Below are positions 1 to 64,000 of a DNA stretch of 64,000 nucleotides, piece after piece; positions within the stretch are counted from its first letter, which is position 1, and every line of letters begins with the position of its first letter. The translations under genes and the position numbers were made by a program. Origin of the DNA: Catellatospora sp. IY07-71 (GTDB lineage: Bacteria > Actinomycetota > Actinomycetes > Mycobacteriales > Micromonosporaceae). The notes under the pieces were generated by a model, which saw nothing but the letters and a program-made list of their open reading frames with translations, ran no database searches and had not been told where the DNA came from. The DNA lies in the NCBI RefSeq assembly GCF_018326265.1, contig NZ_AP023360.1, forward strand, positions 1,231,501 to 1,295,500. Direction: 5' to 3'.

Positions 1-1
1 C

Positions 2-169
2 CTCGTGGAGACCATCGTGGCCGAAGATTGGTGCGTGGTACTTCCGCGGGTGATCGCGATCAAGTCGGGCACGGCCTATTGGATCGTGGGGTCGAGCCTG
101 CATCTTCGAAGCGAAGATGGCGAGGTCAAGGTCATCGACGGCAAAGACTCCTACTGGCTCTGCCGATAG
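2..169 (+). CDS. C-terminal end of an unidentified protein (partial)
   Basis: An open frame enters from the left edge and ends at TAG 167-169, giving the last 55 residues of a protein. The composition is protein-like (segments such as VETIVAEDW and YWIVGSSLHL, mixed hydrophobic and acidic), unlike the Arg/Pro-rich shadow frames nearby. I do not recognise a family. The alternating hydrophobic pattern suggests beta structure. No terminator hairpin is obvious right after the stop. Being truncated at the window edge, its function cannot be assigned. Confidence 0.5.
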   Translation, partial: LVETIVAEDWCVVLPRVIAIKSGTAYWIVGSSLHLRSEDGEVKVIDGKDSYWLCR

Positions 170-728
170 CGGGGGATTCGGGGTGGGCGAGGCGGAGCAC
201 GCCAGGCGGCCGCAAAGCGAGCCCGTCGAGCGCCAGCGGAAAGTCAGCGCGACGCTCGAGCGACCCGACACCGCACACACCTGCTGACAGGGTGATCACT
301 GTTTGCAAGGCAGTGGCAGCTCAGCAGCCGGACCGTCAACCGATGACAGCAGGCGCTGTTCGTCAGCGGTCACCTGGGCGCTGCCGTAGCGGTCAAACAG
401 CACGACCGAAGCCGACTGTCGCCTTCTGGGCGAAAAGGGCATCGGTTCAAATCCGGCTACCCGGAGTCGGGGGCGGCGCTTTCACGGACCGGTCGCCGCC
501 GCCGGGGCAGCCCATCCGATCAAATGCTGTGACTGACATCACCTGGACCGTCGGTGCCAGGCCGAAATGTTTCGTATGGTCCGCCCGAACCCCGACGGGT
601 ATCCACTCATCCGATGGTCACGCTGGGCGAACGATTTTCATAATGGCCGCTGAACGCGCCTACCGTGAGTAAGCTTGGGCGCCGTAAGCCCCCACACCCA
701 CCCCTGAGCAAAGAGCGAAATCTGCCCC
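170..728. other. Intergenic stretch without a convincing gene
   Basis: A frame open through most of this stretch translates to Arg/Pro/Ser-rich sequence with no domain and no ribosome site, so I do not call it. A tRNA-like T-loop (GGTTCAAATCC, about 442-452) occurs but has no matching acceptor or anticodon arm. The stretch should hold the promoter of the GGDEF gene. I see nothing else definable. Confidence 0.5.
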
Positions 729-2207
729 GTGCCCCTTCCTCGCATCGTTGATGATGTAACCGCAGCACTGCGAACCTCCCGCAGCGCGGTCGAAGCCTGC
801 CACGCCACGGTCTCCGTGCTGAGCCGGCACACGCCCGCCCTGATCGAGGCGCTGCTGCATGTGAAGGACCAGCTCCGGTGCGTCTCCGCGAGCGGCGCGT
901 GGCAGGTGTTCTCCGCGGTCCCCCTCGGGCACGGCGTGGTCGGCCGGGTGTACGCCAGCGGCAAGGCCGTGACCATCCCGAACACCGCCGACGACCCGGA
1001 CTACATCCGTCTCGGGCCCCCCATCACCGCCGAGATCTGCGCGCCGATCATCGACCGCACCGGGCACCCGGTCGGCGTGATCAACGCGGAGTGGGCCGAG
1101 CAGCAGCCGCTCGACGGCTGGGAGGAGACCCTCACCGAGGCCGGGCGGCTGCTCGGCGCGCGGCTGAGCGAGCTCGGCGGGCCGCCCGCGGAGACCCGCA
1201 GCGAGCAGCTGCTGCGGCACGCACTGGCTCTCACCAGCGCGGAGACCGACGCGGAGGTGCTGATCCGGGCCTGCCGCGCGGCCCGCGAGGTGACCGGCCT
1301 GGCCGCGGCCGTGCTGCTGCGTCCCGCCCCGGACCTGCTGCCCGAGGACGAGGAGCTGCGCGTCGTCATCGCGGCCAGCTCACCGGAGCCCCGCGACCGG
1401 CCGCTGGTCGCGCGGCTGGCGCAGATCGAGCCCGACCGGCTCGCCGCGCTGCTCGACGAGGCGTGCCGCTACGGTGCGTCGTACACGCTGGGCGATCCGG
1501 CGGTGCTGGACGCACGGGGGTTCGAGGCGCTGACCGCGGCGGGCGTACGCACCATGATCGCCGTCCCGCTCGGGGCGGGCACCGCGACGGTCTCCTCGTC
1601 GGTCGGGGCGCTGGTCGTGCTGGACGAGACCGCGATCGTGCCGGACAGCGCGCTGGTGAACCTGCTCGAACTGCTCGCCGCGCAGGCCAGCACCTGCCTG
1701 GAGAAGCTGACCACGCTGCGCCGGCTGCACCTGCAGGCCAACTCCGACCCACTGACGGGGCTGCGCCACGGCGGGCCGTTCGGCGACCGGCTGGCCGCCG
1801 CGACCCCGGGCCGGACGGCGCTGCTCGCGATCGACATCGACCAGTTCAAGACGGTGAACGACACGCTGGGCCACGCCGCAGGCGACCGGGTTCTGGTGCA
1901 GATGTCGGGCGCGCTCCAGCAGGCGTTGCGGCTCGGTGACGAACTGTTCCGGGTGGGCGGCGACGAGTTCGTGGCCGTGGTCGACGTACCGAGTGAGGCC
2001 GAGGCGGTGCGGGTCGCCGAGCGCCTGGTCGCGGCGGCGCGGGCGACCGGCCGCACGATCAGCGTGGGTGTGGCGGTCCAGGGCGAGGAGGAGTCCCCCG
2101 AGGCCGCCCTCTACCGCGCCGACCAGGCGCTCTACGCCGTCAAGCGGGCGGGCCGCAACGGCGTCCGCCTCGCCCCCGACGCGGCCCCGCCCTCCCCCGC
2201 CGCCTGA
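729..2207 (+). CDS. GAF-GAF-GGDEF diguanylate cyclase
   Basis: A 492-residue cytosolic protein. Residues about 20-150 and 165-330 look like two GAF sensory domains. Residues about 335-485 are a GGDEF domain that makes cyclic di-GMP from two GTP. The signature GGDEF lies at residues 410-414. The inhibitory I-site RxxD (RLGD, 401-404) sits exactly five residues upstream, so product feedback inhibition is expected. The segment LLAIDIDQFKTVNDTLGH carries the metal-binding Asp of the family. No membrane segment or EAL domain is present, so the input is probably a soluble ligand or redox signal. The start is GTG with only a weak purine-rich stretch upstream. In actinomycetes c-di-GMP controls development through BldD; a link here is inference. 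Confidence 0.9.
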   Translation: MPLPRIVDDVTAALRTSRSAVEACHATVSVLSRHTPALIEALLHVKDQLRCVSASGAWQVFSAVPLGHGVVGRVYASGKAVTIPNTADDPDYIRLGPPITAEICAPIIDRTGHPVGVINAEWAEQQPLDGWEETLTEAGRLLGARLSELGGPPAETRSEQLLRHALALTSAETDAEVLIRACRAAREVTGLAAAVLLRPAPDLLPEDEELRVVIAASSPEPRDRPLVARLAQIEPDRLAALLDEACRYGASYTLGDPAVLDARGFEALTAAGVRTMIAVPLGAGTATVSSSVGALVVLDETAIVPDSALVNLLELLAAQASTCLEKLTTLRRLHLQANSDPLTGLRHGGPFGDRLAAATPGRTALLAIDIDQFKTVNDTLGHAAGDRVLVQMSGALQQALRLGDELFRVGGDEFVAVVDVPSEAEAVRVAERLVAAARATGRTISVGVAVQGEEESPEAALYRADQALYAVKRAGRNGVRLAPDAAPPSPAA

Positions 2208-2320
2208 CCCGGTCACCCTCAGCACCTGGGAACGGCCACGCTCCCGTATGCGCCCATCGCGTTTCCGCGCACCCGCCGCCCAAGCTGACTGCTACTCGCG
2301 CCTCCCGCCCAGGGCATCCC

Positions 2321-2371
2321 GGCTCGCGGCTCGCGGCTCGCGGCTCGCGGCTCGCGGCTCGCGGCTCGCGG
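2321..2371. repeat. Tandem heptamer repeat, seven copies of GGCTCGC
   Basis: Seven uninterrupted head-to-tail copies of GGCTCGC occupy 2321-2369, followed by GG. They lie between the stop of the diguanylate cyclase gene and a palindromic repeat. No gene covers them. A perfect short tandem array like this is prone to slippage, so copy number may vary among strains. Confidence 0.9.
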
Positions 2372-2374
2372 GAA

Positions 2375-2435
2375 GATCGCTAGTTCGTGTCCAAACCTGT
2401 GGCTAGCCCCCACTTTTCGACACGAACTCGCGATC
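2375..2435. repeat. Dispersed palindrome, family with TTCGTGTC/GACACGAA arms (copy 1)
   Basis: Arms GATCGCTAGTTCGTGTC (2375-2391) and GACACGAACTCGCGATC (2419-2435) pair over most of 17 bases around a 27-base loop. Related copies are at 2480-2540 and 40846-40908. It is intergenic, downstream of the GGDEF gene. Confidence 0.75.
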
Positions 2436-2479
2436 ATCACGCCATCCTGCCGTGCTTCCGACCCGGCTGGCCGCGTGGA

Positions 2480-2540
2480 GATCAGCAGTTCCTGTCCAAA
2501 CCCTGCGTCTGAGCACACATTCCGACACGAGACGCCGATC
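2480..2540. repeat. Dispersed palindrome, family with TTCGTGTC/GACACGAA arms (copy 2)
   Basis: Arms GATCAGCAGTTCCTGTC and GACACGAGACGCCGATC enclose a loop. It is a diverged second copy 45 bases after the first, with the same order of arm, CCAAA, loop and GACACGA. The pairing is imperfect, as expected of a decaying copy. Confidence 0.65.
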
Positions 2541-2620
2541 TTCAATCAGCCACCCCGCCGAACCCAGCCACCCCGCCGAACCCGGCCGCCCCGGCGTCGG
2601 CAGGCTGCCGGACCCGGAAC

Positions 2621-2672
2621 GTTAAGAAGGGCACCTTCCTCTACGCATAGCGTTAAGAAGGTGCCCTTCCTT
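2621..2672. repeat. GTTAAGAAGG palindrome, copy 1, at the 3' end of asd
   Basis: Arm 1 GTTAAGAAGGGCACCTTCCT (2621-2640) and arm 2 GTTAAGAAGGTGCCCTTCCT (2652-2671, then T) are partly complementary to each other and each is partly self-complementary. They can form a long stem over an 11-base loop. The element ends 6 bases from the asd stop codon on the minus strand. Two further copies (46719-46767, 52574-52625) have the same position relative to a minus-strand stop. A terminator role is inferred. Confidence 0.8.
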
Positions 2673-2678
2673 GCGGTT

Positions 2679-3746
2679 TCAGCGGGAGAGTTCGGTGGCG
2701 AGGAGTTCGGCGATCTGGGCGGTGTTGAGGGCGGCGCCCTTGCGGAGGTTGTCGCCGGTGACGAAGAAGTCGAGGGCGCGGGGGTCGTCGACGGCGCGGC
2801 GGATGCGGCCGACCCAGGACGGGTCGGTGCCCACGGCGTCGATCGGCATCGGGAACTCGCCCGCGCCGGGGTCGTCGACCACGATTACGCCGGGCGCGCC
2901 CTGGAGCACCTCACGGGCGCCCATCGCGTCGACCTCGGAGCCGAAGACGGCGTGCACGGCGACCGAGTGGCCGGTGACCACCGGTACGCGGACGCAGGTC
3001 GCGCTGACCTTCAGGTCGGGCAGGCCCAGGATCTTGCGGGACTCGTTGCGCATCTTCAGCTCTTCGCTGGACCAGCCGCCGTCCCGGAGCGAGCCGGCGA
3101 ACGGGACCACGTTCAGCGCGACGGGCGCGGCGAACGGGCCGAGGTCGTCGCCGACCGCGTGCCGGATGTTGCCGGGGCGGGTGCCGAGCACCCGGTCACC
3201 GGCCACCTTGGCGATCTGGTCGTGCAGCGTGTCCACGCCGACCTGCCCGGCGCCCGAGACCGCCTGGTAGGAGGCGAGCACCAGCTCCTTGAGGCCGTAC
3301 GCGTTGTGCAGCGGGGCGATCGCCACGATCATCGCCAGGGTGGTGCAGTTGGCGTTGGCGATGATGCCCTTGGGCCGGTTGCGCACCTGGGCGGGGTTGA
3401 TCTCGGGGACGACCAGGGGGACGTCGGGGTCCATCCGAAACGCACCGGAGTTGTCGACGGCGATCGCGCCACGGGACACCGCGATCGGCGCCCAGTAGGC
3501 GGAGACCTCGTCGGGCACGTCGAACATGGCGACGTCGACGCCGTCGAACGCCTCCTCGGTGAGCGCGACGACCTCGACCTCCTCGCCGCGGACGAGCAGG
3601 CGGCGGCCGGCCGAGCGCGGGGACGCGATGAGCCGGATGTCGCCCCACACGTTGCGGCGGTGGCTGAGGATGTCGAGCATCACCGTGCCGACCGCGCCGG
3701 TGGCGCCGACGACGGCGAGGGTGGGCAGCTTGCCGTGATGAGCCAT
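2679..3746 (-). CDS. asd: Aspartate-semialdehyde dehydrogenase
   Basis: A 355-residue cytosolic enzyme. It reduces L-aspartyl phosphate to L-aspartate semialdehyde with NADPH, the branch-point precursor of lysine/diaminopimelate, threonine, methionine and isoleucine. The N-terminus has the NADP-binding glycine motif VGATGAVG (residues 13-20). The catalytic cysteine is Cys134 in NANCTT, and a conserved active-site His follows in VVTGHSVAVH. Length and order fit the bacterial family. The ATG start lies 2 bases after the aspartokinase stop, so the two are one operon, as in other actinobacteria. The upstream purine stretch is weak, which suggests translational coupling to ask. A palindromic repeat follows the stop codon. 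Confidence 0.97.
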   Translation of the reverse strand: MAHHGKLPTLAVVGATGAVGTVMLDILSHRRNVWGDIRLIASPRSAGRRLLVRGEEVEVVALTEEAFDGVDVAMFDVPDEVSAYWAPIAVSRGAIAVDNSGAFRMDPDVPLVVPEINPAQVRNRPKGIIANANCTTLAMIVAIAPLHNAYGLKELVLASYQAVSGAGQVGVDTLHDQIAKVAGDRVLGTRPGNIRHAVGDDLGPFAAPVALNVVPFAGSLRDGGWSSEELKMRNESRKILGLPDLKVSATCVRVPVVTGHSVAVHAVFGSEVDAMGAREVLQGAPGVIVVDDPGAGEFPMPIDAVGTDPSWVGRIRRAVDDPRALDFFVTGDNLRKGAALNTAQIAELLATELSR

Positions 3747-3748
3747 CG

Positions 3749-5014
<1,266 letters not shown>

Positions 5015-5311
5015 GGTTGCCGGCTCCTCTCAACCTCAGGTACTTAAGGACGGAGTCAGCTTAGCGGCGGGCCGGGCGGCTGATCGCGGGTCGATCCCAG
5101 CACTCGGGCGCCGGGCGCGGGGATTTCCGAGATCCTTTGCCGAACGACTTCCGCTGCCGCGCAGACACCCGCGCGCCGCCCATCACCGCCGTAGGATTTC
5201 ACGTGTGTGACACGCGCCACACTCTGTGAGTTGGCTGCGTATCCTGCGATCTTGCGTAACCCTGGGGCGCGTCGGGCCGGGCAACGGCGCGGCGCGGTGA
5301 AGAATGGGCGC

Positions 5312-6091
5312 GTGCGCCGGGCCGTCCTCACCGTCTCCTTCCTCATCACCGCCTGCTGGGCGCTGTCCGCCTGCGGGGACGCGGCTCCGGAGGCGGCACC
5401 CACGTCCGCCCCGCCGGTCAGCGCCGCGGCCGCCGAGCCGGCCGAGCCACGGGCGCAGCTCGCCGCGCGCGCCGCGGCCGCGAAGGACCTGCGGCAGGTG
5501 GCGCTGTACACCTTCAAGAGCCCGAAGCGGCCGGACCGCCGGGTGACCATCACCCGCGCGCTCGACGGGAGCTGGCGCATCGACGTGCCCGGCGGCGCGC
5601 ACAGCGGCGCGGTCGACATCGCGCTGGTCTTCACCGGCGGCGCGCTGCACCAGTGCGCGCTCGCCGCGGGCAATCACCCGTACTCGGGCTGTGTGAAGGT
5701 GCCCGGCGCGCTGCCCGGCAAGGCCGACGTGAAGGTGCAGCACCTGATCACCGACTGGCAGAACCTGCTCACCGACCGGCGGCTGGCGCTGGCCGTGGCC
5801 GACGCGGCGCCGCTGCCCGGGGCGCGCGGGAAGTGCTACGCGGTGGAGTCCTCGGCGGCCAGCCTCAAACTGCCGCTCGACGCGGGCATCTACTGCTACG
5901 AGGCCGACGGCACGCTGACCGCGGCCAAGGTCGCCTTCGGCACGCTGCTGCTGGAGGGCACCCCGGGCCTCGCCCCGCCGAGCGTCTCCCTGCCCGGCCC
6001 GGTCGTCCCCGGCCAGCCCCTCCCGCTGACCGCCCCGCCGTCGCCGAAGCCCTCGGCCAGCGCATCCGCCTCCCCGTCAGCCAAGCCCTGA
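5312..6091 (+). CDS. Putative lipoprotein of unknown function
   Basis: A 259-residue predicted lipoprotein. From the GTG at 5312 the N-terminus has two Arg, a hydrophobic stretch (VLTVSFLITACWA) and a lipobox LSAC with the lipidated Cys at residue 21. An in-frame GTG at 5297 would add five residues including a Lys. The mature part begins with an Ala/Pro-rich linker. A compact domain of about 150 residues follows, with four cysteines (in QCALAAG, SGCVKV, GKCYAV, IYCYEA) that could form two disulfides. The C-terminus is a Pro/Ser/Ala tail ending in repeated SAS. I do not recognise the family. It is probably anchored on the outer face of the membrane. A palindromic repeat follows downstream. Confidence 0.8.
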   Translation: MRRAVLTVSFLITACWALSACGDAAPEAAPTSAPPVSAAAAEPAEPRAQLAARAAAAKDLRQVALYTFKSPKRPDRRVTITRALDGSWRIDVPGGAHSGAVDIALVFTGGALHQCALAAGNHPYSGCVKVPGALPGKADVKVQHLITDWQNLLTDRRLALAVADAAPLPGARGKCYAVESSAASLKLPLDAGIYCYEADGTLTAAKVAFGTLLLEGTPGLAPPSVSLPGPVVPGQPLPLTAPPSPKPSASASASPSAKP

Positions 6092-6118
6092 CCGGGCCCG
6101 GCCAGCCCGCCCCACCAA

Positions 6119-6193
6119 GATCGTCCAACTTGCCAGGCACTCGGGCGTATCTTGACCCGTCATTCGCCCATCTGCCTGGCAAGTTCGACGATC
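6119..6193. repeat. 75-base palindromic element, copy 1
   Basis: Arms GATCGTCCAACTTGCCAGGC(A) at 6119-6139 and TGCCTGGCAAGTTCGACGATC at 6173-6193 pair over 21 bases with one mismatch. The 33-base centre contains GGGCGTATCTTGACCCG. A second copy of the same length, in the opposite orientation and with about ten differences by eye, lies at 58783-58857. It is intergenic between the lipoprotein gene and the leuA leader. Confidence 0.9.
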
Positions 6194-6297
6194 ATGAACG
6201 GTCGCAGGCTGTCGGCGGCCGCCTGGTGGGACACGCTGTCCCACGAAGCGGACATTCGCTCCCATGTGCGGCCGCCGGGCGTAGAGTTGCCGACATC

Positions 6298-6342
6298 ATG
6301 TGGTGCGCGAGCCTGCTTCTTCGCCGCCGCGACGAGGTCTGA
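6298..6342 (+). CDS. leuA leader peptide (14 residues)
   Basis: The short frame ATG TGG TGC GCG AGC CTG CTT CTT, then three CGC codons and GAC GAG GTC TGA, encodes MWCASLLLRRRDEV. Three consecutive Leu codons 180 bases upstream of a leucine-biosynthesis gene are the hallmark of ribosome-mediated attenuation. A 12-bp hairpin begins over the end of this frame (6327-6338 with 6352-6363). Leader-peptide control of leuA has been described in actinobacteria. No canonical poly-T terminator is visible, so the exact mechanism (attenuation or Rho) is open. Confidence 0.75.
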   Translation: MWCASLLLRRRDEV

Positions 6343-6363
6343 CCGACCGGCACCTCGTCGCGG
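6327..6363 (+). promoter_or_regulatory. Hairpin over the end of the leuA leader peptide
   Basis: CCGCGACGAGGT (6327-6338) pairs perfectly with ACCTCGTCGCGG (6352-6363) over a 13-base loop. The 5' arm lies within the last codons of the leader peptide, so a ribosome stalled at the Leu codons versus one reaching the stop would cover it differently. A weaker stem (GTTGCCGC with GCGGCAGCAAC) follows near 6408-6440 and could be the alternative structure. Confidence 0.55.
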
Positions 6364-6445
6364 AGTAGCGACGTGCGCTCGCCCGCTGGTCCTTTCCGCG
6401 TTCTGGTTGCCGCCTGACAGTTGCGGCAGCAACGAATCTCGATGA

Positions 6446-8224
<1,779 letters not shown>

Positions 8225-8233
8225 GCACCACGC

Positions 8234-9715
8234 TCAGGGGCACCGGCCGCGCTGCAGCACGCGCGGCAGGTGCCCCGGCTGCTGCACGGGCTCCTTCTCG
8301 CGCCGCCCCAGCCGCACCCCGCCGCACGAGAAGACCGCCAGCACCGCCGCCACCACCAGCACCACCGCGCACCACATGGCCGCCGACTCGAACGCGCTGG
8401 TCAGAGGGCCGGGCGAGGCGTACTCGTCCCCGGACAGCCCGACGACCAGCGGCAGCGCGGCGACCGCCAGCAGCGACCCGGCCCGCGCGGCGGTGTTGTT
8501 GACCCCGCTGGCCACCCCCGCGAACCGCACCTCGACCGCGGCCAGCACGGTCGCGGTCAGCGGCGCCACGAACACGGTCAGCCCCAGCCCGAACAGCAGC
8601 ACCCCGGGCAGCAATCCGGTCAGGTAGTCGCTGCCGGGACCCGCCCCGCGCATCAGCAGCACACCCGCCGCGCAGCACAGCGGGCCGACGGTGAGCTGCG
8701 GGCGTGGCCCGAGTTTCATGGCCAGCTTTCCGGACAGCTCCGACCCGGCCAGCATCAGCAGCGTCATCGGCAGCGTGGCGAGCCCCGCCAGCAGGGCCGA
8801 GTAGCCGAGCACCTCCTGCAGGTAGATGACCAGCAGGAAGAAGAAGCCGCCGAACGCGCCGTAGGTCAGCACCGTGTAGATGTTCAGCACGGAGAAGACC
8901 CGGGAGCCGAACAGGGTCAGCGGCATCATCGCGGCGGCCCCGCGCGCCCGCTCGACCATCAGAAAGCCGACCACGGCGACCACGCCGAGCAGCAGCCCGC
9001 CGAGCACCGGCACCGACCCCAGGCCGTGGTCCGGCCAGGCGATCAGCCCGTAGGTCACCCCCGCCAGCGCCGCCGCGCCGAGCAGCGCCCCGGCGACGTC
9101 GAACCGGCGGTCCGCCGTGGCGTCGCGGCTCTCCGGCACGTACACGGTGCTCAGCCAGACGATCAGCGCCGCGAGCGGCACGTTGATCAGGAAGATCCAG
9201 CGCCAGGACACCTGGTCGATGAGCAGCCCGCCGACGAACGGTCCGAGCGCCGTGGTGGTGCCCGCCAGCCCCGACCAGGCACCGATGGCGGGGGCCCGGT
9301 CCCGCTCCTGGAACGAGGCCTGCAGCAGTGCCAGCGAGCCCGGCGTCAACAGCGCCCCGCCCACGCCCTGCACGATCCGGGCCGCGATCAGCGTCTCGAC
9401 GTTCGGGGCCAGCCCGCACACCAGCGACGCGACGGTGAACCACACGACGCCGATGACGAACACCCGGCGGCGGCCGAAGTGGTCCCCCAGCGCACCGCCG
9501 AGCAGCACGAACGCGGCCAGGGTGAGGGTGTATCCGTTGATCACCCATTGCAGCTGGGCAAGGCTGGCGTCCAGCTCCTCGCCGAGGGTGGGCAGCGCGA
9601 CGTTGACCACGGTCGAGTCGAGGAAGACCATGCCGGACGCCAGCACCGCGGCGGCCAGCGTGCCCCGGCCCGCGGCGCTGCGCATACGCAGCCCGGCTCC
9701 GTCCACCCCGTCCAT
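8234..9715 (-). CDS. DHA2-family MFS drug efflux transporter
   Basis: A 493-residue inner-membrane protein with about 14 hydrophobic segments, typical of the EmrB/QacA proton-antiport efflux family. Family motifs visible are the early STVVNVALPTL (in MVFLDSTVVNVALPTLGEEL), the loop motif GGALGDHFGRRRVF, and GPFVGGLLIDQVSWRWIFLI. Substrates are likely lipophilic cations or antibiotics, but this cannot be read from the sequence. The ATG at 9715 is chosen because GGAGAT lies about nine bases upstream and the protein then begins at the normal family position. The gene is divergent from the secreted nuclease gene (75 bases between) and convergent with leuA. No regulator is adjacent. Confidence 0.93.
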   Translation of the reverse strand: MDGVDGAGLRMRSAAGRGTLAAAVLASGMVFLDSTVVNVALPTLGEELDASLAQLQWVINGYTLTLAAFVLLGGALGDHFGRRRVFVIGVVWFTVASLVCGLAPNVETLIAARIVQGVGGALLTPGSLALLQASFQERDRAPAIGAWSGLAGTTTALGPFVGGLLIDQVSWRWIFLINVPLAALIVWLSTVYVPESRDATADRRFDVAGALLGAAALAGVTYGLIAWPDHGLGSVPVLGGLLLGVVAVVGFLMVERARGAAAMMPLTLFGSRVFSVLNIYTVLTYGAFGGFFFLLVIYLQEVLGYSALLAGLATLPMTLLMLAGSELSGKLAMKLGPRPQLTVGPLCCAAGVLLMRGAGPGSDYLTGLLPGVLLFGLGLTVFVAPLTATVLAAVEVRFAGVASGVNNTAARAGSLLAVAALPLVVGLSGDEYASPGPLTSAFESAAMWCAVVLVVAAVLAVFSCGGVRLGRREKEPVQQPGHLPRVLQRGRCP

Positions 9716-9790
9716 TGTCGTCGGATCTCCGACGCGGCGCCGCGGAACTCGACAGTGAGGGATGGTGAGCGCTGCTCGTAAGGTGAGCAG

Positions 9791-10462
9791 GTGCGAACCC
9801 CCAACACCCCCAGACGTACGAGGATCATCCTGTTCCTGGTGGCGGCCGCCGTGGCCGCCGCGTGCGGCGCGGACCCCGCCGCGCCGGGCGACTCGGGCGC
9901 CAAGCCCGGCGGCGTGTCGGTCGACCCGAACGCCGGCACCAACGCCCTGGCCTCCCTCGACGGCCTGACGGTCGCCGAGTCGCGGCCGATGACCGGATAC
10001 AGCCGCGAGAAGTTCCCGCACTGGAACAAGGCCGGGTCCAACTGCGACGTGCGCGACACCGTGCTCGCCCGCGACGGCAAGAACATCAAGCTGGACGGGT
10101 GCAACGTCACCGGCGGCTCGTGGTCCAGCGTCTACGACGGCCAGCAGACCACCGACCCGCTGAAGGTGGACATCGACCACATGGTGCCGCTGGCGAACGC
10201 GTGGCGGTCCGGCGCGGACAAGTGGGACAACGACAAGCGCTCCGACTTCGCCAACGACCTGGAGCGGCCGCAGCTGTTCGCGGTCTCGGCGAGCAGCAAC
10301 CGGTCCAAGGGTGACCAGGACCCGTCGCAGTGGAAACCGCCGAGTCGTGACTATTGGTGCACTTATGCGCAACACTGGATCACGGTGAAGACCTACTGGA
10401 AGCTCACCATCACCAAGGACGAGAAGTCCGCGCTCACCGACATGCTGGGGACGTGTGTATGA
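9791..10462 (+). CDS. Secreted HNH endonuclease, DUF1524/GmrSD C-terminal type
   Basis: A 223-residue exported protein. After an Arg-rich start comes a hydrophobic stretch ending in a plausible lipobox (VAAAC, Cys25), so it may be a lipoprotein. The domain at about 70-220 has the His-Asn-His-type core DIDHMVPLANAW, then NDLERPQLFAVSASSNRSKGD and WKPPSRDYWCTYA, as in secreted nucleases of the DUF1524 family. It probably cleaves extracellular nucleic acid using a divalent metal. Four cysteines (NCDVRD, DGCNV, YWCTY, GTCV) could form disulfides outside the cell. GTG start. Its TGA overlaps the ATG of a 25-residue frame in an ATGA, suggesting coupling to the small genes downstream. Confidence 0.88.
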   Translation: MRTPNTPRRTRIILFLVAAAVAAACGADPAAPGDSGAKPGGVSVDPNAGTNALASLDGLTVAESRPMTGYSREKFPHWNKAGSNCDVRDTVLARDGKNIKLDGCNVTGGSWSSVYDGQQTTDPLKVDIDHMVPLANAWRSGADKWDNDKRSDFANDLERPQLFAVSASSNRSKGDQDPSQWKPPSRDYWCTYAQHWITVKTYWKLTITKDEKSALTDMLGTCV

Positions 10463-10536
10463 GCGAGCATCGCGAGCGAATCATGAACACCGGATCGGGT
10501 CATGATGTGAACGCGCGCAGCGGGTTCACATCATGA
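10459..10536 (+). CDS. Possible 25-residue coupled micro-ORF
   Basis: ATG at 10459 overlaps the stop of the nuclease gene (ATGA), and its TGA at 10534-10536 overlaps the ATG of the next gene (ATGA again). The product MSEHRERIMNTGSGHDVNAR plus five residues (SGFTS) has no recognisable domain. The double overlap is what makes it notable. The segment GAGCGAGCATCGCGAGCGAATC may instead be an intergenic repeat typical of these genomes, in which case the frame is accidental. Confidence 0.3.
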   Translation: MSEHRERIMNTGSGHDVNARSGFTS

Positions 10537-10538
10537 CC
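10498..10538. promoter_or_regulatory. 15-bp perfect inverted repeat covering a start codon
   Basis: GGTCATGATGTGAAC (10498-10512) and GTTCACATCATGACC (10524-10538) are perfect inverted repeats with an 11-base spacer. The right arm contains the ATG (10533) of the 83-residue gene. In RNA the hairpin would hide that start; in DNA it could be an operator. Either reading is inference; the symmetry is directly visible. Confidence 0.8.
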
Positions 10539-10784
10539 GACCTGACCACGAACATCGTCGCCGGGCCTGGCGGAGTCATGACCGACGAGGTGGGCGTGGT
10601 CACCGGTGAGCTGACGCTCGCCACGGAGCTGGGCGGCGACGGCACCGCCCGGCTCCGGGTGCAGTACCTGGGCGCCGAGGAGTGGTACACGGTGACCGGC
10701 GCGACCGTGCCGGTCACCTCCCCCGACCAGGCGCCGTCCCTGCACCGCCTCGCCGTCGGGCTGCTGCACCGCCCCGAGGGCTGA
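10533..10784 (+). CDS. Small conserved-looking hypothetical protein
   Basis: An 83-residue acidic soluble protein. It has no signal or membrane segment. The pattern (TGELTLATELGGDGTARLRVQY, then EEWYTVTGATVPV) suggests a small beta-rich fold. I do not recognise a characterised family. The ATG sits inside the right arm of a 15-bp perfect inverted repeat and lacks a visible ribosome site, so translation may depend on opening the hairpin or on coupling to the upstream frame. It lies 8 bases from the convergent gene's stop. Confidence 0.7.
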   Translation: MTDLTTNIVAGPGGVMTDEVGVVTGELTLATELGGDGTARLRVQYLGAEEWYTVTGATVPVTSPDQAPSLHRLAVGLLHRPEG

Positions 10785-10792
10785 CCCGCCGG

Positions 10793-11878
10793 TCAGGACT
10801 GGTCGGCCGCGCGCTTGCGCAGCGCCAGGGCCACGCTCGCCCCGACGATGAACAGACCCAGCAGCGAGTACGCCAGAATGCCGGTGACCTCGTCGAAGAA
10901 GTCGTACGGCGGCTCCGCGTCCGCCTCCCGCGCCACCGGGACCGGCGCATGGTCCGGCTCGGTCAGGTTCACCGCGCCGAACCCGCCCACCGCCTCCGGA
11001 GCGGGCTCCGCCGCCGCGGCACGCGCGCTGGGCGCGGCGAAGACGTCGGAGTGGGTGCCCGGCACGTTCCTGGTGCAGCGCCCGGTGTCGTACACGCACA
11101 CCGGGTAGACGGCCAGGTTGTCGGTGACGATCCGGTCATAGGCGCCCTCGACCGTCATCGCCACGTGCGGCTCGGCCGGGTGGTCGCCGGCCAGCCGCAT
11201 GGTGAAGCCGAGCCGCCGCGACGCCCCGGACGGCAGCTCGACCAGGCACGCGTCGCCGTCGTCATCAGGGCAGTCGGTCCAGCTCACGTCTTCGAAGCCG
11301 GTCGCGGCGGGGTCGGCCACCCGCAGCCGCGCGGGCACCGGCCCCGAGTTGCGGTACACCACGCCGAGCGCGGCGGTGTCGCCCGTGTGCAGGTACACCG
11401 CGGACTGCTCGGCGACGGCCGACACGTCGGTGAACGGCGGCGACCCGACCGCCACCGGGAACGTGCCGGTCGCAGCCGTGACCCCGACCGCGGAGGCGGT
11501 CACCGCGACGCCGCCCGCGGCGCCCTCGGCCGCGCTCTTCCGGGCGCGCAGGTCGAGCCGGATGGAGATCGCGTCGCCGGGCGACAGCCGGTCCACCTTG
11601 CAGACGGCCGTGGTCCTGGTGTGGTCGCACCAGTCGGCCGAGGCCAGCTCGACGCGGCTTGCCGCGGCCCCGGTGAGCCGCAGCCGCAGCTGCACCCGGC
11701 TCAGGTCGTGCCCGGTGGTGTTCTCCAGCCGCACCACACCGTCCCCGCCGCCCAGCTCGGTGGCGGTGACCGCGGCGGGCAGCCCGAGCGTCAGCCCCGC
11801 CGGGGCGGCGCCCGCGGGCAGCGGCACGCTCAGCCCGAGCACGGTGGTGGACAACACCGCGATCCAGGTACGACTCAC
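10793..11878 (-). CDS. Secreted membrane-anchored surface protein, unknown function
   Basis: A 361-residue exported protein with a signal peptide ending in PAGAAPA, about 300 extracellular residues, one C-terminal membrane helix (ILAYSLLGLFIVGASVALAL) and a short basic tail. The ectodomain looks like two or three Ig-like beta-sandwich modules (GVVRLENTTGHDLSRVQL; AALGVVYRNSGPVPARLRVA), similar to DUF11-type or adhesion stalk repeats. Cys pairs occur (DWCDHTRTTAVCKVD; TDCPDDDGDACLVE; PVCVYDTGRC). The GTG start has GGAGGAAG upstream. It is probably cell-surface and structural. It is separated from the repeat protein upstream by about 150 bases. Confidence 0.8.
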   Translation of the reverse strand: MSRTWIAVLSTTVLGLSVPLPAGAAPAGLTLGLPAAVTATELGGGDGVVRLENTTGHDLSRVQLRLRLTGAAASRVELASADWCDHTRTTAVCKVDRLSPGDAISIRLDLRARKSAAEGAAGGVAVTASAVGVTAATGTFPVAVGSPPFTDVSAVAEQSAVYLHTGDTAALGVVYRNSGPVPARLRVADPAATGFEDVSWTDCPDDDGDACLVELPSGASRRLGFTMRLAGDHPAEPHVAMTVEGAYDRIVTDNLAVYPVCVYDTGRCTRNVPGTHSDVFAAPSARAAAAEPAPEAVGGFGAVNLTEPDHAPVPVAREADAEPPYDFFDEVTGILAYSLLGLFIVGASVALALRKRAADQS

Positions 11879-12030
11879 GACTTCCTCCCGCAGGACAGCA
11901 CGACGCAGGAGGGAGGCTACGCGTATGCCCGCAATAGCCCCTTATCCGACACGCGCCGGCGGCCCGGAGCCATGGCCCGGACATGCGAGGGGCCGGGTAC
12001 GGCGCGCGTACCCGACCCCTCGTGGACCGA

Positions 12031-14079
12031 TCAGGCGAGCGTCAGCTCGAACGACGAGTCCTTGTGCCGGTGAATCTTGAACTCGGACGCGGACGCGAAG
12101 TCCTCGCCACCGACGAACCGCCGACCGTTCCCATCACCCGGGTAGTACTCGAACCGGATGCGCTGGCCGCCGATGAGCTTCGCGGTGACCCCGGCGTTCG
12201 GCCCGACGATCGACCACGTGCCGACGATGTCGCCGGTGTCGGCGTTACGGGCCACCACGTAGCCGCTGAATCCGGCGGTGGTGCTCGTCACCGTCACCGT
12301 GACGCCGGCCTCGAGCCGGTAGTCGTAGGTGGTGGTGCCGCCGGCGACCACCTTGACCAGGTCGGCCCGGTCGCGGTCGGCCTCGCCCCCGCTCCACTGC
12401 GTGGCCTGGCCGCGCACCTGGAACAGCAGCGGCCACTCGTACGGCCCCAGCTTGTCGATCCGGTAGCGGCCGTCGATGCCGATGGGGAAGGCGCCGAAGG
12501 TGCCGCCCAGGCCCACCGGCTCACCCGCGATGCTCACGCCGCCCCGGCCCAGCGCGACCCCGTCCGGCCCGAAGGCCTGACCGGTGATGACGCCGGCCCG
12601 GTCCATCCTGATCACCGGCGGGGTGACCGCGTCACCCGCCTCGACGACGAACCGCTGAGCGCGCCGCAGGTCACCTGTGCCACCGGCCGAACCGACCCAC
12701 TGCGCGCCGTAGCCGTCGGCCTCCCGCGGCCAGGCCAGCAGCTGGTAGGTGCCCGGACCCTTCCAGAACATCTCGGTCACCTTGCCGCCGGCGTCGGTTA
12801 CGTCACCGCAGCCGTCCGGCATCCGGACCTCCTCCACCCGGACCGGGACGATGCACACGCCGGGCAGGGGCTCCCCCGTCGCCGCGTCCACCACGGTGGC
12901 CGTGAACCGGGCCCTCGGCTCCATGACCAGCCGGACCTCGGCCTGCTCGCCCGCGACGACGGTCACCGAAGCGCCGTCGAAGGCGTAGCCGGTGGCCAGG
13001 GCCCAGATCTCGTGGGTGCCGACCGGGAGGGCGGGGTAGACGACCTCACCGTTGTCGGTGTCGCGAGCGTCGAGATCGATGCCGGAGGTGAAGTTCTGGA
13101 TCGCCGCGCCGGTGCGGGCGTCCACCGCGGTGAGCCGGACGCTGCCGGTGGGCAGCCGCTGGTCGTCCACCGTCACCGTCTCGCCCTCGGCCACCGCGAA
13201 CCGGGCGGCCGCCGCCAGGTCGACCGTGCCGTAGGCGTACTGGTGGACGGACTGCCCGACGTTGGCGAACTCCACCGTGTAACCGGAGCCGACCGGGACC
13301 TGGTCGAACCGGTAGCGGCCGTCCTCGTCGGTCTGCGCCGTGCCGAAGTAGTCGCCGTTGCTCACGTTGACGTCCACCCACGGCACCGCGGCGCCGGACG
13401 CGTCCGTGAAGCGGCCGGTCACGCTGCCCATGGCGATCAGCGTGTCGTTGACGGTGACCGTGCCGCCCGCGGTGACGGTGAAGACCGCCGCCGCGTCGCG
13501 GTCCAGCGTGCCGTTGGCGTACTGGCTGAACTGGCTGAGATCGAAGCGCACCCGGTAGCTGCCCGGGACGGTCTGGACGGTGAACTCGCCGTTCCAGTCG
13601 GTGATGGCGTAGCCGGAGCCGGAGCTGTCGACGGCCTCCGCGCTGACGGACGCCCACGGCACCCCGGCGCCCGCCCGGTCGACCAGCCGCCCGGTGATGG
13701 TGCCGACCGGCAGCACCTCGTCGTTGACGACGGTCGTCCCGCCCGCCGTCACGGTGATGAGGTTCGCCGAGGGCCAGTCGGGCTTGCCGTAGGCGTACTG
13801 GGCCGGGCGGCCCTCGGGCCGGAAGTTCACCCGGTAGGTGCCGGGGGGCACCGCCTCGAAGGTGTAGTTGCCCACAGAGTCGAGCCAGGTGGTGTCCTGG
13901 TAGGACACGCTGTCGCCGTAGATGTCGACCGTACCGCCGGCGACCCCCGCCTCGCCGTCGGTCAGCCGGCCGGTGACCGTGCCCGTGTCCGCCGCCTGGG
14001 CCGGCGTGGCCAGCCCCGTGATCGCCAGGCTGGCGCCCAGCAGGAGTGCGCCGAATCGGCGCACGATGGATCTGCTCAT
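12031..14079 (-). CDS. Secreted multi-repeat surface protein with carboxypeptidase-regulatory-like domains (paralog 1)
   Basis: A 682-residue exported protein. The signal peptide ends in TPAQAA (about residue 30). Four or more repeats of about 85-90 residues follow, each of the form GT(I/V)(T/S)GRL, then a D-G-Y/F-x-(V/I) turn, PG-x-YRV-x-F, QYA-x-G, and TVTAGGT-TVND; this is the carboxypeptidase-regulatory-like / Cna-B-like beta-sandwich pattern. Around residues 406-421 is a Cys-x14-Cys pair followed by YGAQWVGSAGGTGDLR, then RMDRAG and a Trp-rich segment (PYEWPLLF, QWSGG). Two paralogs with the same order lie at 31692 and 34346. No LPXTG signal or membrane anchor is seen, so it is probably secreted or wall-associated. 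ATG start with GAGGA upstream. Confidence 0.85.
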   Translation of the reverse strand: MSRSIVRRFGALLLGASLAITGLATPAQAADTGTVTGRLTDGEAGVAGGTVDIYGDSVSYQDTTWLDSVGNYTFEAVPPGTYRVNFRPEGRPAQYAYGKPDWPSANLITVTAGGTTVVNDEVLPVGTITGRLVDRAGAGVPWASVSAEAVDSSGSGYAITDWNGEFTVQTVPGSYRVRFDLSQFSQYANGTLDRDAAAVFTVTAGGTVTVNDTLIAMGSVTGRFTDASGAAVPWVDVNVSNGDYFGTAQTDEDGRYRFDQVPVGSGYTVEFANVGQSVHQYAYGTVDLAAAARFAVAEGETVTVDDQRLPTGSVRLTAVDARTGAAIQNFTSGIDLDARDTDNGEVVYPALPVGTHEIWALATGYAFDGASVTVVAGEQAEVRLVMEPRARFTATVVDAATGEPLPGVCIVPVRVEEVRMPDGCGDVTDAGGKVTEMFWKGPGTYQLLAWPREADGYGAQWVGSAGGTGDLRRAQRFVVEAGDAVTPPVIRMDRAGVITGQAFGPDGVALGRGGVSIAGEPVGLGGTFGAFPIGIDGRYRIDKLGPYEWPLLFQVRGQATQWSGGEADRDRADLVKVVAGGTTTYDYRLEAGVTVTVTSTTAGFSGYVVARNADTGDIVGTWSIVGPNAGVTAKLIGGQRIRFEYYPGDGNGRRFVGGEDFASASEFKIHRHKDSSFELTLA

Positions 14080-14207
14080 GATTCCTCGCTGGATGAGGGG
14101 ATGAGGACGTGAAGGTTCGAAACCCCTTCGGCCGGAGAGAGTAGCCAGCCGATCCGACAGGTGCTGTCCCTTTAAGAGCGGCGCAGGTCAGGCCGCCTCG
14201 GCAGCCC

Positions 14208-15881
14208 TCAGGTGAAGACGGCCGTGGCGAAATCCTCGTCGGTGAGCGGGCTGGGCGCCACGCCGATCAGGTTCTTGTCGAAGACCAGCACATCCGGGCC
14301 GTGCACCAGCGGCAGCGCCGGCAGCAGCTCCAGCAGCCGGGCGTTGAGGCGCTGATACTGCGGCACCCGGGCGTCCGGCTCGCCCGTCTTCTCCACCTGC
14401 TTGAACTGCTCGAACAGCGCGCTGTCGGTGAACCCGAACTCGTCCTGGCGCTGCGCGAACAGCGGGCCGAGGAAGTCGTACGCCTCCCCGTAGTTGCCGA
14501 CCGCGCCGAACAGGTGCAGGTCGTGGGCCCTGCCCCGGGTCACCGCGTGCAGGTACTCCGGGGTCCACGGCAGCTCCGTGCCGGTCACCTCGATGCCGAC
14601 CGCCCGCAGGTCCCCGGCGATCAGCTCGAAGAGCTGCTTCGGCGACGGCATGTACGCGCGGGTCACCCCCTGCGGGTAGTGGAACCGCAGCCGCAGCCCG
14701 CTCGCCAGGCCCGCGGCGGCGAGCAGCTCCTTGGCCCGCGCCGGGTCGTAGGCGTACGCCGCCACGTCCGGGTTCCAGCCCGGCAGCGTGTCCGGGTGGA
14801 AGTTCAGCGCGAGCTTCGCCCCCGCCGGGAACGCCTCGGACACCAGGCGCTGCCGGTTCACCGCGTACGCGATCGCCTGGCGCACCTCCGGCTTGGCCAG
14901 CGCCGGGTTGCCGCTCTGGTTGATGCCCAGGTAGAGCGTGTTGAACGCGGGCCGGGGCAGCACGTGATAGCCGAGGCCGGCCAGCTCCTGCTGATCGGCG
15001 GGCGCGACCAGGTCGTAGCCGTCGATCTTGCCGTCGAGCAGCGCCTGCTTGCGCACCGCCGCCTCCACGACCTGGAAGTGCAGCTCCTTCACCTTGGCCC
15101 TGGCACCGTGGTAGCCCTCGTACGCCGCCAGCTTCACCAGCCGCGCCTTGCGGTCCCAGGACACGAACCGGTACGGGCCGGTGCCGACCGGGTTGCTGCC
15201 GTACGCCGGGTAGCCGTCGTTCACGAGCTTGTCGGCCGCGTACTTCTGCAGCGCCGCCGGGCTGGAGATCGCGAACGACGGCAGCGCGAACGCGGCCGGG
15301 AACCGGCTGCTCGGCCGGGTCAGCGCGATCTCGGCCGTGCCCGGATCACGCGCGGTGCACGACTTGAACAGGCTGGCGGGCAGGCGGCTGGACCGGTTCT
15401 TCGCGAACCCGCCGAACACCGTCTGCCAGTAGGCGGAGAGGTCCCCGGCCTGCAGCGCGCCGTCGAAGCGATACCAGCGCCCGAAGTTGGCGCAGACCGC
15501 GGCGGCGTCGAAGGCCGTGCCGTCGTGGAAGGTGACGCCCTGCTTGAGGCGGAACGTCCAGACCGTGCCGGTCGCGTCGACGCGGAACTCCTCGGCCAGG
15601 CCGGGCCCGGTGCGGGCGCCGCCGGGCTCCGCGCGCACCAGCGTCTCCAGCACCTGCCGGGTGATGCGCAGCGACTCCGCGTCGGCGGCCAGGGCCGGGT
15701 CCAGCACGCGCGGCTCGCCCATGCCGAAGACCAGCTTGTCCTCGGTGCTCACGGCGGGCGGGCTCGGCACGGCCGTCGGCTGCGCGGGGTCGGCCCCGCC
15801 GTCGGTGCAGGCCGCCGTGGCCAGCAGGATCGCCGCCACCACCGAACCGGTCCGGAGCCGACGCGTACCCACCAAGGCCAC
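14208..15881 (-). CDS. Orphan peptide/nickel-type ABC transporter substrate-binding lipoprotein
   Basis: A 557-residue lipoprotein of solute-binding protein family 5, which captures oligopeptides or similar ligands outside the membrane. The start chosen is GTG 15881, giving VALVGTRRLRTGSVVAAILL and lipobox ATAAC. The family pattern is clear: GEPRVLDPALAADAESLRI, FRLKQGVTFHDGTAFDAAAV, then AIAYAVNRQRLV and PYRFVSWDRKARL. No permease or ATPase gene is next to it; the nearest set is the oppCABDF operon beginning 2.7 kb away beyond dnaX, with which it might share a transporter. It is divergent from dnaX with about 205 bases between. Confidence 0.9.
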   Translation of the reverse strand: MALVGTRRLRTGSVVAAILLATAACTDGGADPAQPTAVPSPPAVSTEDKLVFGMGEPRVLDPALAADAESLRITRQVLETLVRAEPGGARTGPGLAEEFRVDATGTVWTFRLKQGVTFHDGTAFDAAAVCANFGRWYRFDGALQAGDLSAYWQTVFGGFAKNRSSRLPASLFKSCTARDPGTAEIALTRPSSRFPAAFALPSFAISSPAALQKYAADKLVNDGYPAYGSNPVGTGPYRFVSWDRKARLVKLAAYEGYHGARAKVKELHFQVVEAAVRKQALLDGKIDGYDLVAPADQQELAGLGYHVLPRPAFNTLYLGINQSGNPALAKPEVRQAIAYAVNRQRLVSEAFPAGAKLALNFHPDTLPGWNPDVAAYAYDPARAKELLAAAGLASGLRLRFHYPQGVTRAYMPSPKQLFELIAGDLRAVGIEVTGTELPWTPEYLHAVTRGRAHDLHLFGAVGNYGEAYDFLGPLFAQRQDEFGFTDSALFEQFKQVEKTGEPDARVPQYQRLNARLLELLPALPLVHGPDVLVFDKNLIGVAPSPLTDEDFATAVFT

Positions 15882-16086
15882 CCCTGTCCTGGTCGAGTGA
15901 CAACCCGACGACACCGGGTCACCGCCTGCGCCGACCCTAACGGCGGTCGATGCCTCACGGCATGGGCTGAGCCGTGGTTGATACCGAACTGGTATTCCGC
16001 GGGCCGGAGGCGGGCGCGGTCCAGCAGGCCGGAGGTCGGACCCGCGCGGTACGGTAGCCTGCGACGTTCCTAGGAGGTGTACGCCC

Positions 16087-18453
16087 GTGGCGCTGGCGCT
16101 GTACCGCAAGTACCGGCCTCGCACCTTCGCCGAGGTCATCGGTCAGGAGCACGTCACCGAGCCGCTCATCCAGGCGCTCAAGAGCGGCCGGCTCAACCAC
16201 GCCTACCTGTTCTCGGGCCCGCGCGGCTGCGGCAAGACGTCCAGCGCCCGCATCCTGGCCCGCTCGCTGAACTGCGTCGAGGGTCCCACCCCGGAGCCGT
16301 GCGGTGTCTGCGACTCCTGCCGGGCGCTGGCCCCGGACGGCCCCGGCTCGATCGACGTCATCGAGATCGACGCGGCCAGCCACGGCGGCGTCGACGATGC
16401 CCGCGAGCTGCGAGAGCGCGCGTTCTTCGCCCCCGCGACCAGCCGATTCAAGATCTACATCATCGACGAGGCGCACATGGTCTCGTCGGCGGGTTTCAAC
16501 GCGCTGCTGAAGCTGGTCGAGGAGCCCCCGGAGTACGTCAAGTTCGTCTTCGCCACCACGGAGCCGGAGAAGGTGCTCGGCACCATCCGCTCGCGGACCC
16601 ACCACTACCCGTTCCGCCTCATCGCGCCCAGCGTGCTCCGGCCGTACCTGGAGCAGCTGTGCGAGAGCGAGGGCGTGGCGGTGGAGCCGCTGGCGCTGCC
16701 GCTGGTGGTGCGCGCGGGCGGCGGCTCGGCCCGGGACAGCCTCTCCGTGCTCGACCAGCTCATCGCCGGATCGGGTCCGGAGGGCGTGACCTACGCCCGC
16801 GCGGTGTCGCTGCTCGGCGTGACCGACAACGCCTTGATCGACGAGATGATCGACGCGCTGGCGGCCGGGGACGGGGCGGCGGCCTTCGCGGCGATCGACC
16901 GGGTCGCCGAGGCCGGCCACGACTCCCGCCGTTACGCCAACGACCTGCTGGAGCGGCTGCGCGACCTGATCATCCTGCGGCAGGTGCCGGACGCGGCCGA
17001 GAAGGGCCTGATCGACGTCCCCGAGGAGCAGCTCGCCCGGATGCACGCGCAGGCCGGGCAGCTCGGCCCCGCGACGCTCTCCCGCTGCGCCGACATCGTG
17101 GCCAACGGCCTGGTGGAGATGCGCGGCGCGACCTCGCCGCGGCTGCTGCTGGAGCTGCTCGCGGCCCGTATGCTGCTGCCCGCCGCCGACTCGGCCGGCA
17201 ACGCCCTGCTGCAGCGCCTGGAGCGGCTGGAGAGCGGCTTCGTGCCCGGCGCCGCCCGCGCGGCCGCCGACATGCCCTCCCGCCCGCAGCCTGAGGCGGG
17301 CCACGCCCAGGGCGACATCGCGACCAGCCCGGCTTCGGCCGGTTCGGGCCGTGCCGCGGCCCGGGAGGCCGCCGCGTCGGCCGCCGCTCGCAGCTCGTCC
17401 TCCGCAGCGGCAGGCGCACGGTCCGTGCCCGCTCCGGCAAGCCGGGACGGCGACACGGCGCCACGCAGCGACGTCCGCGCGCAGGACAGCGGTCAGGCGG
17501 CCGGTGCCGGAACCGGACCGGATCACGACGCCGCGCGCGGTGGCAGCGAGCCCCAGCAGCCTGCCCGCACCACCGCACCCGCTTCCGGCGTCGCATACGA
17601 CGATCCGGCCGGGGCCGTTCCACGGGCCGCGGCCGCGGCGAACGGTCAGCCGGCGCAGGCGGCCGCAGCCCGCGGCACTTCTGAAGCCGCCCGGCGGGCC
17701 GCCGAGTCCTGGGGCGAGACCGACGCTCCTGCCGCCCGCCCCGCCCCTTCGGCGGCACCGGCCGCTCGTAGCGCTGCTCCCGCGCAGGCCGCTGCCGCAC
17801 CGCCTGCGGCGTCTCCCGGTGGGGCCGACAACGCGGTCGCGGTGCGCCGGTCCTGGGACGAGATCGTGCGGATGGTCGGCCGCAGCAGCAAGAAGGCCGC
17901 TGCGTTCGCGCGCGAGGCGGTGGTCCGCGACATCGAGGGCAGCACCCTGGTGCTGGTGTTCAAGCATCGCGTGCACGCGAACGGCGTGGAGAACGACCCG
18001 GCCCCGCTGCTGGACGCCGTGCACCAGGTGCTCGGCGGCAACTGGCAGCTGCGCTGCGAGGTGGGTGGCGACCAGCGCCCGGCAACGTCCCGTGCCATGG
18101 CCGCCGCGCCCGCCTCGGCCCCGCCGCGCAATGCTCCGGCCAGGTCCGCCGAGCCCGCCCGCCGCCCCGCCGCGGCGTCCGGCGACGACTGGCCGACCCC
18201 GGCACGGGTCGGCGGAGCAGCCCCCGCGCAGGCCACGGGGCGCCGCGCCCAGGTCGCCGACGACGGCCCGCCCCTGGAGGAGCCGCCGTACGACCCGGAG
18301 TTCGACGGGCCGCCGCCGCCCACCATCGAGGGGTTCGACCCCGGTGACGAGCCCACCGACGAGATCGTCGACGCCGCCACCGCCCGCCAGACCACCGAGC
18401 AGGCCGCGGTCGAGTCCCTCCGCACCTCTTTCCAATTGGAAAAACTCGACTGA
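16087..18453 (+). CDS. dnaX: DNA polymerase III subunit gamma/tau
   Basis: A 788-residue clamp-loader ATPase that loads the beta clamp and, as tau, bridges polymerase cores. AAA+ module: YRKYRP at 6-11, Walker A GPRGCGKTS at 44-52, a zinc-binding cysteine set (NCVEG, EPCGVCDSC), and the Walker B region IIDEAHM near 120. A lid/collar domain runs to about 370, then a long Ala/Pro/Arg-rich linker (about 370-580) and a tau-like domain (about 590-660). AGGAGGT lies about nine bases before the GTG start. I see no clear A-run slippage site for making gamma, so only tau may be made. A large palindrome follows the stop. Confidence 0.97.
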   Translation: MALALYRKYRPRTFAEVIGQEHVTEPLIQALKSGRLNHAYLFSGPRGCGKTSSARILARSLNCVEGPTPEPCGVCDSCRALAPDGPGSIDVIEIDAASHGGVDDARELRERAFFAPATSRFKIYIIDEAHMVSSAGFNALLKLVEEPPEYVKFVFATTEPEKVLGTIRSRTHHYPFRLIAPSVLRPYLEQLCESEGVAVEPLALPLVVRAGGGSARDSLSVLDQLIAGSGPEGVTYARAVSLLGVTDNALIDEMIDALAAGDGAAAFAAIDRVAEAGHDSRRYANDLLERLRDLIILRQVPDAAEKGLIDVPEEQLARMHAQAGQLGPATLSRCADIVANGLVEMRGATSPRLLLELLAARMLLPAADSAGNALLQRLERLESGFVPGAARAAADMPSRPQPEAGHAQGDIATSPASAGSGRAAAREAAASAAARSSSSAAAGARSVPAPASRDGDTAPRSDVRAQDSGQAAGAGTGPDHDAARGGSEPQQPARTTAPASGVAYDDPAGAVPRAAAAANGQPAQAAAARGTSEAARRAAESWGETDAPAARPAPSAAPAARSAAPAQAAAAPPAASPGGADNAVAVRRSWDEIVRMVGRSSKKAAAFAREAVVRDIEGSTLVLVFKHRVHANGVENDPAPLLDAVHQVLGGNWQLRCEVGGDQRPATSRAMAAAPASAPPRNAPARSAEPARRPAAASGDDWPTPARVGGAAPAQATGRRAQVADDGPPLEEPPYDPEFDGPPPPTIEGFDPGDEPTDEIVDAATARQTTEQAAVESLRTSFQLEKLD

Positions 18454-18495
18454 GCCCGGTCCGCGGCCTCGTCCGGCCCAAGGCGGGCACTCCCA

Positions 18496-18554
18496 CAACT
18501 CTCAACGACTCGCGGCCTCAGGACAGTCCTGAGGCCGCGAGTCTTTGAGAGTTG
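18496..18554. terminator. 59-base near-perfect palindrome between dnaX and oppF
   Basis: Inner arms ACTCGCGGCCTCAGGAC (18508-18524) and GTCCTGAGGCCGCGAGT (18526-18542) are perfectly complementary with a single central base. Outer arms CAACTCTCAA and TTGAGAGTTG pair as well after a 2-base mismatch. It lies between convergent genes and can serve both as terminator. No T-run follows, so a cruciform or repeat element is an alternative. Confidence 0.75.
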
Positions 18555-18574
18555 CGCCCGAAGGGGGCGCGGGG

Positions 18575-19591
18575 TCAGCGCTTTTCGCCGTCGGCCATGG
18601 GGAAGTGGCAGGCCGCGAGGTGGCCGGGGGTGTCGGTGCCGTGCAGGACCAGGGGCGGCGGGGTGGTCGCGCAGATGTCCTGCGCCTTCCAGCAGCGGGT
18701 GCGGAACCGGCAGCCGGAGGGCGGGTTGATCGGGCTGGGCACGTCGCCGGTGAGCAGGATGCGCTCCCGCTGGCCCCCGTCGCGCCGGCGCGGGTCCGGC
18801 ACGGGCACCGCCGACAGCAGCGCGGCCGTGTACGGGTGCCGGGGCTGCAGGTACAGCGAGTCCCGGTCGCCGATCTCGACGATCTTGCCGAGGTACATGA
18901 CCGCGACCCGGTCGGAGATGTGCCGCACCACCGACAGGTCGTGCGCGATCACGACGTAGGTCAGGCCCAGCTCCTCCTGGAGGTCCTCCAGCAGGTTGAC
19001 GACCTGCGCCTGGATCGACACGTCCAGCGCCGACACCGGCTCGTCCGCGATGATCATCTTGGGCTTCAGGGCGAGCGTACGGGCGATGCCGATGCGCTGG
19101 CGCTGACCGCCGGAGAACTCGTGCGGGTAGCGGTTGTAGTGCTCGGGGTTGAGGCCCACCAGCTCCAGCAGCCGCTGCACCTCCTTCTTCACACCCTGCT
19201 CGGTCTTGACGCCCTGGATCCGGAACGGCGCGCCGACGATGGCGCCGACGGTGTGCCGGGGGTTCAGCGACGAGTACGGGTCCTGGAAGATCATCTGCAG
19301 GTCCCGGCGCAGCGGGCGGAGCTTGCCCTGCGACAGGTGCGTGATGTCGTGGCCCTCGAAGGTGATGTTGCCGCCGGTCGGCTCGATGAGCCGGGTCAGC
19401 AGGCGCCCGGTGGTCGTCTTGCCGCAGCCGGACTCGCCGACCAGGCCCAGCGTCTCGCCCGGCATCACGTCGAAGTCCAGGCCGTCCACCGCCTGCACCG
19501 CGCCGACCTTGCGCTTGAGCAGGCCCTTGGTAATCGGGAAGTGCTTCTGCAGGCCGCGCACCGACAGCAGGGCGTTGTTGGGGGTGCTCAT
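18575..19591 (-). CDS. oppF: Oligopeptide ABC transporter ATP-binding protein (OppF type)
   Basis: A 338-residue cytoplasmic ATPase that powers peptide import with its partner OppD. Walker A is GESGCGKTT, the Q-loop is [17 protein letters not shown], the ABC signature is [15 protein letters not shown], and Walker B is [11 protein letters not shown]. The C-terminal oligo_HPY region contains GCRFRTRCW with Cys ligands as in Opp/Dpp ATPases that carry an iron-sulfur cluster. The ATG at 19591 overlaps the oppD stop by four bases. It is the last gene of the operon oppC-A-B-D-F. Confidence 0.95.
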
Positions 19592-20658
19592 GCCACGCCC
19601 TCCAGATTCGGCTTGATCTCGTTGCGCCAGATCTCCTGCCGCACATGCGAAGGCAGGTGGCAGCGCACCCGGTGCCCGCTGGTGCCGGTGAGCTGCAGCT
19701 CGGGCACCACGGTGCGGTCCAGGCCGCCGGTCTGCTCCGCGTACGCGCAGCGCGGGTGGAAGGCGCAGCCCGACGGCACGTTGATCAGCGACGGCGGGGT
19801 GCCCTTGATGGGCAGCAGCCGCTCGGTGACGGCCTGGTCCAGGCGCGGCATCGAGCCGAGCAGACCCCAGGTGTACGGGTGCCCGGGGTTCTCGAAGATC
19901 TCCGTGGCGGTGCCGTACTCGATGCACTTGCCGCCGTACATGACCAGCACGTCGTCGGCCAGCTCGGCGGTGACGCCCAGGTCGTGCGTGATGATGATCA
20001 GCGCGGAGTTGAACTCCCGCTGCAGGTCGCGCATCAGGTCCAGGATCTGCGCCTGCACGGTCACGTCGAGCGCGGTGGTCGGCTCGTCCGCGATCAGCAG
20101 CTCCGGGTCGCAGGACAGCGCCATAGCGATCATGGCGCGCTGGCGCATGCCGCCGGAGAACTGGTGCGGGTAGTCGTCCACGCGCTTGTCCGGCTGCGGG
20201 ATGCCGACCCTGGCCAGCAGGTCGATCGCGTGCTTGCGGGCGACCTTCTTGGACACCTTGTTGTGCACCCGGTAGGCCTCGATGATCTGCGCGCCCACCG
20301 TGTAGTACGGGTGCATCGCCGACAGCGGGTCCTGGAAGATCATCGCCATCCGCTTGCCGCGCAGCCCGCGCACGGTCTCCTGGGAGGAACTGACCAGCTC
20401 CTGGCCGTCCAGCCAGATCTCGCCGGAGATCTTCGCGTTCTTGCGGTGGTAGATGCCGAGGATGCCGAGGCTGGACACGGACTTGCCGGAGCCCGACTCG
20501 CCCACGATGCCCAGCGTCTTGCCCCGCTCCAGCGAGAACGACAGGCCGTCGACGGACTTGACCAGGCCGTCGTCGGTCGGGAAGTGGACCCTCAGGTCGC
20601 GCAGCTCCAGGAATGGAGTCCGGGTCGGATCCTGACGAGGAGAGATCACATTGTTCAT
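19588..20658 (-). CDS. oppD: Oligopeptide ABC transporter ATP-binding protein (OppD type)
   Basis: A 356-residue ATPase of the peptide importer. Walker A is GESGSGKS, the Q-loop is [17 protein letters not shown], the signature is [15 protein letters not shown], and Walker B is [13 protein letters not shown]. The C-terminal part has [13 protein letters not shown]. Its start overlaps the oppB stop by four bases and its stop overlaps the oppF start by four, so the three downstream genes are translationally coupled. Confidence 0.95.
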
Positions 20659-21668
20659 GACAGCCTCACCCGCGGGTCGACCACCGCGTAGAGCAGATCA
20701 ACGATCAGGTTGGCGACGACGACGAAGAACGCCGCGAACATCGTCACGCCCATGATCTGGGGGAAGTCCTGCTTGCCGATGGCGTCGATGGCGAAGTAGC
20801 CCAGACCCTTCAGCCCGAAGGTGCTCTCGGTCAGGATCGCGCCGCCCAGCAGCAGGCCGACGTCCATACCGAAGATCGTGATGATGGGGGTGAGCGCCGC
20901 GCGCAGGCCGTGCTTGGTGACGACCACGCCCTCGGTCAGACCCTTGGCCCGCGCGGTGCGGACGAAGTCCTCGCCCATGGTGTCGAGCATGCCGGCGCGG
21001 GTGAACCGCGCGTAGGCGGCGGCGTTCAGCAGCGCCAGCGTGATCCAGGGCAGGATCAGGTTGTACGCCCACTCGCCCGGATCATCGGTGAAGTCGGTGT
21101 AGCTGCCGCCGGGCGCCGTCCAGCCCAGCTTGTAACTGATGAAGTACAGCATCATCAGACCGGTGAAGTACGGCGGTAAGGACACGCCTGCCAGCGCACC
21201 GGTCATGGCTGCTCGGTCGAAGAAACTGCCCCGTCTCAGCGCGCTCAGCACGCCGACGGCGACGCCGGTCAGCAACCAGATGATCGAGGCGCCCAGCGCC
21301 AGCGACCCGGTGACCGGGAGCCGGTCCAGCAGGTCGTCCCAGACCGGCTGGTTGGTGCGGAAGGAGTAGCCGAAGCAGGGGGCCGCGCACTGCTCGACAC
21401 CCGTGCCGTAGTCGTACTCGGTGCCGGTGACGACGGCGCCGATCCACCGGCCGTACTGCTCGTAGAGCGGGTCGTAGAAGCCCAGCTTCTCGGCGTAGAT
21501 GCGCTGGGTCTCGGCGTCGGCGGTCTTGCCGACGTACCGGGCGGCGAACGTCTCGGGCGTCGCGCCGGCGAGCCGGGGCAGCCCGAAGAAGATCAGGAAC
21601 GTCGCCAGGCTGACCACGAACAGGATCAGCAGCGCGCCGAGCGTACGGCGAATGATGTATGTGACCAC
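20655..21668 (-). CDS. oppB: Oligopeptide ABC transporter permease (OppB type)
   Basis: A 337-residue inner-membrane permease with six hydrophobic segments, starting with the typical [19 protein letters not shown]. The family EAA-loop region is [19 protein letters not shown], which contacts the ATPases. The large loop between the first two helices (about 35-130) contains CAAPCFG, seen in actinobacterial peptide permeases. The GTG start has no clear ribosome site. A hairpin at 21689-21720 lies just upstream, between it and the binding-protein gene. Confidence 0.94.
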
Positions 21669-21688
21669 GATTTTCGGCCCGGGGCGCC

Positions 21689-21720
21689 GGTCCGGCCGGG
21701 CTTCTCAGCCCGGCCGGACC
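21689..21720 (-). promoter_or_regulatory. Intra-operon hairpin between oppA and oppB
   Basis: GGTCCGGCCGGGC (21689-21701) pairs perfectly with GCCCGGCCGGACC (21708-21720) over TTCTCA. Being between the binding-protein gene and the first downstream membrane gene, it could stabilise the upstream message or partly terminate, giving excess binding protein, as known for several ABC operons. The role is inferred. Confidence 0.65.
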
Positions 21721-21793
21721 GGCCCCCCATGTGCCTTCACCTACCTTTGGTGTGTTGCCAGGTGGGTTGGAGCAGATTCGGTTGCCGCGCGGA

Positions 21794-23551
21794 TTACTGC
21801 GCGACGCCCATGGAGAGGTAGTCGTACTGACCGAACGCCTCGTTGACGAAGACGTTGGTCACGCCCTTGCCACGCAGGGTCAGGGCCTTCGACCAGACAC
21901 CCGGCAGGATGACGGCCTCCTCCATGACGCGCTTGTCGATCTGCGCCCACAGAGCTTCACGCTTCTTGACGTCCGTCTCGGCCAGAGCCTGGTCGATCAG
22001 CTGGTCGACCTCGGGGATCATGACGGAGAGGTTGGACGAGCCACCCGAGTCACGGATGACGCGGCTGTCGACGATCTGCGACAGGAAGCCGTAGCCGTCG
22101 TTCCAGTCGGCGCCCCAGCCGTTGGTCATCAGACCGAGGCCGGTGGTCGGGCTGTTGCGGTAGGACGGCTTGCCCGCGTAGAGCGAGAAGTAGTCGCCGA
22201 CCGGGAAGCCCTTGATGGTGACCTTGATGCCGACCTTGGCCAGCGCCTGCTGGAACGCCTCGGCGGTCGCCTTCTCCTTGGGACGCTCGGCCCGGAAGCC
22301 CATGGTGATCTCGAAGCCGTCCGGCTTGCCGCAAGCGGTCAGCGCGGCCTTGGCCTTCTCGACGTCACCCTTGTTGTCCGCGCCCGCCGGGTAGACGTTG
22401 GTCGGCGCGTAGCCCGGGATCTGGGGCGGCATGATGCTGGTGGCGATCTGGCCACCGGCGAACTCGCCACCGAACGCGGCCTGGTACGAGGTGCGGTCCA
22501 TCGCGTACATCACGGCCTTGCGGCACTCGATGTTGTCGAGCGGAGCGACCTTCGGGTTGATCGAGGTGTACCACAGGCGGGCGACGGCCGGGTTGTCGGC
22601 GTACGCCTTGATCGCCGGGTCCTGCAGGACCTTCGGCAGCGCGGCCGGCTGCACGCCGGTGCCCGCGATGTCGACGTGCAGGTCGCCGGAGATCAGCTGG
22701 TTGTCGATGTCGTCGGCGTTCAGGCCGATCTTGACGTCGTACGCGTCCGGCAGCGCCTTGCGGTTCGGGTCGGTCGCCGGGTCCCAGTTCGGGTTGCGCT
22801 TGAGGGTGAAGCCCTTGCCCGCCTCGTACTTGTCGAACATGTACGGGCCGGAGGAGACGACGTGCTCCTTGTACTTCACACCGGTGTCAGCCTTCGCGGG
22901 CACCGGCACGGTCGCCGGCAGCATCGCGAAGTAGTCGAAGCCGCCGAAGGCCTGCTTCAGGTGGAAGACGATGGTCTGGTCGTCCGGGGTCTCGATCGCC
23001 TTGGTGTCGGCGGCCTTGTCCTTGAACGGGCCCTTGTAGGTGGCCTCGAGGTCCAGGAAGTCGTTGAAGTAGGTGTAGCCGTTGACCAGCACCTCCTTGT
23101 CCATGGACCGCATGACCGCGTACTTCACGTCCTTCGACGTGATCGGGGTGCCGTCCTCGAACTTCACACCCGCACGGAGCTTGTAGGTCCAGGTCTTGCC
23201 GCCGTCGCTGGGCACGCCCAGGCTCTCGGCGAGGTCCGGGACGAGCTCCGAGCTGGCCGAACCGGCCGCCGGCTTGAACATGACCAGCGAACGGCCGTAG
23301 AGGCGCAGCAGGTTCCAGGAGAGGCCGTAGTAGGTGTCGCCGGGGTCGACCGAGTCCCAGTCCGACGAGATGGCCATCTTGAGCGTGCCACCCTTCTTGT
23401 CAGAAGGGTTGAAGACCGCGGTGAGCGCGGCGTTGAACTCCGGCTTCACCTCCGTGGGCTTCGGAGTGTCGTCACCGGTGCCGCAGGCCGCGGTCACCGC
23501 GAGTGCGAAGACGGCCGTGGTCGCCGCAAGCACCCTTCCCTTGTTTCTCAC
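21794..23551 (-). CDS. oppA: Oligopeptide-binding lipoprotein (OppA type)
   Basis: A 585-residue extracellular solute-binding protein, family 5. Signal peptide MRNKGRVLAATTAVFALAVT ends in lipobox AAC (Cys23). The domain includes GGTLKMAISSDWDSVDPGD, TYKLRAGVKFEDGTPITSKD, AVMRSMDK, KAVMYAMDRTSYQAAFGG and GWGADWNDGYGFLSQIVDS, the C-terminal pattern of peptide binders. GTG start with GGAGGAAG upstream. It stands between oppC and oppB, an order less usual than A-B-C-D-F. Confidence 0.95.
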   Translation of the reverse strand: MRNKGRVLAATTAVFALAVTAACGTGDDTPKPTEVKPEFNAALTAVFNPSDKKGGTLKMAISSDWDSVDPGDTYYGLSWNLLRLYGRSLVMFKPAAGSASSELVPDLAESLGVPSDGGKTWTYKLRAGVKFEDGTPITSKDVKYAVMRSMDKEVLVNGYTYFNDFLDLEATYKGPFKDKAADTKAIETPDDQTIVFHLKQAFGGFDYFAMLPATVPVPAKADTGVKYKEHVVSSGPYMFDKYEAGKGFTLKRNPNWDPATDPNRKALPDAYDVKIGLNADDIDNQLISGDLHVDIAGTGVQPAALPKVLQDPAIKAYADNPAVARLWYTSINPKVAPLDNIECRKAVMYAMDRTSYQAAFGGEFAGGQIATSIMPPQIPGYAPTNVYPAGADNKGDVEKAKAALTACGKPDGFEITMGFRAERPKEKATAEAFQQALAKVGIKVTIKGFPVGDYFSLYAGKPSYRNSPTTGLGLMTNGWGADWNDGYGFLSQIVDSRVIRDSGGSSNLSVMIPEVDQLIDQALAETDVKKREALWAQIDKRVMEEAVILPGVWSKALTLRGKGVTNVFVNEAFGQYDYLSMGVAQ

Positions 23552-23621
23552 TAACTTCCTCCCTGGGGGGAACGGTCCGTGTCTCGAACCGCGCTTGGGT
23601 GGTAATGCCTGGCTGGGTCCG

Positions 23622-24635
23622 TCAGCGCTTGCTCTTGGGGTCGAGCGCGTCGCGGAGGCCGTCGCCGAACAGGTTGAAGGCCAGCACGGTGATGAAGATC
23701 GCCATGCCGGGGAAGAACATGAAGTGCGGCACGGTGTAGTTGCGGGCCGCGTCGGCGAGCAGGCCGCCCCAGGTCACGCCGGGCTCGCCGACGACCTGGC
23801 GCTGCACGCCCACGCCGAGGAAGGACAGCGCCGCCTCGAACAGCACGTTCGTCGGGATCAGCAGCGTGGCGTACACCAGGATCGGGGCCACCAGGTTGGG
23901 CAGCATCTCCTTGACGATGATGTACGGGCCGCGGGCGCCCAGGCTGCGGGCGGCGTCGACGAACTCGCGCTCGCGCAGCGACAGGGTCTGGCCGCGCACG
24001 ATGCGAGCCATGTACGGCCAGTTGAAGAAGCCGATGATGAAGATGAGCAGGGCGATGCGCAGCGAGTTGCCGGACAGCCCGAACGCCCGGTCGGGCAGCA
24101 CGCCGACCAGCGCGATAGCGAACAGCAACAGCGGGAACGCCAGGAAGATGTCCATCAGGCGGCTGATCACGGTGTCGACGAAGCCGCCGAAGAAGCCGGC
24201 GATCACGCCGAGGGTGGAGCCGATCACCACGGAGACCAGCGTCGCCAGGAACGCGATCAGCAGCGACACCCGGGCGCCGTAGACGACCTCGCTGAACAGG
24301 TCGCGGCCGTTCTGCGGCTCCAGGCCGAACAGGAAGTCGCCGCTGATGCCGCTGTTCTCGAAGAACAGGAAGTCGCCGCGGGGCAGACCGCCCAGCTCCG
24401 GCGCGAGCAGGGTGTTGTCCTGGTGGAACTCGTTCGGCGGGTGCCCGAACCAGCCGACGATCAGCGGGGCGAACACCGCCATGAGGATGAGCAGGATCAC
24501 GACGACGCCACCGGTCATGGCCGCCTTGTCGCGCTTGAGGCGCGTCCAGGCGATGCGGCCGAGCGAGCGCCCTTCGATCGCCTTGACTGGCGCCTGGGTC
24601 GCCTCGGGGGCCGAGGTGTCGGTTGACGTGGCCAT
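23622..24635 (-). CDS. oppC: Oligopeptide ABC transporter permease (OppC type)
   Basis: A 337-residue inner-membrane permease with an N-terminal cytoplasmic tail, the OppC_N region (SLGRIAWTRLKRDKAAMTGG) and about six membrane helices. The coupling loop is REREFVDAARSLGARGPYIIVKEMLPNL. The ATG at 24635 is chosen because GGAGG lies ten bases upstream; a longer frame adds Arg-rich sequence with no homologous look. It is the first gene of the operon, so the promoter lies in the 24636-25017 gap. Confidence 0.94.
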   Translation of the reverse strand: MATSTDTSAPEATQAPVKAIEGRSLGRIAWTRLKRDKAAMTGGVVVILLILMAVFAPLIVGWFGHPPNEFHQDNTLLAPELGGLPRGDFLFFENSGISGDFLFGLEPQNGRDLFSEVVYGARVSLLIAFLATLVSVVIGSTLGVIAGFFGGFVDTVISRLMDIFLAFPLLLFAIALVGVLPDRAFGLSGNSLRIALLIFIIGFFNWPYMARIVRGQTLSLREREFVDAARSLGARGPYIIVKEMLPNLVAPILVYATLLIPTNVLFEAALSFLGVGVQRQVVGEPGVTWGGLLADAARNYTVPHFMFFPGMAIFITVLAFNLFGDGLRDALDPKSKR

Positions 24636-25017
24636 GAACGGGCTGCCTCCCCCGCGGAGGCCCACGGTGCACCACCGTCTCGCCCCTGCTGGGCGGGACC
24701 GGTGCGCCGCGCGCGACATCCGCTCGGTTGTTACCTGCGTGATTCGCGCCGCCCGACCCTCTCTCCACCGTGGGGGCGGTCGGATGACAGGGCGACCGCG
24801 GTGGAGTGTGGTGCACGCCACCGCATGATCAGAGCATTCTTCGCGACCAAACGCTGCGTCAAGTTTGCGCAGTGCCTGTAACCAAGTTCAGGCCGGGCCG
24901 TGATGGTGGCGTTATAAAAATCGGACGCCATGCTAAGTAAAAATCGCAGGTGACAGCCGCAAAGGCATTGGCCTATGCGAATTTCTGCCGTTCCGGCCGA
25001 CGTTGTCAGCGGCCCGG
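24636..25017. other. Intergenic region upstream of the opp operon
   Basis: 382 bases between oppC and recR, both on the minus strand. It is locally AT-rich for this genome around 24911-24960 (GTTATAAAAATC, TAAGTAAAAATC). On the minus strand TTGACG (24862-24857) followed 16 bases later by AGAATG is a weak sigma-70-like candidate for opp transcription. I see no gene and no strong hairpin. Confidence 0.35.
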
Positions 25018-25611
25018 CTACAGGGTCCGGCGTCCCTCGAAGGCGCGACCGAGAGTGATCTCGTCGGCGTACTCCAGGTCGCCGCCCACCGGCAGGCCGC
25101 TCGCCAGCCGGGACACCGTGATCCCCATCGGCTTGACCATGAGCGCGAGATAGGTCGCGGTGGCCTCACCCTCGGTGTTCGGGTCGGTGGCCAGGATGAG
25201 CTCGGTGACCGCGCCGGAGCTGAGCCGCGCCATCAGCTCGCGGATGCGCAGGTGGTCGGGCCCGATGCCCTCCAGCGGATTGATCGCCCCGCCGAGCACG
25301 TGGTACCGGCCGCGGAACTCGTTGGTCCGCTCGATCGCGACCACGTCCTTGGGCTCCTCGACCACGCACAGCGCGTCGTCGCGGCGCCGCGGGTCACGGC
25401 AGATGCGGCACTGCTCCTCCTCGGCGACGTTGAAGCAGAGCACGCAGAAGCGCACCTGCTCCTTCACCCGGGTGAGCGCGGCGGCCAGCCGCTTGATGTC
25501 CGTCGGATCGGCCGAGAGCACGTGGAACGCGATGCGCTGGGCGCTCTTGGGCCCCACTCCGGGGAGCCGGCCGAGCTCGTCGATCAGATCCTGGATCGCG
25601 CCTTCGTACAC
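25018..25611 (-). CDS. recR: Recombination mediator RecR
   Basis: A 197-residue DNA-repair protein that with RecO loads RecA at gaps. The N-terminal helix-hairpin-helix is [18 protein letters not shown] (14-30). The zinc finger is Cys56, Cys59, Cys68, Cys71 (CVLC, CRIC). The TOPRIM domain begins near [14 protein letters not shown] and includes [17 protein letters not shown]. Full family length. GTG start. It follows ybaB by 12 bases, the usual ybaB-recR pair, but dnaX, normally just upstream, is 7 kb away on the other strand. Confidence 0.97.
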
Positions 25612-25623
25612 GGCGGGCCGGGC

Positions 25624-25953
25624 CTAGAAGGGAAGGCCCATGCCGCCGAGACCGGCGGAGAGCGGACCCATCTTCTGCTCGGTGAGCTTGCGCACCTCGT
25701 CGGCGGCGTTCGTGATCGCGGCCGCGACCAGGTCCTCCAGCGTCTCCACGTCCTCCGGGTCGACCGCCTTCGGGTCGATGGAGATCTTGCGGAACTCACC
25801 GGAGCCGCTCATCGTGACGGTGACCAGGCCGCCCCCGGACGTGCCGGTGACCTCGGCCTCGGCCAGCGCCGCCTGCGCCGATGCCAGCTGCTGCTGCATC
25901 TTCTGCGCCTGCTTCATCAGCTGCTGCATGTTCGGCTGTCCACCCGGCCGCAT
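25624..25953 (-). CDS. ybaB: Nucleoid-associated protein, YbaB/EbfC family
   Basis: A 109-residue small DNA-binding protein. The long N-terminal helix [20 protein letters not shown] and the central strand region [20 protein letters not shown], then [19 protein letters not shown], are characteristic. It forms homodimeric tweezers that bind DNA and is generally co-transcribed with recR. ATG start. The SRP RNA gene, on the same strand, lies 95 bases upstream of it. Confidence 0.95.
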
Positions 25954-26047
25954 CGCCGCACTCCCCTGTCCACCGACGTCTGCTGTCGCCCTCAGCCTAG
26001 ACCCCGGGACCGTCAGTGCCGGATCCCAGCGCGGGGGGCGGACATGA

Positions 26048-26135
26048 AGGGCCCCCGTGCACCCGGTATTGCCTGCTTATCCTTGCTGCCTTCCGGCCCT
26101 GGGGAGGTTCGCAGGGTGCCGCCGCACGGGGGCTG
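26048..26135 (-). ncRNA. ffs: Small SRP RNA (4.5S type)
   Basis: On the minus strand AGCCCCCGTGCGGC (5' arm) pairs with GCACGGGGGCCC (3' arm), enclosing CAGGGCCGGAAGGCAGCAAG and GGATAAGCAGG, which matches the conserved apical hairpin of bacterial SRP RNA bound by Ffh. About 88 bases, the short form expected in actinobacteria. It sits between ybaB and a serine tRNA, a location common in this phylum. The exact ends are estimated from the stem. Confidence 0.9.
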
Positions 26136-26195
26136 CTTCACTGTACCCGGCGGGGGTGAGCGCAATGCGCCGGACCCCGCATGTATTCTTTCCGC

Positions 26196-26283
26196 GGAGG
26201 ATTCGCCTAGAGGCCTAGGGCGCACGCTTGGAAAGCGTGTTGGGATAAAACCCTCACGAGTTCGAATCTCGTATCCTCCGCCA
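26196..26283 (+). tRNA. tRNA-Ser (GGA)
   Basis: Acceptor GGAGGAT (26196-26202) pairs with ATCCTCC, followed by G and an encoded CCA. The anticodon loop is TTGGAAA with GGA. The long variable arm (GTTGGGATAAAACCCTCAC) is typical of class II serine tRNAs. T-loop GTTCGAATC is present. Confidence 0.97.
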
Positions 26284-26304
26284 CCAGCGCAGACGCGCTC
26301 ACGA

Positions 26305-26335
26305 CAGGCCCCGCTCCGGCTCGGAGCGGGGCCTG
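26305..26335 (+). terminator. Hairpin after tRNA-Ser (GGA)
   Basis: CAGGCCCCGCTCCG and CGGAGCGGGGCCTG form a perfect 14-bp stem with loop GCT, 21 bases past the tRNA. Confidence 0.8.
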
Positions 26336-26584
26336 CTCCGTTCCGCCCCGCATCCCCCGCCCCTGCTCGCCCGTTGCTTCCAGGGCCGGGACGTCCGAGC
26401 AGAAAATCTTCGGACCGGATTATGCCGGTGGTTTGACCCGTTCTGGGGTTTCCTGGGCGCACTATCGCGCATAAAACAGCCTCAAACTGGATAAATATGG
26501 GCCATCCGAAACCCGAGAAGGGCTCAACGTGAAGTGGCCATCACGGAAAGTAGTCGTATAGTCGAGTGCACGACCTCACCCCCG

Positions 26585-26600
26585 GTGAGTGTCAACTCAC
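26585..26600. promoter_or_regulatory. Short inverted repeat upstream of the 26627 gene
   Basis: GTGAGT and ACTCAC flank GTCA, 26 bases before the start codon of the secreted-protein gene. It could be a small operator or part of the 5' leader. Short enough that chance is possible. The rest of 26336-26626 holds no gene that I can support. Confidence 0.3.
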
Positions 26601-26626
26601 AGGCCGTGTCTACCAGGAGGACAGTC

Positions 26627-27172
26627 ATGCGTGGAGCATTCGCCCTCGCGACCGTCATGATGCTGAGCGGCGTCGCGTGCGCCGCCCAGTCGACACAGGC
26701 CCGGACCACCCCCGCTCAGGGAGTGGTCGCCAGCGCCACCGCCGTCGCTCAGGGCCCCGACATCGTTCACTTCCAGGGCGTGCGTGACGTGCGCTTCGGC
26801 GCGAGCCGCGTTGAGCTCGGCAGCCGCCTGGACCAGTCCCGCGCCGGCTGCAGCTCGCAGGTCACCGGCATGCCGCAGGGCAACCTCGTCTTCGCCGCCG
26901 ACGACCGCCTGGTGATGATGTGGTTCGACGCCCCGCTGCACACCCCCGAGGGCATCAGCACCGGCAGCGCCCTGCAGGACGTGCGGGCGGCGTACCCCGG
27001 CGCACAGGTGCTGACCGCACCGGCGGGCAGCCACCGCTTCGACGGCCTGCTGATCACCCAGGGCGACCGCGGCTACCTGTTCCTCCACGACGGAGTCACC
27101 GTGCAGAAGGCCGTCGCCGGCTACGGCGACTACCTGACGCGGCTCTTCAATACCGGTTTCGGTTCCTGCTGA
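26627..27172 (+). CDS. Small secreted protein of unknown function
   Basis: A 181-residue exported protein. The ATG at 26627 has AGGAGG six bases upstream, overriding longer upstream frames. The signal peptide is MRGAFALATVMMLSGVACAA; it may be cleaved by ordinary signal peptidase, since the lipobox is imperfect (Gly at -3). The mature domain has DVRFGASRVELGSRLDQSRAG, RLVMMWFDAP, GSALQDVRAAYPGAQV and VAGYGDYLTRLFNTGFGSC. The pattern resembles actinobacterial secreted proteins that contain a repeated G-x-S-x-x-(D/E)-(L/V) helix motif. Two cysteines (GCSS, GSC) may pair. No characterised homolog is known to me. It sits between two serine tRNAs. Confidence 0.8.
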   Translation: MRGAFALATVMMLSGVACAAQSTQARTTPAQGVVASATAVAQGPDIVHFQGVRDVRFGASRVELGSRLDQSRAGCSSQVTGMPQGNLVFAADDRLVMMWFDAPLHTPEGISTGSALQDVRAAYPGAQVLTAPAGSHRFDGLLITQGDRGYLFLHDGVTVQKAVAGYGDYLTRLFNTGFGSC

Positions 27173-27194
27173 ACCCTCGTGTAGAGTCTGCGGC

Positions 27195-27284
27195 GGTGGT
27201 GTGTCCGAGTGGCCTAAGGAGCACGCCTCGAAAGCGTGTGAGGGTTTACGCCCTCCGCGGGTTCAAATCCCGCCGCCACCGCCA
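27195..27284 (+). tRNA. tRNA-Ser (CGA)
   Basis: Acceptor GGTGGTG (27195-27201) pairs with CGCCACC including one G-T pair, followed by G and an encoded CCA. Anticodon loop CTCGAAA gives CGA. A long variable arm and GTTCAAATC T-loop are present. Confidence 0.97.
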
Positions 27285-27287
27285 AGT

Positions 27288-27327
27288 CAGCACGCCCGGC
27301 AGGTCCGCGAGGACGCCGGGCGTGCTG
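27288..27327 (+). terminator. Hairpin after tRNA-Ser (CGA)
   Basis: CAGCACGCCCGGC and GCCGGGCGTGCTG form a 13-bp perfect stem immediately after the tRNA, over a 14-base loop. Confidence 0.75.
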
Positions 27328-27398
27328 CGTCTCCGGGCCCGATCCGGGCCGTGGTGATCTGCTGACCGGCCGCCGCGGGCCCGTGGGATGATCGGCGC

Positions 27399-28109
27399 AT
27401 GAGTACGCACATCGGCGCCAAGCCCGGAGAGATCGCGGACCGGGTCCTCATGCCGGGCGACCCGCTGCGGGCGAAATGGATCGCGGAGACCTACCTCGAG
27501 GACGCCAAGTGCTACTCGACGGTGCGCAACATGTTCGGTTTCACCGGCACCTACCAGGGCACCCGGGTCTCCGTGCAGGGTTCGGGCATGGGCATGCCCT
27601 CGGCGTCCATCTACGCCCACGAGCTGATCAACGAGTACGGCGTGAAGACCCTGATCCGGGTCGGTTCGTGCGGGGCGCTCGCCGACTCGCTCAACCTGCG
27701 GGACGTGGTGGCCGCCATCGGCTCCAGCACCGACTCGAACATGAACCGGATGCGCTTCGACGGTCTCATCGACTACGCCCCGGTGGCGAACTTCGAGCTG
27801 CTGCGCACCGCGGTCGACGTGGCCGCGCAGCGCGGCATCAGCATGCGCGTCGGCCCGATCCTGGCCGCGGACGCCTTCTACACCGACCGCCCCGACCTCT
27901 ACGACACGCTCGCCGACTACGGCGTGCTCGCGGTGGAGATGGAGTCGGCGGCGCTGTACACGATCGCGGCCCGCTACGACGCGCGGGCGCTGACCCTGCT
28001 CACCGTCAGCGACCACATCAAGCGCGGCGAGGCCACCACCGCCCAGGAGCGGGAGCAGACCTTCTCCCAGATGGTCGAGATCGCCCTGGACACGGTCGTC
28101 GCCTCCTGA
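27399..28109 (+). CDS. deoD: Purine-nucleoside phosphorylase DeoD
   Basis: A 236-residue enzyme of the hexameric trimeric-type nucleoside phosphorylase family 1. It splits purine (deoxy)ribonucleosides with phosphate into base and ribose-1-phosphate for salvage. Seen: [13 protein letters not shown] (phosphate site), [27 protein letters not shown], the substrate-binding [15 protein letters not shown], and the catalytic Asp in [10 protein letters not shown]. Full length. A strong terminator follows, so it is monocistronic. Confidence 0.96.
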
Positions 28110-28125
28110 CGGCGTACCAGACGCC

Positions 28126-28163
28126 GGAGGCCCCCGCCCGCGAATCCGCGGCCGGGGGCCTCC
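28126..28163. terminator. Bidirectional terminator between deoD and the DUF6114 gene
   Basis: GGAGGCCCCCG (28126-28136) pairs with CGGGGGCCTCC (28153-28163), followed on the plus strand by TTGTTTC. It separates two convergent genes. Confidence 0.88.
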
Positions 28164-28178
28164 TTGTTTCCTGCCTGA

Positions 28179-29516
28179 TCAGGCCTTGATCGTCTTGACC
28201 ACCATGTCGGGCGCGGTCAGCGACGGCGCGTCGACGTACACCAGGTCGATGACCGGGTCGGTGAAGAAGACCAGGGGCGGGGTGAGCAGCGGCGGCTCGT
28301 CAGGGGTGTAGTCCACCGGCAGCACACCGAGGGCGTTGCCCCGGAAGCGGCTGGTGTAGAAGAACACCCGCGTGTCGTCGCGGTCCGCCACGGTCAGGGC
28401 CGGCGTCGTGATCTCGGTGGTCCAGCCGTTCACGGCGCACGGCACGAGCTTGAAGTCACGGGTGACCGACTTGGTCATGGAGAACCGCAGGGTCCGGATG
28501 GTGCCCTGCTTGGTCGGCAGCTCCACGATGCCGTCGAAGGTCAGCCCCTCCATCGACACCCGGCTGCCGGTCATCCGGGACGGGCAGGCGGCGACCGGCT
28601 TCTGGTTCCGGGCCGCCCGCAGGGTCTTCACCGGCTTCTCGGTCGGCCGGCCGGGCTTCACGGAAGGGACCGGCCGGCTGAGCGTGGGCTTGGGCTTGGC
28701 CGTCGGGTTCGGCCCGCCGGTCGGCTCCGGGCTGGGCTCCTGCGTCGGGCACGGCTCGGGCGACGGGGACGGGCTGGGCGACGCGGTGTCGCCGCTGCCC
28801 AGCAGGCCGCCGATGGTGTCGACGACCCCGGTGAGGAAGTCCTGCACCGGGTGGTCCGACGTGGCGGCCGGCCGGCAGTCCGCCGCGCTGGCGGGCTGCT
28901 GCGTGACGAACAGGCCGAGCGCGGTGGTCGCCAGCGTCGCCACGGTGATCACCATGGCGGCGTGGCGGGGTCCGTTGCGCCGCTCGTCCGCGACGGTCTC
29001 CTCGCCGGACGGCTGCCGCGAGCCGGGCACGCCGTCGCGCAGCGGGTTGACCGCGGGCGGCGGGGTGTCCGTCATCGGGCCGTCCAGCAGGCCGTCCATG
29101 TCGGCCTGCTGATCCCCGTCGGCACCGGACTCGGGCTCGCCGGGCTCCGCCCCGTCACCGGCCGGCTCCACCGGGTTCCAGGCGAAGATCAGGCCGCCGC
29201 CGACGATGCCGAGCAGCGTGCCCACGAACCAGCCGCCGAGGTTCACGGCGATCAGCGAGTAGATCGCCACGAACACCGCGACCAGGCCGTAGAACATCCG
29301 CTGGGCCGGGGTGAACCAGGCCAGCAGGCCGCACACCACCAGCACGAACGGGATGAGCAGGGACTGGAAACCGGTGAGACCCACGCTGATGGTGGCCCCG
29401 TGCAGGGTCATCTTGGTCGTGGCGATGATCTCCACACCGGCGAGGATGGTCAGCAGACCACCCCAGAACGGGCGGCGGCGTCCCCACCAGGTGCGAGACA
29501 GCTGCCTCAGGATCAC
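28179..29516 (-). CDS. DUF6114 membrane protein
   Basis: A 445-residue membrane protein. The first 120 residues hold four hydrophobic helices (FWGGLLTILAGVEIIATT, LLIPFVLVVCGLLAW, MFYGLVAVFVAIYSLIAV, VGTLLGIVGGGLIFAW), the DUF6114 pattern. Then comes an acidic Pro/Gly-rich linker, a fifth helix (AAMVITVATLATTALGLFVT), a Pro/Ser/Thr stalk with PSPSPSPEP repeats, and a C-terminal extracellular domain of about 140 residues. In actinobacteria DUF6114 genes stand next to DUF6230 genes, as here (64 bases apart). Function is uncharacterised; an envelope role is inferred. The fused C-terminal domain makes it longer than the usual short DUF6114 proteins I know of. GTG start with GGAGG upstream. Confidence 0.85.
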   Translation of the reverse strand: MILRQLSRTWWGRRRPFWGGLLTILAGVEIIATTKMTLHGATISVGLTGFQSLLIPFVLVVCGLLAWFTPAQRMFYGLVAVFVAIYSLIAVNLGGWFVGTLLGIVGGGLIFAWNPVEPAGDGAEPGEPESGADGDQQADMDGLLDGPMTDTPPPAVNPLRDGVPGSRQPSGEETVADERRNGPRHAAMVITVATLATTALGLFVTQQPASAADCRPAATSDHPVQDFLTGVVDTIGGLLGSGDTASPSPSPSPEPCPTQEPSPEPTGGPNPTAKPKPTLSRPVPSVKPGRPTEKPVKTLRAARNQKPVAACPSRMTGSRVSMEGLTFDGIVELPTKQGTIRTLRFSMTKSVTRDFKLVPCAVNGWTTEITTPALTVADRDDTRVFFYTSRFRGNALGVLPVDYTPDEPPLLTPPLVFFTDPVIDLVYVDAPSLTAPDMVVKTIKA

Positions 29517-29580
29517 GGTGCCTCCAAGGATTCAGCGGGCCGGAGGCGCACCGGGAGCGGCGCGCCTCCAGCCGGGGCGC

Positions 29581-30219
29581 TCAGTTGATGGCGGAGTTCG
29601 GGAAACAGCCGGTGCTGTCCTGGGCGATGGACAGCGACAGCCCGGTCAGCGCGAACGTGCCGGCCTGCGTGCTGCGGGCGATCTGCTTGAGGTCGGTGAT
29701 GACGGCACGGTCGGCCTCCTGGCCGAACAGGCCGGCGTCGCCGTGGTTCGGGCCGCCCTTGGTCAGCTCCGACGCGTCCACACCGATGTCGATGTTGGTG
29801 AAGGTCGCGTCGCCGCCGAGCTTGTCCATCCCGATGAGCAGGTTGTTCGCCGTCACCGGCGCGCCCTCGGCGCGGCCCGCCCGGATGTAGAGGGTGAAGT
29901 TGCCCAGGCCCGGGATCGGGGTGGTCACCGACTGGCACAGGTTCTCCAGCTCGGCGCTCTTGATGGCCGACATCGCCACGACGTGCGGGGTGCCGTTCTT
30001 CTCCATCAGCACGCCGCCGTACTGGGCGAAGCCCTTGCCGTCGAGCTTGTCGGCCGAGATCTTCGCGGTCTGCCCGGAGACGTGGAAGGTGACCGACACC
30101 GCGCCGTTGGCCACGCCGGCCATCAGGCCGGTCACGGCGATGGTCGCCGGGATCACCAGGGCGGCGAAGCGCCGCCATCTGGTACGCCCCAGTACCAGAT
30201 TGCCTTGCGAGTCCTTCAC
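29581..30219 (-). CDS. DUF6230 secreted protein
   Basis: A 212-residue exported protein. The Arg-rich start (LGRTRWRRF) precedes a hydrophobic signal or anchor (ALVIPATIAVTGLMAGVANGA). The mature domain has SVTFHVSGQTAKISADKLDG, FAQYGGVLMEKNG, and TLYIRAGRAEGAPVTANNLL, a beta-rich fold of the DUF6230 family known only from actinobacteria. Two cysteines (NLCQS, TGCFP). The GTG start at 30219 has GAGGAGGT five bases before it. It is transcribed first with the DUF6114 gene. The upstream region carries two palindromes resembling TetR operators. Confidence 0.85.
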   Translation of the reverse strand: MKDSQGNLVLGRTRWRRFAALVIPATIAVTGLMAGVANGAVSVTFHVSGQTAKISADKLDGKGFAQYGGVLMEKNGTPHVVAMSAIKSAELENLCQSVTTPIPGLGNFTLYIRAGRAEGAPVTANNLLIGMDKLGGDATFTNIDIGVDASELTKGGPNHGDAGLFGQEADRAVITDLKQIARSTQAGTFALTGLSLSIAQDSTGCFPNSAIN

Positions 30220-30352
30220 AGGGACCTCCTCGCGATGGGGTTCAACCCGCGGCGCACCGCCTGCGGGGTCTGTCTTCGCCGCGCGCAGGATGCACCGCGC
30301 CCGGGGGTGGGCAAGATGTTTCACCCTTATGACGCGGACCACAAGAGGCAAG

Positions 30353-30366
30353 CTACTGGCCAGTAA
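30353..30366. promoter_or_regulatory. Palindrome TACTGGCCAGTA, candidate TetR-type operator
   Basis: The central 12 bases are a perfect palindrome (30354-30365), flanked by C and A. It lies about 135 bases upstream of the DUF6230 start. Sites of the form TTACTGGCCAGTAA are typical of TetR-family operators in actinobacteria. Confidence 0.5.
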
Positions 30367-30475
30367 CAGTGGGTGGTCTGCACAGTAGGTGATCATCACT
30401 TTGCGTGAGGGGGTGGGCAAGGGATCGGGTTGATTGCCCGCTTTGGGTATGGCGCTGGTCACCGACGGTGGATGT

Positions 30476-30489
30476 TTACCGATCAGTAA
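30476..30489. promoter_or_regulatory. Second, imperfect copy of the palindrome (TTACCGATCAGTAA)
   Basis: TTACCGATCAGTAA is a palindrome except for one pair. It shares TTAC and CAGTAA with the site at 30353, 110 bases away in the same gap. Paired sites strengthen the operator reading. Confidence 0.4.
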
Positions 30490-30808
30490 CGGTTTGGTAA
30501 CGAGGCTCCGCCCCCGTAGGCCGAACGGCTGGGCCGGAACGCCATACGGATCCCCTGCGTATGCGCTGGATGGGCGCGGCGGCTCACGGCACACAGGTAG
30601 GAGCGGCCACCGCGCCCGGCACACCGTCTACGCGTCCCTCGCAGCAGCCGGCACACCCTCGGCCTCCGTCCCCTGGGGTGCGAGCCATGGGAAGGAGACC
30701 GCCATCACCATAAACGAGGTAGTTGACTATGTCTAGGTATCGCGCCCGGTGAGTTGATTCCGGACAAGTGACGGTGATCTACTACTGGGGCGAGCCATGG
30801 GAGATGGT

Positions 30809-31033
30809 ATGACCGCAAAGTACGAGCGGCTGGCCAACGCCATCCGCGACAAGATCCGCTCGGGAGAGCTGAAGCCGGGCGACAAACTGCCCTCCATCAG
30901 CCAGATCCGCGAGGAGTACCAGATCAGCTACGGCTCGGTCCGCGGCGCCATGCTGGTGCTCAAGGCCGAGGGGCTGATCGAGGGACGACAGGGGGACGGG
31001 GTCTTCGTCAAGGACCCGAACCGCCAGGACTGA
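30809..31033 (+). CDS. Short GntR-family transcriptional regulator
   Basis: A 74-residue protein consisting only of a GntR winged-helix DNA-binding domain: KYERLANAIRDKIRSGELKP, GDKLPSISQIREEYQISYGS, VRGAMLVLKAEGLIEGRQGD, GVFV. There is no effector-binding domain, unlike full-length HutC or FadR types (about 230-250 residues). Such single-domain GntR proteins are common in actinomycetes. The ATG at 30809 is preferred because GGGAGAT precedes it; an ATG at 30797 would add four residues. The target may be its own promoter region. What signal it answers to is unknown. Confidence 0.88.
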   Translation: MTAKYERLANAIRDKIRSGELKPGDKLPSISQIREEYQISYGSVRGAMLVLKAEGLIEGRQGDGVFVKDPNRQD

Positions 31034-31132
31034 CCCGCCCCTCATCACGCCACGCCCGCGCTGCCTCCGGTGGTGCGGGCGCGATGGCGCGTACGCGCGC
31101 TCGCCGCCGGCACTGCCCGGGACATGCAAACG

Positions 31133-31158
31133 CCCCCCTGAACTGCTGTTCAGGGGGG
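31133..31158 (-). terminator. Terminator of tRNA-Arg
   Basis: CCCCCCTGAAC and GTTCAGGGGGG form a perfect 11-bp stem with loop TGCT, followed on the minus strand by CGTTTGC. It is 7 bases past the tRNA 3' end. Confidence 0.88.
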
Positions 31159-31164
31159 CCTATG

Positions 31165-31237
31165 TGCGCCCGAAGGGACTCGAACCCCTAACCTTCTGAT
31201 CCGTAGTCAGATGCTCTATCCGTTGAGCTACGGGCGC
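31165..31237 (-). tRNA. tRNA-Arg (ACG)
   Basis: Reading the minus strand: acceptor GCGCCCG pairs with CGGGCGC, D-arm GCTCAACGGATAGAGC, anticodon loop CTACGGA with ACG (34 becomes inosine), T-loop GGTTCGAGTCC. Discriminator A; CCA is not encoded. Confidence 0.97.
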
Positions 31238-31293
31238 TTGCGTGCTGGATCAGCATACACGGCCGATTTCCCGACCGCTCAGGTGGTCCTGCG

Positions 31294-31384
31294 CGGAGGC
31301 TCCGGGATTCGAACCCGGGAGGGGCTTTAAGACCCCAACCGCATTAGCAGTGCGGCGCCATAGACCGAACTAGGCGAAGCCTCC
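31294..31384 (-). tRNA. tRNA-Ser (GCT)
   Basis: Reading the minus strand: acceptor GGAGGCT pairs with AGCCTCC, anticodon loop CTGCTAA gives GCT, a long variable arm (GGGGTCTTAAAGCCCC) and T-loop GTTCGAATC. CCA is not encoded. Confidence 0.97.
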
Positions 31385-31691
31385 ATGGTGGTCCCCAGGC
31401 TGCCCTGATGACCACCGACGCAGAAGAATACCGTGCCCCCACGGGAGAGAGCAAAGCGGATACCGTGTCGCGCGCCCAGGGTTGCGATGTGGCGTGCGCC
31501 ACGTGCGGCCCCGCAGCCGGGCAGCGGCCCCGTCACCGGACATCTCGGCACGATCCGCCCGACGGAGTCCCGCGACACCGAGACCGCCCGAAAGTACCTC
31601 ACGTCGCGTCGCTTCGATCCATTATCGTGCATCCCAACGGGGCCTCTTAACCCCGGTCCAAGCGCACCTCCCTTCCCACCCTTGAGGAAAC
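31385..31691. other. Intergenic region upstream of the tandem repeat-protein genes
   Basis: 307 bases between tRNA-Ser (minus) and the first repeat-protein gene (plus), so it should carry both promoters. Frames open here give Arg/Pro-rich sequence with no family resemblance. I see no strong palindrome. Confidence 0.4.
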
Positions 31692-34175
31692 ATGCGCAGA
31701 CCACCTCTGCGCCGGGTCGGGCTGATGCTGCTGGCCGTGGTCGTCACGACTCTGGGCATGACCACGCCCGCGCATGCAGCCGACACCGGCACGATCTCGG
31801 GCAAGATCACCTACAAGAATCAGCCGGTCGAAGCCGCGTTCGTGTACGCCTCCACCGAAACCGGTGCGGGCGGCTACGCCGTCACCGACGCCAACGGCGA
31901 CTACCAGATCCTCAACCTCCAGCCCGACGTGTATCGGGTCCAGGTCAGCGCAGCGGGTCACCCGACGCAGTACGCGCCGGCCACCATCGGCTACTACGAC
32001 GCGGCGATGCACGCGGTCTCCGCCGGCGCGAACACGGTGGTCGACGACGCGCTGGTGCCCATCGGCACCATCTCCGGACGGCTGGTCAACAACATCGGCG
32101 GCGGCATGGCCAACGCCATGATCGCCACGCACGACCCCGAGACCGAGGAGCACAGCGGCGGCTCGGCGTCCACTGACGCGCAGGGCTACTACAGCATGGT
32201 CGTGCCCGAGGGCACGCACGTCGTCTCCTTCACGATCGGCAACTCCCGCCAGTACGTGCCGGGTGCCCGGGACTTCGCCGACGCACAGGCCGTCGCGGTC
32301 GCCGCGGACCAGACCGTCACCGTGAACGAGACGGCACGGCCGAACGGCTCCGCCGCCGGCACCGTACTCGACGCGGCCGGCCAGCGGGTCGGCTACGGCC
32401 TGGAGATCATCTTCGCCGGCACCGAGGACAACCCGGAGTACGTGTACACCAGCGCCTACACCGACGAGAACGGCGACTACCGCCTCGACGGCCTGCCGCC
32501 CGGCCCGTACCGGGCCATGTTCCGCCTGGACAGCGGGTCGATCATGCTGTACCCGCACACGCTGGTCGAGTCCGCGGCGCAGACGGTGACCATCGCCGAG
32601 AACGCGGTGACCGACGTCGACGACCAGCTGCTGGGCACCGGCACGGTCAAGGGCCGGTTCACCATCGGCGACGAGGGCGCGGCCGGCGTCGAGGCCATCG
32701 CCCGCCCGGTCGGCGGTTACGGCGCGGCCTGGACGAACGCCGACGAGGACGGCTACTACCAGATCGACGAGGTCTTCACCGGCTCCTACACGGTCAGCTT
32801 CCGCGATCTGGAGGGCACGTTCGAGCAGTGGGCGACCGGCAAGCTCACCGAGGAGACCGCGAACGTCTTCCCGGTGGCCGCGGGCGGCACCACAACCGTG
32901 AACGACAGTCTGCTGCCCACCGGCACAGTCAAGATCAAGGCGAAGGACTCGACCACGGGTGCCGCGGTCAAGGGCTTCACCGCCGGCGTCTACAACGGCT
33001 ACGGCCAGGCCGAGGGCGACACGCTCACGCTGACCGGCATCCCGGTGGGCACGCACCCGATCTCGCTCAGCGCCGCCGGGTACGCCTCGGTCGACGGGCA
33101 GGTCAGCGCGACCGTCGGCGCAGGAGGCCAGACCGTCACCGTGATGGTGTCGCTCACCCGCGTCCGCGCCCTGACGGGCACCATCGTCGACCGGGTGACC
33201 GGCGCCGCGGTGCGTGACGTCTGCGTGATCGCCGTCCGCGCGACGCGCTTCTCGCTGCCCGACGGCTGCGGTGACAGCACCGACGAGAACGGCAACTACC
33301 GCATCACCTACCTGCCCGAGTCCGGCCCGGTCAAGATCTTCGTCGCGCCGTACGAGGAGGCCGTGCACGGTGCCCAGTGGGTGGGCGCCACCGGCGGCAC
33401 GGGCGACCAGCGGCAGGCGGTGACGGTCACCCCGGCCGCGCAGGGCTGGACCACCGGCCCCGCGATCAGGATGGACAGGCGCGCCCCGCTCAAGGGCACC
33501 GTCACCAGCGAGACCGGGCAGCCGATCACCTGGGGCTCGGTGGGCATGTACACGCCCCACCCGGGCCTCGGCGGCGGCTTCGGCGACGTGCAGCTCGACG
33601 AGGACGGCAAGTACGCCACGAGCTTCTTCGGGCCGTACAGCTGGCCGTTGGTCTTCAGCGCGATCGACCACGCGATGCAGTGGAGCGGCGGCAAGCCCGA
33701 CCGGTTCAGCGCGACCCCGGTGAAGCTCACCGCGGGCACCCCGACCACTTACGACTACAACATGAAGGTGGGCCGGCGCATCAGTGGCACGATCACGATG
33801 CCCGAGGGCGCCGAGGACCTGACGGACCACTACCTCGTGGCGGGTGATGTGACGACGAACGACTACGTCGCCGTCACCAGCGTGCGGGCGGGGGGCCGGT
33901 ACACGCTGCGGGTGCTGGGTCCGGTGCAGATGACGGTCGGGCTCGAGGGTCCCTGGCCGACCTACCAGGCGGTCAAGTTCACCGGCAAGCTCACCGTCGG
34001 CCGCCGTGACCAGCTGGTGAACTTCTGCGTCACCTCGCCGACCACGATGGTGATCTGCGGCAGCAAGGCCGCGATCGACGTGCCGCTGCAGCCCACACCG
34101 CCGGCCAGGCCGGTGCCGGGCACGATGCCGACGCAGCCGGTGCTGCCGGGCGGCGGCGGGCCGCAGCCCCGGTGA
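31692..34175 (+). CDS. Secreted multi-repeat surface protein with carboxypeptidase-regulatory-like domains (paralog 2)
   Basis: An 827-residue exported protein, the longest of three paralogs. The signal peptide ends in TPAHAA (about residue 30). About five repeats follow with the pattern GTISGxx, (T/S)D-x-(N/D)G-Y-Y, PPGPYRAMF, and TVTVNE/TTTVND. The Cys-x14-Cys module (near residue 511; VCVIAVR ... LPDGC) and HGAQWVGATGGTGDQR come next, then RMDRR, a segment with PYSWPLVFS and MQWSGGKPDR, and a terminal domain with two Cys (NFCVT, VICGS). The C-terminus is a Pro/Gly-rich tail. ATG start with GAGGA upstream. A terminator separates it from the tandem paralog, so each may be expressed alone. 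Probably secreted or wall-associated; ligand unknown. Confidence 0.85.
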   Translation: MRRPPLRRVGLMLLAVVVTTLGMTTPAHAADTGTISGKITYKNQPVEAAFVYASTETGAGGYAVTDANGDYQILNLQPDVYRVQVSAAGHPTQYAPATIGYYDAAMHAVSAGANTVVDDALVPIGTISGRLVNNIGGGMANAMIATHDPETEEHSGGSASTDAQGYYSMVVPEGTHVVSFTIGNSRQYVPGARDFADAQAVAVAADQTVTVNETARPNGSAAGTVLDAAGQRVGYGLEIIFAGTEDNPEYVYTSAYTDENGDYRLDGLPPGPYRAMFRLDSGSIMLYPHTLVESAAQTVTIAENAVTDVDDQLLGTGTVKGRFTIGDEGAAGVEAIARPVGGYGAAWTNADEDGYYQIDEVFTGSYTVSFRDLEGTFEQWATGKLTEETANVFPVAAGGTTTVNDSLLPTGTVKIKAKDSTTGAAVKGFTAGVYNGYGQAEGDTLTLTGIPVGTHPISLSAAGYASVDGQVSATVGAGGQTVTVMVSLTRVRALTGTIVDRVTGAAVRDVCVIAVRATRFSLPDGCGDSTDENGNYRITYLPESGPVKIFVAPYEEAVHGAQWVGATGGTGDQRQAVTVTPAAQGWTTGPAIRMDRRAPLKGTVTSETGQPITWGSVGMYTPHPGLGGGFGDVQLDEDGKYATSFFGPYSWPLVFSAIDHAMQWSGGKPDRFSATPVKLTAGTPTTYDYNMKVGRRISGTITMPEGAEDLTDHYLVAGDVTTNDYVAVTSVRAGGRYTLRVLGPVQMTVGLEGPWPTYQAVKFTGKLTVGRRDQLVNFCVTSPTTMVICGSKAAIDVPLQPTPPARPVPGTMPTQPVLPGGGGPQPR

Positions 34176-34195
34176 TCGCACCGCGGTGAAGCCGT

Positions 34196-34228
34196 ACGGA
34201 GGGGGTGGCGTCACGCCGCCCCCTCCGT
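34196..34228 (+). terminator. Terminator after paralog 2
   Basis: ACGGAGGGGG and CCCCCTCCGT enclose TGGCGTCACGCCG, itself partly self-paired, followed by CGTTTC. It is 20 bases past the stop. Confidence 0.8.
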
Positions 34229-34345
34229 CGTTTCACGACTCCGCCGGGACGGCGGACTGACGGATCCGGCCGCTATTCTGCGCTCACATTCACGGGGAAC
34301 CCTCTATGCCCGTGCGTGCACACCCCTCACGAGAACCGAGGACGC

Positions 34346-36679
34346 ATGCGCAGACACACCCTGCGCCGGCTCGGGTTGACGCTGCTCACCGTCGCGGTCG
34401 CCACCATGGGACTGACCGCGCCGGCGCACGCCGAGGCCACGACCGGCACGATCTCCGGCACCCTCACCGACAACGGCGCGCCCGTCGCCTACGCGTGGGT
34501 GGACGCCTCCGGCACCGGCTGGGGCTACGCGTACACGGACGAGAACGGCCACTACCAGATCACCGACCTCGCCCCGGGCGACGACTACAAGGTCACCTTC
34601 CGGGCGGACGGCCACGTCCCCCAGTACGCCTACCAGGCACTCAGCTGGGAGGCGGCGGCGCTGGTCACGGTCACCGCGGGCGCGGACACCGTGGTGAACG
34701 ACCAGCTCCTGCCCACCGGCACCATCACCGGGCGGCTCACCCGCACCGACGGCACTCCGATCCAGTGGGCCTACGTCAGCGCGGTGAACAGCTTGGGCGA
34801 CAGCCTGGTGGACGCCGGCACCGACACCGACGGCAGCTGGACCATGCAGGCGCCGGCCGGCTCCTACCGGATCCGGTTCAGCGGCAACGTGGGCGTGCAG
34901 TTCGCTCCGGGTGTACGCACCTTCGAGGAGGCCGGTCTCTACACCGTCGCCGTGGGCCAGACCCTCACGGTGGACCAGACCGCGCTGGCGGTCGGCACGA
35001 TCGCGGGCCGCATCACCCGGGCCGACGGCTCGCCGGTGCCGTACCTGTCCGTCTACGCCGAGCCGGACGGCGAGGGCCCCACCGCGGGCTCGACCAGCAC
35101 CGACACCGACGGCAACTACTCCATGGAGGTGTTCCCGGGCCGCTACGTCATCGGCTACGAGTACGGCTTCGAGTCGGTGCGGTGGGTGCCCAACAGCGAC
35201 GAGCGCGCGAACGCCACGGTGTTCACCGTCGTCGCGGACACGGTGACCACCGCCGACGAGACGCTGCTGCCGGCCGGTTCGGCCGAGGGCCGATTCACCG
35301 ACGAGCAGGGCAACGGCATGGACGGCGTGCGGGTCACGTTCCGCGAGAACACCACCGGCTTCTCCCGCGACGGCAGCACCGGTGCGGACGGCCGCTGGCA
35401 CCTCGACGACCTGCCCCCGGGCGAGTACAAGGTGCACTTCACCGGGATGGGCCGGCCACTGGACCAGTGGGCGTACGGCAAGACGTCCGCCCTGGCGGCC
35501 GACTCGATCACGGTCACCGCCGGGCAGACCGTGACCGTCGACGACAGCAAGCTGCCCGGTGGCAGCATCCGGATCACGGCCAAGGACTCGATCACCGGCG
35601 CGCCGGTGACGAACTTCTGGGCCGGGTCCGGCGTGTTCAGCGGCTCCACCGAGGACGGCACCCTGATCCTGACCGACGTGCCGGCGGGTGTCCGGCGCCT
35701 GTCCGTGTCGGCCGAGGGCTACCCGTACTACGACGAGGCCTTCCCGGTGACCGTGGTCGCCGGGCAGGAGTCGGTGATCGAGCTGGTGCTGGAGCCGTAC
35801 GCGAAGATCAAGGCGAAGGTCGTGGACGCCGTCACCGGCGCTCCGATCAAGGGCGTGTGCCTGTTCACCGCGACCACGGACCGGTTCCGCCTGGGCGAGG
35901 GCTGCGGCGGGGAGAGTGACGCCAACGGCGACGTCACGCTGGCCGCGGTGAAACCGGGCCGCTACCAGATCTTCGCCCTGCCCGCGACCGGCTCGCCCTA
36001 CGGGGCGCAGTGGGTCGGCCAGGACGGCGGCACCGGTGACCAGCGCGCGGCGAAGTCGTGGACGGTCACGTCCGGGCAGGTCCGCGACATCCACCGGATC
36101 CGGATGGACCGCGCGGGCACCGTCACCGGGGTCGTCACCGGCGCCGAGGGCACACCGGTCGGCCAGGGCCAGGTCTCCGTGGTCACCCCGACGATCGGCG
36201 ACAACAGCCGGGGTGCGGTGGGCATCGACGCGCAGGGCCGGTACACCATCGGCTTCCTCGGCCCGTACCGGTGGCCGCTGAGCTTCCAGGTGCCGGGCCA
36301 GGCCTGGCAGTGGAGCGGCGCCGAGGCCAAGCGGCACGACGCCGTCCCGGTCGCCGTGACGTCCGGCCAGACCACCACCTTCGACCAGCGGCTCAAGGCG
36401 GGCACCGAAGTGCGCGTCACGGCGACGGGCGCACCGGCGCACGGCGTCTCCGCGGCGTACACGGCGAGCACCGGCGACCTGGCCGGTTACCTGTACCTGA
36501 CGGCCGGCGGCGGCGCGGCGGTGTACCGGGTGCTCGGCTCGCAGCAGGTGAAGCTGCAGTACGTCGGCGGCTCCAGCGCCAACGACGGCTGGTACGGCGG
36601 CTCCGACTTCGCGTCGGCGACTGCGGTGCGGGTCTACGCCAACGGCACGCCGACCGTGGTGGTGTACCCGTACAGCTGA
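34346..36679 (+). CDS. Secreted multi-repeat surface protein with carboxypeptidase-regulatory-like domains (paralog 3)
   Basis: A 777-residue exported protein. The ATG at 34346 is chosen because it gives a signal peptide nearly identical to paralog 2 (MRRHTLRRLGLTLLTVAVAT versus MRRPPLRRVGLMLLAVVVTT), cleaved after APAHA. About five repeats follow (GTISGTLTD; GTITGRLTRTDG; GTIAGRITRADG; GSAEGRFTDEQG), each ending near TVTAG and VND/VDD. The Cys-x14-Cys module starts near residue 503 (VCLFTATTDRFRLGEGC), then YGAQWVGQDGGTGDQR, RMDRAG, and PYRWPLSFQ with WQWSGAEAKR. Clear tandem duplication with paralog 2. There is no sortase signal or membrane anchor. Confidence 0.85.
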   Translation: MRRHTLRRLGLTLLTVAVATMGLTAPAHAEATTGTISGTLTDNGAPVAYAWVDASGTGWGYAYTDENGHYQITDLAPGDDYKVTFRADGHVPQYAYQALSWEAAALVTVTAGADTVVNDQLLPTGTITGRLTRTDGTPIQWAYVSAVNSLGDSLVDAGTDTDGSWTMQAPAGSYRIRFSGNVGVQFAPGVRTFEEAGLYTVAVGQTLTVDQTALAVGTIAGRITRADGSPVPYLSVYAEPDGEGPTAGSTSTDTDGNYSMEVFPGRYVIGYEYGFESVRWVPNSDERANATVFTVVADTVTTADETLLPAGSAEGRFTDEQGNGMDGVRVTFRENTTGFSRDGSTGADGRWHLDDLPPGEYKVHFTGMGRPLDQWAYGKTSALAADSITVTAGQTVTVDDSKLPGGSIRITAKDSITGAPVTNFWAGSGVFSGSTEDGTLILTDVPAGVRRLSVSAEGYPYYDEAFPVTVVAGQESVIELVLEPYAKIKAKVVDAVTGAPIKGVCLFTATTDRFRLGEGCGGESDANGDVTLAAVKPGRYQIFALPATGSPYGAQWVGQDGGTGDQRAAKSWTVTSGQVRDIHRIRMDRAGTVTGVVTGAEGTPVGQGQVSVVTPTIGDNSRGAVGIDAQGRYTIGFLGPYRWPLSFQVPGQAWQWSGAEAKRHDAVPVAVTSGQTTTFDQRLKAGTEVRVTATGAPAHGVSAAYTASTGDLAGYLYLTAGGGAAVYRVLGSQQVKLQYVGGSSANDGWYGGSDFASATAVRVYANGTPTVVVYPYS

Positions 36680-36730
36680 CGGTGACCGGCGGGGCGGGGG
36701 CGGCGCTCAGGCTGCCCCCGCCCCGCCGTC

Positions 36731-37528
36731 TCAGATCCAGTCCAGATGCTGCGCGAGCAGGGCGTATCCCACGAACGCCACGACGTCGAGCAGGGTGTGC
36801 GCGACGATCAGCGGCCCGGTGCGCCGGTAGCGCAGGAAGAACAGCGCGAACACCACGCCCATCACGGCGTTGCCGACGAACGCCCCGAAGCCCTGGTAGA
36901 GGTGGTACGAGCCGCGCAGCAGCGCGCTGGCGGCGATGACGGCGGGCACCTGCCAGGACAGCTGGCGCAGCCGCGTGATCAGGTAGCCGACCACGACGAC
37001 CTCCTCCAGCACCGCGTTCTGGACGGCGGCCAGCAGCAGCACGGGCAGCGCCCACCAGACGTCACCCAGGCCCTCGGCGACGACCGTGGCGTTCAGGCCC
37101 AGCTCGCGCGCCCCCACGTAGAGGGCCAGCCCCGGGATGCCGATCACGGCGGCCAGCAGCGCGCCCGCGCCGGCGTCGAAGCCCTTCCGGGCGCCGTCGA
37201 CGCCGAGCAGCCCGCGGGCGCCGAACCGGCCGTCCCAGCCCGGCCCCCGGTTCAGCAGGTGCACCGCGAGCAGGGCCGGGACCAGCGCGAAGAAGATGCG
37301 GGTGAGCTGGATCGCGAGGTCCAGCCAGGGGCGGTCGGGGGTGACCGCGGTGTTCAGCTCGGCCGCCTGCTGATCCAGCGGGCCGGGCGCGGTGAGCTTC
37401 TCGATCAGCGACAGCACCGACAGCACGGCGGAGTGCCCGAGCGAGACCCCCAGCAGCAACCAGACCTCGTTGCGCAGCACCGTACGGGAGGGTGTGGAGA
37501 TCCCCCGGACGAGCTCTTCAGCAGCCAT
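36731..37528 (-). CDS. CPBP-family intramembrane metalloprotease
   Basis: A 265-residue multi-pass membrane protein of the CPBP (CAAX protease and bacteriocin-processing) family. The predicted catalytic motifs are the paired glutamates in NAVLEEVVVVGYLITRLRQ, SYHLYQG with the second-motif His, and IVAHTLLDV. The Arg normally in EExxxR is displaced (EEVVVVGYLITR), a variant common in actinobacterial members. Substrates are unknown. ATG at 37528. It is divergent from the flavohemoglobin-like gene, 63 bases apart, with a perfect palindrome between them. Confidence 0.88.
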   Translation of the reverse strand: MAAEELVRGISTPSRTVLRNEVWLLLGVSLGHSAVLSVLSLIEKLTAPGPLDQQAAELNTAVTPDRPWLDLAIQLTRIFFALVPALLAVHLLNRGPGWDGRFGARGLLGVDGARKGFDAGAGALLAAVIGIPGLALYVGARELGLNATVVAEGLGDVWWALPVLLLAAVQNAVLEEVVVVGYLITRLRQLSWQVPAVIAASALLRGSYHLYQGFGAFVGNAVMGVVFALFFLRYRRTGPLIVAHTLLDVVAFVGYALLAQHLDWI

Positions 37529-37539
37529 GACATAAAAGG

Positions 37540-37558
37540 GTCGCACAGTCTGTGCGAC
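37540..37558. promoter_or_regulatory. 19-base perfect palindrome in a divergent promoter
   Basis: GTCGCACAG and CTGTGCGAC flank a single T at 37549. It lies 12 bases upstream of the CPBP start and 33 bases upstream of the flavohemoglobin start, ideal for one regulator acting on both. I do not recognise the regulator. Confidence 0.65.
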
Positions 37559-37591
37559 GCGAGTACGCAGCGCGTTGACATCGTTACGAAC

Positions 37592-38704
37592 GTGAGCGAC
37601 CTTCAGCGGCTGTTGAAAGAGAGCTGGACCCTTGTCGAGGAGCAACAGGACAAGGTGGCCGGCTACTTCTACGCGCGGATCTTCCTCAACAACCCGGGGA
37701 TCCGCGACATGTTCCCGGTGACGATGGACGTGCAGCGAGCCAGACTGCTGGGGGCGATCGTCGCCGCGGTGCAATCGGTCGACGACCCGGACCGCTTCGA
37801 CGAGTACCTGCGCTCGCTCGGCCGTGACCACCGGAAGTTCCAGGTGGTGCCGGAGCACTACGAGGTGATCGGCGCCGCGCTGCTGGAGGCGATCCGGACG
37901 TTCGCCGGGCCGGAGTGGAGCCACGAGTACGAGCAGGCCTGGCGCGACGCGTACGACGTGATCGCCCGCAAGATGCTGTCCGGCGCCACCGCCGACAGCA
38001 ACCCGGCCTGGTGGCACGCCGAGGTCGTGGCGCACGAGCGCCGTTCGCGCGACATCGCGGTGCTCACCGTGCGGCCGTTCCAGCAGCTGGAGTACCGGGC
38101 CGGGCAGTACCTGTCGGTCGAGGTGCCGAAGTTCCACCCGCGGGTGTGGCGCACCTACTCGGTGGCGAACGCGCCGCGCACCGACAACACGATGGACCTG
38201 CACGTCCGGGCGCTGGGGGCGGGCTGGGTGTCCGGCGCGCTGGTGCGCCGGGTGCAGGCCGGCGACCTGCTGCGGCTGGCCGCGCCGATGGGCACCATGG
38301 TGCTCGACCGGCGCTCCACCCGCGACATCGTCTTCGTGGCCGGCGGCACCGGGCTGTCGCCGATCAAGGCGCTGCTGGAGGACCTGACCACGTTCAACCG
38401 CACCCGCTGGGTGCACGTCTTCTTCGGCGCCCGCGACCGGGACGACCTCTACGACCTCGGTTCGCTGCAGGACCTGGCGGCGGCGTACCCGTGGCTGTCG
38501 ATCGTGCCGGTGTGCAGCGACGATCCGGGCTGGGGCGGCGAGGAGGGCACCGTGACCGACGCGCTGAACCGCTTCGGGCCGTGGATGGAGCACGACTTCT
38601 TCGTGTCCGGCTCGCCGAACATGGTCCGCTCGACGCTGCGCTGCCTGACACAGCTCAAGGTGCCCCAGACGCGCGTCCGGTACGACGCGTTCAGCGACCA
38701 CTGA
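37592..38704 (+). CDS. Flavohemoglobin-like globin/FAD/NAD reductase
   Basis: A 370-residue cytosolic protein. A single-domain globin (about 1-135) has B10 Tyr in GYFYARIF and the proximal His probably in KFQVVPEHYEVIG. It is joined to an FAD-binding beta-barrel (about 150-250; RTYSVANAPR binds FAD) and an NAD(P)-binding domain (VFVAGGTGLSPIKAL). Family members dioxygenate nitric oxide to nitrate or act as redox sensors. It is shorter than classic Hmp (about 395-400), mainly in loops. The GTG start at 37592 begins VSDLQRLLKESW. Expression may be set by the palindrome at 37540. A strong terminator follows. Confidence 0.9.
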   Translation: MSDLQRLLKESWTLVEEQQDKVAGYFYARIFLNNPGIRDMFPVTMDVQRARLLGAIVAAVQSVDDPDRFDEYLRSLGRDHRKFQVVPEHYEVIGAALLEAIRTFAGPEWSHEYEQAWRDAYDVIARKMLSGATADSNPAWWHAEVVAHERRSRDIAVLTVRPFQQLEYRAGQYLSVEVPKFHPRVWRTYSVANAPRTDNTMDLHVRALGAGWVSGALVRRVQAGDLLRLAAPMGTMVLDRRSTRDIVFVAGGTGLSPIKALLEDLTTFNRTRWVHVFFGARDRDDLYDLGSLQDLAAAYPWLSIVPVCSDDPGWGGEEGTVTDALNRFGPWMEHDFFVSGSPNMVRSTLRCLTQLKVPQTRVRYDAFSDH

Positions 38705-38713
38705 CCGCCCACA

Positions 38714-38753
38714 CGAAAGACGAGGCCCGCCTTCCGGCGGGCCTCGTCTTTCG
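38714..38753. terminator. Bidirectional terminator
   Basis: CGAAAGACGAGGCCCGCC and GGCGGGCCTCGTCTTTCG form an 18-bp perfect stem with loop TTCC. The CTTTCG and GAAAG ends give T-rich flanks both ways. It separates convergent genes. Confidence 0.92.
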
Positions 38754-38756
38754 TTG

Positions 38757-39725
38757 TCAACGTGCGGGCACCGGTGGGGCCGACGTCACCGCCCGGAACC
38801 GCCATTGCAGCTGGAACCGTGCGTTCAGCGACGGGTCCTCGGTGCGCCAGGTGAACACCGCCTGCTCGGACTCCAGCTCGCGCACGATGGGCGTACGCAG
38901 CGGCGCCTCCTCGGCGGCCATGGACGTCTCCACCCCCCACACCTGGGGGTCCAGGAACGCCGGGAAGCGCATCTGGACCACGAGCCGCCGCGTGGGCAGC
39001 CGCACCGCCCGCTCGAACCAGGTGCCCCACTTCAGCTCGGGCACGCGGTAGCGATACTCGACCGTGGTCCGCTCGCCGGGGTAGAGCGGAAACCGGCCGT
39101 CGGTGTTCTCGAACAGCAGCCAGATCTCCTTGAACGCGTCCCGGTCCTGCTTCGCCCGCCACACCATCGGCTCGGCCGCCCCGGGGTCTCCGCAATACGC
39201 CACCAGGCTCAGCTCCTCCAGCGCCAGCGGGTGGGCCCGGTGGTGGTCGTTGGAGCGCTGCGGCTGGCCCGGGTAGCGGTCCACCGCGACCCGGATGAGA
39301 TAACGCGTCACCGGCTCGTTCCCGGCGTTGTAGAGCGCCCGCCGCACGATTACCTGGTAGTCGCCGCCGACGTAGGTCAGCTGCGCCTCCTCCAGCTCGA
39401 CCACCAGGCCGGTGCCGGGCGGCAGCCACTGGGCCGGCACCGCCGGCTCGCGGGTGAGCAGGGTCGCCGGGCCGCGGGCCTGCCTGGCCTCCTCGTACTC
39501 CTGAAAGCGGCGCCAGATGGCGCCGCCGGCGTTGAGCACCGCCTCAGCCCGGCGGGCGAAGTCCTCCGTGGGCCGATGTCTTCGGCCCTCTATGTGGCTG
39601 ATGTACGAGGGATCAAAACCCATCCTGCTGGCGAGCTGCTTCTTCGTCATGCCGCGGTCGATGCGCCATCGGCCGAGTTCCGTAGCGAAGGCCTCAACGG
39701 CACGCTCCACCGGCGAAACGCTCAT
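38757..39725 (-). CDS. XRE-family regulator with a large C-terminal domain
   Basis: A 322-residue protein. The N-terminal helix-turn-helix is GMTKKQLASRMGFDPSYISH followed by IEGRRHRPTEDFARRAEAVL (about residues 20-70). The C-terminal 230 residues are unlike standard DUF5753 sensor domains; they hold YRYRVPELKWGTWFERAVRL and RYLIRVAVDRYPGQP, with paired beta strands. ATG 39725 is chosen over an upstream in-frame start because the protein then starts MSVSPVERAV. It is divergent from the FhuF gene by 302 bases. The effector of the C-terminal domain is unknown. Confidence 0.85.
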   Translation of the reverse strand: MSVSPVERAVEAFATELGRWRIDRGMTKKQLASRMGFDPSYISHIEGRRHRPTEDFARRAEAVLNAGGAIWRRFQEYEEARQARGPATLLTREPAVPAQWLPPGTGLVVELEEAQLTYVGGDYQVIVRRALYNAGNEPVTRYLIRVAVDRYPGQPQRSNDHHRAHPLALEELSLVAYCGDPGAAEPMVWRAKQDRDAFKEIWLLFENTDGRFPLYPGERTTVEYRYRVPELKWGTWFERAVRLPTRRLVVQMRFPAFLDPQVWGVETSMAAEEAPLRTPIVRELESEQAVFTWRTEDPSLNARFQLQWRFRAVTSAPPVPAR

Positions 39726-40027
39726 GACCCGATCCCGCTCCGCTCGGTCATGCCACACCTCGCCCCCTCCTCCGCTTGTCGTGAATCCTCATTCTTCGCG
39801 GCCGGAGCATCAGCTGAGGAGAACTGCTGATTACCTGACATATGCCTTGACAAGCTGACAAGCGACCAGCCGGTGCGGCAGCGTCCGCAACTATGGCAGA
39901 CGTGACACTCGGTGAGCGAAGTGGCGTAAACTGGTCTTGGTCTGGTTAGGCTAGCCTTATCGGGGTACAGTGAGCGCCTACCCCGCGTTATCGCGCGTCT
40001 GTACTGGAAGGGAACGGTGAGAACCGG
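39726..40027. other. Divergent promoter region of the XRE and FhuF genes
   Basis: 302 bases. It contains TTGACAAGCTGACAAG near 39848-39863, which may be a promoter element, and the iron box listed separately. No gene is seen. Confidence 0.4.
39944..39961 (+). promoter_or_regulatory. IdeR/DmdR-type iron box
   Basis: GGTTAGGCTAGCCTTATC closely follows the DmdR/IdeR consensus (TTAGGTTAGSCTAACCTAA) and is largely palindromic (AGGCTAGCCT is perfect). It is about 67 bases before the FhuF-type gene, as expected for repression under iron sufficiency. Confidence 0.75.
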
Positions 40028-40822
40028 GTGCGTACGCTGACGCCGCTGCTCCTGACCGACGCCCTGCGCCCCCTCAACGTCACGCTCAGTGCAGTGCGCC
40101 GTCGCAGCGGGTTCAACGCGGTCCACGGCCTCGCCGATCCGCTCGTGCTCACCGACACCAGGGGCTGGACCCCGGCCGGCGCGCTGCTCGACGGTTCCGC
40201 CCTGCCGGCCCTCTTCGACACCGCCGTCCAGCGCTGGGGCGCGGCCCCGCACGCCGCGGCGACGCTGTCCTGGAAGTCGTACAGCTACTGGCTCGCCATG
40301 CCGGCCGTGCTCAGCTGGGCGGTGGCCCGGCGGGTCCCGCTCGTCGACGCCGACCGCGTGGCGGTGCGTTTCGGCGGCGCCCCCGGCACCGCCCTGGTCC
40401 AGCTCGGCCTGCACCACCCGCAGGTCGCGGTGCTCCCCGACGACCCGCTGGCGCACGTGAACGTGCCCGGCATCACCGTCGTCCCGGACGAGACCGTCCT
40501 GCTCAAGACGCTGCGCACCAGCCTGCTCGAGGGCCACCTCGACCCGCTGTCCGAGCGCATCCGCGCCGGGGTCAAGGTCGGCCGGCGCACCCTGCTCGGC
40601 TCGGTCGCCTCCGGCATCGCGTACGCGGTGCTGCGCAGCGGCCACGCCCTGCACGGCCCCGCCGCCGAGACCGCGGGCACGCTGCTCGACGCGCTCGAGC
40701 TGAGCGACCTGGTGGACATCGGCTCGGACGAGGCCGGCCTGCCCACGGTGCACCGGCGCACCTGCTGCCTGGCGTTCACCCTGCCGCAGCCCAAGGTCTG
40801 CTCCGGCTGCTGCCTCCGCTGA
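40028..40822 (+). CDS. FhuF-type (2Fe-2S) ferric-siderophore reductase
   Basis: A 264-residue protein with the FhuF C-terminal cluster-binding motif Cys-Cys-x10-Cys-x2-Cys (RTCCLAFTLPQPKVCSGCC, about residues 245-262). The middle has WKSYSYWLAMPAVLSWAVAR, the helical IucA/FhuF-like body. FhuF proteins reduce iron in hydroxamate siderophore complexes in the cytosol, releasing Fe(II). The upstream iron box fits. GTG start; the ribosome site is weak (GGTGAGAACCGG). No siderophore synthesis or uptake genes are in the window. Confidence 0.9.
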   Translation: MRTLTPLLLTDALRPLNVTLSAVRRRSGFNAVHGLADPLVLTDTRGWTPAGALLDGSALPALFDTAVQRWGAAPHAAATLSWKSYSYWLAMPAVLSWAVARRVPLVDADRVAVRFGGAPGTALVQLGLHHPQVAVLPDDPLAHVNVPGITVVPDETVLLKTLRTSLLEGHLDPLSERIRAGVKVGRRTLLGSVASGIAYAVLRSGHALHGPAAETAGTLLDALELSDLVDIGSDEAGLPTVHRRTCCLAFTLPQPKVCSGCCLR

Positions 40823-40845
40823 CCCCGCCCTCCCTCGGCGACCCG

Positions 40846-40908
40846 AGATCGCCGTTTCAGGTCAGCACCTCGTGCCTTCCCTCAGCTTTTGACACGAGAC
40901 GGCGATCT
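40846..40908. repeat. Dispersed palindrome, family with TTCGTGTC/GACACGAA arms (copy 3)
   Basis: AGATCGCCGTTTCAGGTC and GACACGAGACGGCGATCT pair imperfectly, with loop between. The right arm matches that of copy 2 (GACACGAGACGCCGATC at 2524-2540) almost base for base. It lies 23 bases after the FhuF stop. The remainder of 40909-41164 holds no supported gene. Confidence 0.7.
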
Positions 40909-41164
40909 TCACGCTATCGGCGGACATCCCGGCGTCCCGGAAGATGAGACCGGGTCCCGCCGGGGCGGATCATGAACGGTCAATGCCAGGCCACTCGGCG
41001 GTGGCCACGCCACCATCCACAAACGATGAACAGAATGAGTCTGGCAACTCGGCCACCAGCGAGGCATTCATTCGCCGCCGAAGGGGTGGTTCCCCACTTC
41101 CGCCGATCCCCGCACGTCGATAGGTTTGCCCCTACCTATCACTCCTAGTTATGGAGGTGTGACG

Positions 41165-41437
41165 ATGCGCAACCGTAGCGGCATCGCCAAGCGGATCGCG
41201 GTCATCGGAGCGGCGGTCGTGGCGTTCGCCGGGGCTTCCGCGATCGCGGCCACCCCGGCCCACGCCACGCCGGGCGACTGCAGCGCGTACCTGGCCGCGC
41301 AGGGCTTCGGCGGGCTGGAGCACGGCCTCGCCTGCACCCTGGGCGACATCTCGTACACGCTGTGCACCACCCAGCTCACCCTGCTCGCCGTGCCGCCGGC
41401 CACGGCGGACGTCGCCTGCCGACTGGCCGCGGCCTGA
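41165..41437 (+). CDS. Small secreted four-cysteine peptide
   Basis: A 90-residue exported peptide. GGAGGT ten bases upstream selects ATG 41165. The signal peptide (MRNRSGIAKRIAVIGAAVVA, then FAGASAIA) ends in TPAHA. The mature part, about 55 residues, has four cysteines (GDCSAY, GLACTL, YTLCTT, VACRL), enough for two disulfides, and ends in LAAA. It could be a signalling peptide, chaplin-like surface peptide or inhibitor; I do not recognise a family. It is followed by a strong terminator and then another small secreted protein. Confidence 0.8.
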   Translation: MRNRSGIAKRIAVIGAAVVAFAGASAIAATPAHATPGDCSAYLAAQGFGGLEHGLACTLGDISYTLCTTQLTLLAVPPATADVACRLAAA

Positions 41438-41451
41438 TCCGGCACTGAACG

Positions 41452-41490
41452 GGTGCGGCCCTCGAACATCCTGGGTCCGAGGGCCGCACC
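41452..41490 (+). terminator. Terminator after the four-cysteine peptide
   Basis: GGTGCGGCCCTCG and CGAGGGCCGCACC form a 13-bp perfect stem over a 13-base loop, 14 bases after the stop. Confidence 0.88.
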
Positions 41491-41714
41491 CCCTCAATGT
41501 AAGGCCGCGCGCGAGCGCGCAGGAGTGTCTGATTCCGCCACCCGACCGGCCCGCCGGTCACACCGTCCGGGCCCGCCCGTCCCGGACCATCCTCCGATCT
41601 TGACCCGCCCGCACGGTCCACCTCTGACCTGCGGCCTTCTCCGGTCATCGCGAGCCCGACGGCGCCGTTTAGCTCCCGTCCGCACATCCGCCGTCAGGAC
41701 CAGGAGAACCACCC

Positions 41715-41939
41715 TTGAAGAACAGGCTGATCGGGCTCGCCGCCGCCCTCACCGTCGCGGTGGGAGCCTCGCTCACCGTGGCCGCCCCGGCCCAGGCCGC
41801 GACGCCGGCCATCCAGGTCACGAAGGTCTACTACAACTCGCCGGGCACCGACAACAGGACGAACACCAGCCTGAACGCCGCCGGCACCACGATCGACACC
41901 TGCTCCTGGGGCAGCAGCGGCAGCTACACCTACTGCTGA
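41715..41939 (+). CDS. Shortened lamin-tail-domain secreted protein
   Basis: A 74-residue exported protein. TTG start with AGGAGAA eight bases upstream. The signal peptide is KNRLIGLAAALTVAVGASLT ending in PAQA. The mature part begins IQVTKVYYNSPGTDNRTNTS, the usual start of a secreted lamin tail domain (LTD), but goes straight to LNAAGTTIDTCSWGSSGSYT (then YC), which looks like the usual end of that domain. About 60-70 central residues of the normal 110 are missing. It is therefore an internal in-frame deletion, or a genuine mini-protein. A terminator follows. Confidence 0.75.
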   Translation: MKNRLIGLAAALTVAVGASLTVAAPAQAATPAIQVTKVYYNSPGTDNRTNTSLNAAGTTIDTCSWGSSGSYTYC

Positions 41940-41946
41940 CGGCCGG

Positions 41947-41985
41947 CCGGGCCCGGCGGGGAGGGAAGTCCCCCGCCGGACCCGG
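41947..41985 (+). terminator. Terminator after the shortened LTD gene
   Basis: CCGGGCCCGGCGGGG and CCCCGCCGGACCCGG pair over 15 bases with one mismatch, a few bases after the stop. Confidence 0.75.
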
Positions 41986-42019
41986 CAGGGGGCTTCCCCA
42001 CCCGCGGCGGCGTGCCCGC

Positions 42020-42304
42020 TCATCGGACCGCGGGAATCAGCGCGGTGATGCTGTCCGCGACCGACACGGCCGGTTCGGCCACCTCCGCGGCCAGCCGCAA
42101 CAGCGCCACCGCGCCGCGCTCGTCGCCGTCCGCCGACACCTCGCGTGCCCGCCGCAGGAACGAGATGACCGGCACGTACGCCTCGGCGTCGGCCGCCTGC
42201 CGCGACCGGCGGAGGAGCCCGTCGATGCCCGCCGTCAGCCCGCCGCGCGTGCCGTGTCCCCATCCGGCGACCGCGCCCTGGCACTCCTGCTGGAACGTCG
42301 CCAT
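42020..42304 (-). CDS. Small hypothetical protein
   Basis: A 94-residue soluble protein, mostly helical (FQQECQGAVAGW, LLRRSRQAADAEAYVPVISF, DERGAVALLRLAAEVAEPAV, SVADSITALI). It has no signal peptide and no known domain. The ATG at 42304 has a GAGGGGG stretch upstream; longer frames add Arg-rich, non-protein-like sequence. It is divergent from the HTH-GPP34 gene by 548 bases. The helical pattern recalls TPR-like or four-helix proteins but no assignment is made. Confidence 0.6.
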   Translation of the reverse strand: MATFQQECQGAVAGWGHGTRGGLTAGIDGLLRRSRQAADAEAYVPVISFLRRAREVSADGDERGAVALLRLAAEVAEPAVSVADSITALIPAVR

Positions 42305-42852
42305 GTCACCGACCCCCTCGAACCGCCGAGCCGCCGTCGCTCCCCCGAAAGTGCGTCTCCATACCCGCTCCCCTGTCCCGCGCCACCCGGCCGCCCGCGC
42401 CGCCGGCCTTGTGGCGCAATGATCGGAACAGCGATCCGCCGCCCCAGCCGGAGCCGCGAATCGCTCACCGTCGACTCTCGGCCACAGCCGGCCAGGCTTC
42501 CAGAGGCCATGACACAGTTGGACACGAATGGCCACGCTCGGTCGTCATCCGCGATCGGCGGAGACAGCGGCGGACAAAGCTGATTGGCGAGGCCGCCCTT
42601 CGGTGACACGACGGTGCAGACACGGACACCGGAGAAGGCCCGGACGTCGCCGATCAGCCGCCGTTGTGCCAATCCGTGACAGCGGTGACCAATCCCGCAT
42701 GGTCACGTAATCCCTGGTCCAGACCTCGTTACAGCGCGCCGGAACGCCGTGGGGCGGCCGCGTGACATTTCGTGACAGCGCGCGACGCATCTAGGATGAC
42801 GTCTTCACGCATCGACATGCCTGGCGACTGACCTATCTGGAGCGGGGACGAC
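42305..42852. other. Long intergenic stretch before the HTH-GPP34 gene
   Basis: 548 bases with no supported gene. It contains GTGACAGCG repeats (near 42676 and 42773) that could be regulatory direct repeats, and no strong hairpin. Open frames here give Arg/Ala/Pro-rich translations on both strands and are treated as chance. Confidence 0.4.
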
Positions 42853-43869
42853 ATGGCCGAGTCGCTGACGGAACCGGCACGGGCGCTTCTGCTCGCACTC
42901 GAGGAGCTGTACATAGCCGCCGACGAGCCGAGCTGCCGCACCATCGCCGAACGGATCAGCCGCCGGGTCAGAGAGCTGCCGCCCGGATCCGGCGAACGGG
43001 TGACGCTGTCGCACAACACGGTGAACAAGGTCCTCCGCGCTCCGCACCTCGGCTCGCAGCAGCATCTGCTCGCGGTCGTCGCCTGCCTGCACAGTGCGGA
43101 GGTCGCCCGGTTCCAGGAACTGTGGATCGCAGCCCGCAAGGCCGAGCCGAAGACCACCCGCCAGACGGCACAGACGGGCCGGGCGGCCGCCGCCGCGGCG
43201 CAGGCCACGACCGAGAGCGACGGCCGGCTCGGGCTGGCCGAGGAGTTCTTCCTCGTCAACCACGACCGGGACGGTGACGCCTACATCGGCGAGAGTTCGC
43301 TGGGACTGGGCGTGGCCGGCGCGATCCTCATCGAGCTGGCCCAGGCCGGGCTGATCACGGTCGGCGAGCGCGTCGTGGTCGACGGCTCCGCCGACCGCGC
43401 GGGCCACCCGTACGCGGTCTTCGCCGACCTCATCGCCACCGCCCCGCCGGAGCGGCGGGACCAGCAGCTCTGGCGCTGGGTGCGCGACCTGCAGGGGGAG
43501 GCGCTACGGCAGGTCAGCCAGCGGCTGGAGGACGCCGGGCTGGTCACGCCGGAGGACAGCCGCTCGCCACTGCGCTGGCTCGGCCGCAAACTGCGCTACC
43601 GGCCGAGCGGCGACTCGGCCGCCGGGGCGCCCGCGAGCAGCCTGCGCCGCGTGCTGACCAGGGTCGAGGCCGAGGACGTGCCGACGGTGATCCTGGCGGC
43701 CCTGGTCGACGTCACCGAGGGGCACGAGTGCATCCTGGTGAAGCTGCCCAGGGCGCAGATGCGGCAGCGCATCGAGGGCCTCGCCGCCACGCTGCCGCCG
43801 TGGACCCGCGAGGTGGTCGCGGCCGTGGACCGGGCCATCGCCGAACGCGCCATCAAGCCGCTGCCCTGA
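42853..43869 (+). CDS. HTH-GPP34 fusion protein
   Basis: A 338-residue protein of two parts. Residues about 8-95 look like the small helix-turn-helix module of actinobacterial signalling proteins (CRTIAERISRRVRELPPG, VTLSHNTVNKVLRAPHL, ending in FQELWIAAR). Residues about 120-335 match the GPP34 (Golgi phosphoprotein 3) family: LGLAEEFFLVNHDRDG, GVAGAILIELAQAGLITV, YAVFADLIATAPPERR, LRRVLTRVEAEDVPTVILAA. In eukaryotes GPP34 binds phosphatidylinositol 4-phosphate; bacterial members are widespread in actinobacteria and uncharacterised. An Ala-rich linker joins them. The combination suggests a membrane- or lipid-responsive DNA-binding protein. ATG with GGAG/GGGGA upstream. Confidence 0.8.
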   Translation: MAESLTEPARALLLALEELYIAADEPSCRTIAERISRRVRELPPGSGERVTLSHNTVNKVLRAPHLGSQQHLLAVVACLHSAEVARFQELWIAARKAEPKTTRQTAQTGRAAAAAAQATTESDGRLGLAEEFFLVNHDRDGDAYIGESSLGLGVAGAILIELAQAGLITVGERVVVDGSADRAGHPYAVFADLIATAPPERRDQQLWRWVRDLQGEALRQVSQRLEDAGLVTPEDSRSPLRWLGRKLRYRPSGDSAAGAPASSLRRVLTRVEAEDVPTVILAALVDVTEGHECILVKLPRAQMRQRIEGLAATLPPWTREVVAAVDRAIAERAIKPLP

Positions 43870-43882
43870 CCGGCCCAACCCG

Positions 43883-44710
43883 TCAGCCGATCCCGCGGGC
43901 GAGCAGCTGCGACAGCACCGCGGCAGCCGTCGGGGCGAGGTCGCGCGTGGTGACGTCGGCGAGCCTGACGAACTCCGCGGCCTGCCCCTCACCGAGAACG
44001 ATGGCGCTGGACGGCACCAGGCCGCAGCGTGCCGAGTAGGCGCGCATGTCCACCCCGGACGTGCCCTCGGCGAGGTCTGGACGCAAGTCCTGCCAGAAAA
44101 GCCGGAACTCCGTATCGAGGACCAGGCCGGTCTCCTCGGCCAGTTCGCGTCGAGCCGCCTGCTCGTGATCCTCGCCGTCTTCGACATGTCCGCCGACCAG
44201 GCCCCACTGCCCCGGCTCGGCTCGGGCTTCGCGATGACGAAGCTGCAACAGGACCGCCCCATCGGGATCGACGAGCAGGACCACCGCGATCCGCACCGGC
44301 GGGCCGGCCGGTGTCGACGGGCTCACACCCTCGATGCGGTCCAGCCCCGTGCGCACCCGGTGCCTGAGAAGCTCGTACTGCCCACGACACCGGTTCGGCG
44401 GGCCGGCCGGACGGGACACGCCCACGCCGCCGGTGACGGTCTCGCCCGGGCGGAACTGGTCCCGGGTGAGGTCGACCTCGGTGCCGTCGGGCAGCCGGTT
44501 CCAGTAGTGATACCCGCGCCGTGCCCCGCTCTCGAACACCTCGCCGAGCATCAGCTCGCCACCGAGGACGTCCTGGACGACGAGGGCGGTGACCCCGCAT
44601 TGGCCGCGACTCGGGTTCTCCGGTCGCCAATCGGCGAGGTCCACGGGATCGCAGGTGTCCGGCCCCCAGGCGTCCCGCACGACGGGCCGCAGCCGCGACA
44701 AGGTCAGCAT
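43883..44710 (-). CDS. YunG-like domain fused to NUDIX hydrolase
   Basis: A 275-residue protein. Residues about 1-100 are YunG-like: VRDAWGPDTCDPVDLADW, GQCGVTALVVQDVLGGELML, then YHYWNRLPDGTEVDLTRDQF. From about 135 a NUDIX domain follows with the box GHVEDGEDHEQAAR, RELAEETGL (the G-x5-E-x7-R-E-x2-E-E-x-G form) that binds divalent metal and cleaves nucleoside diphosphates linked to another moiety. ATG 44710 is chosen since the frame beyond it runs into the tRNA gene. The substrate is unknown; the Cys and His of the YunG part recall papain-fold proteins, but this is speculative. Confidence 0.85.
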   Translation of the reverse strand: MLTLSRLRPVVRDAWGPDTCDPVDLADWRPENPSRGQCGVTALVVQDVLGGELMLGEVFESGARRGYHYWNRLPDGTEVDLTRDQFRPGETVTGGVGVSRPAGPPNRCRGQYELLRHRVRTGLDRIEGVSPSTPAGPPVRIAVVLLVDPDGAVLLQLRHREARAEPGQWGLVGGHVEDGEDHEQAARRELAEETGLVLDTEFRLFWQDLRPDLAEGTSGVDMRAYSARCGLVPSSAIVLGEGQAAEFVRLADVTTRDLAPTAAAVLSQLLARGIG

Positions 44711-44772
44711 CGCCACATCATGCCGCCCATGGCCGACATCCGCGGCGGAACCGACGCCCCGGCGGCGAAGGA

Positions 44773-44802
44773 GCCCGGTCGGAAGATCTCTTCCGACCGG
44801 GC
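44773..44802 (-). terminator. Terminator of tRNA-Ser (TGA)
   Basis: GCCCGGTCGGAAGA and TCTTCCGACCGGGC form a perfect 14-bp stem with a 2-base centre, about 20 bases past the tRNA on the minus strand. Confidence 0.8.
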
Positions 44803-44821
44803 CCTGGCTGCGTTTTCGCGG

Positions 44822-44908
44822 CGGAGGGTAAGGGATTCGAACCCTTGAAGACATCGCTGCCTTAGTGGTTTTCAAGACCACCGCCATCGGCCACTAGGCG
44901 AACCCTCC
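44822..44908 (-). tRNA. tRNA-Ser (TGA)
   Basis: Reading the minus strand: acceptor GGAGGGT pairs with ACCCTCC, anticodon loop CTTGAAA gives TGA, a long variable arm (TAAGGCAGCGATGTCTTC region) and T-loop GTTCGAATC. CCA is not encoded. Confidence 0.97.
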
Positions 44909-44983
44909 CGGCGCATCGCCGACGACCAGTGTGCCAGACGCGCCGCACACATGCCCGTGCCGGTTCTGGGAGAAGATGGTCGG

Positions 44984-45919
44984 GTGCGCGCGATGACGAT
45001 CCCCGCCAAGGGCGAACTGGCCTGGTCAGAGGTGCCGGACCCGGTGCCGGGCCCGGATGAGGTCCTGATCCGGACAGCGGCCACCGCCGTGAACCGCGCC
45101 GATCTGCTCCAGGTCGCCGGCTTCTACCCGCCTCCACCCGGCGCCCCGGAGTATCCCGGCTTGGAGTGCTCCGGCACCGTCATGCACGCCGCCGGTGACT
45201 GGCACGACGGCGCCGAGGTGTGCGCCCTGCTGGGCGGCGGCGGCTACGCCGAGCTGGTGGCCGTGCCCGCCGCGCAGGTGCTGCCGGTGCCGGCCGGGAT
45301 CGACGTGGTGACCGCGGGCGGCCTGCCCGAGGTGGCGTGCACCGTCTGGTCCAACCTGACCATGGTGGCGGGCCTGCGGGCCGGGGAGACGGTGCTGATC
45401 CACGGCGGCGGCAGCGGCGTGGGCACGTTCGCGATCCAGTACGCGAAGGCGCTGGGCGCGCGGGTGGTGACGACGGCACGGGCGGCCAAGCACGAGCGGC
45501 TGCGGGAGCTGGGCGCGGACGTGTGCCTGGACTACACCGTCGACGACTTCACCGACGTCGGCGCGGATGTGGTGCTGGACATCATGGGCGCGTCGTATCT
45601 GGAGCGCAACGTGCGGGCGCTGGCGACCGGCGGGCGGCTGGTGGTGATCGGGCTGCAGGGTGGCACGAAGGCGGAACTCAACCTGGGCGCCCTGCTGGCC
45701 AAGCGGGCGAGCGTCGCCGCGACCGCGCTGCGCGCCCGCCCGGCGGCGGAGAAGGCCGAGATCGTCGCCGGGGTACGCCGGGACGTGTGGCCGCTGCTGG
45801 AGTCGGGCGCGATCCGGCCGGTGATCGATCGCACCCTGCCGCTGGCCGAGGCGGCCGCCGCGCAGGCGGTCGTGGCCGCCGGTGCGCACGTCGGCAAGGT
45901 GCTGCTGGTGGCCGGTTAG
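44984..45919 (+). CDS. Quinone oxidoreductase / MDR-family NAD(P)H oxidoreductase
   Basis: A 311-residue soluble medium-chain dehydrogenase of the QOR subfamily, which lacks the catalytic and structural zinc ligands. The substrate domain opens with RAMTIPAKGELAWSEVPDP and contains AVNRADLLQVAGFYPPPPGA, the QOR/TP53I3 signature. The Rossmann motif is HGGGSGVGTFAIQYAKALGA. It likely reduces quinones or enones with NADPH. The GTG at 44984 has GGAGAAG about nine bases upstream. Its stop overlaps the convergent glycosyltransferase stop by four bases. Confidence 0.92.
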   Translation: MRAMTIPAKGELAWSEVPDPVPGPDEVLIRTAATAVNRADLLQVAGFYPPPPGAPEYPGLECSGTVMHAAGDWHDGAEVCALLGGGGYAELVAVPAAQVLPVPAGIDVVTAGGLPEVACTVWSNLTMVAGLRAGETVLIHGGGSGVGTFAIQYAKALGARVVTTARAAKHERLRELGADVCLDYTVDDFTDVGADVVLDIMGASYLERNVRALATGGRLVVIGLQGGTKAELNLGALLAKRASVAATALRARPAAEKAEIVAGVRRDVWPLLESGAIRPVIDRTLPLAEAAAAQAVVAAGAHVGKVLLVAG

Positions 45920-46623
45920 GCGGCGGTGCGCTGCTTCGGCACGGGGCGGAACCGCTCGCGGGTGAGGATGAGCAGCGCCTCGATCCCGTCCATCGCGGTG
46001 ATCTTCTTGCCCTCTTCGCGGGTGCGCGCGGTGTAGCTGATCGGCACCTCGTACGGCCGGATCTTGCGGCGCAGCAGCTTGCCGGTGGCCTCGGCCTCCA
46101 TGCCGAAGCCCTTGGACTTGATGTTCAGCGAGCGGTAGAGCTCCAGCGGCATCAGCTTGAAGCAGGTCTCCAGGTCGCCGATGTACGAGTTGAACATGAT
46201 GTTGGCGAACAGGGTGACGCCCTTGTTGCCCATCACGTACCAGAACGAGAACGCGGCGTGGCCGCCGAAGCTGCGGTTGCCGTAGACGACCTTGGCCCGG
46301 CCGTCGAGCACCGGCTCGAGCAGCTTCGGGATGTCCTTGGGGTCGTACTCCAGGTCGGCGTCCAGGATGACCATGTAGTCACCGGTCGCGGACTCCACGG
46401 CGGTGCGGATGGCCGCGCCCTTGCCGGCGTTCTTGGCGTGGTGGAACGCCTGCAGCCGGGGGTCGTCGCAGCTGTTCAGGATGTCCGCGGTGCCGTCGGA
46501 GCTGCCGTCGTTGACCACGACCAGCTCGGTCTCGCACGGGTAGTCGACCGCCAGCGCCTGCTTGAGCGCTTCACCAAGCCGGGCCTCTTCGTTGTAGACC
46601 GGCATGAGAATCGATAGCTTCAC
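45916..46623 (-). CDS. Family 2 glycosyltransferase (dolichol-phosphate mannosyltransferase-like)
   Basis: A 235-residue GT-A enzyme. Motifs in order: LSILMPVYNEE, VNDGSSDGT, the DXD-like DADLEYDP, and GDLETCFKLMPLE near the acceptor site. It lacks a C-terminal membrane domain, so it resembles soluble polyprenyl-phosphate hexose synthases that transfer a sugar from a nucleotide to a lipid carrier at the membrane. GTG start with GGAGAG five bases before. Monocistronic: it is flanked by a convergent gene on one side and, upstream, by the palindromic repeat at 46719. Confidence 0.92.
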   Translation of the reverse strand: MKLSILMPVYNEEARLGEALKQALAVDYPCETELVVVNDGSSDGTADILNSCDDPRLQAFHHAKNAGKGAAIRTAVESATGDYMVILDADLEYDPKDIPKLLEPVLDGRAKVVYGNRSFGGHAAFSFWYVMGNKGVTLFANIMFNSYIGDLETCFKLMPLELYRSLNIKSKGFGMEAEATGKLLRRKIRPYEVPISYTARTREEGKKITAMDGIEALLILTRERFRPVPKQRTAA

Positions 46624-46718
46624 GGGGCTCTCCGCTGCTGGAGCTGGCTGGAACCCGCTGAGTCTAGCCTCTGCGGAGGGGGCATGCACATTCGGCGAGG
46701 TCAGCGGCCCTTGACAGA

Positions 46719-46767
46719 AAGGAAGGGCACCTTATTAACCATATTCGTTAAGAAGGTGCCCTTCCTT
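46719..46767. repeat. GTTAAGAAGG palindrome, copy 2, at the 3' end of the lipoprotein gene
   Basis: AAGGAAGGGCACCTTATTAA(C) at 46719-46739 pairs with GTTAAGAAGGTGCCCTTCCT(T) at 46747-46767 over 21 bases with one mismatch and a 7-base loop. It is 5 bases from the stop codon of the minus-strand lipoprotein gene. Confidence 0.88.
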
Positions 46768-46772
46768 GCCGC

Positions 46773-47330
46773 CTACTTCGTGAGGGGGATCACGATCAGC
46801 CGGGCGGTGGGCGTGTCGCCCTGCTTCGGGCCGGCCAGGGCCACGGTCGCGCCGGGTTTCAGCTCGGTGGGCTGGATCGTGGCGCGCTTCTCGACGACCC
46901 GCAGCTTCTCGGCGTACTTCCAGGTCAGGGTGAAGCCGTCGGTGGACCGCACGGTGATCGAGTCGGCGTCGATCGCGGTGACCGTGCCGCGCTGCACCAG
47001 CACGGTGACCGGGCCCTGCTTCGTCTCGACCACGGCTTCGCCGTGCAGGGTGCCGCGGCGCAGGGCCACCCGCAGCGCGTGTCGCTTGCGCCAGTTGCGC
47101 AGCCGCTCCTCGCCGGGCTCGCCCTTCTCCGGGGACGGTGTGGCGGTGACGGCGAGCGTGGTCTCGGCGGGCACCAGGTCGGCGGGCTCGACGCCCATCG
47201 CGGCGAGCGCCTCCGCCTCGACCGAGGCGACCAGTTCGGTGGCGACCCCGGGCACGTCCGCGGGGCCGCAGGCGGTCAGGCCGAGCAGCGCGGCGAGGCC
47301 GAGGGCGACGGTGAGGCTCAGTCTCTTCAT
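46773..47330 (-). CDS. Lipoprotein with a DUF5666-like domain
   Basis: A 185-residue lipoprotein. Signal peptide MKRLSLTVALGLAALLGLTA ends in lipobox LTAC (Cys21). An Ala/Val-rich helix follows, then a short basic region (LRNWRKRHALRVALRRGT), then a small beta domain (VLVQRGTVTAIDADSITVRS, TDGFTLTW, TELKPGATVALAG) resembling DUF5666. The GTG/ATG question is settled by ATG 47330 at the signal peptide. It lies 34 bases after the histidine kinase, so it is probably the third gene of the regulator-kinase operon, and could be a sensor accessory or a target. Confidence 0.85.
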   Translation of the reverse strand: MKRLSLTVALGLAALLGLTACGPADVPGVATELVASVEAEALAAMGVEPADLVPAETTLAVTATPSPEKGEPGEERLRNWRKRHALRVALRRGTLHGEAVVETKQGPVTVLVQRGTVTAIDADSITVRSTDGFTLTWKYAEKLRVVEKRATIQPTELKPGATVALAGPKQGDTPTARLIVIPLTK

Positions 47331-47364
47331 GACGACAGACTGATCGGTCGCGGGCAGCGCCCGG

Positions 47365-48780
47365 TCAGCTCGGTGTACGGGGCAGGTAAACCGTGAACCG
47401 GGCACCGCCCTCGGCCGCGTGGCCCGCCTCGATGGTGCCGCCGAGGCGGCGGGCCAGCCCGGCCGCGAGCGCCAGCCCCAGGCCGCTGCCGGTCTGCCGG
47501 ATGCCCTGGTAGCGCTGGTGCAGCGCGCCGCGCTGGAAGGCGACGGCGAGGTCGTCGTCGGTGAGCCCGGGGCCGCCGTCGCGCACCTCGACCGCGGTGC
47601 GGTCGGGCAGCGGGTGGACGGCGAGCACCAGCGGGCAGCCCGCGGGCAGCACCCGCAGCGCGTTCTCGACCAGGCCGTCGACGATCTGGCGCAGCCGCAC
47701 CGGGTCCGTATGGGTCCACACCTCGTGCGCGGGCACCTCGGCGCGCAGGCTGACCCCGGCGCGCTCGGCGCGGGGCGCGAACGCCCGCTCGGCGGCGCGC
47801 ACCAGCGAGACCAGCTCGACGTCGGCGGGCTGGATGGCGAAGTCGGCGGCGTCCAGCCGGGCCAGCGACAGCAGGTCGGCGACGAGCCGGTCCAGCCGCT
47901 CGGCCTCGGCGAGCACGGTCTGCCCGACGCCCTGCGCGCCGTCGGCGCCGACCACGCCGTCGGACAGCGCCTCCGCGTACCCCCGGATGGTGGTCAGCGG
48001 GGTGCGCAGCTCGTGCGAGATGGAGAGCAGGAATTCGCGCTGGCGGCCCTCGCTGACGGCCAGCGCCTCGGCCAGCTCGTTGATCGACTGGGCGAGGCGC
48101 TCCACCTCCTCGGGCGGCTCCGCGGCCAGCCGGACGGTACGGTCGCCGGAGCTGAGCCGGGCCGCGGCGGTCGCCGCGTTGCGGATGGGGCGGGCCAGGC
48201 GGCGGCCGAGCAGGACCCCGGCCAGCACACCGGCGCCGAGCCCGGCGAGCAGCGGCAGCCACAGGTTGCGCAGCACCTGGCGGGTGATGCCGGTGGCGGC
48301 GGGCCGGGCCAGCACGACGCCGTCGCCGTTGCCGAGCACCCGCCCCTCGACCATGGAGAGCCGGCCGCCGACCATGGCGAGGCGCTCGCTGACCGCTTCG
48401 CCGCCCGCGATCCGGGCGACCAGCCGGTCGGGCAGCCCCGGCCGGTCCGGCTGCCCGGCGGTGATGAGGTACGCGTCCGCACCGTCATCGATCTTGCGAA
48501 GCTGCTCCATCAGCCGGGCGTCGGCGTTCACGGCCCGGCGGGTGCGCAGCACCTGCGCCACCACCTCGGTCTGCGCGGCCAGGCCCTCGCGGGCGGCCTG
48601 CTCGGCGGCGCGGGCGGCCAGCGGCACGGCGACCAGCGCGGTCACCAGCACCGAGATCAGCGCGACGATCACGCCGGCCAGCACCGCGCGGGTGGTCAGC
48701 GTGGTGGCGCTGCGCGTGGGCCGGGGCGGCGCCGCGAGCACCCGGATCGGCACGGTCAGATCGGCGCGGCGGTCAGGCAT
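47365..48780 (-). CDS. Sensor histidine kinase
   Basis: A 471-residue membrane kinase. TM1 (VLAGVIVALISVLVTALVAV, about 35-60), an extracytoplasmic sensor of about 110 residues, TM2 (LPLLAGLGAGVLAGVLLGRR), HAMP, then HisKA with SISHELRTPLTTIRGYAEAL (phospho-accepting His) and HATPase_c with DGGPGLTDDDLAVAF and SGLGLALAAGLARRLGG. It phosphorylates the partner regulator, whose stop overlaps its start by eight bases. The signal is not evident. The long upstream frame is excluded by this overlap. Confidence 0.94.
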   Translation of the reverse strand: MPDRRADLTVPIRVLAAPPRPTRSATTLTTRAVLAGVIVALISVLVTALVAVPLAARAAEQAAREGLAAQTEVVAQVLRTRRAVNADARLMEQLRKIDDGADAYLITAGQPDRPGLPDRLVARIAGGEAVSERLAMVGGRLSMVEGRVLGNGDGVVLARPAATGITRQVLRNLWLPLLAGLGAGVLAGVLLGRRLARPIRNAATAAARLSSGDRTVRLAAEPPEEVERLAQSINELAEALAVSEGRQREFLLSISHELRTPLTTIRGYAEALSDGVVGADGAQGVGQTVLAEAERLDRLVADLLSLARLDAADFAIQPADVELVSLVRAAERAFAPRAERAGVSLRAEVPAHEVWTHTDPVRLRQIVDGLVENALRVLPAGCPLVLAVHPLPDRTAVEVRDGGPGLTDDDLAVAFQRGALHQRYQGIRQTGSGLGLALAAGLARRLGGTIEAGHAAEGGARFTVYLPRTPS

Positions 48781-49459
48781 CGGCGGTGTACCCCACGCCC
48801 CGGACGGTGCGCACGATGCCGGCGGCGTCGCCGAGCTTGGCCCGGACCTGCGCCACGTGCACGTCCACGGTCCGCGTGCCACCGTGCGCGGCGTACCCCC
48901 AGACGGTGCTGAGCAGCTCGTCGCGGGTGTAGACGCGCCCCGGACGGCTCATCAGGTGCGCCAGCAGGTCGAACTCGGTGCTGGTCAGCTGCACGGCCGC
49001 CCCGTCGACGGTGACCTCACGCCGCGCCGGGTCCAGCCGCACCGCCCCGACGCTGCGGGTGCGATCCGGCTCCGGCGTGCCGCCCGCCCGCCGCAGCACC
49101 GCCTTCAGCCGCGCCACCAGCTCCCGCGGACTGAACGGCTTGGTCAGGTAGTCGTCGGCCCCCAGCTCCAGCCCGACGATCCGGTCCACCTCGTCGTCCC
49201 GCGCGGTGAGAAAGATGATCGGCACCCACACGTCCTCGGCCCGCAGCCGCCGGCAGATCTCGGTCCCGTCCATCGACGGCAACGCGATGTCCAGCACGCA
49301 CGCGACCGGCTTCACCCGCCGCGCCGCCGCCAGCCCCGCCGCCCCGTCCCTCTCGACCTGGACCCCATACCCCTCACGCTGCAGATAAAGCCGGATCAAA
49401 TCCGCAATAGGCCGCTCATCCTCGACGACGAGCACCAGCCCCTTCTCACCCACCCGCAC
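48773..49459 (-). CDS. OmpR-family response regulator
   Basis: A 228-residue regulator. The receiver (about 1-115) has acidic pocket LVVEDE, phospho-accepting Asp in CVLDIALPSMDG, and the switch Thr/Lys in FLTARDDEV and LTKPFSPRE. The winged-helix Trans_reg_C domain (about 130-225) ends RTVRGVGYTADA. The start is taken as GTG 49459 (49453 is an alternative); the longer frame includes non-protein-like sequence from the palindrome upstream. It is the first gene of the operon with the kinase and lipoprotein. Confidence 0.94.
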   Translation of the reverse strand: MRVGEKGLVLVVEDERPIADLIRLYLQREGYGVQVERDGAAGLAAARRVKPVACVLDIALPSMDGTEICRRLRAEDVWVPIIFLTARDDEVDRIVGLELGADDYLTKPFSPRELVARLKAVLRRAGGTPEPDRTRSVGAVRLDPARREVTVDGAAVQLTSTEFDLLAHLMSRPGRVYTRDELLSTVWGYAAHGGTRTVDVHVAQVRAKLGDAAGIVRTVRGVGYTADA

Positions 49460-49507
49460 ATCATCCCGGCCCCATGTACGAACCACGTAAGCCCCAGCCC
49501 CAAAAAC

Positions 49508-49584
49508 GCGACGATCTTGCGCGGACTGTGGGTGCGACACGCACAAAGCGGCCATATCCCTAACAGTTCGCGCAAGATCGTCGC
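49508..49584. repeat. 77-base palindromic element with GCGACGATCTTGCGC arms
   Basis: GCGACGATCTTGCGCGGACT(GT) at 49508-49529 and its near-inverse ACAGTTCGCGCAAGATCGTC(GC) at 49563-49584 pair over 22 bases with one mismatch, around a 33-base loop. It lies 48 bases upstream of the response regulator start and 33 bases downstream of the 49618 gene, between two same-strand genes. Confidence 0.88.
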
Positions 49585-49617
49585 GATCTTGCGGCGCCCT
49601 CGGGGAGGGAGGGCGGG

Positions 49618-50112
49618 TCAGGCGCCGACGAGGTGGTCGGCGAAGGAGGTGTAGGGGGTGTGGTTCAGGCCGGCGGTGCGCTGGGCGACCAGCTTCGGCT
49701 TGAAGACGTGGCTGAAGAGGGCATCGAGGTGCCAGACCTGCTTGGGGTGGCCGGCGTGGATCCAGAAGCGCTCGCGGATGCCGTCGACGGCGGTCGCGGC
49801 GAACTCGATCGCCGACAGGCGGGGGTCGGGGTGCCAGGTCACGTTCGCCAGGTGGCGCAGGTCGGTGTTGAGGTGCAGCCGCAGCCGGCGCAGGATGCGG
49901 CTCTCCTGGGTGATCACCAGGCGGCGGTAGGTCAGCAGCAGCAGGAACTCTCGGCCGAGCGGGCGCTCGGGGCGCAGCGCGCGCGCGACGAGGACGGTGG
50001 CGTCACCGGCCTCGACGCAGCGACGGAAGATCGGCATGTGCCGGCTGACCGTGGCCATGGGGATCCCGGCCTCGCCGGTGGCGGGGAGGAACGTACGCGA
50101 GAAGACGTCCAT
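49618..50112 (-). CDS. Hypothetical protein, conserved-looking
   Basis: A 164-residue soluble protein with no signal or membrane segment. Segments such as LVARALRPERPLGREFLLLL, TYRRLVITQESRILRRLRLH and LNTDLRHLANVTWHPDPRLS suggest a PH-like beta sandwich of the kind found in small actinobacterial proteins: strand-turn-strand with a closing helix near VWHLDALFSHVFKP. The ATG at 50112 has no clear ribosome site; Met19 at 50058 is an alternative start. Monocistronic. Function unknown. Confidence 0.75.
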   Translation of the reverse strand: MDVFSRTFLPATGEAGIPMATVSRHMPIFRRCVEAGDATVLVARALRPERPLGREFLLLLTYRRLVITQESRILRRLRLHLNTDLRHLANVTWHPDPRLSAIEFAATAVDGIRERFWIHAGHPKQVWHLDALFSHVFKPKLVAQRTAGLNHTPYTSFADHLVGA

Positions 50113-50194
50113 GTAAGGAGCAACGAGCGCGCGTGACCAACGTCACGCGAGTCACTCATGCGATCCAAATTGACTTATCTCGAGGTGACGCGGG

Positions 50195-51124
50195 TCAACG
50201 CGTGAAGCTCAGCGCCACCGTCGCCAGCAGCAGCACCGCCAGCATGCCGCCGAGCACTCCGGCCTGCACGGCGGTGCGGTTCTGGCGTGGCGCGTACGCC
50301 AGCCCGAAGCCGCAGATCGCCCCGGTGATCAGGCCGCCGAGGTGCCCCTGCCACGAGATGCCGGGGATGGAGAAGCTCAGGATCACGTTGATCACGATGA
50401 TCGGGACCACCGACATGGCGTCCCGGCCCAGCCGCCGCAGCACGAAGAAGTATGCCGCGAACAGGCCGTAGACCGCCGTGGATGCGCCCGCCGACAGCGC
50501 GCCGGGGCTGAGCAGGTAGCACGCGACGTTGCCGCCGAGGCCGCAGATCAGGTAGAGCGCGCCGAACCGGATCGGGCCGAGCGCCGCCTCCAGCGAGCGC
50601 CCCAGCACCCACAGCGCCCACATGTTCAGCGCCAGGTGGATGATCCCGTAGTGGATGAACATGGCGGTGAACAGGCGGTAGTAGGCGCCGTTGTCGATGC
50701 CCGTGTACGCCTCGTAGCACAGCCCGGTGTCCGGGTTGCCCAGCCCGCAGAAGTCCGGGCCGATCACGCCGCCCAGGAACTGGATCTTCGTGGCGCCGGT
50801 GAACAGGCCGCCGTCGAAGCCCGCCGCGGCCCCCGCCAGCACCAGGCCGAGCAGGAACACCGCCACGTTGATCCCGATCAGGGCCTTGGTGACGTACCCG
50901 TGCATGCCCACCTGGGAGCCGCCGAAGTGGGTGAGGGCCGGACGCTGGGTGCGCCGGCCCTCCGCCACGCACTCGGGGCACTGGTGCCCGACCGACGCCG
51001 AGATCATGCAATCCGGGCAGATCGGCCGCGAGCAGCGCGTACAACTGAGATAGGTCTCCCGACCCGGGTGGCGGTAACACGTCGGAACGGGCGGCTGGCC
51101 ACCCAGGGGTGCGGGAGACGTCAT
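50195..51124 (-). CDS. Rhomboid-family intramembrane serine protease with N-terminal zinc-finger-like region
   Basis: A 309-residue membrane protease. Residues about 15-60 hold a Cys/His cluster (CYRHPGRETYLSCTRCSRPI, CPDCM, HQCPEC) like a B-box zinc site. About six membrane helices follow. The catalytic Ser is in GASTAVYGLFAAY and the His in SWQGHLGGLITG, with the helix-2 His in MFIHYGIIHLALNMWALWVL. It cleaves membrane proteins within the bilayer; substrates are unknown. ATG 51124 is used. The next gene upstream is cyclophilin on the same strand, 10 bases away. Confidence 0.93.
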   Translation of the reverse strand: MTSPAPLGGQPPVPTCYRHPGRETYLSCTRCSRPICPDCMISASVGHQCPECVAEGRRTQRPALTHFGGSQVGMHGYVTKALIGINVAVFLLGLVLAGAAAGFDGGLFTGATKIQFLGGVIGPDFCGLGNPDTGLCYEAYTGIDNGAYYRLFTAMFIHYGIIHLALNMWALWVLGRSLEAALGPIRFGALYLICGLGGNVACYLLSPGALSAGASTAVYGLFAAYFFVLRRLGRDAMSVVPIIVINVILSFSIPGISWQGHLGGLITGAICGFGLAYAPRQNRTAVQAGVLGGMLAVLLLATVALSFTR

Positions 51125-51134
51125 GGGTGCGAGA

Positions 51135-51662
51135 CTAGCGCTCAATCTCGATTCGCTCGATGACGATCGCGTCCCGCGGGCGGTCGGCGGCGTCCACCGG
51201 CGTGCTGGAGATGGCGTCCACGACCTTCTGCGAGTCGGCGTCGGCGACCTTGCCGAAGATCGTGTGCTTGAAGTTCAGCCAGCTCGTCGGAGCGGTGGTG
51301 ATGAAGAACTGCGAGCCGTTGGTCTTCGGGCCGGCGTTGGCCATGGCCAGCAGGTACGGCGCGTTGAAGCTGAGCTCCGGGTGGAACTCGTCGTCGAAGG
51401 TGTAACCGGGGCCGCCCCGGCCGGTGCCGGTCGGGTCACCGGTCTGGATCATGAAGCCGTCGATCACGCGGTGGAACGGGGTGCCGTCGTAGTACGGCCC
51501 CGTGATCGGCTGACCGGTCCGCGGGTCTTTCGCACCCTCCCTGGTGCCCTCCGCCAGCTCCACGAAGTTCTGCACGGTCTTCGGGGCGTGGTTCGGGTAG
51601 AGCTCCAGGCGGATGGGACCGGCGCTGGTGTGCAGGACGGCGTAATTGGCCTGAGCCTTCAC
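51135..51662 (-). CDS. Peptidyl-prolyl cis-trans isomerase (cyclophilin type)
   Basis: A 175-residue cytosolic cyclophilin that speeds proline isomerisation in folding. Catalytic and binding residues: YDGTPFHRVIDGFMIQTGDP (Arg and Phe/Met), GPGYTFDDEFH, LLAMANAGPKTNGSQFFITT, and WLNFKHTIFGKV. No signal peptide, so cytoplasmic. GTG start. It is likely transcribed with the rhomboid gene (10 bases between), a common actinobacterial pair. Confidence 0.96.
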   Translation of the reverse strand: MKAQANYAVLHTSAGPIRLELYPNHAPKTVQNFVELAEGTREGAKDPRTGQPITGPYYDGTPFHRVIDGFMIQTGDPTGTGRGGPGYTFDDEFHPELSFNAPYLLAMANAGPKTNGSQFFITTAPTSWLNFKHTIFGKVADADSQKVVDAISSTPVDAADRPRDAIVIERIEIER

Positions 51663-51884
51663 GGCTGACTCCTGAATATCCGATGGTCAGTTACCGACAG
51701 ATTCTCCCATGTGCCCGTTCCGGGTGTGCGAAGGCGTCCGGCGAGGCAGTATGGCACTCGGGGACATGAACGAGGCGCGCTTTCGTGCTGACGGCGCGCC
51801 TTGCGAATACCACCGCGGGGCGCGGGGGCGTCCGGCGGACACGACTGGACGGTGCGGGGGCGTCGTCCAGGAAGGGCGGGGAAG

Positions 51885-52565
51885 ATGCTCGGATTCAGAC
51901 ACAAGACGCGCGGTGAGCTCATGCGCGACGAAATGGGGCAGAGCTGGGAGCATTTCCTGCAGGCGGCGACACACGCCGCCGGCGGGGTCGGCGCCTCCTT
52001 CGGCCCGACCACCGGACGCATGCGCCGCGCCACGTCTCGCGGCGTGGACTCGACGATGACCACGCTGGCGCCGCTCGTCGCGGCATACCGGGAGGGCGCG
52101 GCGGACGCCATGAAGTCCTCGCAGAAGGCGTACGCGAAGGCGGCCAAGAAGAAGAAGGGGGCCCACGTGTCTCGTGGTGGCAACACGGGGATGCTGATCG
52201 GCTTGCTGGCCGCCGGCGCCGCCGTAGGAATCGCCGGTGCGCTCGTCATGAAGCGCCGCCGTCAGCAGCAGTGGTCGGAGTACGACCCGAGCCAGGCGCT
52301 GGAGTCGATGCGCTCGGAGACCAGGACGATGACGGACAAGGTGAGCGACAAGGCCGAGAACGTCATCGACAAGGCGACGCAGCACACCACCAAGGCCATG
52401 GACAAGACCGCGGACAAGCTGCAGTCGGCGTCCTCGTCGCTCAAGAGCGGCCGGGACAACATGAAGGCGCGGGTCAACGAGACGGCCGAGGCGGCCAACG
52501 ACGCGACCGACAGCTACCTGTCGAAGTACGAGTCGACGAGCGGCTCGAAGAACAGCCGCATGTGA
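51885..52565 (+). CDS. Single-pass membrane protein with a long helical LEA-like tail
   Basis: A 226-residue protein. The first 95 residues are soluble and amphipathic, ending in a Lys-rich run (AYAKAAKKKKG). A single membrane helix (MLIGLLAAGAAVGIAGALVM, about 103-122) is followed by a basic stop-transfer KRRR. The C-terminal 95 residues are strongly helical with 11-residue-like spacing (TDKVSDKAENVIDKATQHTT, KAMDKTADKLQSASSSLKSG, KARVNETAEAANDATD), like LEA or apolipoprotein-type repeats. The ATG at 51885 follows GGGCGGGGAAG. A role in envelope or stress tolerance is possible but unproven. A palindromic repeat follows. Confidence 0.8.
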   Translation: MLGFRHKTRGELMRDEMGQSWEHFLQAATHAAGGVGASFGPTTGRMRRATSRGVDSTMTTLAPLVAAYREGAADAMKSSQKAYAKAAKKKKGAHVSRGGNTGMLIGLLAAGAAVGIAGALVMKRRRQQQWSEYDPSQALESMRSETRTMTDKVSDKAENVIDKATQHTTKAMDKTADKLQSASSSLKSGRDNMKARVNETAEAANDATDSYLSKYESTSGSKNSRM

Positions 52566-52573
52566 CGTCGAGG

Positions 52574-52625
52574 GTTAAGAAGGGCACCTTCTTCTACGGA
52601 AACCGTTAAGAAGGTGCCCTTCCTT
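52574..52625. repeat. GTTAAGAAGG palindrome, copy 3, at the 3' end of corA
   Basis: GTTAAGAAGGGCACCTTCTT (52574-52593) and GTTAAGAAGGTGCCCTTCCT (52605-52624, then T) pair partly over an 11-base spacer. The right arm ends on the first base of the corA stop codon (minus strand). It lies 9 bases after the plus-strand gene at 51885, so it separates two convergent genes. Confidence 0.85.
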
Positions 52626-53779
52626 CACAGCCAGCCGGAGCGGCGGAGGATGCGGTAGATGGCGAAGGAGATCAGCACCATCACCGTGAGGATCGCCGGG
52701 TAGCCGTAGCGCCACTCCAGCTCGGGCATGTACGTGAAGTTCATGCCGTAGATGCCCGCGAAGGCGGTCCACACGGCGGCGATACTCGCCCAGGCCGCGA
52801 CCTTGCGCATGTCGTTGTTCTGGTCCACGGTCACCTGGGCCAGCCGCGCCTGCATGATCGAGATCAGCAGGTCGTCGAACGAGGTGACCTGGTCCACGAC
52901 GCGGGCCAGGTGGTCCTGCACGTCGCGGAAGTACTTGCGCAGCTCCTTGGTGACCTCGGGGGTGTCGCCGATCAGCAGCTGCAGCGGGCGCTGCAGCGGC
53001 AGCACCGCGCGCTTGAACTCCACCAGCTCCCGCTTGAGCTGGTAGATGCGCTGCATGCGGCCACTGCCCGTGGTGTCGCGGGCGAAGACGCTCTCCTCGA
53101 TCAGGTCCACGTCCAGGCTGATGCCCTCGGCCGCCTCCAGGTAGAGGTCGACCACGTGGTCGAGCACGCCGTACGCCACCGCCCAGGGGCCGATCTTGAG
53201 CAGCTCCGGGCGCTGCTCCAGGTGCTCGCGCACCGGCTTGAGCCGGCAGGCCGTGCCGTGCCGGACCGAGACCACGAAGTCCGGGCCGATGAACAGCATG
53301 ATCTGACCGGTCTCGACCACCTCGGAGTGCTCGGTCAGCTCCTTGTGCTCCACGTAGCGGGCGGTCCGGACCACCAGGAAGTGCACGTCGCCGAACTGCT
53401 CCAGCTTCGGCCGCTGGCCCGCGCTGACCACGTCCTCCACGGCCAGCTCGTGCAGGCCGAACGCGTCGGCGATGCCCGCCATCTGGGCCGCATCGGGCGC
53501 ATGCAGGCCCAGCCAGACGAACGAGCCCCGCTGCCGGCGCGCGGCGGCCAGGGTCTGCCGGTAGTCGCCCACCGCGGGCTGCCGGACGCCGTCGAGGTAG
53601 AGCGCGCAGTCCACGATCGCGTCGCGCTGCCCGACCTGCGCCGGCACGGGCGCCTCGTCGTCCCCGGCCAGCCCGGACACCAGCCGGGTCATCGCCCGGG
53701 CCGGTGCGGTGATGGCGCGGGTCAGCCGGTCCCCGTTGGAGGATCGCCGGCCGTTGTCGTCCCGGGCGTCGTCAACCAC
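52625..53779 (-). CDS. corA: CorA-type divalent cation transporter
   Basis: A 384-residue magnesium/cobalt channel. A large cytoplasmic funnel (about 50-320) includes the long stalk helix region (RKYFRDVQDHLARVVDQVTS). Two C-terminal membrane helices follow, with the selectivity signature YGMNFTYMPE just after the first. The pore is pentameric in the family. The GTG at 53779 is chosen because GGAGGAGG lies upstream. The N-terminal 45 residues are Arg/Ala-rich and probably flexible. Confidence 0.95.
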   Translation of the reverse strand: MVDDARDDNGRRSSNGDRLTRAITAPARAMTRLVSGLAGDDEAPVPAQVGQRDAIVDCALYLDGVRQPAVGDYRQTLAAARRQRGSFVWLGLHAPDAAQMAGIADAFGLHELAVEDVVSAGQRPKLEQFGDVHFLVVRTARYVEHKELTEHSEVVETGQIMLFIGPDFVVSVRHGTACRLKPVREHLEQRPELLKIGPWAVAYGVLDHVVDLYLEAAEGISLDVDLIEESVFARDTTGSGRMQRIYQLKRELVEFKRAVLPLQRPLQLLIGDTPEVTKELRKYFRDVQDHLARVVDQVTSFDDLLISIMQARLAQVTVDQNNDMRKVAAWASIAAVWTAFAGIYGMNFTYMPELEWRYGYPAILTVMVLISFAIYRILRRSGWL

Positions 53780-54219
53780 GGCTCGCCTCCTCCACCCTGG
53801 GGCACCCCGCTCGGGCACTCCGGAGACAGGCTACTTGCCCGGGATCTCAGCGCGGTGACGCCGATCGGCGCGCGGTTCCCGGCGCGTTGCGGGCGGGTGG
53901 TACCAAAAATGGCGCCGGGTGGACCCAGGTGAGCCGCGGTCGGGGGGAGTGCGGCTCGGGTCCACCCGGCGCCTGGAACGACACCCGGGGTGGGGGGTGG
54001 GTGACGCTCCTCTTTATTGGGGGCGGGGGCAATGCGTGACAGGGCTCCCGTGCACCGTGCGCGAACGTGGCCACCGCAGTGGCCGCATGTCCGGCGGTCA
54101 ACCGGCGACGTGCGCCCGACGCATTGTGATCCACGTAACCTGGCGAAGGGAACCCCGCAGCGCCCCGCTCTAACTGTCAGAAATACGACAGAACTCGGTC
54201 AGATATACGAATTGGCGAA
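53780..54219. other. Intergenic region between corA and the aminotransferase gene
   Basis: 440 bases between two minus-strand genes. It contains the terminator at 53911-53973, a G-rich run (about 53988-54006) and, near 54168-54220, an AT-rich part (TAACTGTCAGAAATACGACA). No supported gene. Confidence 0.4.
53911..53973 (-). terminator. Rho-independent terminator downstream of the aminotransferase gene
   Basis: GGCGCCGGGTGGACCC and GGGTCCACCCGGCGCC are perfect 16-base arms. An inner pair (GAGCCGC/GCGGCTC) lengthens the stem. On the minus strand the hairpin is followed by ATTTTTGG, a real T-run, so it terminates transcription coming from the aminotransferase gene before corA. Confidence 0.88.
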
Positions 54220-55314
54220 TCAACCGCGAACCGCGTCGATCGCCTCGGCGAGGCGGCGTACGCCCTCGTCGATCTGATCCACGGTGACCGCGCTGAATGC
54301 CAGGCGCAGCGCGTTCTGGCCGCCCTCCAGCAGGAAGTCGGAGCCCTTGACCACGGCCACGCCGCGCTCGGCCGCGGCCGGCAGCAGCTTGTCCACGTGC
54401 ACGTCCGACGGCAGCTCGATCCAGAGGAAGTAGCCGCCGTCGGGCTCGGTGAACGAGACACCGTCGATCCGCTTGCGCAGCGACTCCGCCAGCACCGAGG
54501 CGCGCTCGGCCAGCGCCGCGCTCACCGTGGCCACCGAGCGGTCGATGTCGCCGGAGGCGCAGAACTCGTACACGATGCCCTGCGCGACCTGGCCCGCCGA
54601 GATGTAGAGGTTGGTGGCTCTCCCCGCGATCGCGTCGATCAGGCCCTTCGAGCCGACCAGGTAGCCGACCCGGACGCCGGGGCAGACGGTCTTGGTGAAT
54701 GAGCTGGCGTGCACGACCACGTCGCCGCTGTCCATCGAGAGCATCGTCGGCAGCGCGTCGCCGCGGAACCGGATGTCGACGTACGGGTCGTCCTCGAAGA
54801 TCGTGAAGCCGTACTCGGCGGCCAGCGCGAGCAGCTCCCGGCGCTTCTCCAGGGAGAGCGTCACGCCCGCCGGGTTCTGGTAGTTCGGGATGATGTGCGC
54901 CAGCTTCGGGCGCACGCCCGACTCCAGCAGGGCACGCAGCTCGGCGGTGTCGATGCCGTCCGGGTGCAGCGTGACCTGGTGCACGACCGCGCCGAGGTTC
55001 TTCAGGTTCAGCAGCGTCCGGTCGTACGTCGGCTTCTCCACCACGACGTGGTCACCGGGCTGGACGAGGTGGTTGAAGAGGAAGGCGTCGGCCTGCAGGG
55101 AGCCGTTGGTGATCAGCACCTGGTCGACGGCGACCCCGTGCTTGGCCGCGATCCACTTGCGCAGGGGCGCGTAGCCGTAGGAGTTGCCGTACGCGGTGAG
55201 CCCGGCCGGGTCGTTGGCGAAGGCGCGGACAGCCGCGGCGCTGAGCCCCTCGACATCGACGATGTCCAGGCTCGGGGCGCCCCGGGCGAACGAGATGAGC
55301 TGCTCGGCGGTCAT
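54220..55314 (-). CDS. PLP-dependent class I/II aminotransferase
   Basis: A 364-residue enzyme of the 2-aminoadipate/LysN-like aminotransferase group. Residues: GYAPLRKWIAAKHGV, NGSLQADAFLFNHLV, NYQNPAG (cofactor contact), FEDDPYVDIRF (Asp to the pyridine nitrogen), and the Schiff-base Lys in SSFTKTVCPGVRVGYL, with the carboxylate-binding Arg near NALRLAFS. It is cytosolic; the amino-acid substrate is not evident. ATG 55314 is used because the longer frame starts inside another reading frame. There is no regulator domain, so it is not a MocR regulator. A terminator follows at 53911. Confidence 0.93.
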   Translation of the reverse strand: MTAEQLISFARGAPSLDIVDVEGLSAAAVRAFANDPAGLTAYGNSYGYAPLRKWIAAKHGVAVDQVLITNGSLQADAFLFNHLVQPGDHVVVEKPTYDRTLLNLKNLGAVVHQVTLHPDGIDTAELRALLESGVRPKLAHIIPNYQNPAGVTLSLEKRRELLALAAEYGFTIFEDDPYVDIRFRGDALPTMLSMDSGDVVVHASSFTKTVCPGVRVGYLVGSKGLIDAIAGRATNLYISAGQVAQGIVYEFCASGDIDRSVATVSAALAERASVLAESLRKRIDGVSFTEPDGGYFLWIELPSDVHVDKLLPAAAERGVAVVKGSDFLLEGGQNALRLAFSAVTVDQIDEGVRRLAEAIDAVRG

Positions 55315-55493
55315 GGGGAACAGGTTAGTGCGCCCGAAATGCGAGAACGCCCCACCCGCCCGCGGCACACCGCAGGTCATCCCTCCGCGCAAGATCTCAA
55401 TGAACTCGCGCGAAGGGAAACCCTTTTGTCCGATGATATCCGTATCGCGGCGGCCCTCGACGCGAAATCCTCCGGCGGCCGCCGACCAGCCGG

Positions 55494-55919
55494 TCAGACC
55501 GAGGCGGCGGCCTCGGCCCGGCGCAGCGCCCAGACCCGCATCAGGTCGCGCACCGAGATGATGCCCAGCACCTCGTCCCCGTCCAGCACCACGAGGTGGC
55601 GGAAGCCGCCCCGGGCCATCGCCATCGCCGCCTCCTCCAGGCTCCAGTCGGGCGCGGCGTAGACGACGTCCCAGGTGATGTGGTTCGCGCACAACTCGAC
55701 GTCGGGGTCGAGCCCCGCGCCGACGGCGTTGAGGACGTCTCGCTCGGTCATGATGCCGAGCCCTTCGCCGTCCGGATCTATCACGATCGCCGAGCCCACC
55801 CGGCGCATCGCCATCAGCTGGGCCGCCTGGCGCAACGTGTGCTGCGGGCCGACCATGAGGACGGGTTTGCTCATCGCCTCACGAACGTGCATCGCGTGCG
55901 CCTGTGCAGCGTTAGCCAT
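55494..55919 (-). CDS. CBS-pair protein
   Basis: A 141-residue protein composed of two CBS domains (MSKPVLMVGPQHTLRQAAQL ... IMTERDVLN; ITWDVVYAAPDWSLEEAAMA ... IISVRDLMRVW). Such stand-alone pairs bind adenine nucleotides and report energy state to a partner. The ATG at 55919 has GAAGGGG upstream; a TTG six bases earlier would add MH. No partner gene is adjacent. Confidence 0.93.
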   Translation of the reverse strand: MANAAQAHAMHVREAMSKPVLMVGPQHTLRQAAQLMAMRRVGSAIVIDPDGEGLGIMTERDVLNAVGAGLDPDVELCANHITWDVVYAAPDWSLEEAAMAMARGGFRHLVVLDGDEVLGIISVRDLMRVWALRRAEAAASV

Positions 55920-56104
55920 ATGCAATCACCCCTTCGGAACGCAACCCCATTGAAACGCACCGTACGGACATCTTGGGCGAGGTTCCGGTCAACTCACAAG
56001 ACTTGTCATGCCCCGGCGTCTGTGCTGGGCGTCGCCTCCCGCGCCGAGTGCAGTAGCCTTCACCAGCGACGCAACACCCTCTTCCCCCTCTCGAAGGAGC
56101 CACC

Positions 56105-56854
56105 ATGATCGGTATGGTGCTGGCCGCGGGCGCCGGGCGCCGGCTGCGCCCCTACACCGACACGCTGCCCAAGGCCCTGGTGCCGGTGGACGGCGAAACG
56201 ACGATCTTCGACATCGCGCTGCGCAACCTGGCGAAGGTCGGGCTCACCGAGGTCGTGGTCGTGGTGGGCTACCGGGCCGAGGCCGTGGAGGTCCGCAAGG
56301 CCGCCCTGGAGGAGAAGTACGGCATCACCCTCACCCTCGTGCACAACGACAAGGCCGAGGAGTGGAACAACGCGTACTCCCTGTGGCTGGCCCGCGAGCA
56401 CTTCGCCCGGGGCGCGCTGCTCGTCAACGGCGACACCGTGCACCCGGTCTCCGTCGAGCAGACCCTGCTCGCCGCCGCGCAGGACGAGAAGTACGCCGAC
56501 GCGGGCATCATCCTCGCCCTCGACGACCAGAAGCAGCTGGCCGACGAGGAGATGAAGGCGATCTTCACCGAGGACGGCCTGCTCCAGAAGATCACCAAGC
56601 TGATGGACCCGGCGACCGCGCACGGCGAGTACATCGGCGCCACGCTGATCCGCCCCGAGGCCGCCGAGGCGCTGGCCGACGCGCTGAAGACCACCTTCGA
56701 GCACGACCCCAACCGCTTCTACGAGGACGGCTACCAGGTGCTGGCCGACCGCGGGGGCGTCATCCGCGGCGCGTCCATCGGGAACGTCTCCTGGGTCGAG
56801 GTCGACAACCACGACGACCTCGCCCGCGCACGGGAGATCGCATGCCACTACTGA
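56105..56854 (+). CDS. Sugar/polyol-phosphate nucleotidyltransferase (CTP-type)
   Basis: A 249-residue cytosolic enzyme of the phosphocholine cytidylyltransferase-like nucleotidyltransferase family. The N-terminal signature is MVLAAGAGRRLRPYTDTLPK with LVPVDGE; the catalytic Asp is in LLVNGDTVHPV; the C-terminal part (YEDGYQVLADRGGVI, VEVDNHDDLARARE) carries the second metal ligands. It would transfer a nucleotide to a polyol or choline phosphate, giving a CDP-alcohol. AAGGAG precedes the ATG. It is the first gene of three overlapping genes; its last 13 bases overlap the next start. Confidence 0.92.
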   Translation: MIGMVLAAGAGRRLRPYTDTLPKALVPVDGETTIFDIALRNLAKVGLTEVVVVVGYRAEAVEVRKAALEEKYGITLTLVHNDKAEEWNNAYSLWLAREHFARGALLVNGDTVHPVSVEQTLLAAAQDEKYADAGIILALDDQKQLADEEMKAIFTEDGLLQKITKLMDPATAHGEYIGATLIRPEAAEALADALKTTFEHDPNRFYEDGYQVLADRGGVIRGASIGNVSWVEVDNHDDLARAREIACHY

Positions 56855-57912
56855 TCCGCTCGGTCCAGACGCCGCTGAGCATCGAGGTGCGGCGCGGGGC
56901 GGTCGAAGGCCTGGCCGCGCTCCTCACCGACCGGCGCATCTCCGCCGGTGGCGACGTGGCGGTCGTGGTCGGGCCCGGTCAGGGGCAGCGCATCGTCGAG
57001 CTGGTGGGACCCTCCCTGGAACGGGCCGAGTTCATCAACATCAGCGGGGGCACCCTCGACTCCGCGCTGGAGCTGGGCCAGCGGCTGCGCGGGCGCAACT
57101 TCGACGCCGTCGTCGGCATCGGCGGCGGCAAGACCATCGACACCACGAAGTACGCCGCGACGCGGTACGGCCTGCCCATGGTCAGCGTCGCGACGAGCCT
57201 CGCCAACGACGGCATCGCCTCGCCGATCGCCACCCTCGACCACGACGGCGGCCGGCCCTCGTACAGCGCGCACATCCCGATCGCCGTGGTCGTCGACCTG
57301 GACTTCGTCGAGGCGGGACCGGACCGGTCCACCCGGGCGGGCATCGGCGAGACGCTGAGCAACATCAACGCCATCGCCGACTGGGAGCTCGCCCACCGGA
57401 TGCGCGGCGAGCCGATCGACGGCCTGGCCGTGGCGATGGCGCGCTCCGGCGCGGAGGCGGTGGTCAACCACCCCGGCGACATGAGCGACGACGGCTTCCT
57501 CACCGTGCTGGCCGAGTCGCTGATCACCGGCGGCCTGGCCATGGCGATCTGCGGATCGTCCCGCCCGGCCAGCGGCGGCTGCCACGAGATCTCGCACGCG
57601 CTCGACATCCTGTTCCCGGGCACGGCCAGCCACGGCGAGCAGTGCGGCGTGGGCGCGCTGTTCTGCACGTTCCTGCGCGCGTCCACCGACAAGGCGTGGG
57701 CGGCACGGTTCGAGCAGCTGAGCGCCTGCCTCGCCCGGCACGGGCTGCCGCGCACCCCGGCCGATCTGGGCCTGACCGACGAGCAGTTCGTCGACGCGGT
57801 CGAGTTCGCGCCGCGGACCCGGCCCGACCGGTACACGATCCTGGAGCACCTCGCCCTCAGCCGCGACGAGCTGGGCGAGCGGGTGGCAGACTACGCGGAT
57901 GCCGTCCACTGA
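56842..57912 (+). CDS. Glycerol-1-phosphate dehydrogenase-like iron-containing alcohol dehydrogenase
   Basis: A 356-residue enzyme. NAD-binding GGGKTIDTTKYAATRYG and the family-specific TSLANDGIASPIATL match the archaeal/bacterial sn-glycerol-1-phosphate dehydrogenases (EgsA, AraM). The metal site is Asp in that loop region plus His in GCHEISHALDILF and ASHGEQCG. The expected reaction is dihydroxyacetone phosphate plus NAD(P)H to glycerol-1-phosphate, or a related keto-phosphate to polyol phosphate. It overlaps its upstream neighbour by 13 bases and the downstream one by 14. The true substrate cannot be read from the sequence. Confidence 0.92.
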   Translation: MPLLIRSVQTPLSIEVRRGAVEGLAALLTDRRISAGGDVAVVVGPGQGQRIVELVGPSLERAEFINISGGTLDSALELGQRLRGRNFDAVVGIGGGKTIDTTKYAATRYGLPMVSVATSLANDGIASPIATLDHDGGRPSYSAHIPIAVVVDLDFVEAGPDRSTRAGIGETLSNINAIADWELAHRMRGEPIDGLAVAMARSGAEAVVNHPGDMSDDGFLTVLAESLITGGLAMAICGSSRPASGGCHEISHALDILFPGTASHGEQCGVGALFCTFLRASTDKAWAARFEQLSACLARHGLPRTPADLGLTDEQFVDAVEFAPRTRPDRYTILEHLALSRDELGERVADYADAVH

Positions 57913-58603
57913 CACGCTGACCCCGCACCGCCCCGGTGTCGCCGACTTCTACGCGGTGAACCGGGGCGGCGGGCTGTTCTCCGAGGCCCTCAGCCAGCGC
58001 ATCGGCGCGGTGATCGCCCTGGTCGCGTCCCGCACGGGCGCGAAACCGACCACGCTCACCCTGATCAACCTGCTGCTCGGCATCGCCGTGTCGACGGTGC
58101 TCGTGCTGCGCGCCCAGGACGGCACGGCCGCGATCACCCCGGTGTACGGGCTGCTCGCGCTGCTCGGCTGGCAGCTCGCGTACGCCCTCGACTGCGCGGA
58201 CGGGCAGCTGGCCCGGGTGACCGGGCAGGGCAGCCTGGCCGGGGCCCGGATCGACATCCTGTGCGACGTGGCCTCGCAGATCCTGCTGGTCACCGCGCTG
58301 GTGGCGATCGGCCGCCCGCCGCTGTGGCTCGGCGCGCTGTTCGCCGGCTCGTGGATGGTCAACCTCGTCACCAGCGTCCTGGCCACCAGCGACAAGGCCG
58401 CCTCGATGGTCACCTCGACCTCGCTGCCGGTCCGCGTGGTCAAGCTGGTCCGCGACTACGGCGCCGTCATCTTCGTGGCGGGCCTGGTCCTCACCATCGC
58501 CCCCGCCCTGACGATCTGGTTCATCGCCGCCTTCACCGTCGTGAACTTCGGCTTCCTCCTGGCCAGCATCGCCTTCACCGCCCGCACCGCCTACCGCGCC
58601 TGA
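57899..58603 (+). CDS. CDP-alcohol phosphatidyltransferase
   Basis: A 234-residue integral membrane enzyme. The catalytic motif D-x2-D-G-x2-A-R-x8-G-x3-D-x3-D is intact: DCADGQLAR (begins near residue 98), eight residues, then GARIDILCD. Six hydrophobic segments. It transfers a phosphoalcohol from a CDP-alcohol to an acceptor alcohol with release of CMP. The preceding genes could make the CDP-alcohol, so the product may be a phosphodiester lipid or polyol phosphate. The ATG overlaps the previous stop by 14 bases. Confidence 0.92.
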   Translation: MPSTDTLTPHRPGVADFYAVNRGGGLFSEALSQRIGAVIALVASRTGAKPTTLTLINLLLGIAVSTVLVLRAQDGTAAITPVYGLLALLGWQLAYALDCADGQLARVTGQGSLAGARIDILCDVASQILLVTALVAIGRPPLWLGALFAGSWMVNLVTSVLATSDKAASMVTSTSLPVRVVKLVRDYGAVIFVAGLVLTIAPALTIWFIAAFTVVNFGFLLASIAFTARTAYRA

Positions 58604-58630
58604 CGGGCCGTCGCCGACGCTGCCGTGCGC

Positions 58631-58690
58631 GCAGTTTCGGGGAAACTGCGGCTTCGCGCCCTCCCCTGAGTGCACTTTCCCCGAAACTGC
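58631..58690. repeat. Palindromic element with GCAGTTTCGGGGAAA arms
   Basis: GCAGTTTCGGGGAAA (58631-58645) and TTTCCCCGAAACTGC (58676-58690) are perfect 15-bp inverted repeats around a 30-base spacer. The left arm plus CTGCG is itself a small palindrome. It begins 27 bases after the CDP-alcohol transferase gene. Confidence 0.85.
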
Positions 58691-58782
58691 GGTCCGGCGT
58701 CCGCCTGTCACATTACGTGAGGTCGCAGACGCCGAAGGTGTCCTCCTGGTCGATCTCCCGGCGCTGTACGCCGACCCTTCTT

Positions 58783-58857
58783 GATCGTTCGACTTGCCAG
58801 GCAGGTGGGCGAATGGCGGGTCAAGATACGCCCAGGTGCCAGGCAAGTCGGATGATC
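58783..58857. repeat. 75-base palindromic element, copy 2
   Basis: Same length as the element at 6119-6193, in the opposite orientation, with about ten base differences after reversal. The core GGGCGTATCTTGACCCG is kept (reversed here as CGGGTCAAGATACGCCC). It overlaps the stop codon of the GT4 gene at 58856 by two bases. Confidence 0.88.
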
Positions 58858-60013
58858 AAGAAGGGCGGCGGAGGGAGTCGTAGACGGCGAGGAGCTTCGA
58901 CGTGACGACGTCGGGGTGGAAGGTCTGTTCGTAGCGGCGGCGGGCCGTCTCGGAGAGGGTGGGGGCCGCCTTGAGGGCGTCGGGGAGGGCGGCGGCCCAG
59001 TCCTCGGCGGTGGGCGGGACGGCGAAACCGGCGCTGTCGATCAGGTACGGGATGCCGCCCAGCGTGGTGCCGATGACGGGGCGGCCGGCCGCCAGCGCCT
59101 CGATGATGACCGTGGGCAGCACGTCGTGCCAGGTCGACGGGGCGGCGAACAGGGCCGAGGCGCGGAACGCGGCGCGTACCCCCGCCCGGTCCTGCGGGCC
59201 CAGGAACTCCACGTCCCGGCGCTCGGCCGCGGCCTGCTCGGCGAGCGGGCGCAGCTCGCCGTCGCCGACGATGCGCAGCGTGCCGAGCGAGCCGTCGGGG
59301 TGCCGCCGCCAGGCGTCGAGCAGCAGGCCGAGGCCCTTCTCGGGAGAGAGCCGGCCGACGAACAGCAGGCCCTCGCCGGGCTGGGCGGGCTGACCCGGGT
59401 CGTCGACGCCGTTGGGCTTGACCACGATGCGCTCGTCGGGGATGCCGAAGTCGCGCAGGTGGTCGGCGATGGCGCCGGTCAGCGCGATGTAACGGTCGAC
59501 CGAGCGCCAGGTGCCACGGTGCACGGCCAGCGTGGTCGCCATGATCGCGCTCTGCGCGGTGGAGCCCCGGTAGCACTTGTGCTTGATCGCGGGCAGGGCG
59601 AACGCCTTCCCGCGGCACTCGTGGCAGGCATGGCCGTCGCGGAAGTAGAGACCGGGCGCGCAGACCTGCCGGTAGTTGTGCACCGTCTGCACCACCGGCA
59701 CGCCGTGGGCGTGCGCGGTCCGCACCACCCAGGGCGAGAGCAGCGGGTACGGGTTGTGCAGGTGCAGCACGTCCGGCCGCTCCCGGCGGATGAGCGCGGT
59801 GAGGTCGCGCTGCGCGGCGGGGGCCCAGATCGGGGAGATCGGCAGCAGCACCTTCTGGGCGGCCGACAGCGACGGGATGTCGTCGGAGTTGCGCAGGAAC
59901 GGCAGCACGGTGACCCCGGCCGCCGCGAGCTGCGCCATCTCCTGGTCGACGATGACGTTCTCACCCGAGGGCAGCTCGGAGCGATACCGGTTGTGGGCGA
60001 CGACGACCTTCAA
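58856..60013 (-). CDS. Family 4 glycosyltransferase
   Basis: A 385-residue GT-B enzyme. Start TTG 60013, selected by GGGAG six bases upstream; the protein then begins KVVVAHNRYRSELPSGENVI, the usual GT4 beginning. The Cys/His set (QVCAPGLYFRDGHACHECRG, HKCYRG) is typical of a subgroup. The nucleotide-binding half has FVGRLSPEKGLGLLLDAW and the EX7E-like PSTWHDVLPTVIIEALAAGR. It transfers a sugar in polysaccharide or glycolipid assembly; donor and acceptor are unknown. It is divergent from fpg, 46 bases between the starts. Confidence 0.9.
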   Translation of the reverse strand: MKVVVAHNRYRSELPSGENVIVDQEMAQLAAAGVTVLPFLRNSDDIPSLSAAQKVLLPISPIWAPAAQRDLTALIRRERPDVLHLHNPYPLLSPWVVRTAHAHGVPVVQTVHNYRQVCAPGLYFRDGHACHECRGKAFALPAIKHKCYRGSTAQSAIMATTLAVHRGTWRSVDRYIALTGAIADHLRDFGIPDERIVVKPNGVDDPGQPAQPGEGLLFVGRLSPEKGLGLLLDAWRRHPDGSLGTLRIVGDGELRPLAEQAAAERRDVEFLGPQDRAGVRAAFRASALFAAPSTWHDVLPTVIIEALAAGRPVIGTTLGGIPYLIDSAGFAVPPTAEDWAAALPDALKAAPTLSETARRRYEQTFHPDVVTSKLLAVYDSLRRPS

Positions 60014-60059
60014 CTGCTGCTCCCTGCTGTGTTGTCGATAGAACGGTAGCGTTAGCGCC

Positions 60060-60914
60060 GTGCCAGAGTTGCCCGAGGTGGAGGCTCTCGCCGCGTACCT
60101 GCGTGAGCGAGCCGTCGGCCAGCGCGTCGAGCGGGTCGACGTGTCGGCGATCAGCGCCCTGAAGACGTTCGACCCGCCCCTGTCGGCCCTGCACGGCCGC
60201 ACGGTCACCGGCGCGGGCCGGCACGGCAAGTTTCTCGACGTCGAGCTGGACGACCTGCACCTGGTGATCCACCTGTCCCGGGCGGGCTGGCTGCACTACC
60301 GCGACGCGCCGCCGGACACGCTGCTGAAGCCGGGCAAGGGCCCGATCGCGCTGCGGGTGCGGCTGGGCGACGGGTCGGGCTTCGACCTGACCGAGGCCGG
60401 TACGCAGAAGCGCCTGGCGGCCTACCTGGTGACCGACGTGGGGCAGGTGCCCGGGATCGCGCGGCTCGGGCCGGACGCGCTCAGCCTGGACCTGGCCGCC
60501 TTCACCGAGCTGATGCGCGGCCGCAACGCCCAGATCAAGGGCGTGCTGCGCGACCAGCAGGTGATCGCGGGCGTCGGCAACGCGTACTCCGACGAGATCC
60601 TGCACACCGCGCGAGTGTCGCCGTACGCGCGGGCGGACCGGCTCTCACCTGAACAGCTGGAGAACCTGCACGCGGCGATGACGCAGGTGCTGACCGAGGC
60701 GGTGACCAAGTCGGTGGGGCAGAAGGCGGCCACGCTGAAGGCGGAGAAGCGCGCGGGCCTGCGGGTGCACGGGCGGGCTGGGCAGCCGTGTCCGGTCTGC
60801 GGCGATACGGTGCGTGAGGTGTCGTTCGCCGATTCGAGCCTGCAGTACTGCCCGACGTGCCAAACAGGGGGTAAACCGCTCGCAGATCGTCGACTTTCCA
60901 AACTCCTGCGCTAG
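60060..60914 (+). CDS. Formamidopyrimidine-DNA glycosylase / endonuclease VIII family
   Basis: A 284-residue base-excision repair enzyme. After Met removal the N-terminal Pro attacks the damaged nucleotide (PELPEVEALA, with the catalytic Glu). The conserved Lys is in GAGRHGKFLDVELDD; the helix-two-turn-helix is NAQIKGVLRDQQVIAGVGNA followed by YSDEILHTARVSPYA. The zinc finger is CPVCG ... YCPTCQTGGK. GTG start. Actinobacteria have several Fpg/Nei paralogs, so whether it prefers oxidised purines or pyrimidines is not decided. Confidence 0.92.
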   Translation: MPELPEVEALAAYLRERAVGQRVERVDVSAISALKTFDPPLSALHGRTVTGAGRHGKFLDVELDDLHLVIHLSRAGWLHYRDAPPDTLLKPGKGPIALRVRLGDGSGFDLTEAGTQKRLAAYLVTDVGQVPGIARLGPDALSLDLAAFTELMRGRNAQIKGVLRDQQVIAGVGNAYSDEILHTARVSPYARADRLSPEQLENLHAAMTQVLTEAVTKSVGQKAATLKAEKRAGLRVHGRAGQPCPVCGDTVREVSFADSSLQYCPTCQTGGKPLADRRLSKLLR

Positions 60915-61124
60915 TGTCGCCCACGGCCCAGTTCGTATAGTGTCCCGGTCCTGGGGTGTTCGGATGACACGGTCGCAAACGGTGTCTCCCGCCGACCTCG
61001 GACAAACCATGCGAGACTGAACGTCGTGGGCGACACCCGTCCTGCCGCACGTTCCGATCGCAGGGCTGCAGCACTGACCGGCACCACCGGGCAGGAACGT
61101 GACGCACGGGAGGACCCAGGTGAG

Positions 61125-62690
61125 GTGACGACGAGCCTGAAGCACCCGACCACCGTGCCCAAGCGGTCGAATGTCCCGGACTACGTAGCCGATCGATACG
61201 AGCTGCCCCCCGTGCCGAAGACCAACGGCGTGGCACGCAACGCGTTCGCCCGCCCCACCGCGCGCCGGGCCCGCTGGCACCGGCCGTACCTGCTCTGCCT
61301 GATCATCTCCGACCTGCTGTGCGTGATGGCGGCGAGCTGGACCGTGATCTCGCAGCTGGAGATCAACCGAGTCACCTCGGGTTTCGAGGGGATCGTCGAG
61401 TTCCAGGTGGCGGCGTACGCGTTCATGCCGCTGCTGTGGCTGCTGCTGCTGTGGGGCAACGGCGCCTACGACCGGCGCGTCATCGGGCTGGGCACCGACG
61501 AGTTCAAGCGCGTCTTCCGGGCCACCATCGCGGTCGCCGCGACGGTCTCGTTCGTCGCCTTCGGTTTCCAGAAGGCCGGTGGCGAGGGCCTGTCCCGCGG
61601 CACGGTCGCCTTCGTGATCCTGGCGGCGATGGCGTACATCATCGCGGCTCGGCTGCTCGCCCGGCGCGTGCTCTACCTGGTGCGCCGCCGCGGCCGGATG
61701 GCCACGTACCGGATGCTGCTCATCGGCTCGCTGCCGGAGACGCTGTTCGTGTACAAGGTCGTCGCCCGCAACCCGAAGGCCGGCCTGGTCCCCGTCGCGA
61801 TCCACCTGTCCGAGCACGTGCCCGCCTCCCGGCGGTCGCAGGCCCCGGTGCCGGTGTACTACGGCCGCGACCTGGTCGACCTGGTGCGCGAGCTGCGCGC
61901 GGACACCATCGCGGTGTGCGGCTCGGCCGGCGCGGAGCCCGACGAGCTGCGCCGCCTGGCCTGGCAGCTGGAGGGCACCGGCATCGACCTGGTGGTCGCG
62001 CCGCAGCTCACCGACATCGCCGGCCCCCGCGTGCACATCCGCCCGATCGAGGGCCTGCCGCTGCTGCACGTCGAGGAGCCGAAGCTCTCCGGCGTCGCCT
62101 GGCTGGCCAAGAACACGCTGGACCGGGTCGCGGCCGCCATCGGCCTGATCCTGCTGGCGCCGCTGTTCCTGCTGATCTCGCTCGCCATCTCGCTGACCGA
62201 CCGGGGCCCGGCGTTCTTCCGCCAGCTGCGCGTCGGCCACGAGGGTCAGCTGTTCAAGGTGTGGAAGTTCCGCACCATGTACACCGACGCGGAGGAGCGC
62301 AAGAGCAAGCTGGAAGCGCAGAACGAGACCGACGGCATGCTCTTCAAGATCCGCGACGATCCGCGGGTCACGCCGGTCGGCCGGTTCCTGCGCGCCAGCT
62401 CGATCGACGAGCTGCCCCAGCTGATCAACGTGCTCAAGGGCGAGATGTCCCTGGTCGGGCCGCGCCCGCTGCCCGCCGAGGACGGCGACTACCTGGGCGA
62501 CGTACGCCGCCGCCTGCTGGTCCGCCCCGGCATGACCGGCCTGTGGCAGGTCTCCGGCCGCTCCGACCTGAACTGGGACGAGTCGGTCCGGCTGGACCTG
62601 TACTACGTCGACAACTGGTCGCTCGCGTACGACCTGAGCATCCTTTGGCGGACCGTCGGTGTCGTGCTGCGCCGCAAGGGTGCCTACTAG
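61125..62690 (+). CDS. Polyprenyl-phosphate sugar-phosphate transferase (exopolysaccharide initiating)
   Basis: A 521-residue inner-membrane enzyme. Five hydrophobic segments (about residues 60-190) are followed by a cytoplasmic CoA-binding-like region, then the catalytic PglC/WbaP domain: LDRVAAAIGLILLAPLFLLI, GPAFFRQLRVG, LFKVWKFRTMYTDAEERKS, SSIDELPQLINVLKGEMSLV, GPRPLPAEDG, and RPGMTGLWQVSGRSDLNWDE. It moves a hexose phosphate from a nucleotide sugar to undecaprenyl phosphate, starting exopolysaccharide synthesis. The GTG at 61125 has GGGAGGA upstream; a GTG at 61026 would add 33 low-complexity residues. No other exopolysaccharide genes are visible downstream. Confidence 0.93.
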   Translation: MTTSLKHPTTVPKRSNVPDYVADRYELPPVPKTNGVARNAFARPTARRARWHRPYLLCLIISDLLCVMAASWTVISQLEINRVTSGFEGIVEFQVAAYAFMPLLWLLLLWGNGAYDRRVIGLGTDEFKRVFRATIAVAATVSFVAFGFQKAGGEGLSRGTVAFVILAAMAYIIAARLLARRVLYLVRRRGRMATYRMLLIGSLPETLFVYKVVARNPKAGLVPVAIHLSEHVPASRRSQAPVPVYYGRDLVDLVRELRADTIAVCGSAGAEPDELRRLAWQLEGTGIDLVVAPQLTDIAGPRVHIRPIEGLPLLHVEEPKLSGVAWLAKNTLDRVAAAIGLILLAPLFLLISLAISLTDRGPAFFRQLRVGHEGQLFKVWKFRTMYTDAEERKSKLEAQNETDGMLFKIRDDPRVTPVGRFLRASSIDELPQLINVLKGEMSLVGPRPLPAEDGDYLGDVRRRLLVRPGMTGLWQVSGRSDLNWDESVRLDLYYVDNWSLAYDLSILWRTVGVVLRRKGAY

Positions 62691-62829
62691 GAGGAGCCGA
62701 CGGGGCATGCCGCTGCCTTAGGATCCGGTAATCAAGCCGATCCTGACCAGGCGCGGACATGCCCCGTCTGCGTGTCCGCCGTCGCTCGATCGGATCCGGC
62801 GCCGGCAGACCGGTGACCCCACCCAGGCA

Positions 62830-62868
62830 GATCAGGGCTCCCCGCTCGGCGTGCGGGGAGCCCTGATC
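62830..62868. terminator. Bidirectional terminator
   Basis: GATCAGGGCTCCCCGC and GCGGGGAGCCCTGATC form a perfect 16-bp stem with loop TCGGCGT, between the convergent sugar-transferase and Uma2 genes. The sequence GTCTCC follows on the plus strand. Confidence 0.9.
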
Positions 62869-62878
62869 GTCTCCGGCG

Positions 62879-63445
62879 TCAGGCGAAGATCCCCGCCAGT
62901 TCGATCTCGTAGGGGAACGGTGCGCTGCCGCGCAGCGTCGCCTTGTGCGTCTCCTCGGTCAGGTAGCCCGTAGGCGACGGGTCGGTCAACACGAGCACCT
63001 CCTGGGTGCGAGCATCGACGATCCAGTACTCGGCCACACCGACCAGGGCGTATCCGTGACGCTTGAGAACCAGATCGTTGCTCGGATTGCTGGGCGAGAC
63101 GACCTCGACGATCAGTTGTGCCGCCGACGGGGGCAGCGCGGGCAGTGTCGTGCCCAACAGGGCGTTGTCGAATACGACCAGGTCGGGGACGAAGTACGAG
63201 GTGCCGTCGTCACGCAGCACGCCGATCGCTTCGCACACGGCCAGAGTCTCGGGTGCCTGCCGTTCGAGGGCCCGGCGCAGGCGGTAGACCAGGTTCGCGT
63301 GCGGCATCGGGGGTGGTGGGGTCACGAGGAGGCTCCCGTCGAAGATCTCGTACCGGTAGCCGTCGTCGGGCGAGTCGAGCAGGTCCTCGAACCGCCAGGC
63401 GCGCAGGGGCTCAGCCCGGAGCAGTGGATGGGCCATGGTGGTCAC
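62879..63445 (-). CDS. Uma2-family (DUF820) putative restriction-type nuclease
   Basis: A 188-residue soluble protein. The Uma2 pattern is clear: EDLLDSPDDGYRYEIFDGSL, YFVPDLVVFDN (PD of the PD-(D/E)XK core), AQLIVEVVSPSNPSNDLVLK (Glu and downstream Lys), KRHGYALVGVAEYWIVDART. The family has the restriction-endonuclease fold and expanded numbers in actinobacteria; true nuclease activity is mostly untested. GTG 63445 has AGGAAGG upstream; ATG 63436 is an alternative. Monocistronic. Confidence 0.9.
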   Translation of the reverse strand: MTTMAHPLLRAEPLRAWRFEDLLDSPDDGYRYEIFDGSLLVTPPPPMPHANLVYRLRRALERQAPETLAVCEAIGVLRDDGTSYFVPDLVVFDNALLGTTLPALPPSAAQLIVEVVSPSNPSNDLVLKRHGYALVGVAEYWIVDARTQEVLVLTDPSPTGYLTEETHKATLRGSAPFPYEIELAGIFA

Positions 63446-63609
63446 CCGTCCTTCCTAGCGATGCGCGTCCGGCGTTTCCAGCCTGCCTCAGCCGTACCCC
63501 GATAGGAAGTTTCCCTAGGTCGGGAATCAGTCGGGTCGTTGTGGCCCAGCACAGGTTCTTCACAACTGGTACTGATGGTCACCACAGGTGACCGCTACAG
63601 TCCCTGGTC

Positions 63610-64000
63610 ATGAGTGAACGTCGCGTCCTGGTGGTGGAGGACGACCCCACCATCGCCGGGTCGGTGATCGCGCGGCTGCGGGCCGAGGGCTTCGCCGTCG
63701 CGCACGCCGGGACGGGGCCGGCCGCGGTGGACGCCGCCGAGCGCCTCAAGCCCGACCTGGTCGTGCTCGACCTCATGCTGCCCGGCTTCGACGGGCTGGA
63801 GGTCTGCCGCCAGATCCACCGGCAGCAGTGGCAGGCCGGGCGGCCGGTGCCGGTGCTCATGCTCACCGCCCGCGACGACGAGAACGACCTGTTGGTCGGG
63901 CTCGCGGTGGGCGCCGACGACTACCTCACCAAGCCGTTCTCGCTGCGGGTGCTGGCCGCCCGGGTGCACGCGCTGCTGCGCCGGGCGGAGCGGACCACCT
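63610..64000 (+). CDS. Response regulator receiver, N-terminal part (partial)
   Basis: The first 130 residues of a response regulator that leaves the window. Receiver features: LVVEDDPTIAGSVIARL, phospho-accepting Asp in LVVLDLMLPGFDGLEV, LMLTARDDENDLLVGLAVGA and DDYLTKPFSLRVLAARVHAL. It probably continues into an OmpR-type winged-helix domain and is followed by a kinase. ATG 63610; no strong ribosome site. Confidence 0.92.
   Translation, partial: MSERRVLVVEDDPTIAGSVIARLRAEGFAVAHAGTGPAAVDAAERLKPDLVVLDLMLPGFDGLEVCRQIHRQQWQAGRPVPVLMLTARDDENDLLVGLAVGADDYLTKPFSLRVLAARVHALLRRAERTT

Follow-up and report, generated by a model that had tools for sequence, protein, structure and literature searches.

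Results

Three overlapping genes beside polysaccharide genes

The window is a 64,000-nucleotide stretch of DNA from the soil actinomycete Catellatospora sp. IY07-71, whose genome (G000, the trio genome) is 8.6 Mb in a single contig. As shown in Table 1, it carries consecutive genes for a nucleotidyltransferase (NT), a dehydrogenase of the glycerol-1-phosphate dehydrogenase type (G1PDH) and a CDP-alcohol phosphotransferase (CAPT), the last being the sole transferase of the operon. The overlaps claimed by an earlier note on this DNA were confirmed, with 13 bases shared by NT and G1PDH and 14 bases by G1PDH and CAPT. Third-position GC was 0.98, 0.96 and 0.99 in NT, G1PDH and CAPT, respectively, and a Shine-Dalgarno-like AAGGAG lies 5' of NT.

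Table 1 Genes of the trio and its conserved flank (window positions).
Gene product	Position	Strand	Length (aa)	Family match
NT, LicC/IPCT-like nucleotidyltransferase	56105-56854	+	249	PF00483
G1PDH-like dehydrogenase	56842-57912	+	356	PF13685
CAPT, class I CDP-alcohol phosphotransferase	57899-58603	+	234	PF01066
GT4 glycosyltransferase, convergent neighbour	58856-60229	-		PF13692/PF13439
Polyprenyl glycosylphosphotransferase, start of exopolysaccharide synthesis	61026-62690	+		TIGR03025 (400.7 bits, cut-off 295.55)

The GT4 neighbour was kept in 14 of the 15 named Micromonosporaceae loci L002-L016 (missing from L010, a short contig) and the polyprenyl glycosylphosphotransferase in 13 (missing from the short contigs L010 and L013). 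The closest named relatives at the locus are Catellatospora species. The C. bangladeshensis counterparts of NT, CAPT and the remaining listed genes are 96-100% identical to them over the main aligned pieces, while that of G1PDH is only 86% identical. In four other Catellatospora the gene 3' of CAPT was considered as a polymerase or flippase and rejected, its one tested copy matching ATPase families below their cut-offs. Mobile cargo was also rejected: the phage collection gave four weak matches, none covering 80% of the query, and the plasmid collection gave 37 records, of which 3 covered at least 80% (two from Streptomyces, one from Nonomuraea).

Family assignment of NT, G1PDH and CAPT

None of the three proteins reached an NCBIfam equivalog cut-off (for NT, among the 25 of 29 families listed). 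For NF041135, the IPCT-DIPPS family of the di-myo-inositol phosphate pathway, NT scored 48.6 bits and CAPT 22.6 bits, both below the cut-off of 580. NT matched PF00483 with 55.4 bits (cut-off 21.2), and the top three matches of its profile in the PDB were CTP-using enzymes, with UTP and dTTP enzymes ranking close behind in fold searches. By its Pfam score and its CTP-using nearest relatives, NT probably belongs to the LicC/IPCT/PntC-type cytidylyltransferases, and we propose that it is a CTP:sn-glycerol-1-phosphate cytidylyltransferase. The passages of PMC12275187 on CpgD, a cytidylyltransferase that makes CDP-glycerate, describe no product from glycerol-1-phosphate, which indicates that substrate discrimination is possible for such enzymes.

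NT is automatically annotated as 'phosphocholine cytidylyltransferase family', and both LicC and PntC are among its closest solved relatives, so it might act on phosphocholine or a phosphonate and be linked to G1PDH for some other reason. We consider this very improbable: it leaves the exact co-occurrence and adjacency with G1PDH (see below) unexplained, and none of the seven window proteins run against Pfam was choline- or phosphonate-like.

G1PDH matched PF13685 with 107.3 bits (cut-off 28). Its score against NF002022 (E 8e-76, 255.3 bits) did not reach the cut-off of 413 bits, which makes it a relative and not a member of that equivalog. The top solved relative was the G1PDH 4rgq (6e-49); 3ce9, named a glycerol dehydrogenase, matched at 6e-43, and other glycerol dehydrogenases appeared only from 4e-15. 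Residues D123, D180, H248, H252 and H264 were invariant across 14 aligned sequences, one of them archaeal, and D123, D180, H248 and H264 have the same letters in the solved chain 4rgq. We take these four to be the metal and substrate residues of the archaeal enzymes and by them place G1PDH in the EgsA/AraM superfamily. The proposed reaction is the conversion of dihydroxyacetone phosphate (DHAP) to sn-glycerol-1-phosphate (G1P).

Two other roles for G1PDH were weighed. First, it may reduce a keto-phosphate other than DHAP and thereby lead to a different CDP-polyol such as CDP-2-glycerol, a CDP-tetritol or a CDP-pentitol. Further CDP-polyol pathways do exist (CDP-2-glycerol, CDP-arabinitol), other polyol dehydrogenases share the superfamily, and the NF002022 score is below the cut-off. 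The nearest solved relatives are nevertheless G1PDHs, with glycerol dehydrogenases other than 3ce9 far behind, and the presumed metal and substrate residues are common to the archaeal sequence, so that we regard this role as distinctly unlikely. Second, G1P could be used for an archaeal-type ether lipid whose head group is added by CAPT. Passages of PMC6431249 describe B. subtilis AraM as feeding an archaeal-type ether lipid and, after Coleman et al., all three archaeal lipid genes in species of Streptomyces. A search for PcrB/GGGPS, however, gave no match in the trio genome, while the control search recovered B. subtilis, and only 4 of 81 family genomes had a match at E<=0.001, a single one of which narrowly exceeded the cut-off. 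The ether lipid is thus disfavoured in this genome and receives very little of our credence.

CAPT matched PF01066 with 36.6 bits (cut-off 22). The intact motif described by the earlier note was confirmed: D..DG..AR(8)G...D...D is complete and begins at residue 98, and CAPT accordingly carries the signature of class I CDP-alcohol phosphotransferases (D..DG..AR..G...D...D). In the profile search of the PDB, CEPT1/CHPT1, AF2299 and DIPPS led and CDP-DAG enzymes were much weaker; the closest solved relatives use small polar CDP-alcohols. With regard to the six-TM fold of the class, the structural model had a pLDDT of 69, and its first 21 Foldseek rows were all CDP-alcohol phosphotransferases, but at E 2.5e-3 or more.

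Such relatives raise the possibility that CAPT uses CDP-1-glycerol with an acceptor that is itself soluble and phosphorylated, for instance inositol-1-phosphate, giving a soluble glycerophospho-compound (for example glycerophosphoinositol or the compatible solute diglycerol phosphate). AF2299 and DIPPS are among the structures closest to CAPT, and passages of PMC4634129 describe six-TM enzymes of this class with soluble acceptors and AF2299 holding the glycerol of CDP-glycerol. Archaeoglobus lysates have a glycerol phosphate cytidylyltransferase activity that prefers G1P, with the enzyme unidentified (PMC8262930). Arginines lie 62 and 106 residues past the fourth Asp of CAPT, near the 62/102 spacing described for the arginines that bind phosphate in mycobacterial PIP synthase. 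This likeness is weak and serves as a hint only, because the alignment of CAPT with six other CAPTs of the trio genome is unreliable in its C-terminal half.

NT and G1PDH are conserved as a pair

We then examined the distribution of the trio in 81 Micromonosporaceae genomes, counting NT, G1PDH and CAPT from searches and not from a gene caller. NT and G1PDH were present in an identical set of 53 genomes and adjoined each other in 52 of them, with the same overlap as in the window in 39 of the 52 (measured as 10 bases between coding matches, or as 13 when the stop is counted). CAPT came next after the pair in 43 of the 53. The earlier note had held that a trio not conserved together would speak against its proposal, and the joint conservation found here leaves that proposal standing. 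In the exceptional G417, G1PDH lies ~0.3 Mb from NT and CAPT and adjoins genes clustering with PEP mutase, TPP enzyme and Fe-ADH. Genomes numbered G are partly the same records as the named loci (for example G445 = L002, G410 = L008, G459 = L014 and G433 = L013), so the two sets of counts are not independent. The simple gene caller used for neighbourhoods put G1PDH on the wrong strand in several loci (cluster 16), and its single-linkage clusters are loose.

In the sample of the phylum, 54 G1PDH matches were found in 52 of 396 genomes (E<=1e-20). Together with the 53 of 81 Micromonosporaceae genomes, this shows that G1PDH-type genes are common in the phylum, contrary to the earlier note, which had called archaeal-type G1P rare in bacteria. 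NT lay directly upstream of G1PDH in 27 of the best 30 of the 54 loci; those without it were L040 (contig end), L041 and L044, and L041 when read wider (as L065) had G1PDH and CAPT without NT. The second G1PDH copies of G334 (L057) and G421 (L109) also had no NT neighbour, and no annotated nucleotidyltransferase was found within 4-5 kb of five distant G1PDH-type genes on plasmid records of Nitratidesulfovibrio, Cytobacillus, Priestia, Rubrobacter and Sinorhizobium, for which the gene table is incomplete. In the G1PDH tree, whose branches are long and whose deep nodes are weakly supported, the three rows of AraM type (Priestia, Rubrobacter, Sinorhizobium) lie outside, and Nitratidesulfovibrio and Cytobacillus, without an NT neighbour, lie inside on a poorly supported side branch; the tree thus shows no clean NT-linked clade.

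CAPT is retained at polysaccharide loci without G1PDH

CAPT is not dedicated to G1P, as a CAPT relative was present in 17 of the 28 family genomes that lack G1PDH. Six of these loci were read (L126, L127, L130, L133, L135 and L137); in them CAPT adjoins a divergent nucleotidyltransferase, and as far as the contigs extend several window flanks are kept, namely aminotransferase, CBS, GT4, Fpg and polyprenyl glycosylphosphotransferase. Some G1PDH-less CAPT loci also carry a cluster whose one tested copy matches Wzy_C; for another CAPT neighbour in these genomes, the membrane-protein-like cluster 30, none of three tested copies had a Pfam match. The retention of CAPT and its flanks without G1PDH suggests that the CAPT site holds polysaccharide genes and that the activated alcohol is exchangeable, which favours transfer to a surface-polymer precursor by CAPT.

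All 26 Micromonosporaceae CAPT rows (the window gene counted twice) kept the fourth Asp. Outside the family, the third gene encodes a distant CAPT relative with only ~25% identity, and the fourth Asp was absent from 18 of 18 (A in 11, H in 7). Among the CAPT domains of DUF5941 proteins, all 26 had the complete signature.

In Streptomyces fungicidicus the genes are annotated in the order DUF5941 protein, NT, G1PDH, CAPT, glycosyltransferase, ABC permease, ABC ATPase and hopanoid genes, with the DUF5941 protein of Streptomyces fused to a CAPT domain; this order is partly common to Nonomuraea, Rhizohabitans and several other genomes. In G440 a TagG-type permease comes after the NT-G1PDH pair. At a distance of ~8-25 kb, Pfam matches include TagH, IspD, Stealth, two proteins resembling Glyphos_transf, a DUF5941-CAPT, a TPP enzyme, Fe-ADH and a PEP mutase that carries a fused cytidylyltransferase domain. 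By clustering, G398 and G460 have most of these neighbours within ~30-55 kb, with Stealth absent. In some relatives, TagF-like and phosphonate genes lie no more than ~50 kb from the pair; TagGH- or TagF-like genes are absent beside the window trio. A soluble product would sit poorly with the exporters, glycosyltransferases, TagF-like and DUF5941 genes in the operons of relatives and with the polysaccharide genes among the conserved flanks of the trio site, and we judge it unlikely, though a serious rival.

A possible supply of CDP-glycerol

Poly(glycerol phosphate) wall teichoic acid of B. subtilis is made by the TagD-TagF pathway. TagD (TIGR01518) was found over its cut-off in none of the 81 Micromonosporaceae genomes, while 2 of 14 in the control set passed, and canonical TagD was thus rejected as the CDP-glycerol source. 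Matches below the cut-off occurred in 58 of the 81 genomes and were mostly partial; the best in the trio genome had E 2.5e-7 and covered positions 2-67 of 125. Small near-full-length matches (4e-16 to 3e-22, below the cut-off) in G417, G468, G408, G466, G446 and G412 could be TagD-like.

TagF matched at E<=1e-40 in 41 of the 81 genomes, including the trio genome, where TagG, TagH and TagF are consecutive at a distance of ~0.63 Mb from NT, G1PDH and CAPT. At least one of TagF and DUF5941 (match at E<=0.001) was present in 49 of 53 genomes with G1PDH compared with 10 of 28 without it (Fisher p 1e-7), and with one genome per genus in 25 of 27 compared with 7 of 17 (p 3e-4), in tests that ignore phylogeny beyond genus. 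A strong TagF was missing from 17 of the 53 G1PDH genomes and present in 5 genomes without G1PDH. Of the 43 family genomes that matched DUF5941, 25 carried this match <=3 kb from a strong TagF. G429, G433, G468 and G474 have the whole trio with neither TagF nor DUF5941. On the simplest reading, NT and G1PDH would supply sn-1 CDP-glycerol to whatever transferase the genome happens to encode, and in these four genomes CAPT alone would be its user. In the trio genome an IspD-SDR fusion adjoins a Glyphos-like protein, so some transferases could be supplied with a different CDP-polyol.

Discussion

Gene presence, overlap, linkage, co-occurrence and families were observed directly for the trio, and the best explanation of them, with a probability of roughly 0.55, is a CDP-1-glycerol module in which CAPT (or TagF) would pass glycerol phosphate onto a polymer of the cell surface or onto a precursor of one. 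G1PDH, to judge from homology and its conserved residues, would reduce DHAP to G1P. NT would then combine G1P with CTP to give CDP-sn-1-glycerol, as its solved relatives and strict linkage suggest, and the membrane CAPT, of a class recognised by its signature, would move glycerol-1-phosphate onto a polar acceptor. The likeliest acceptor would be a surface-polymer precursor, a lipid-linked saccharide or a phospho-sugar, with the adjacent glycosyltransferase and polyprenyl-phosphate transferase as presumed makers. Among relatives, transferases of the TagF type or DUF5941-CAPT, together with a TagGH-type exporter, appear to be served by the NT-G1PDH pair, which points to a shared output, a teichoic-acid-like or other glycerophosphate-bearing wall polymer. 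The logic put forward in the earlier note (reduce, activate with CTP, transfer) is in keeping with the protein families, with the solved relatives and with the conservation pattern, the substrates being predicted from sequence; between an unusual phospholipid and cell-surface glycopolymers, the comparative context points more to the latter.

The module shares features with several known systems. As in the TagD-TagF pathway, CDP-glycerol would be the activated wall-polymer donor, and relatives of TagF and TagGH are present in the trio genome. That genome, unlike the TagD-TagF system, has no TagD match over the cut-off and has a CAPT-type transferase, and its donor would be the sn-1 form from an unrelated nucleotidyltransferase. 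G1PDH resembles the archaeal and AraM enzymes in its sequence type and conserved metal and substrate residues, but is linked to a nucleotidyltransferase and not to PcrB/GGGPS. A cytidylyltransferase, a CAPT and polar CDP-alcohols are also found in archaeal glycerophosphoinositol synthesis and in AF2299 and IPCT-DIPPS of Archaeoglobus, whereas the trio consists of three separate bacterial genes, including G1PDH, at polysaccharide loci. Lic/Pnt tailoring (PMC6697681), with the phosphocholine and phosphonate cytidylyltransferases LicC and PntC, shares with the trio the fold of NT and a CTP-based logic of surface-polymer decoration; there the partner is LicD, and here the partners are G1PDH and CAPT.

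A 2026 synteny paper calls a Streptomyces tagG-tagH-araM region teichoic-acid-associated (PMC13118837). Like the loci described here, that region brings together a sugar-phosphate nucleotidyltransferase, araM, a CDP-alcohol phosphatidyltransferase, GT2, tagG and tagH; the paper's passages on it use synteny alone, with no enzymes tested, and propose neither CDP-1-glycerol nor a stereochemistry. In the open-licence full-text literature, which leaves most subscription journals outside, we found no biochemical study of the trio gene set and no paper on DUF5941.

More tentatively, and as a possibility we hold open at somewhat under even odds, many Actinomycetota may make CDP-sn-1-glycerol through an archaeal-type dehydrogenase and a new G1P-specific cytidylyltransferase family, and may use membrane CAPTs to build wall polymers, or decorate them, with glycerol of archaeal handedness. 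The parts are of known kinds; for bacteria, their combination would be a novelty, and so would the predicted nucleotide, CDP-1-glycerol, whose absence from bacteria one paper considers likely. The proposal suggests a job for those bacterial G1PDHs that stand outside the AraM/ether-lipid route, and offers a possible CDP-glycerol source for actinomycetes that have TagF but no TagD match over the cut-off. If it is true, the NT family would offer a starting point for identifying the archaeal G1P cytidylyltransferase, and the wall polymers of common soil genera may have a glycerol handedness opposite to that of classical wall teichoic acid.

Third-place and DUF5941-fused CAPT proteins

Outside the Micromonosporaceae, where a CDP-alcohol phosphotransferase (CAPT) stands third after the nucleotidyltransferase (NT) and the glycerol-1-phosphate-dehydrogenase-like gene (G1PDH), the fourth Asp of the CAPT signature was replaced by A or H in 18/18 proteins (loci L017-L021, L052-L055, L061-L066 and L070-L072). 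Since they lack this residue, these proteins may, judged from their sequences, be inactive, regulatory or of different chemistry. Unlike them, the DUF5941 CAPTs retained the fourth Asp, and a strong TagF adjoined DUF5941 in 25 of 43 genomes (Micromonosporaceae). DUF5941-CAPT is probably a component of a wall-polymer transferase.

Divergence within Catellatospora and related gene sets

Compared with C. bangladeshensis, DNA identity was 97-100% in NT and 98-100% in the first part of CAPT, while G1PDH between them reached only 80-91% over most of its length (window 56842-57785). It looks as if recombination replaced G1PDH in one of the two strains. An additional gene occupied the interval between CAPT and the glycosyltransferase gene GT4 in four other Catellatospora and was absent from the window; weak ATPase matches were obtained for it (1 of 4 copies examined).

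Coordinates of related features
Feature	Locus	Genome position
DUF5941 fused to intact CAPT domain (25 further proteins in its cluster)	L070:9447-11264	
Gene between CAPT and GT4	L002:9782-11371; L003:9805-11262; L005:9805-11262; L007:9878-11368	
IspD-SDR fusion, then Glyphos_transf-like protein	L136:2898-6249	G000 C1, about 1.668 Mb
Further CAPT (PF01066, 320 aa)	L118:7266-8228	G000 C1, about 1.9125 Mb

The window's own genome (G000) gave no DUF5941 match. Its IspD-SDR fusion and Glyphos_transf-like protein form a predicted second CDP-polyol system, which we take to be of CDP-ribitol type. The further CAPT lay close to Stealth/TagGH/TagF genes.

In one family genome (G440; L098, L099), the vicinity of NT-G1PDH contained a fusion of PEP mutase with a cytidylyltransferase domain, along with a TPP enzyme, Fe-ADH and Glyphos_transf-like proteins, and clustering pointed to similar surroundings of NT-G1PDH or G1PDH at L100-L105 (G398, G460) and L106 (G417). 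By gene content, the clusters at L098-L106 look like a gene set for a phosphonate-bearing wall polymer.
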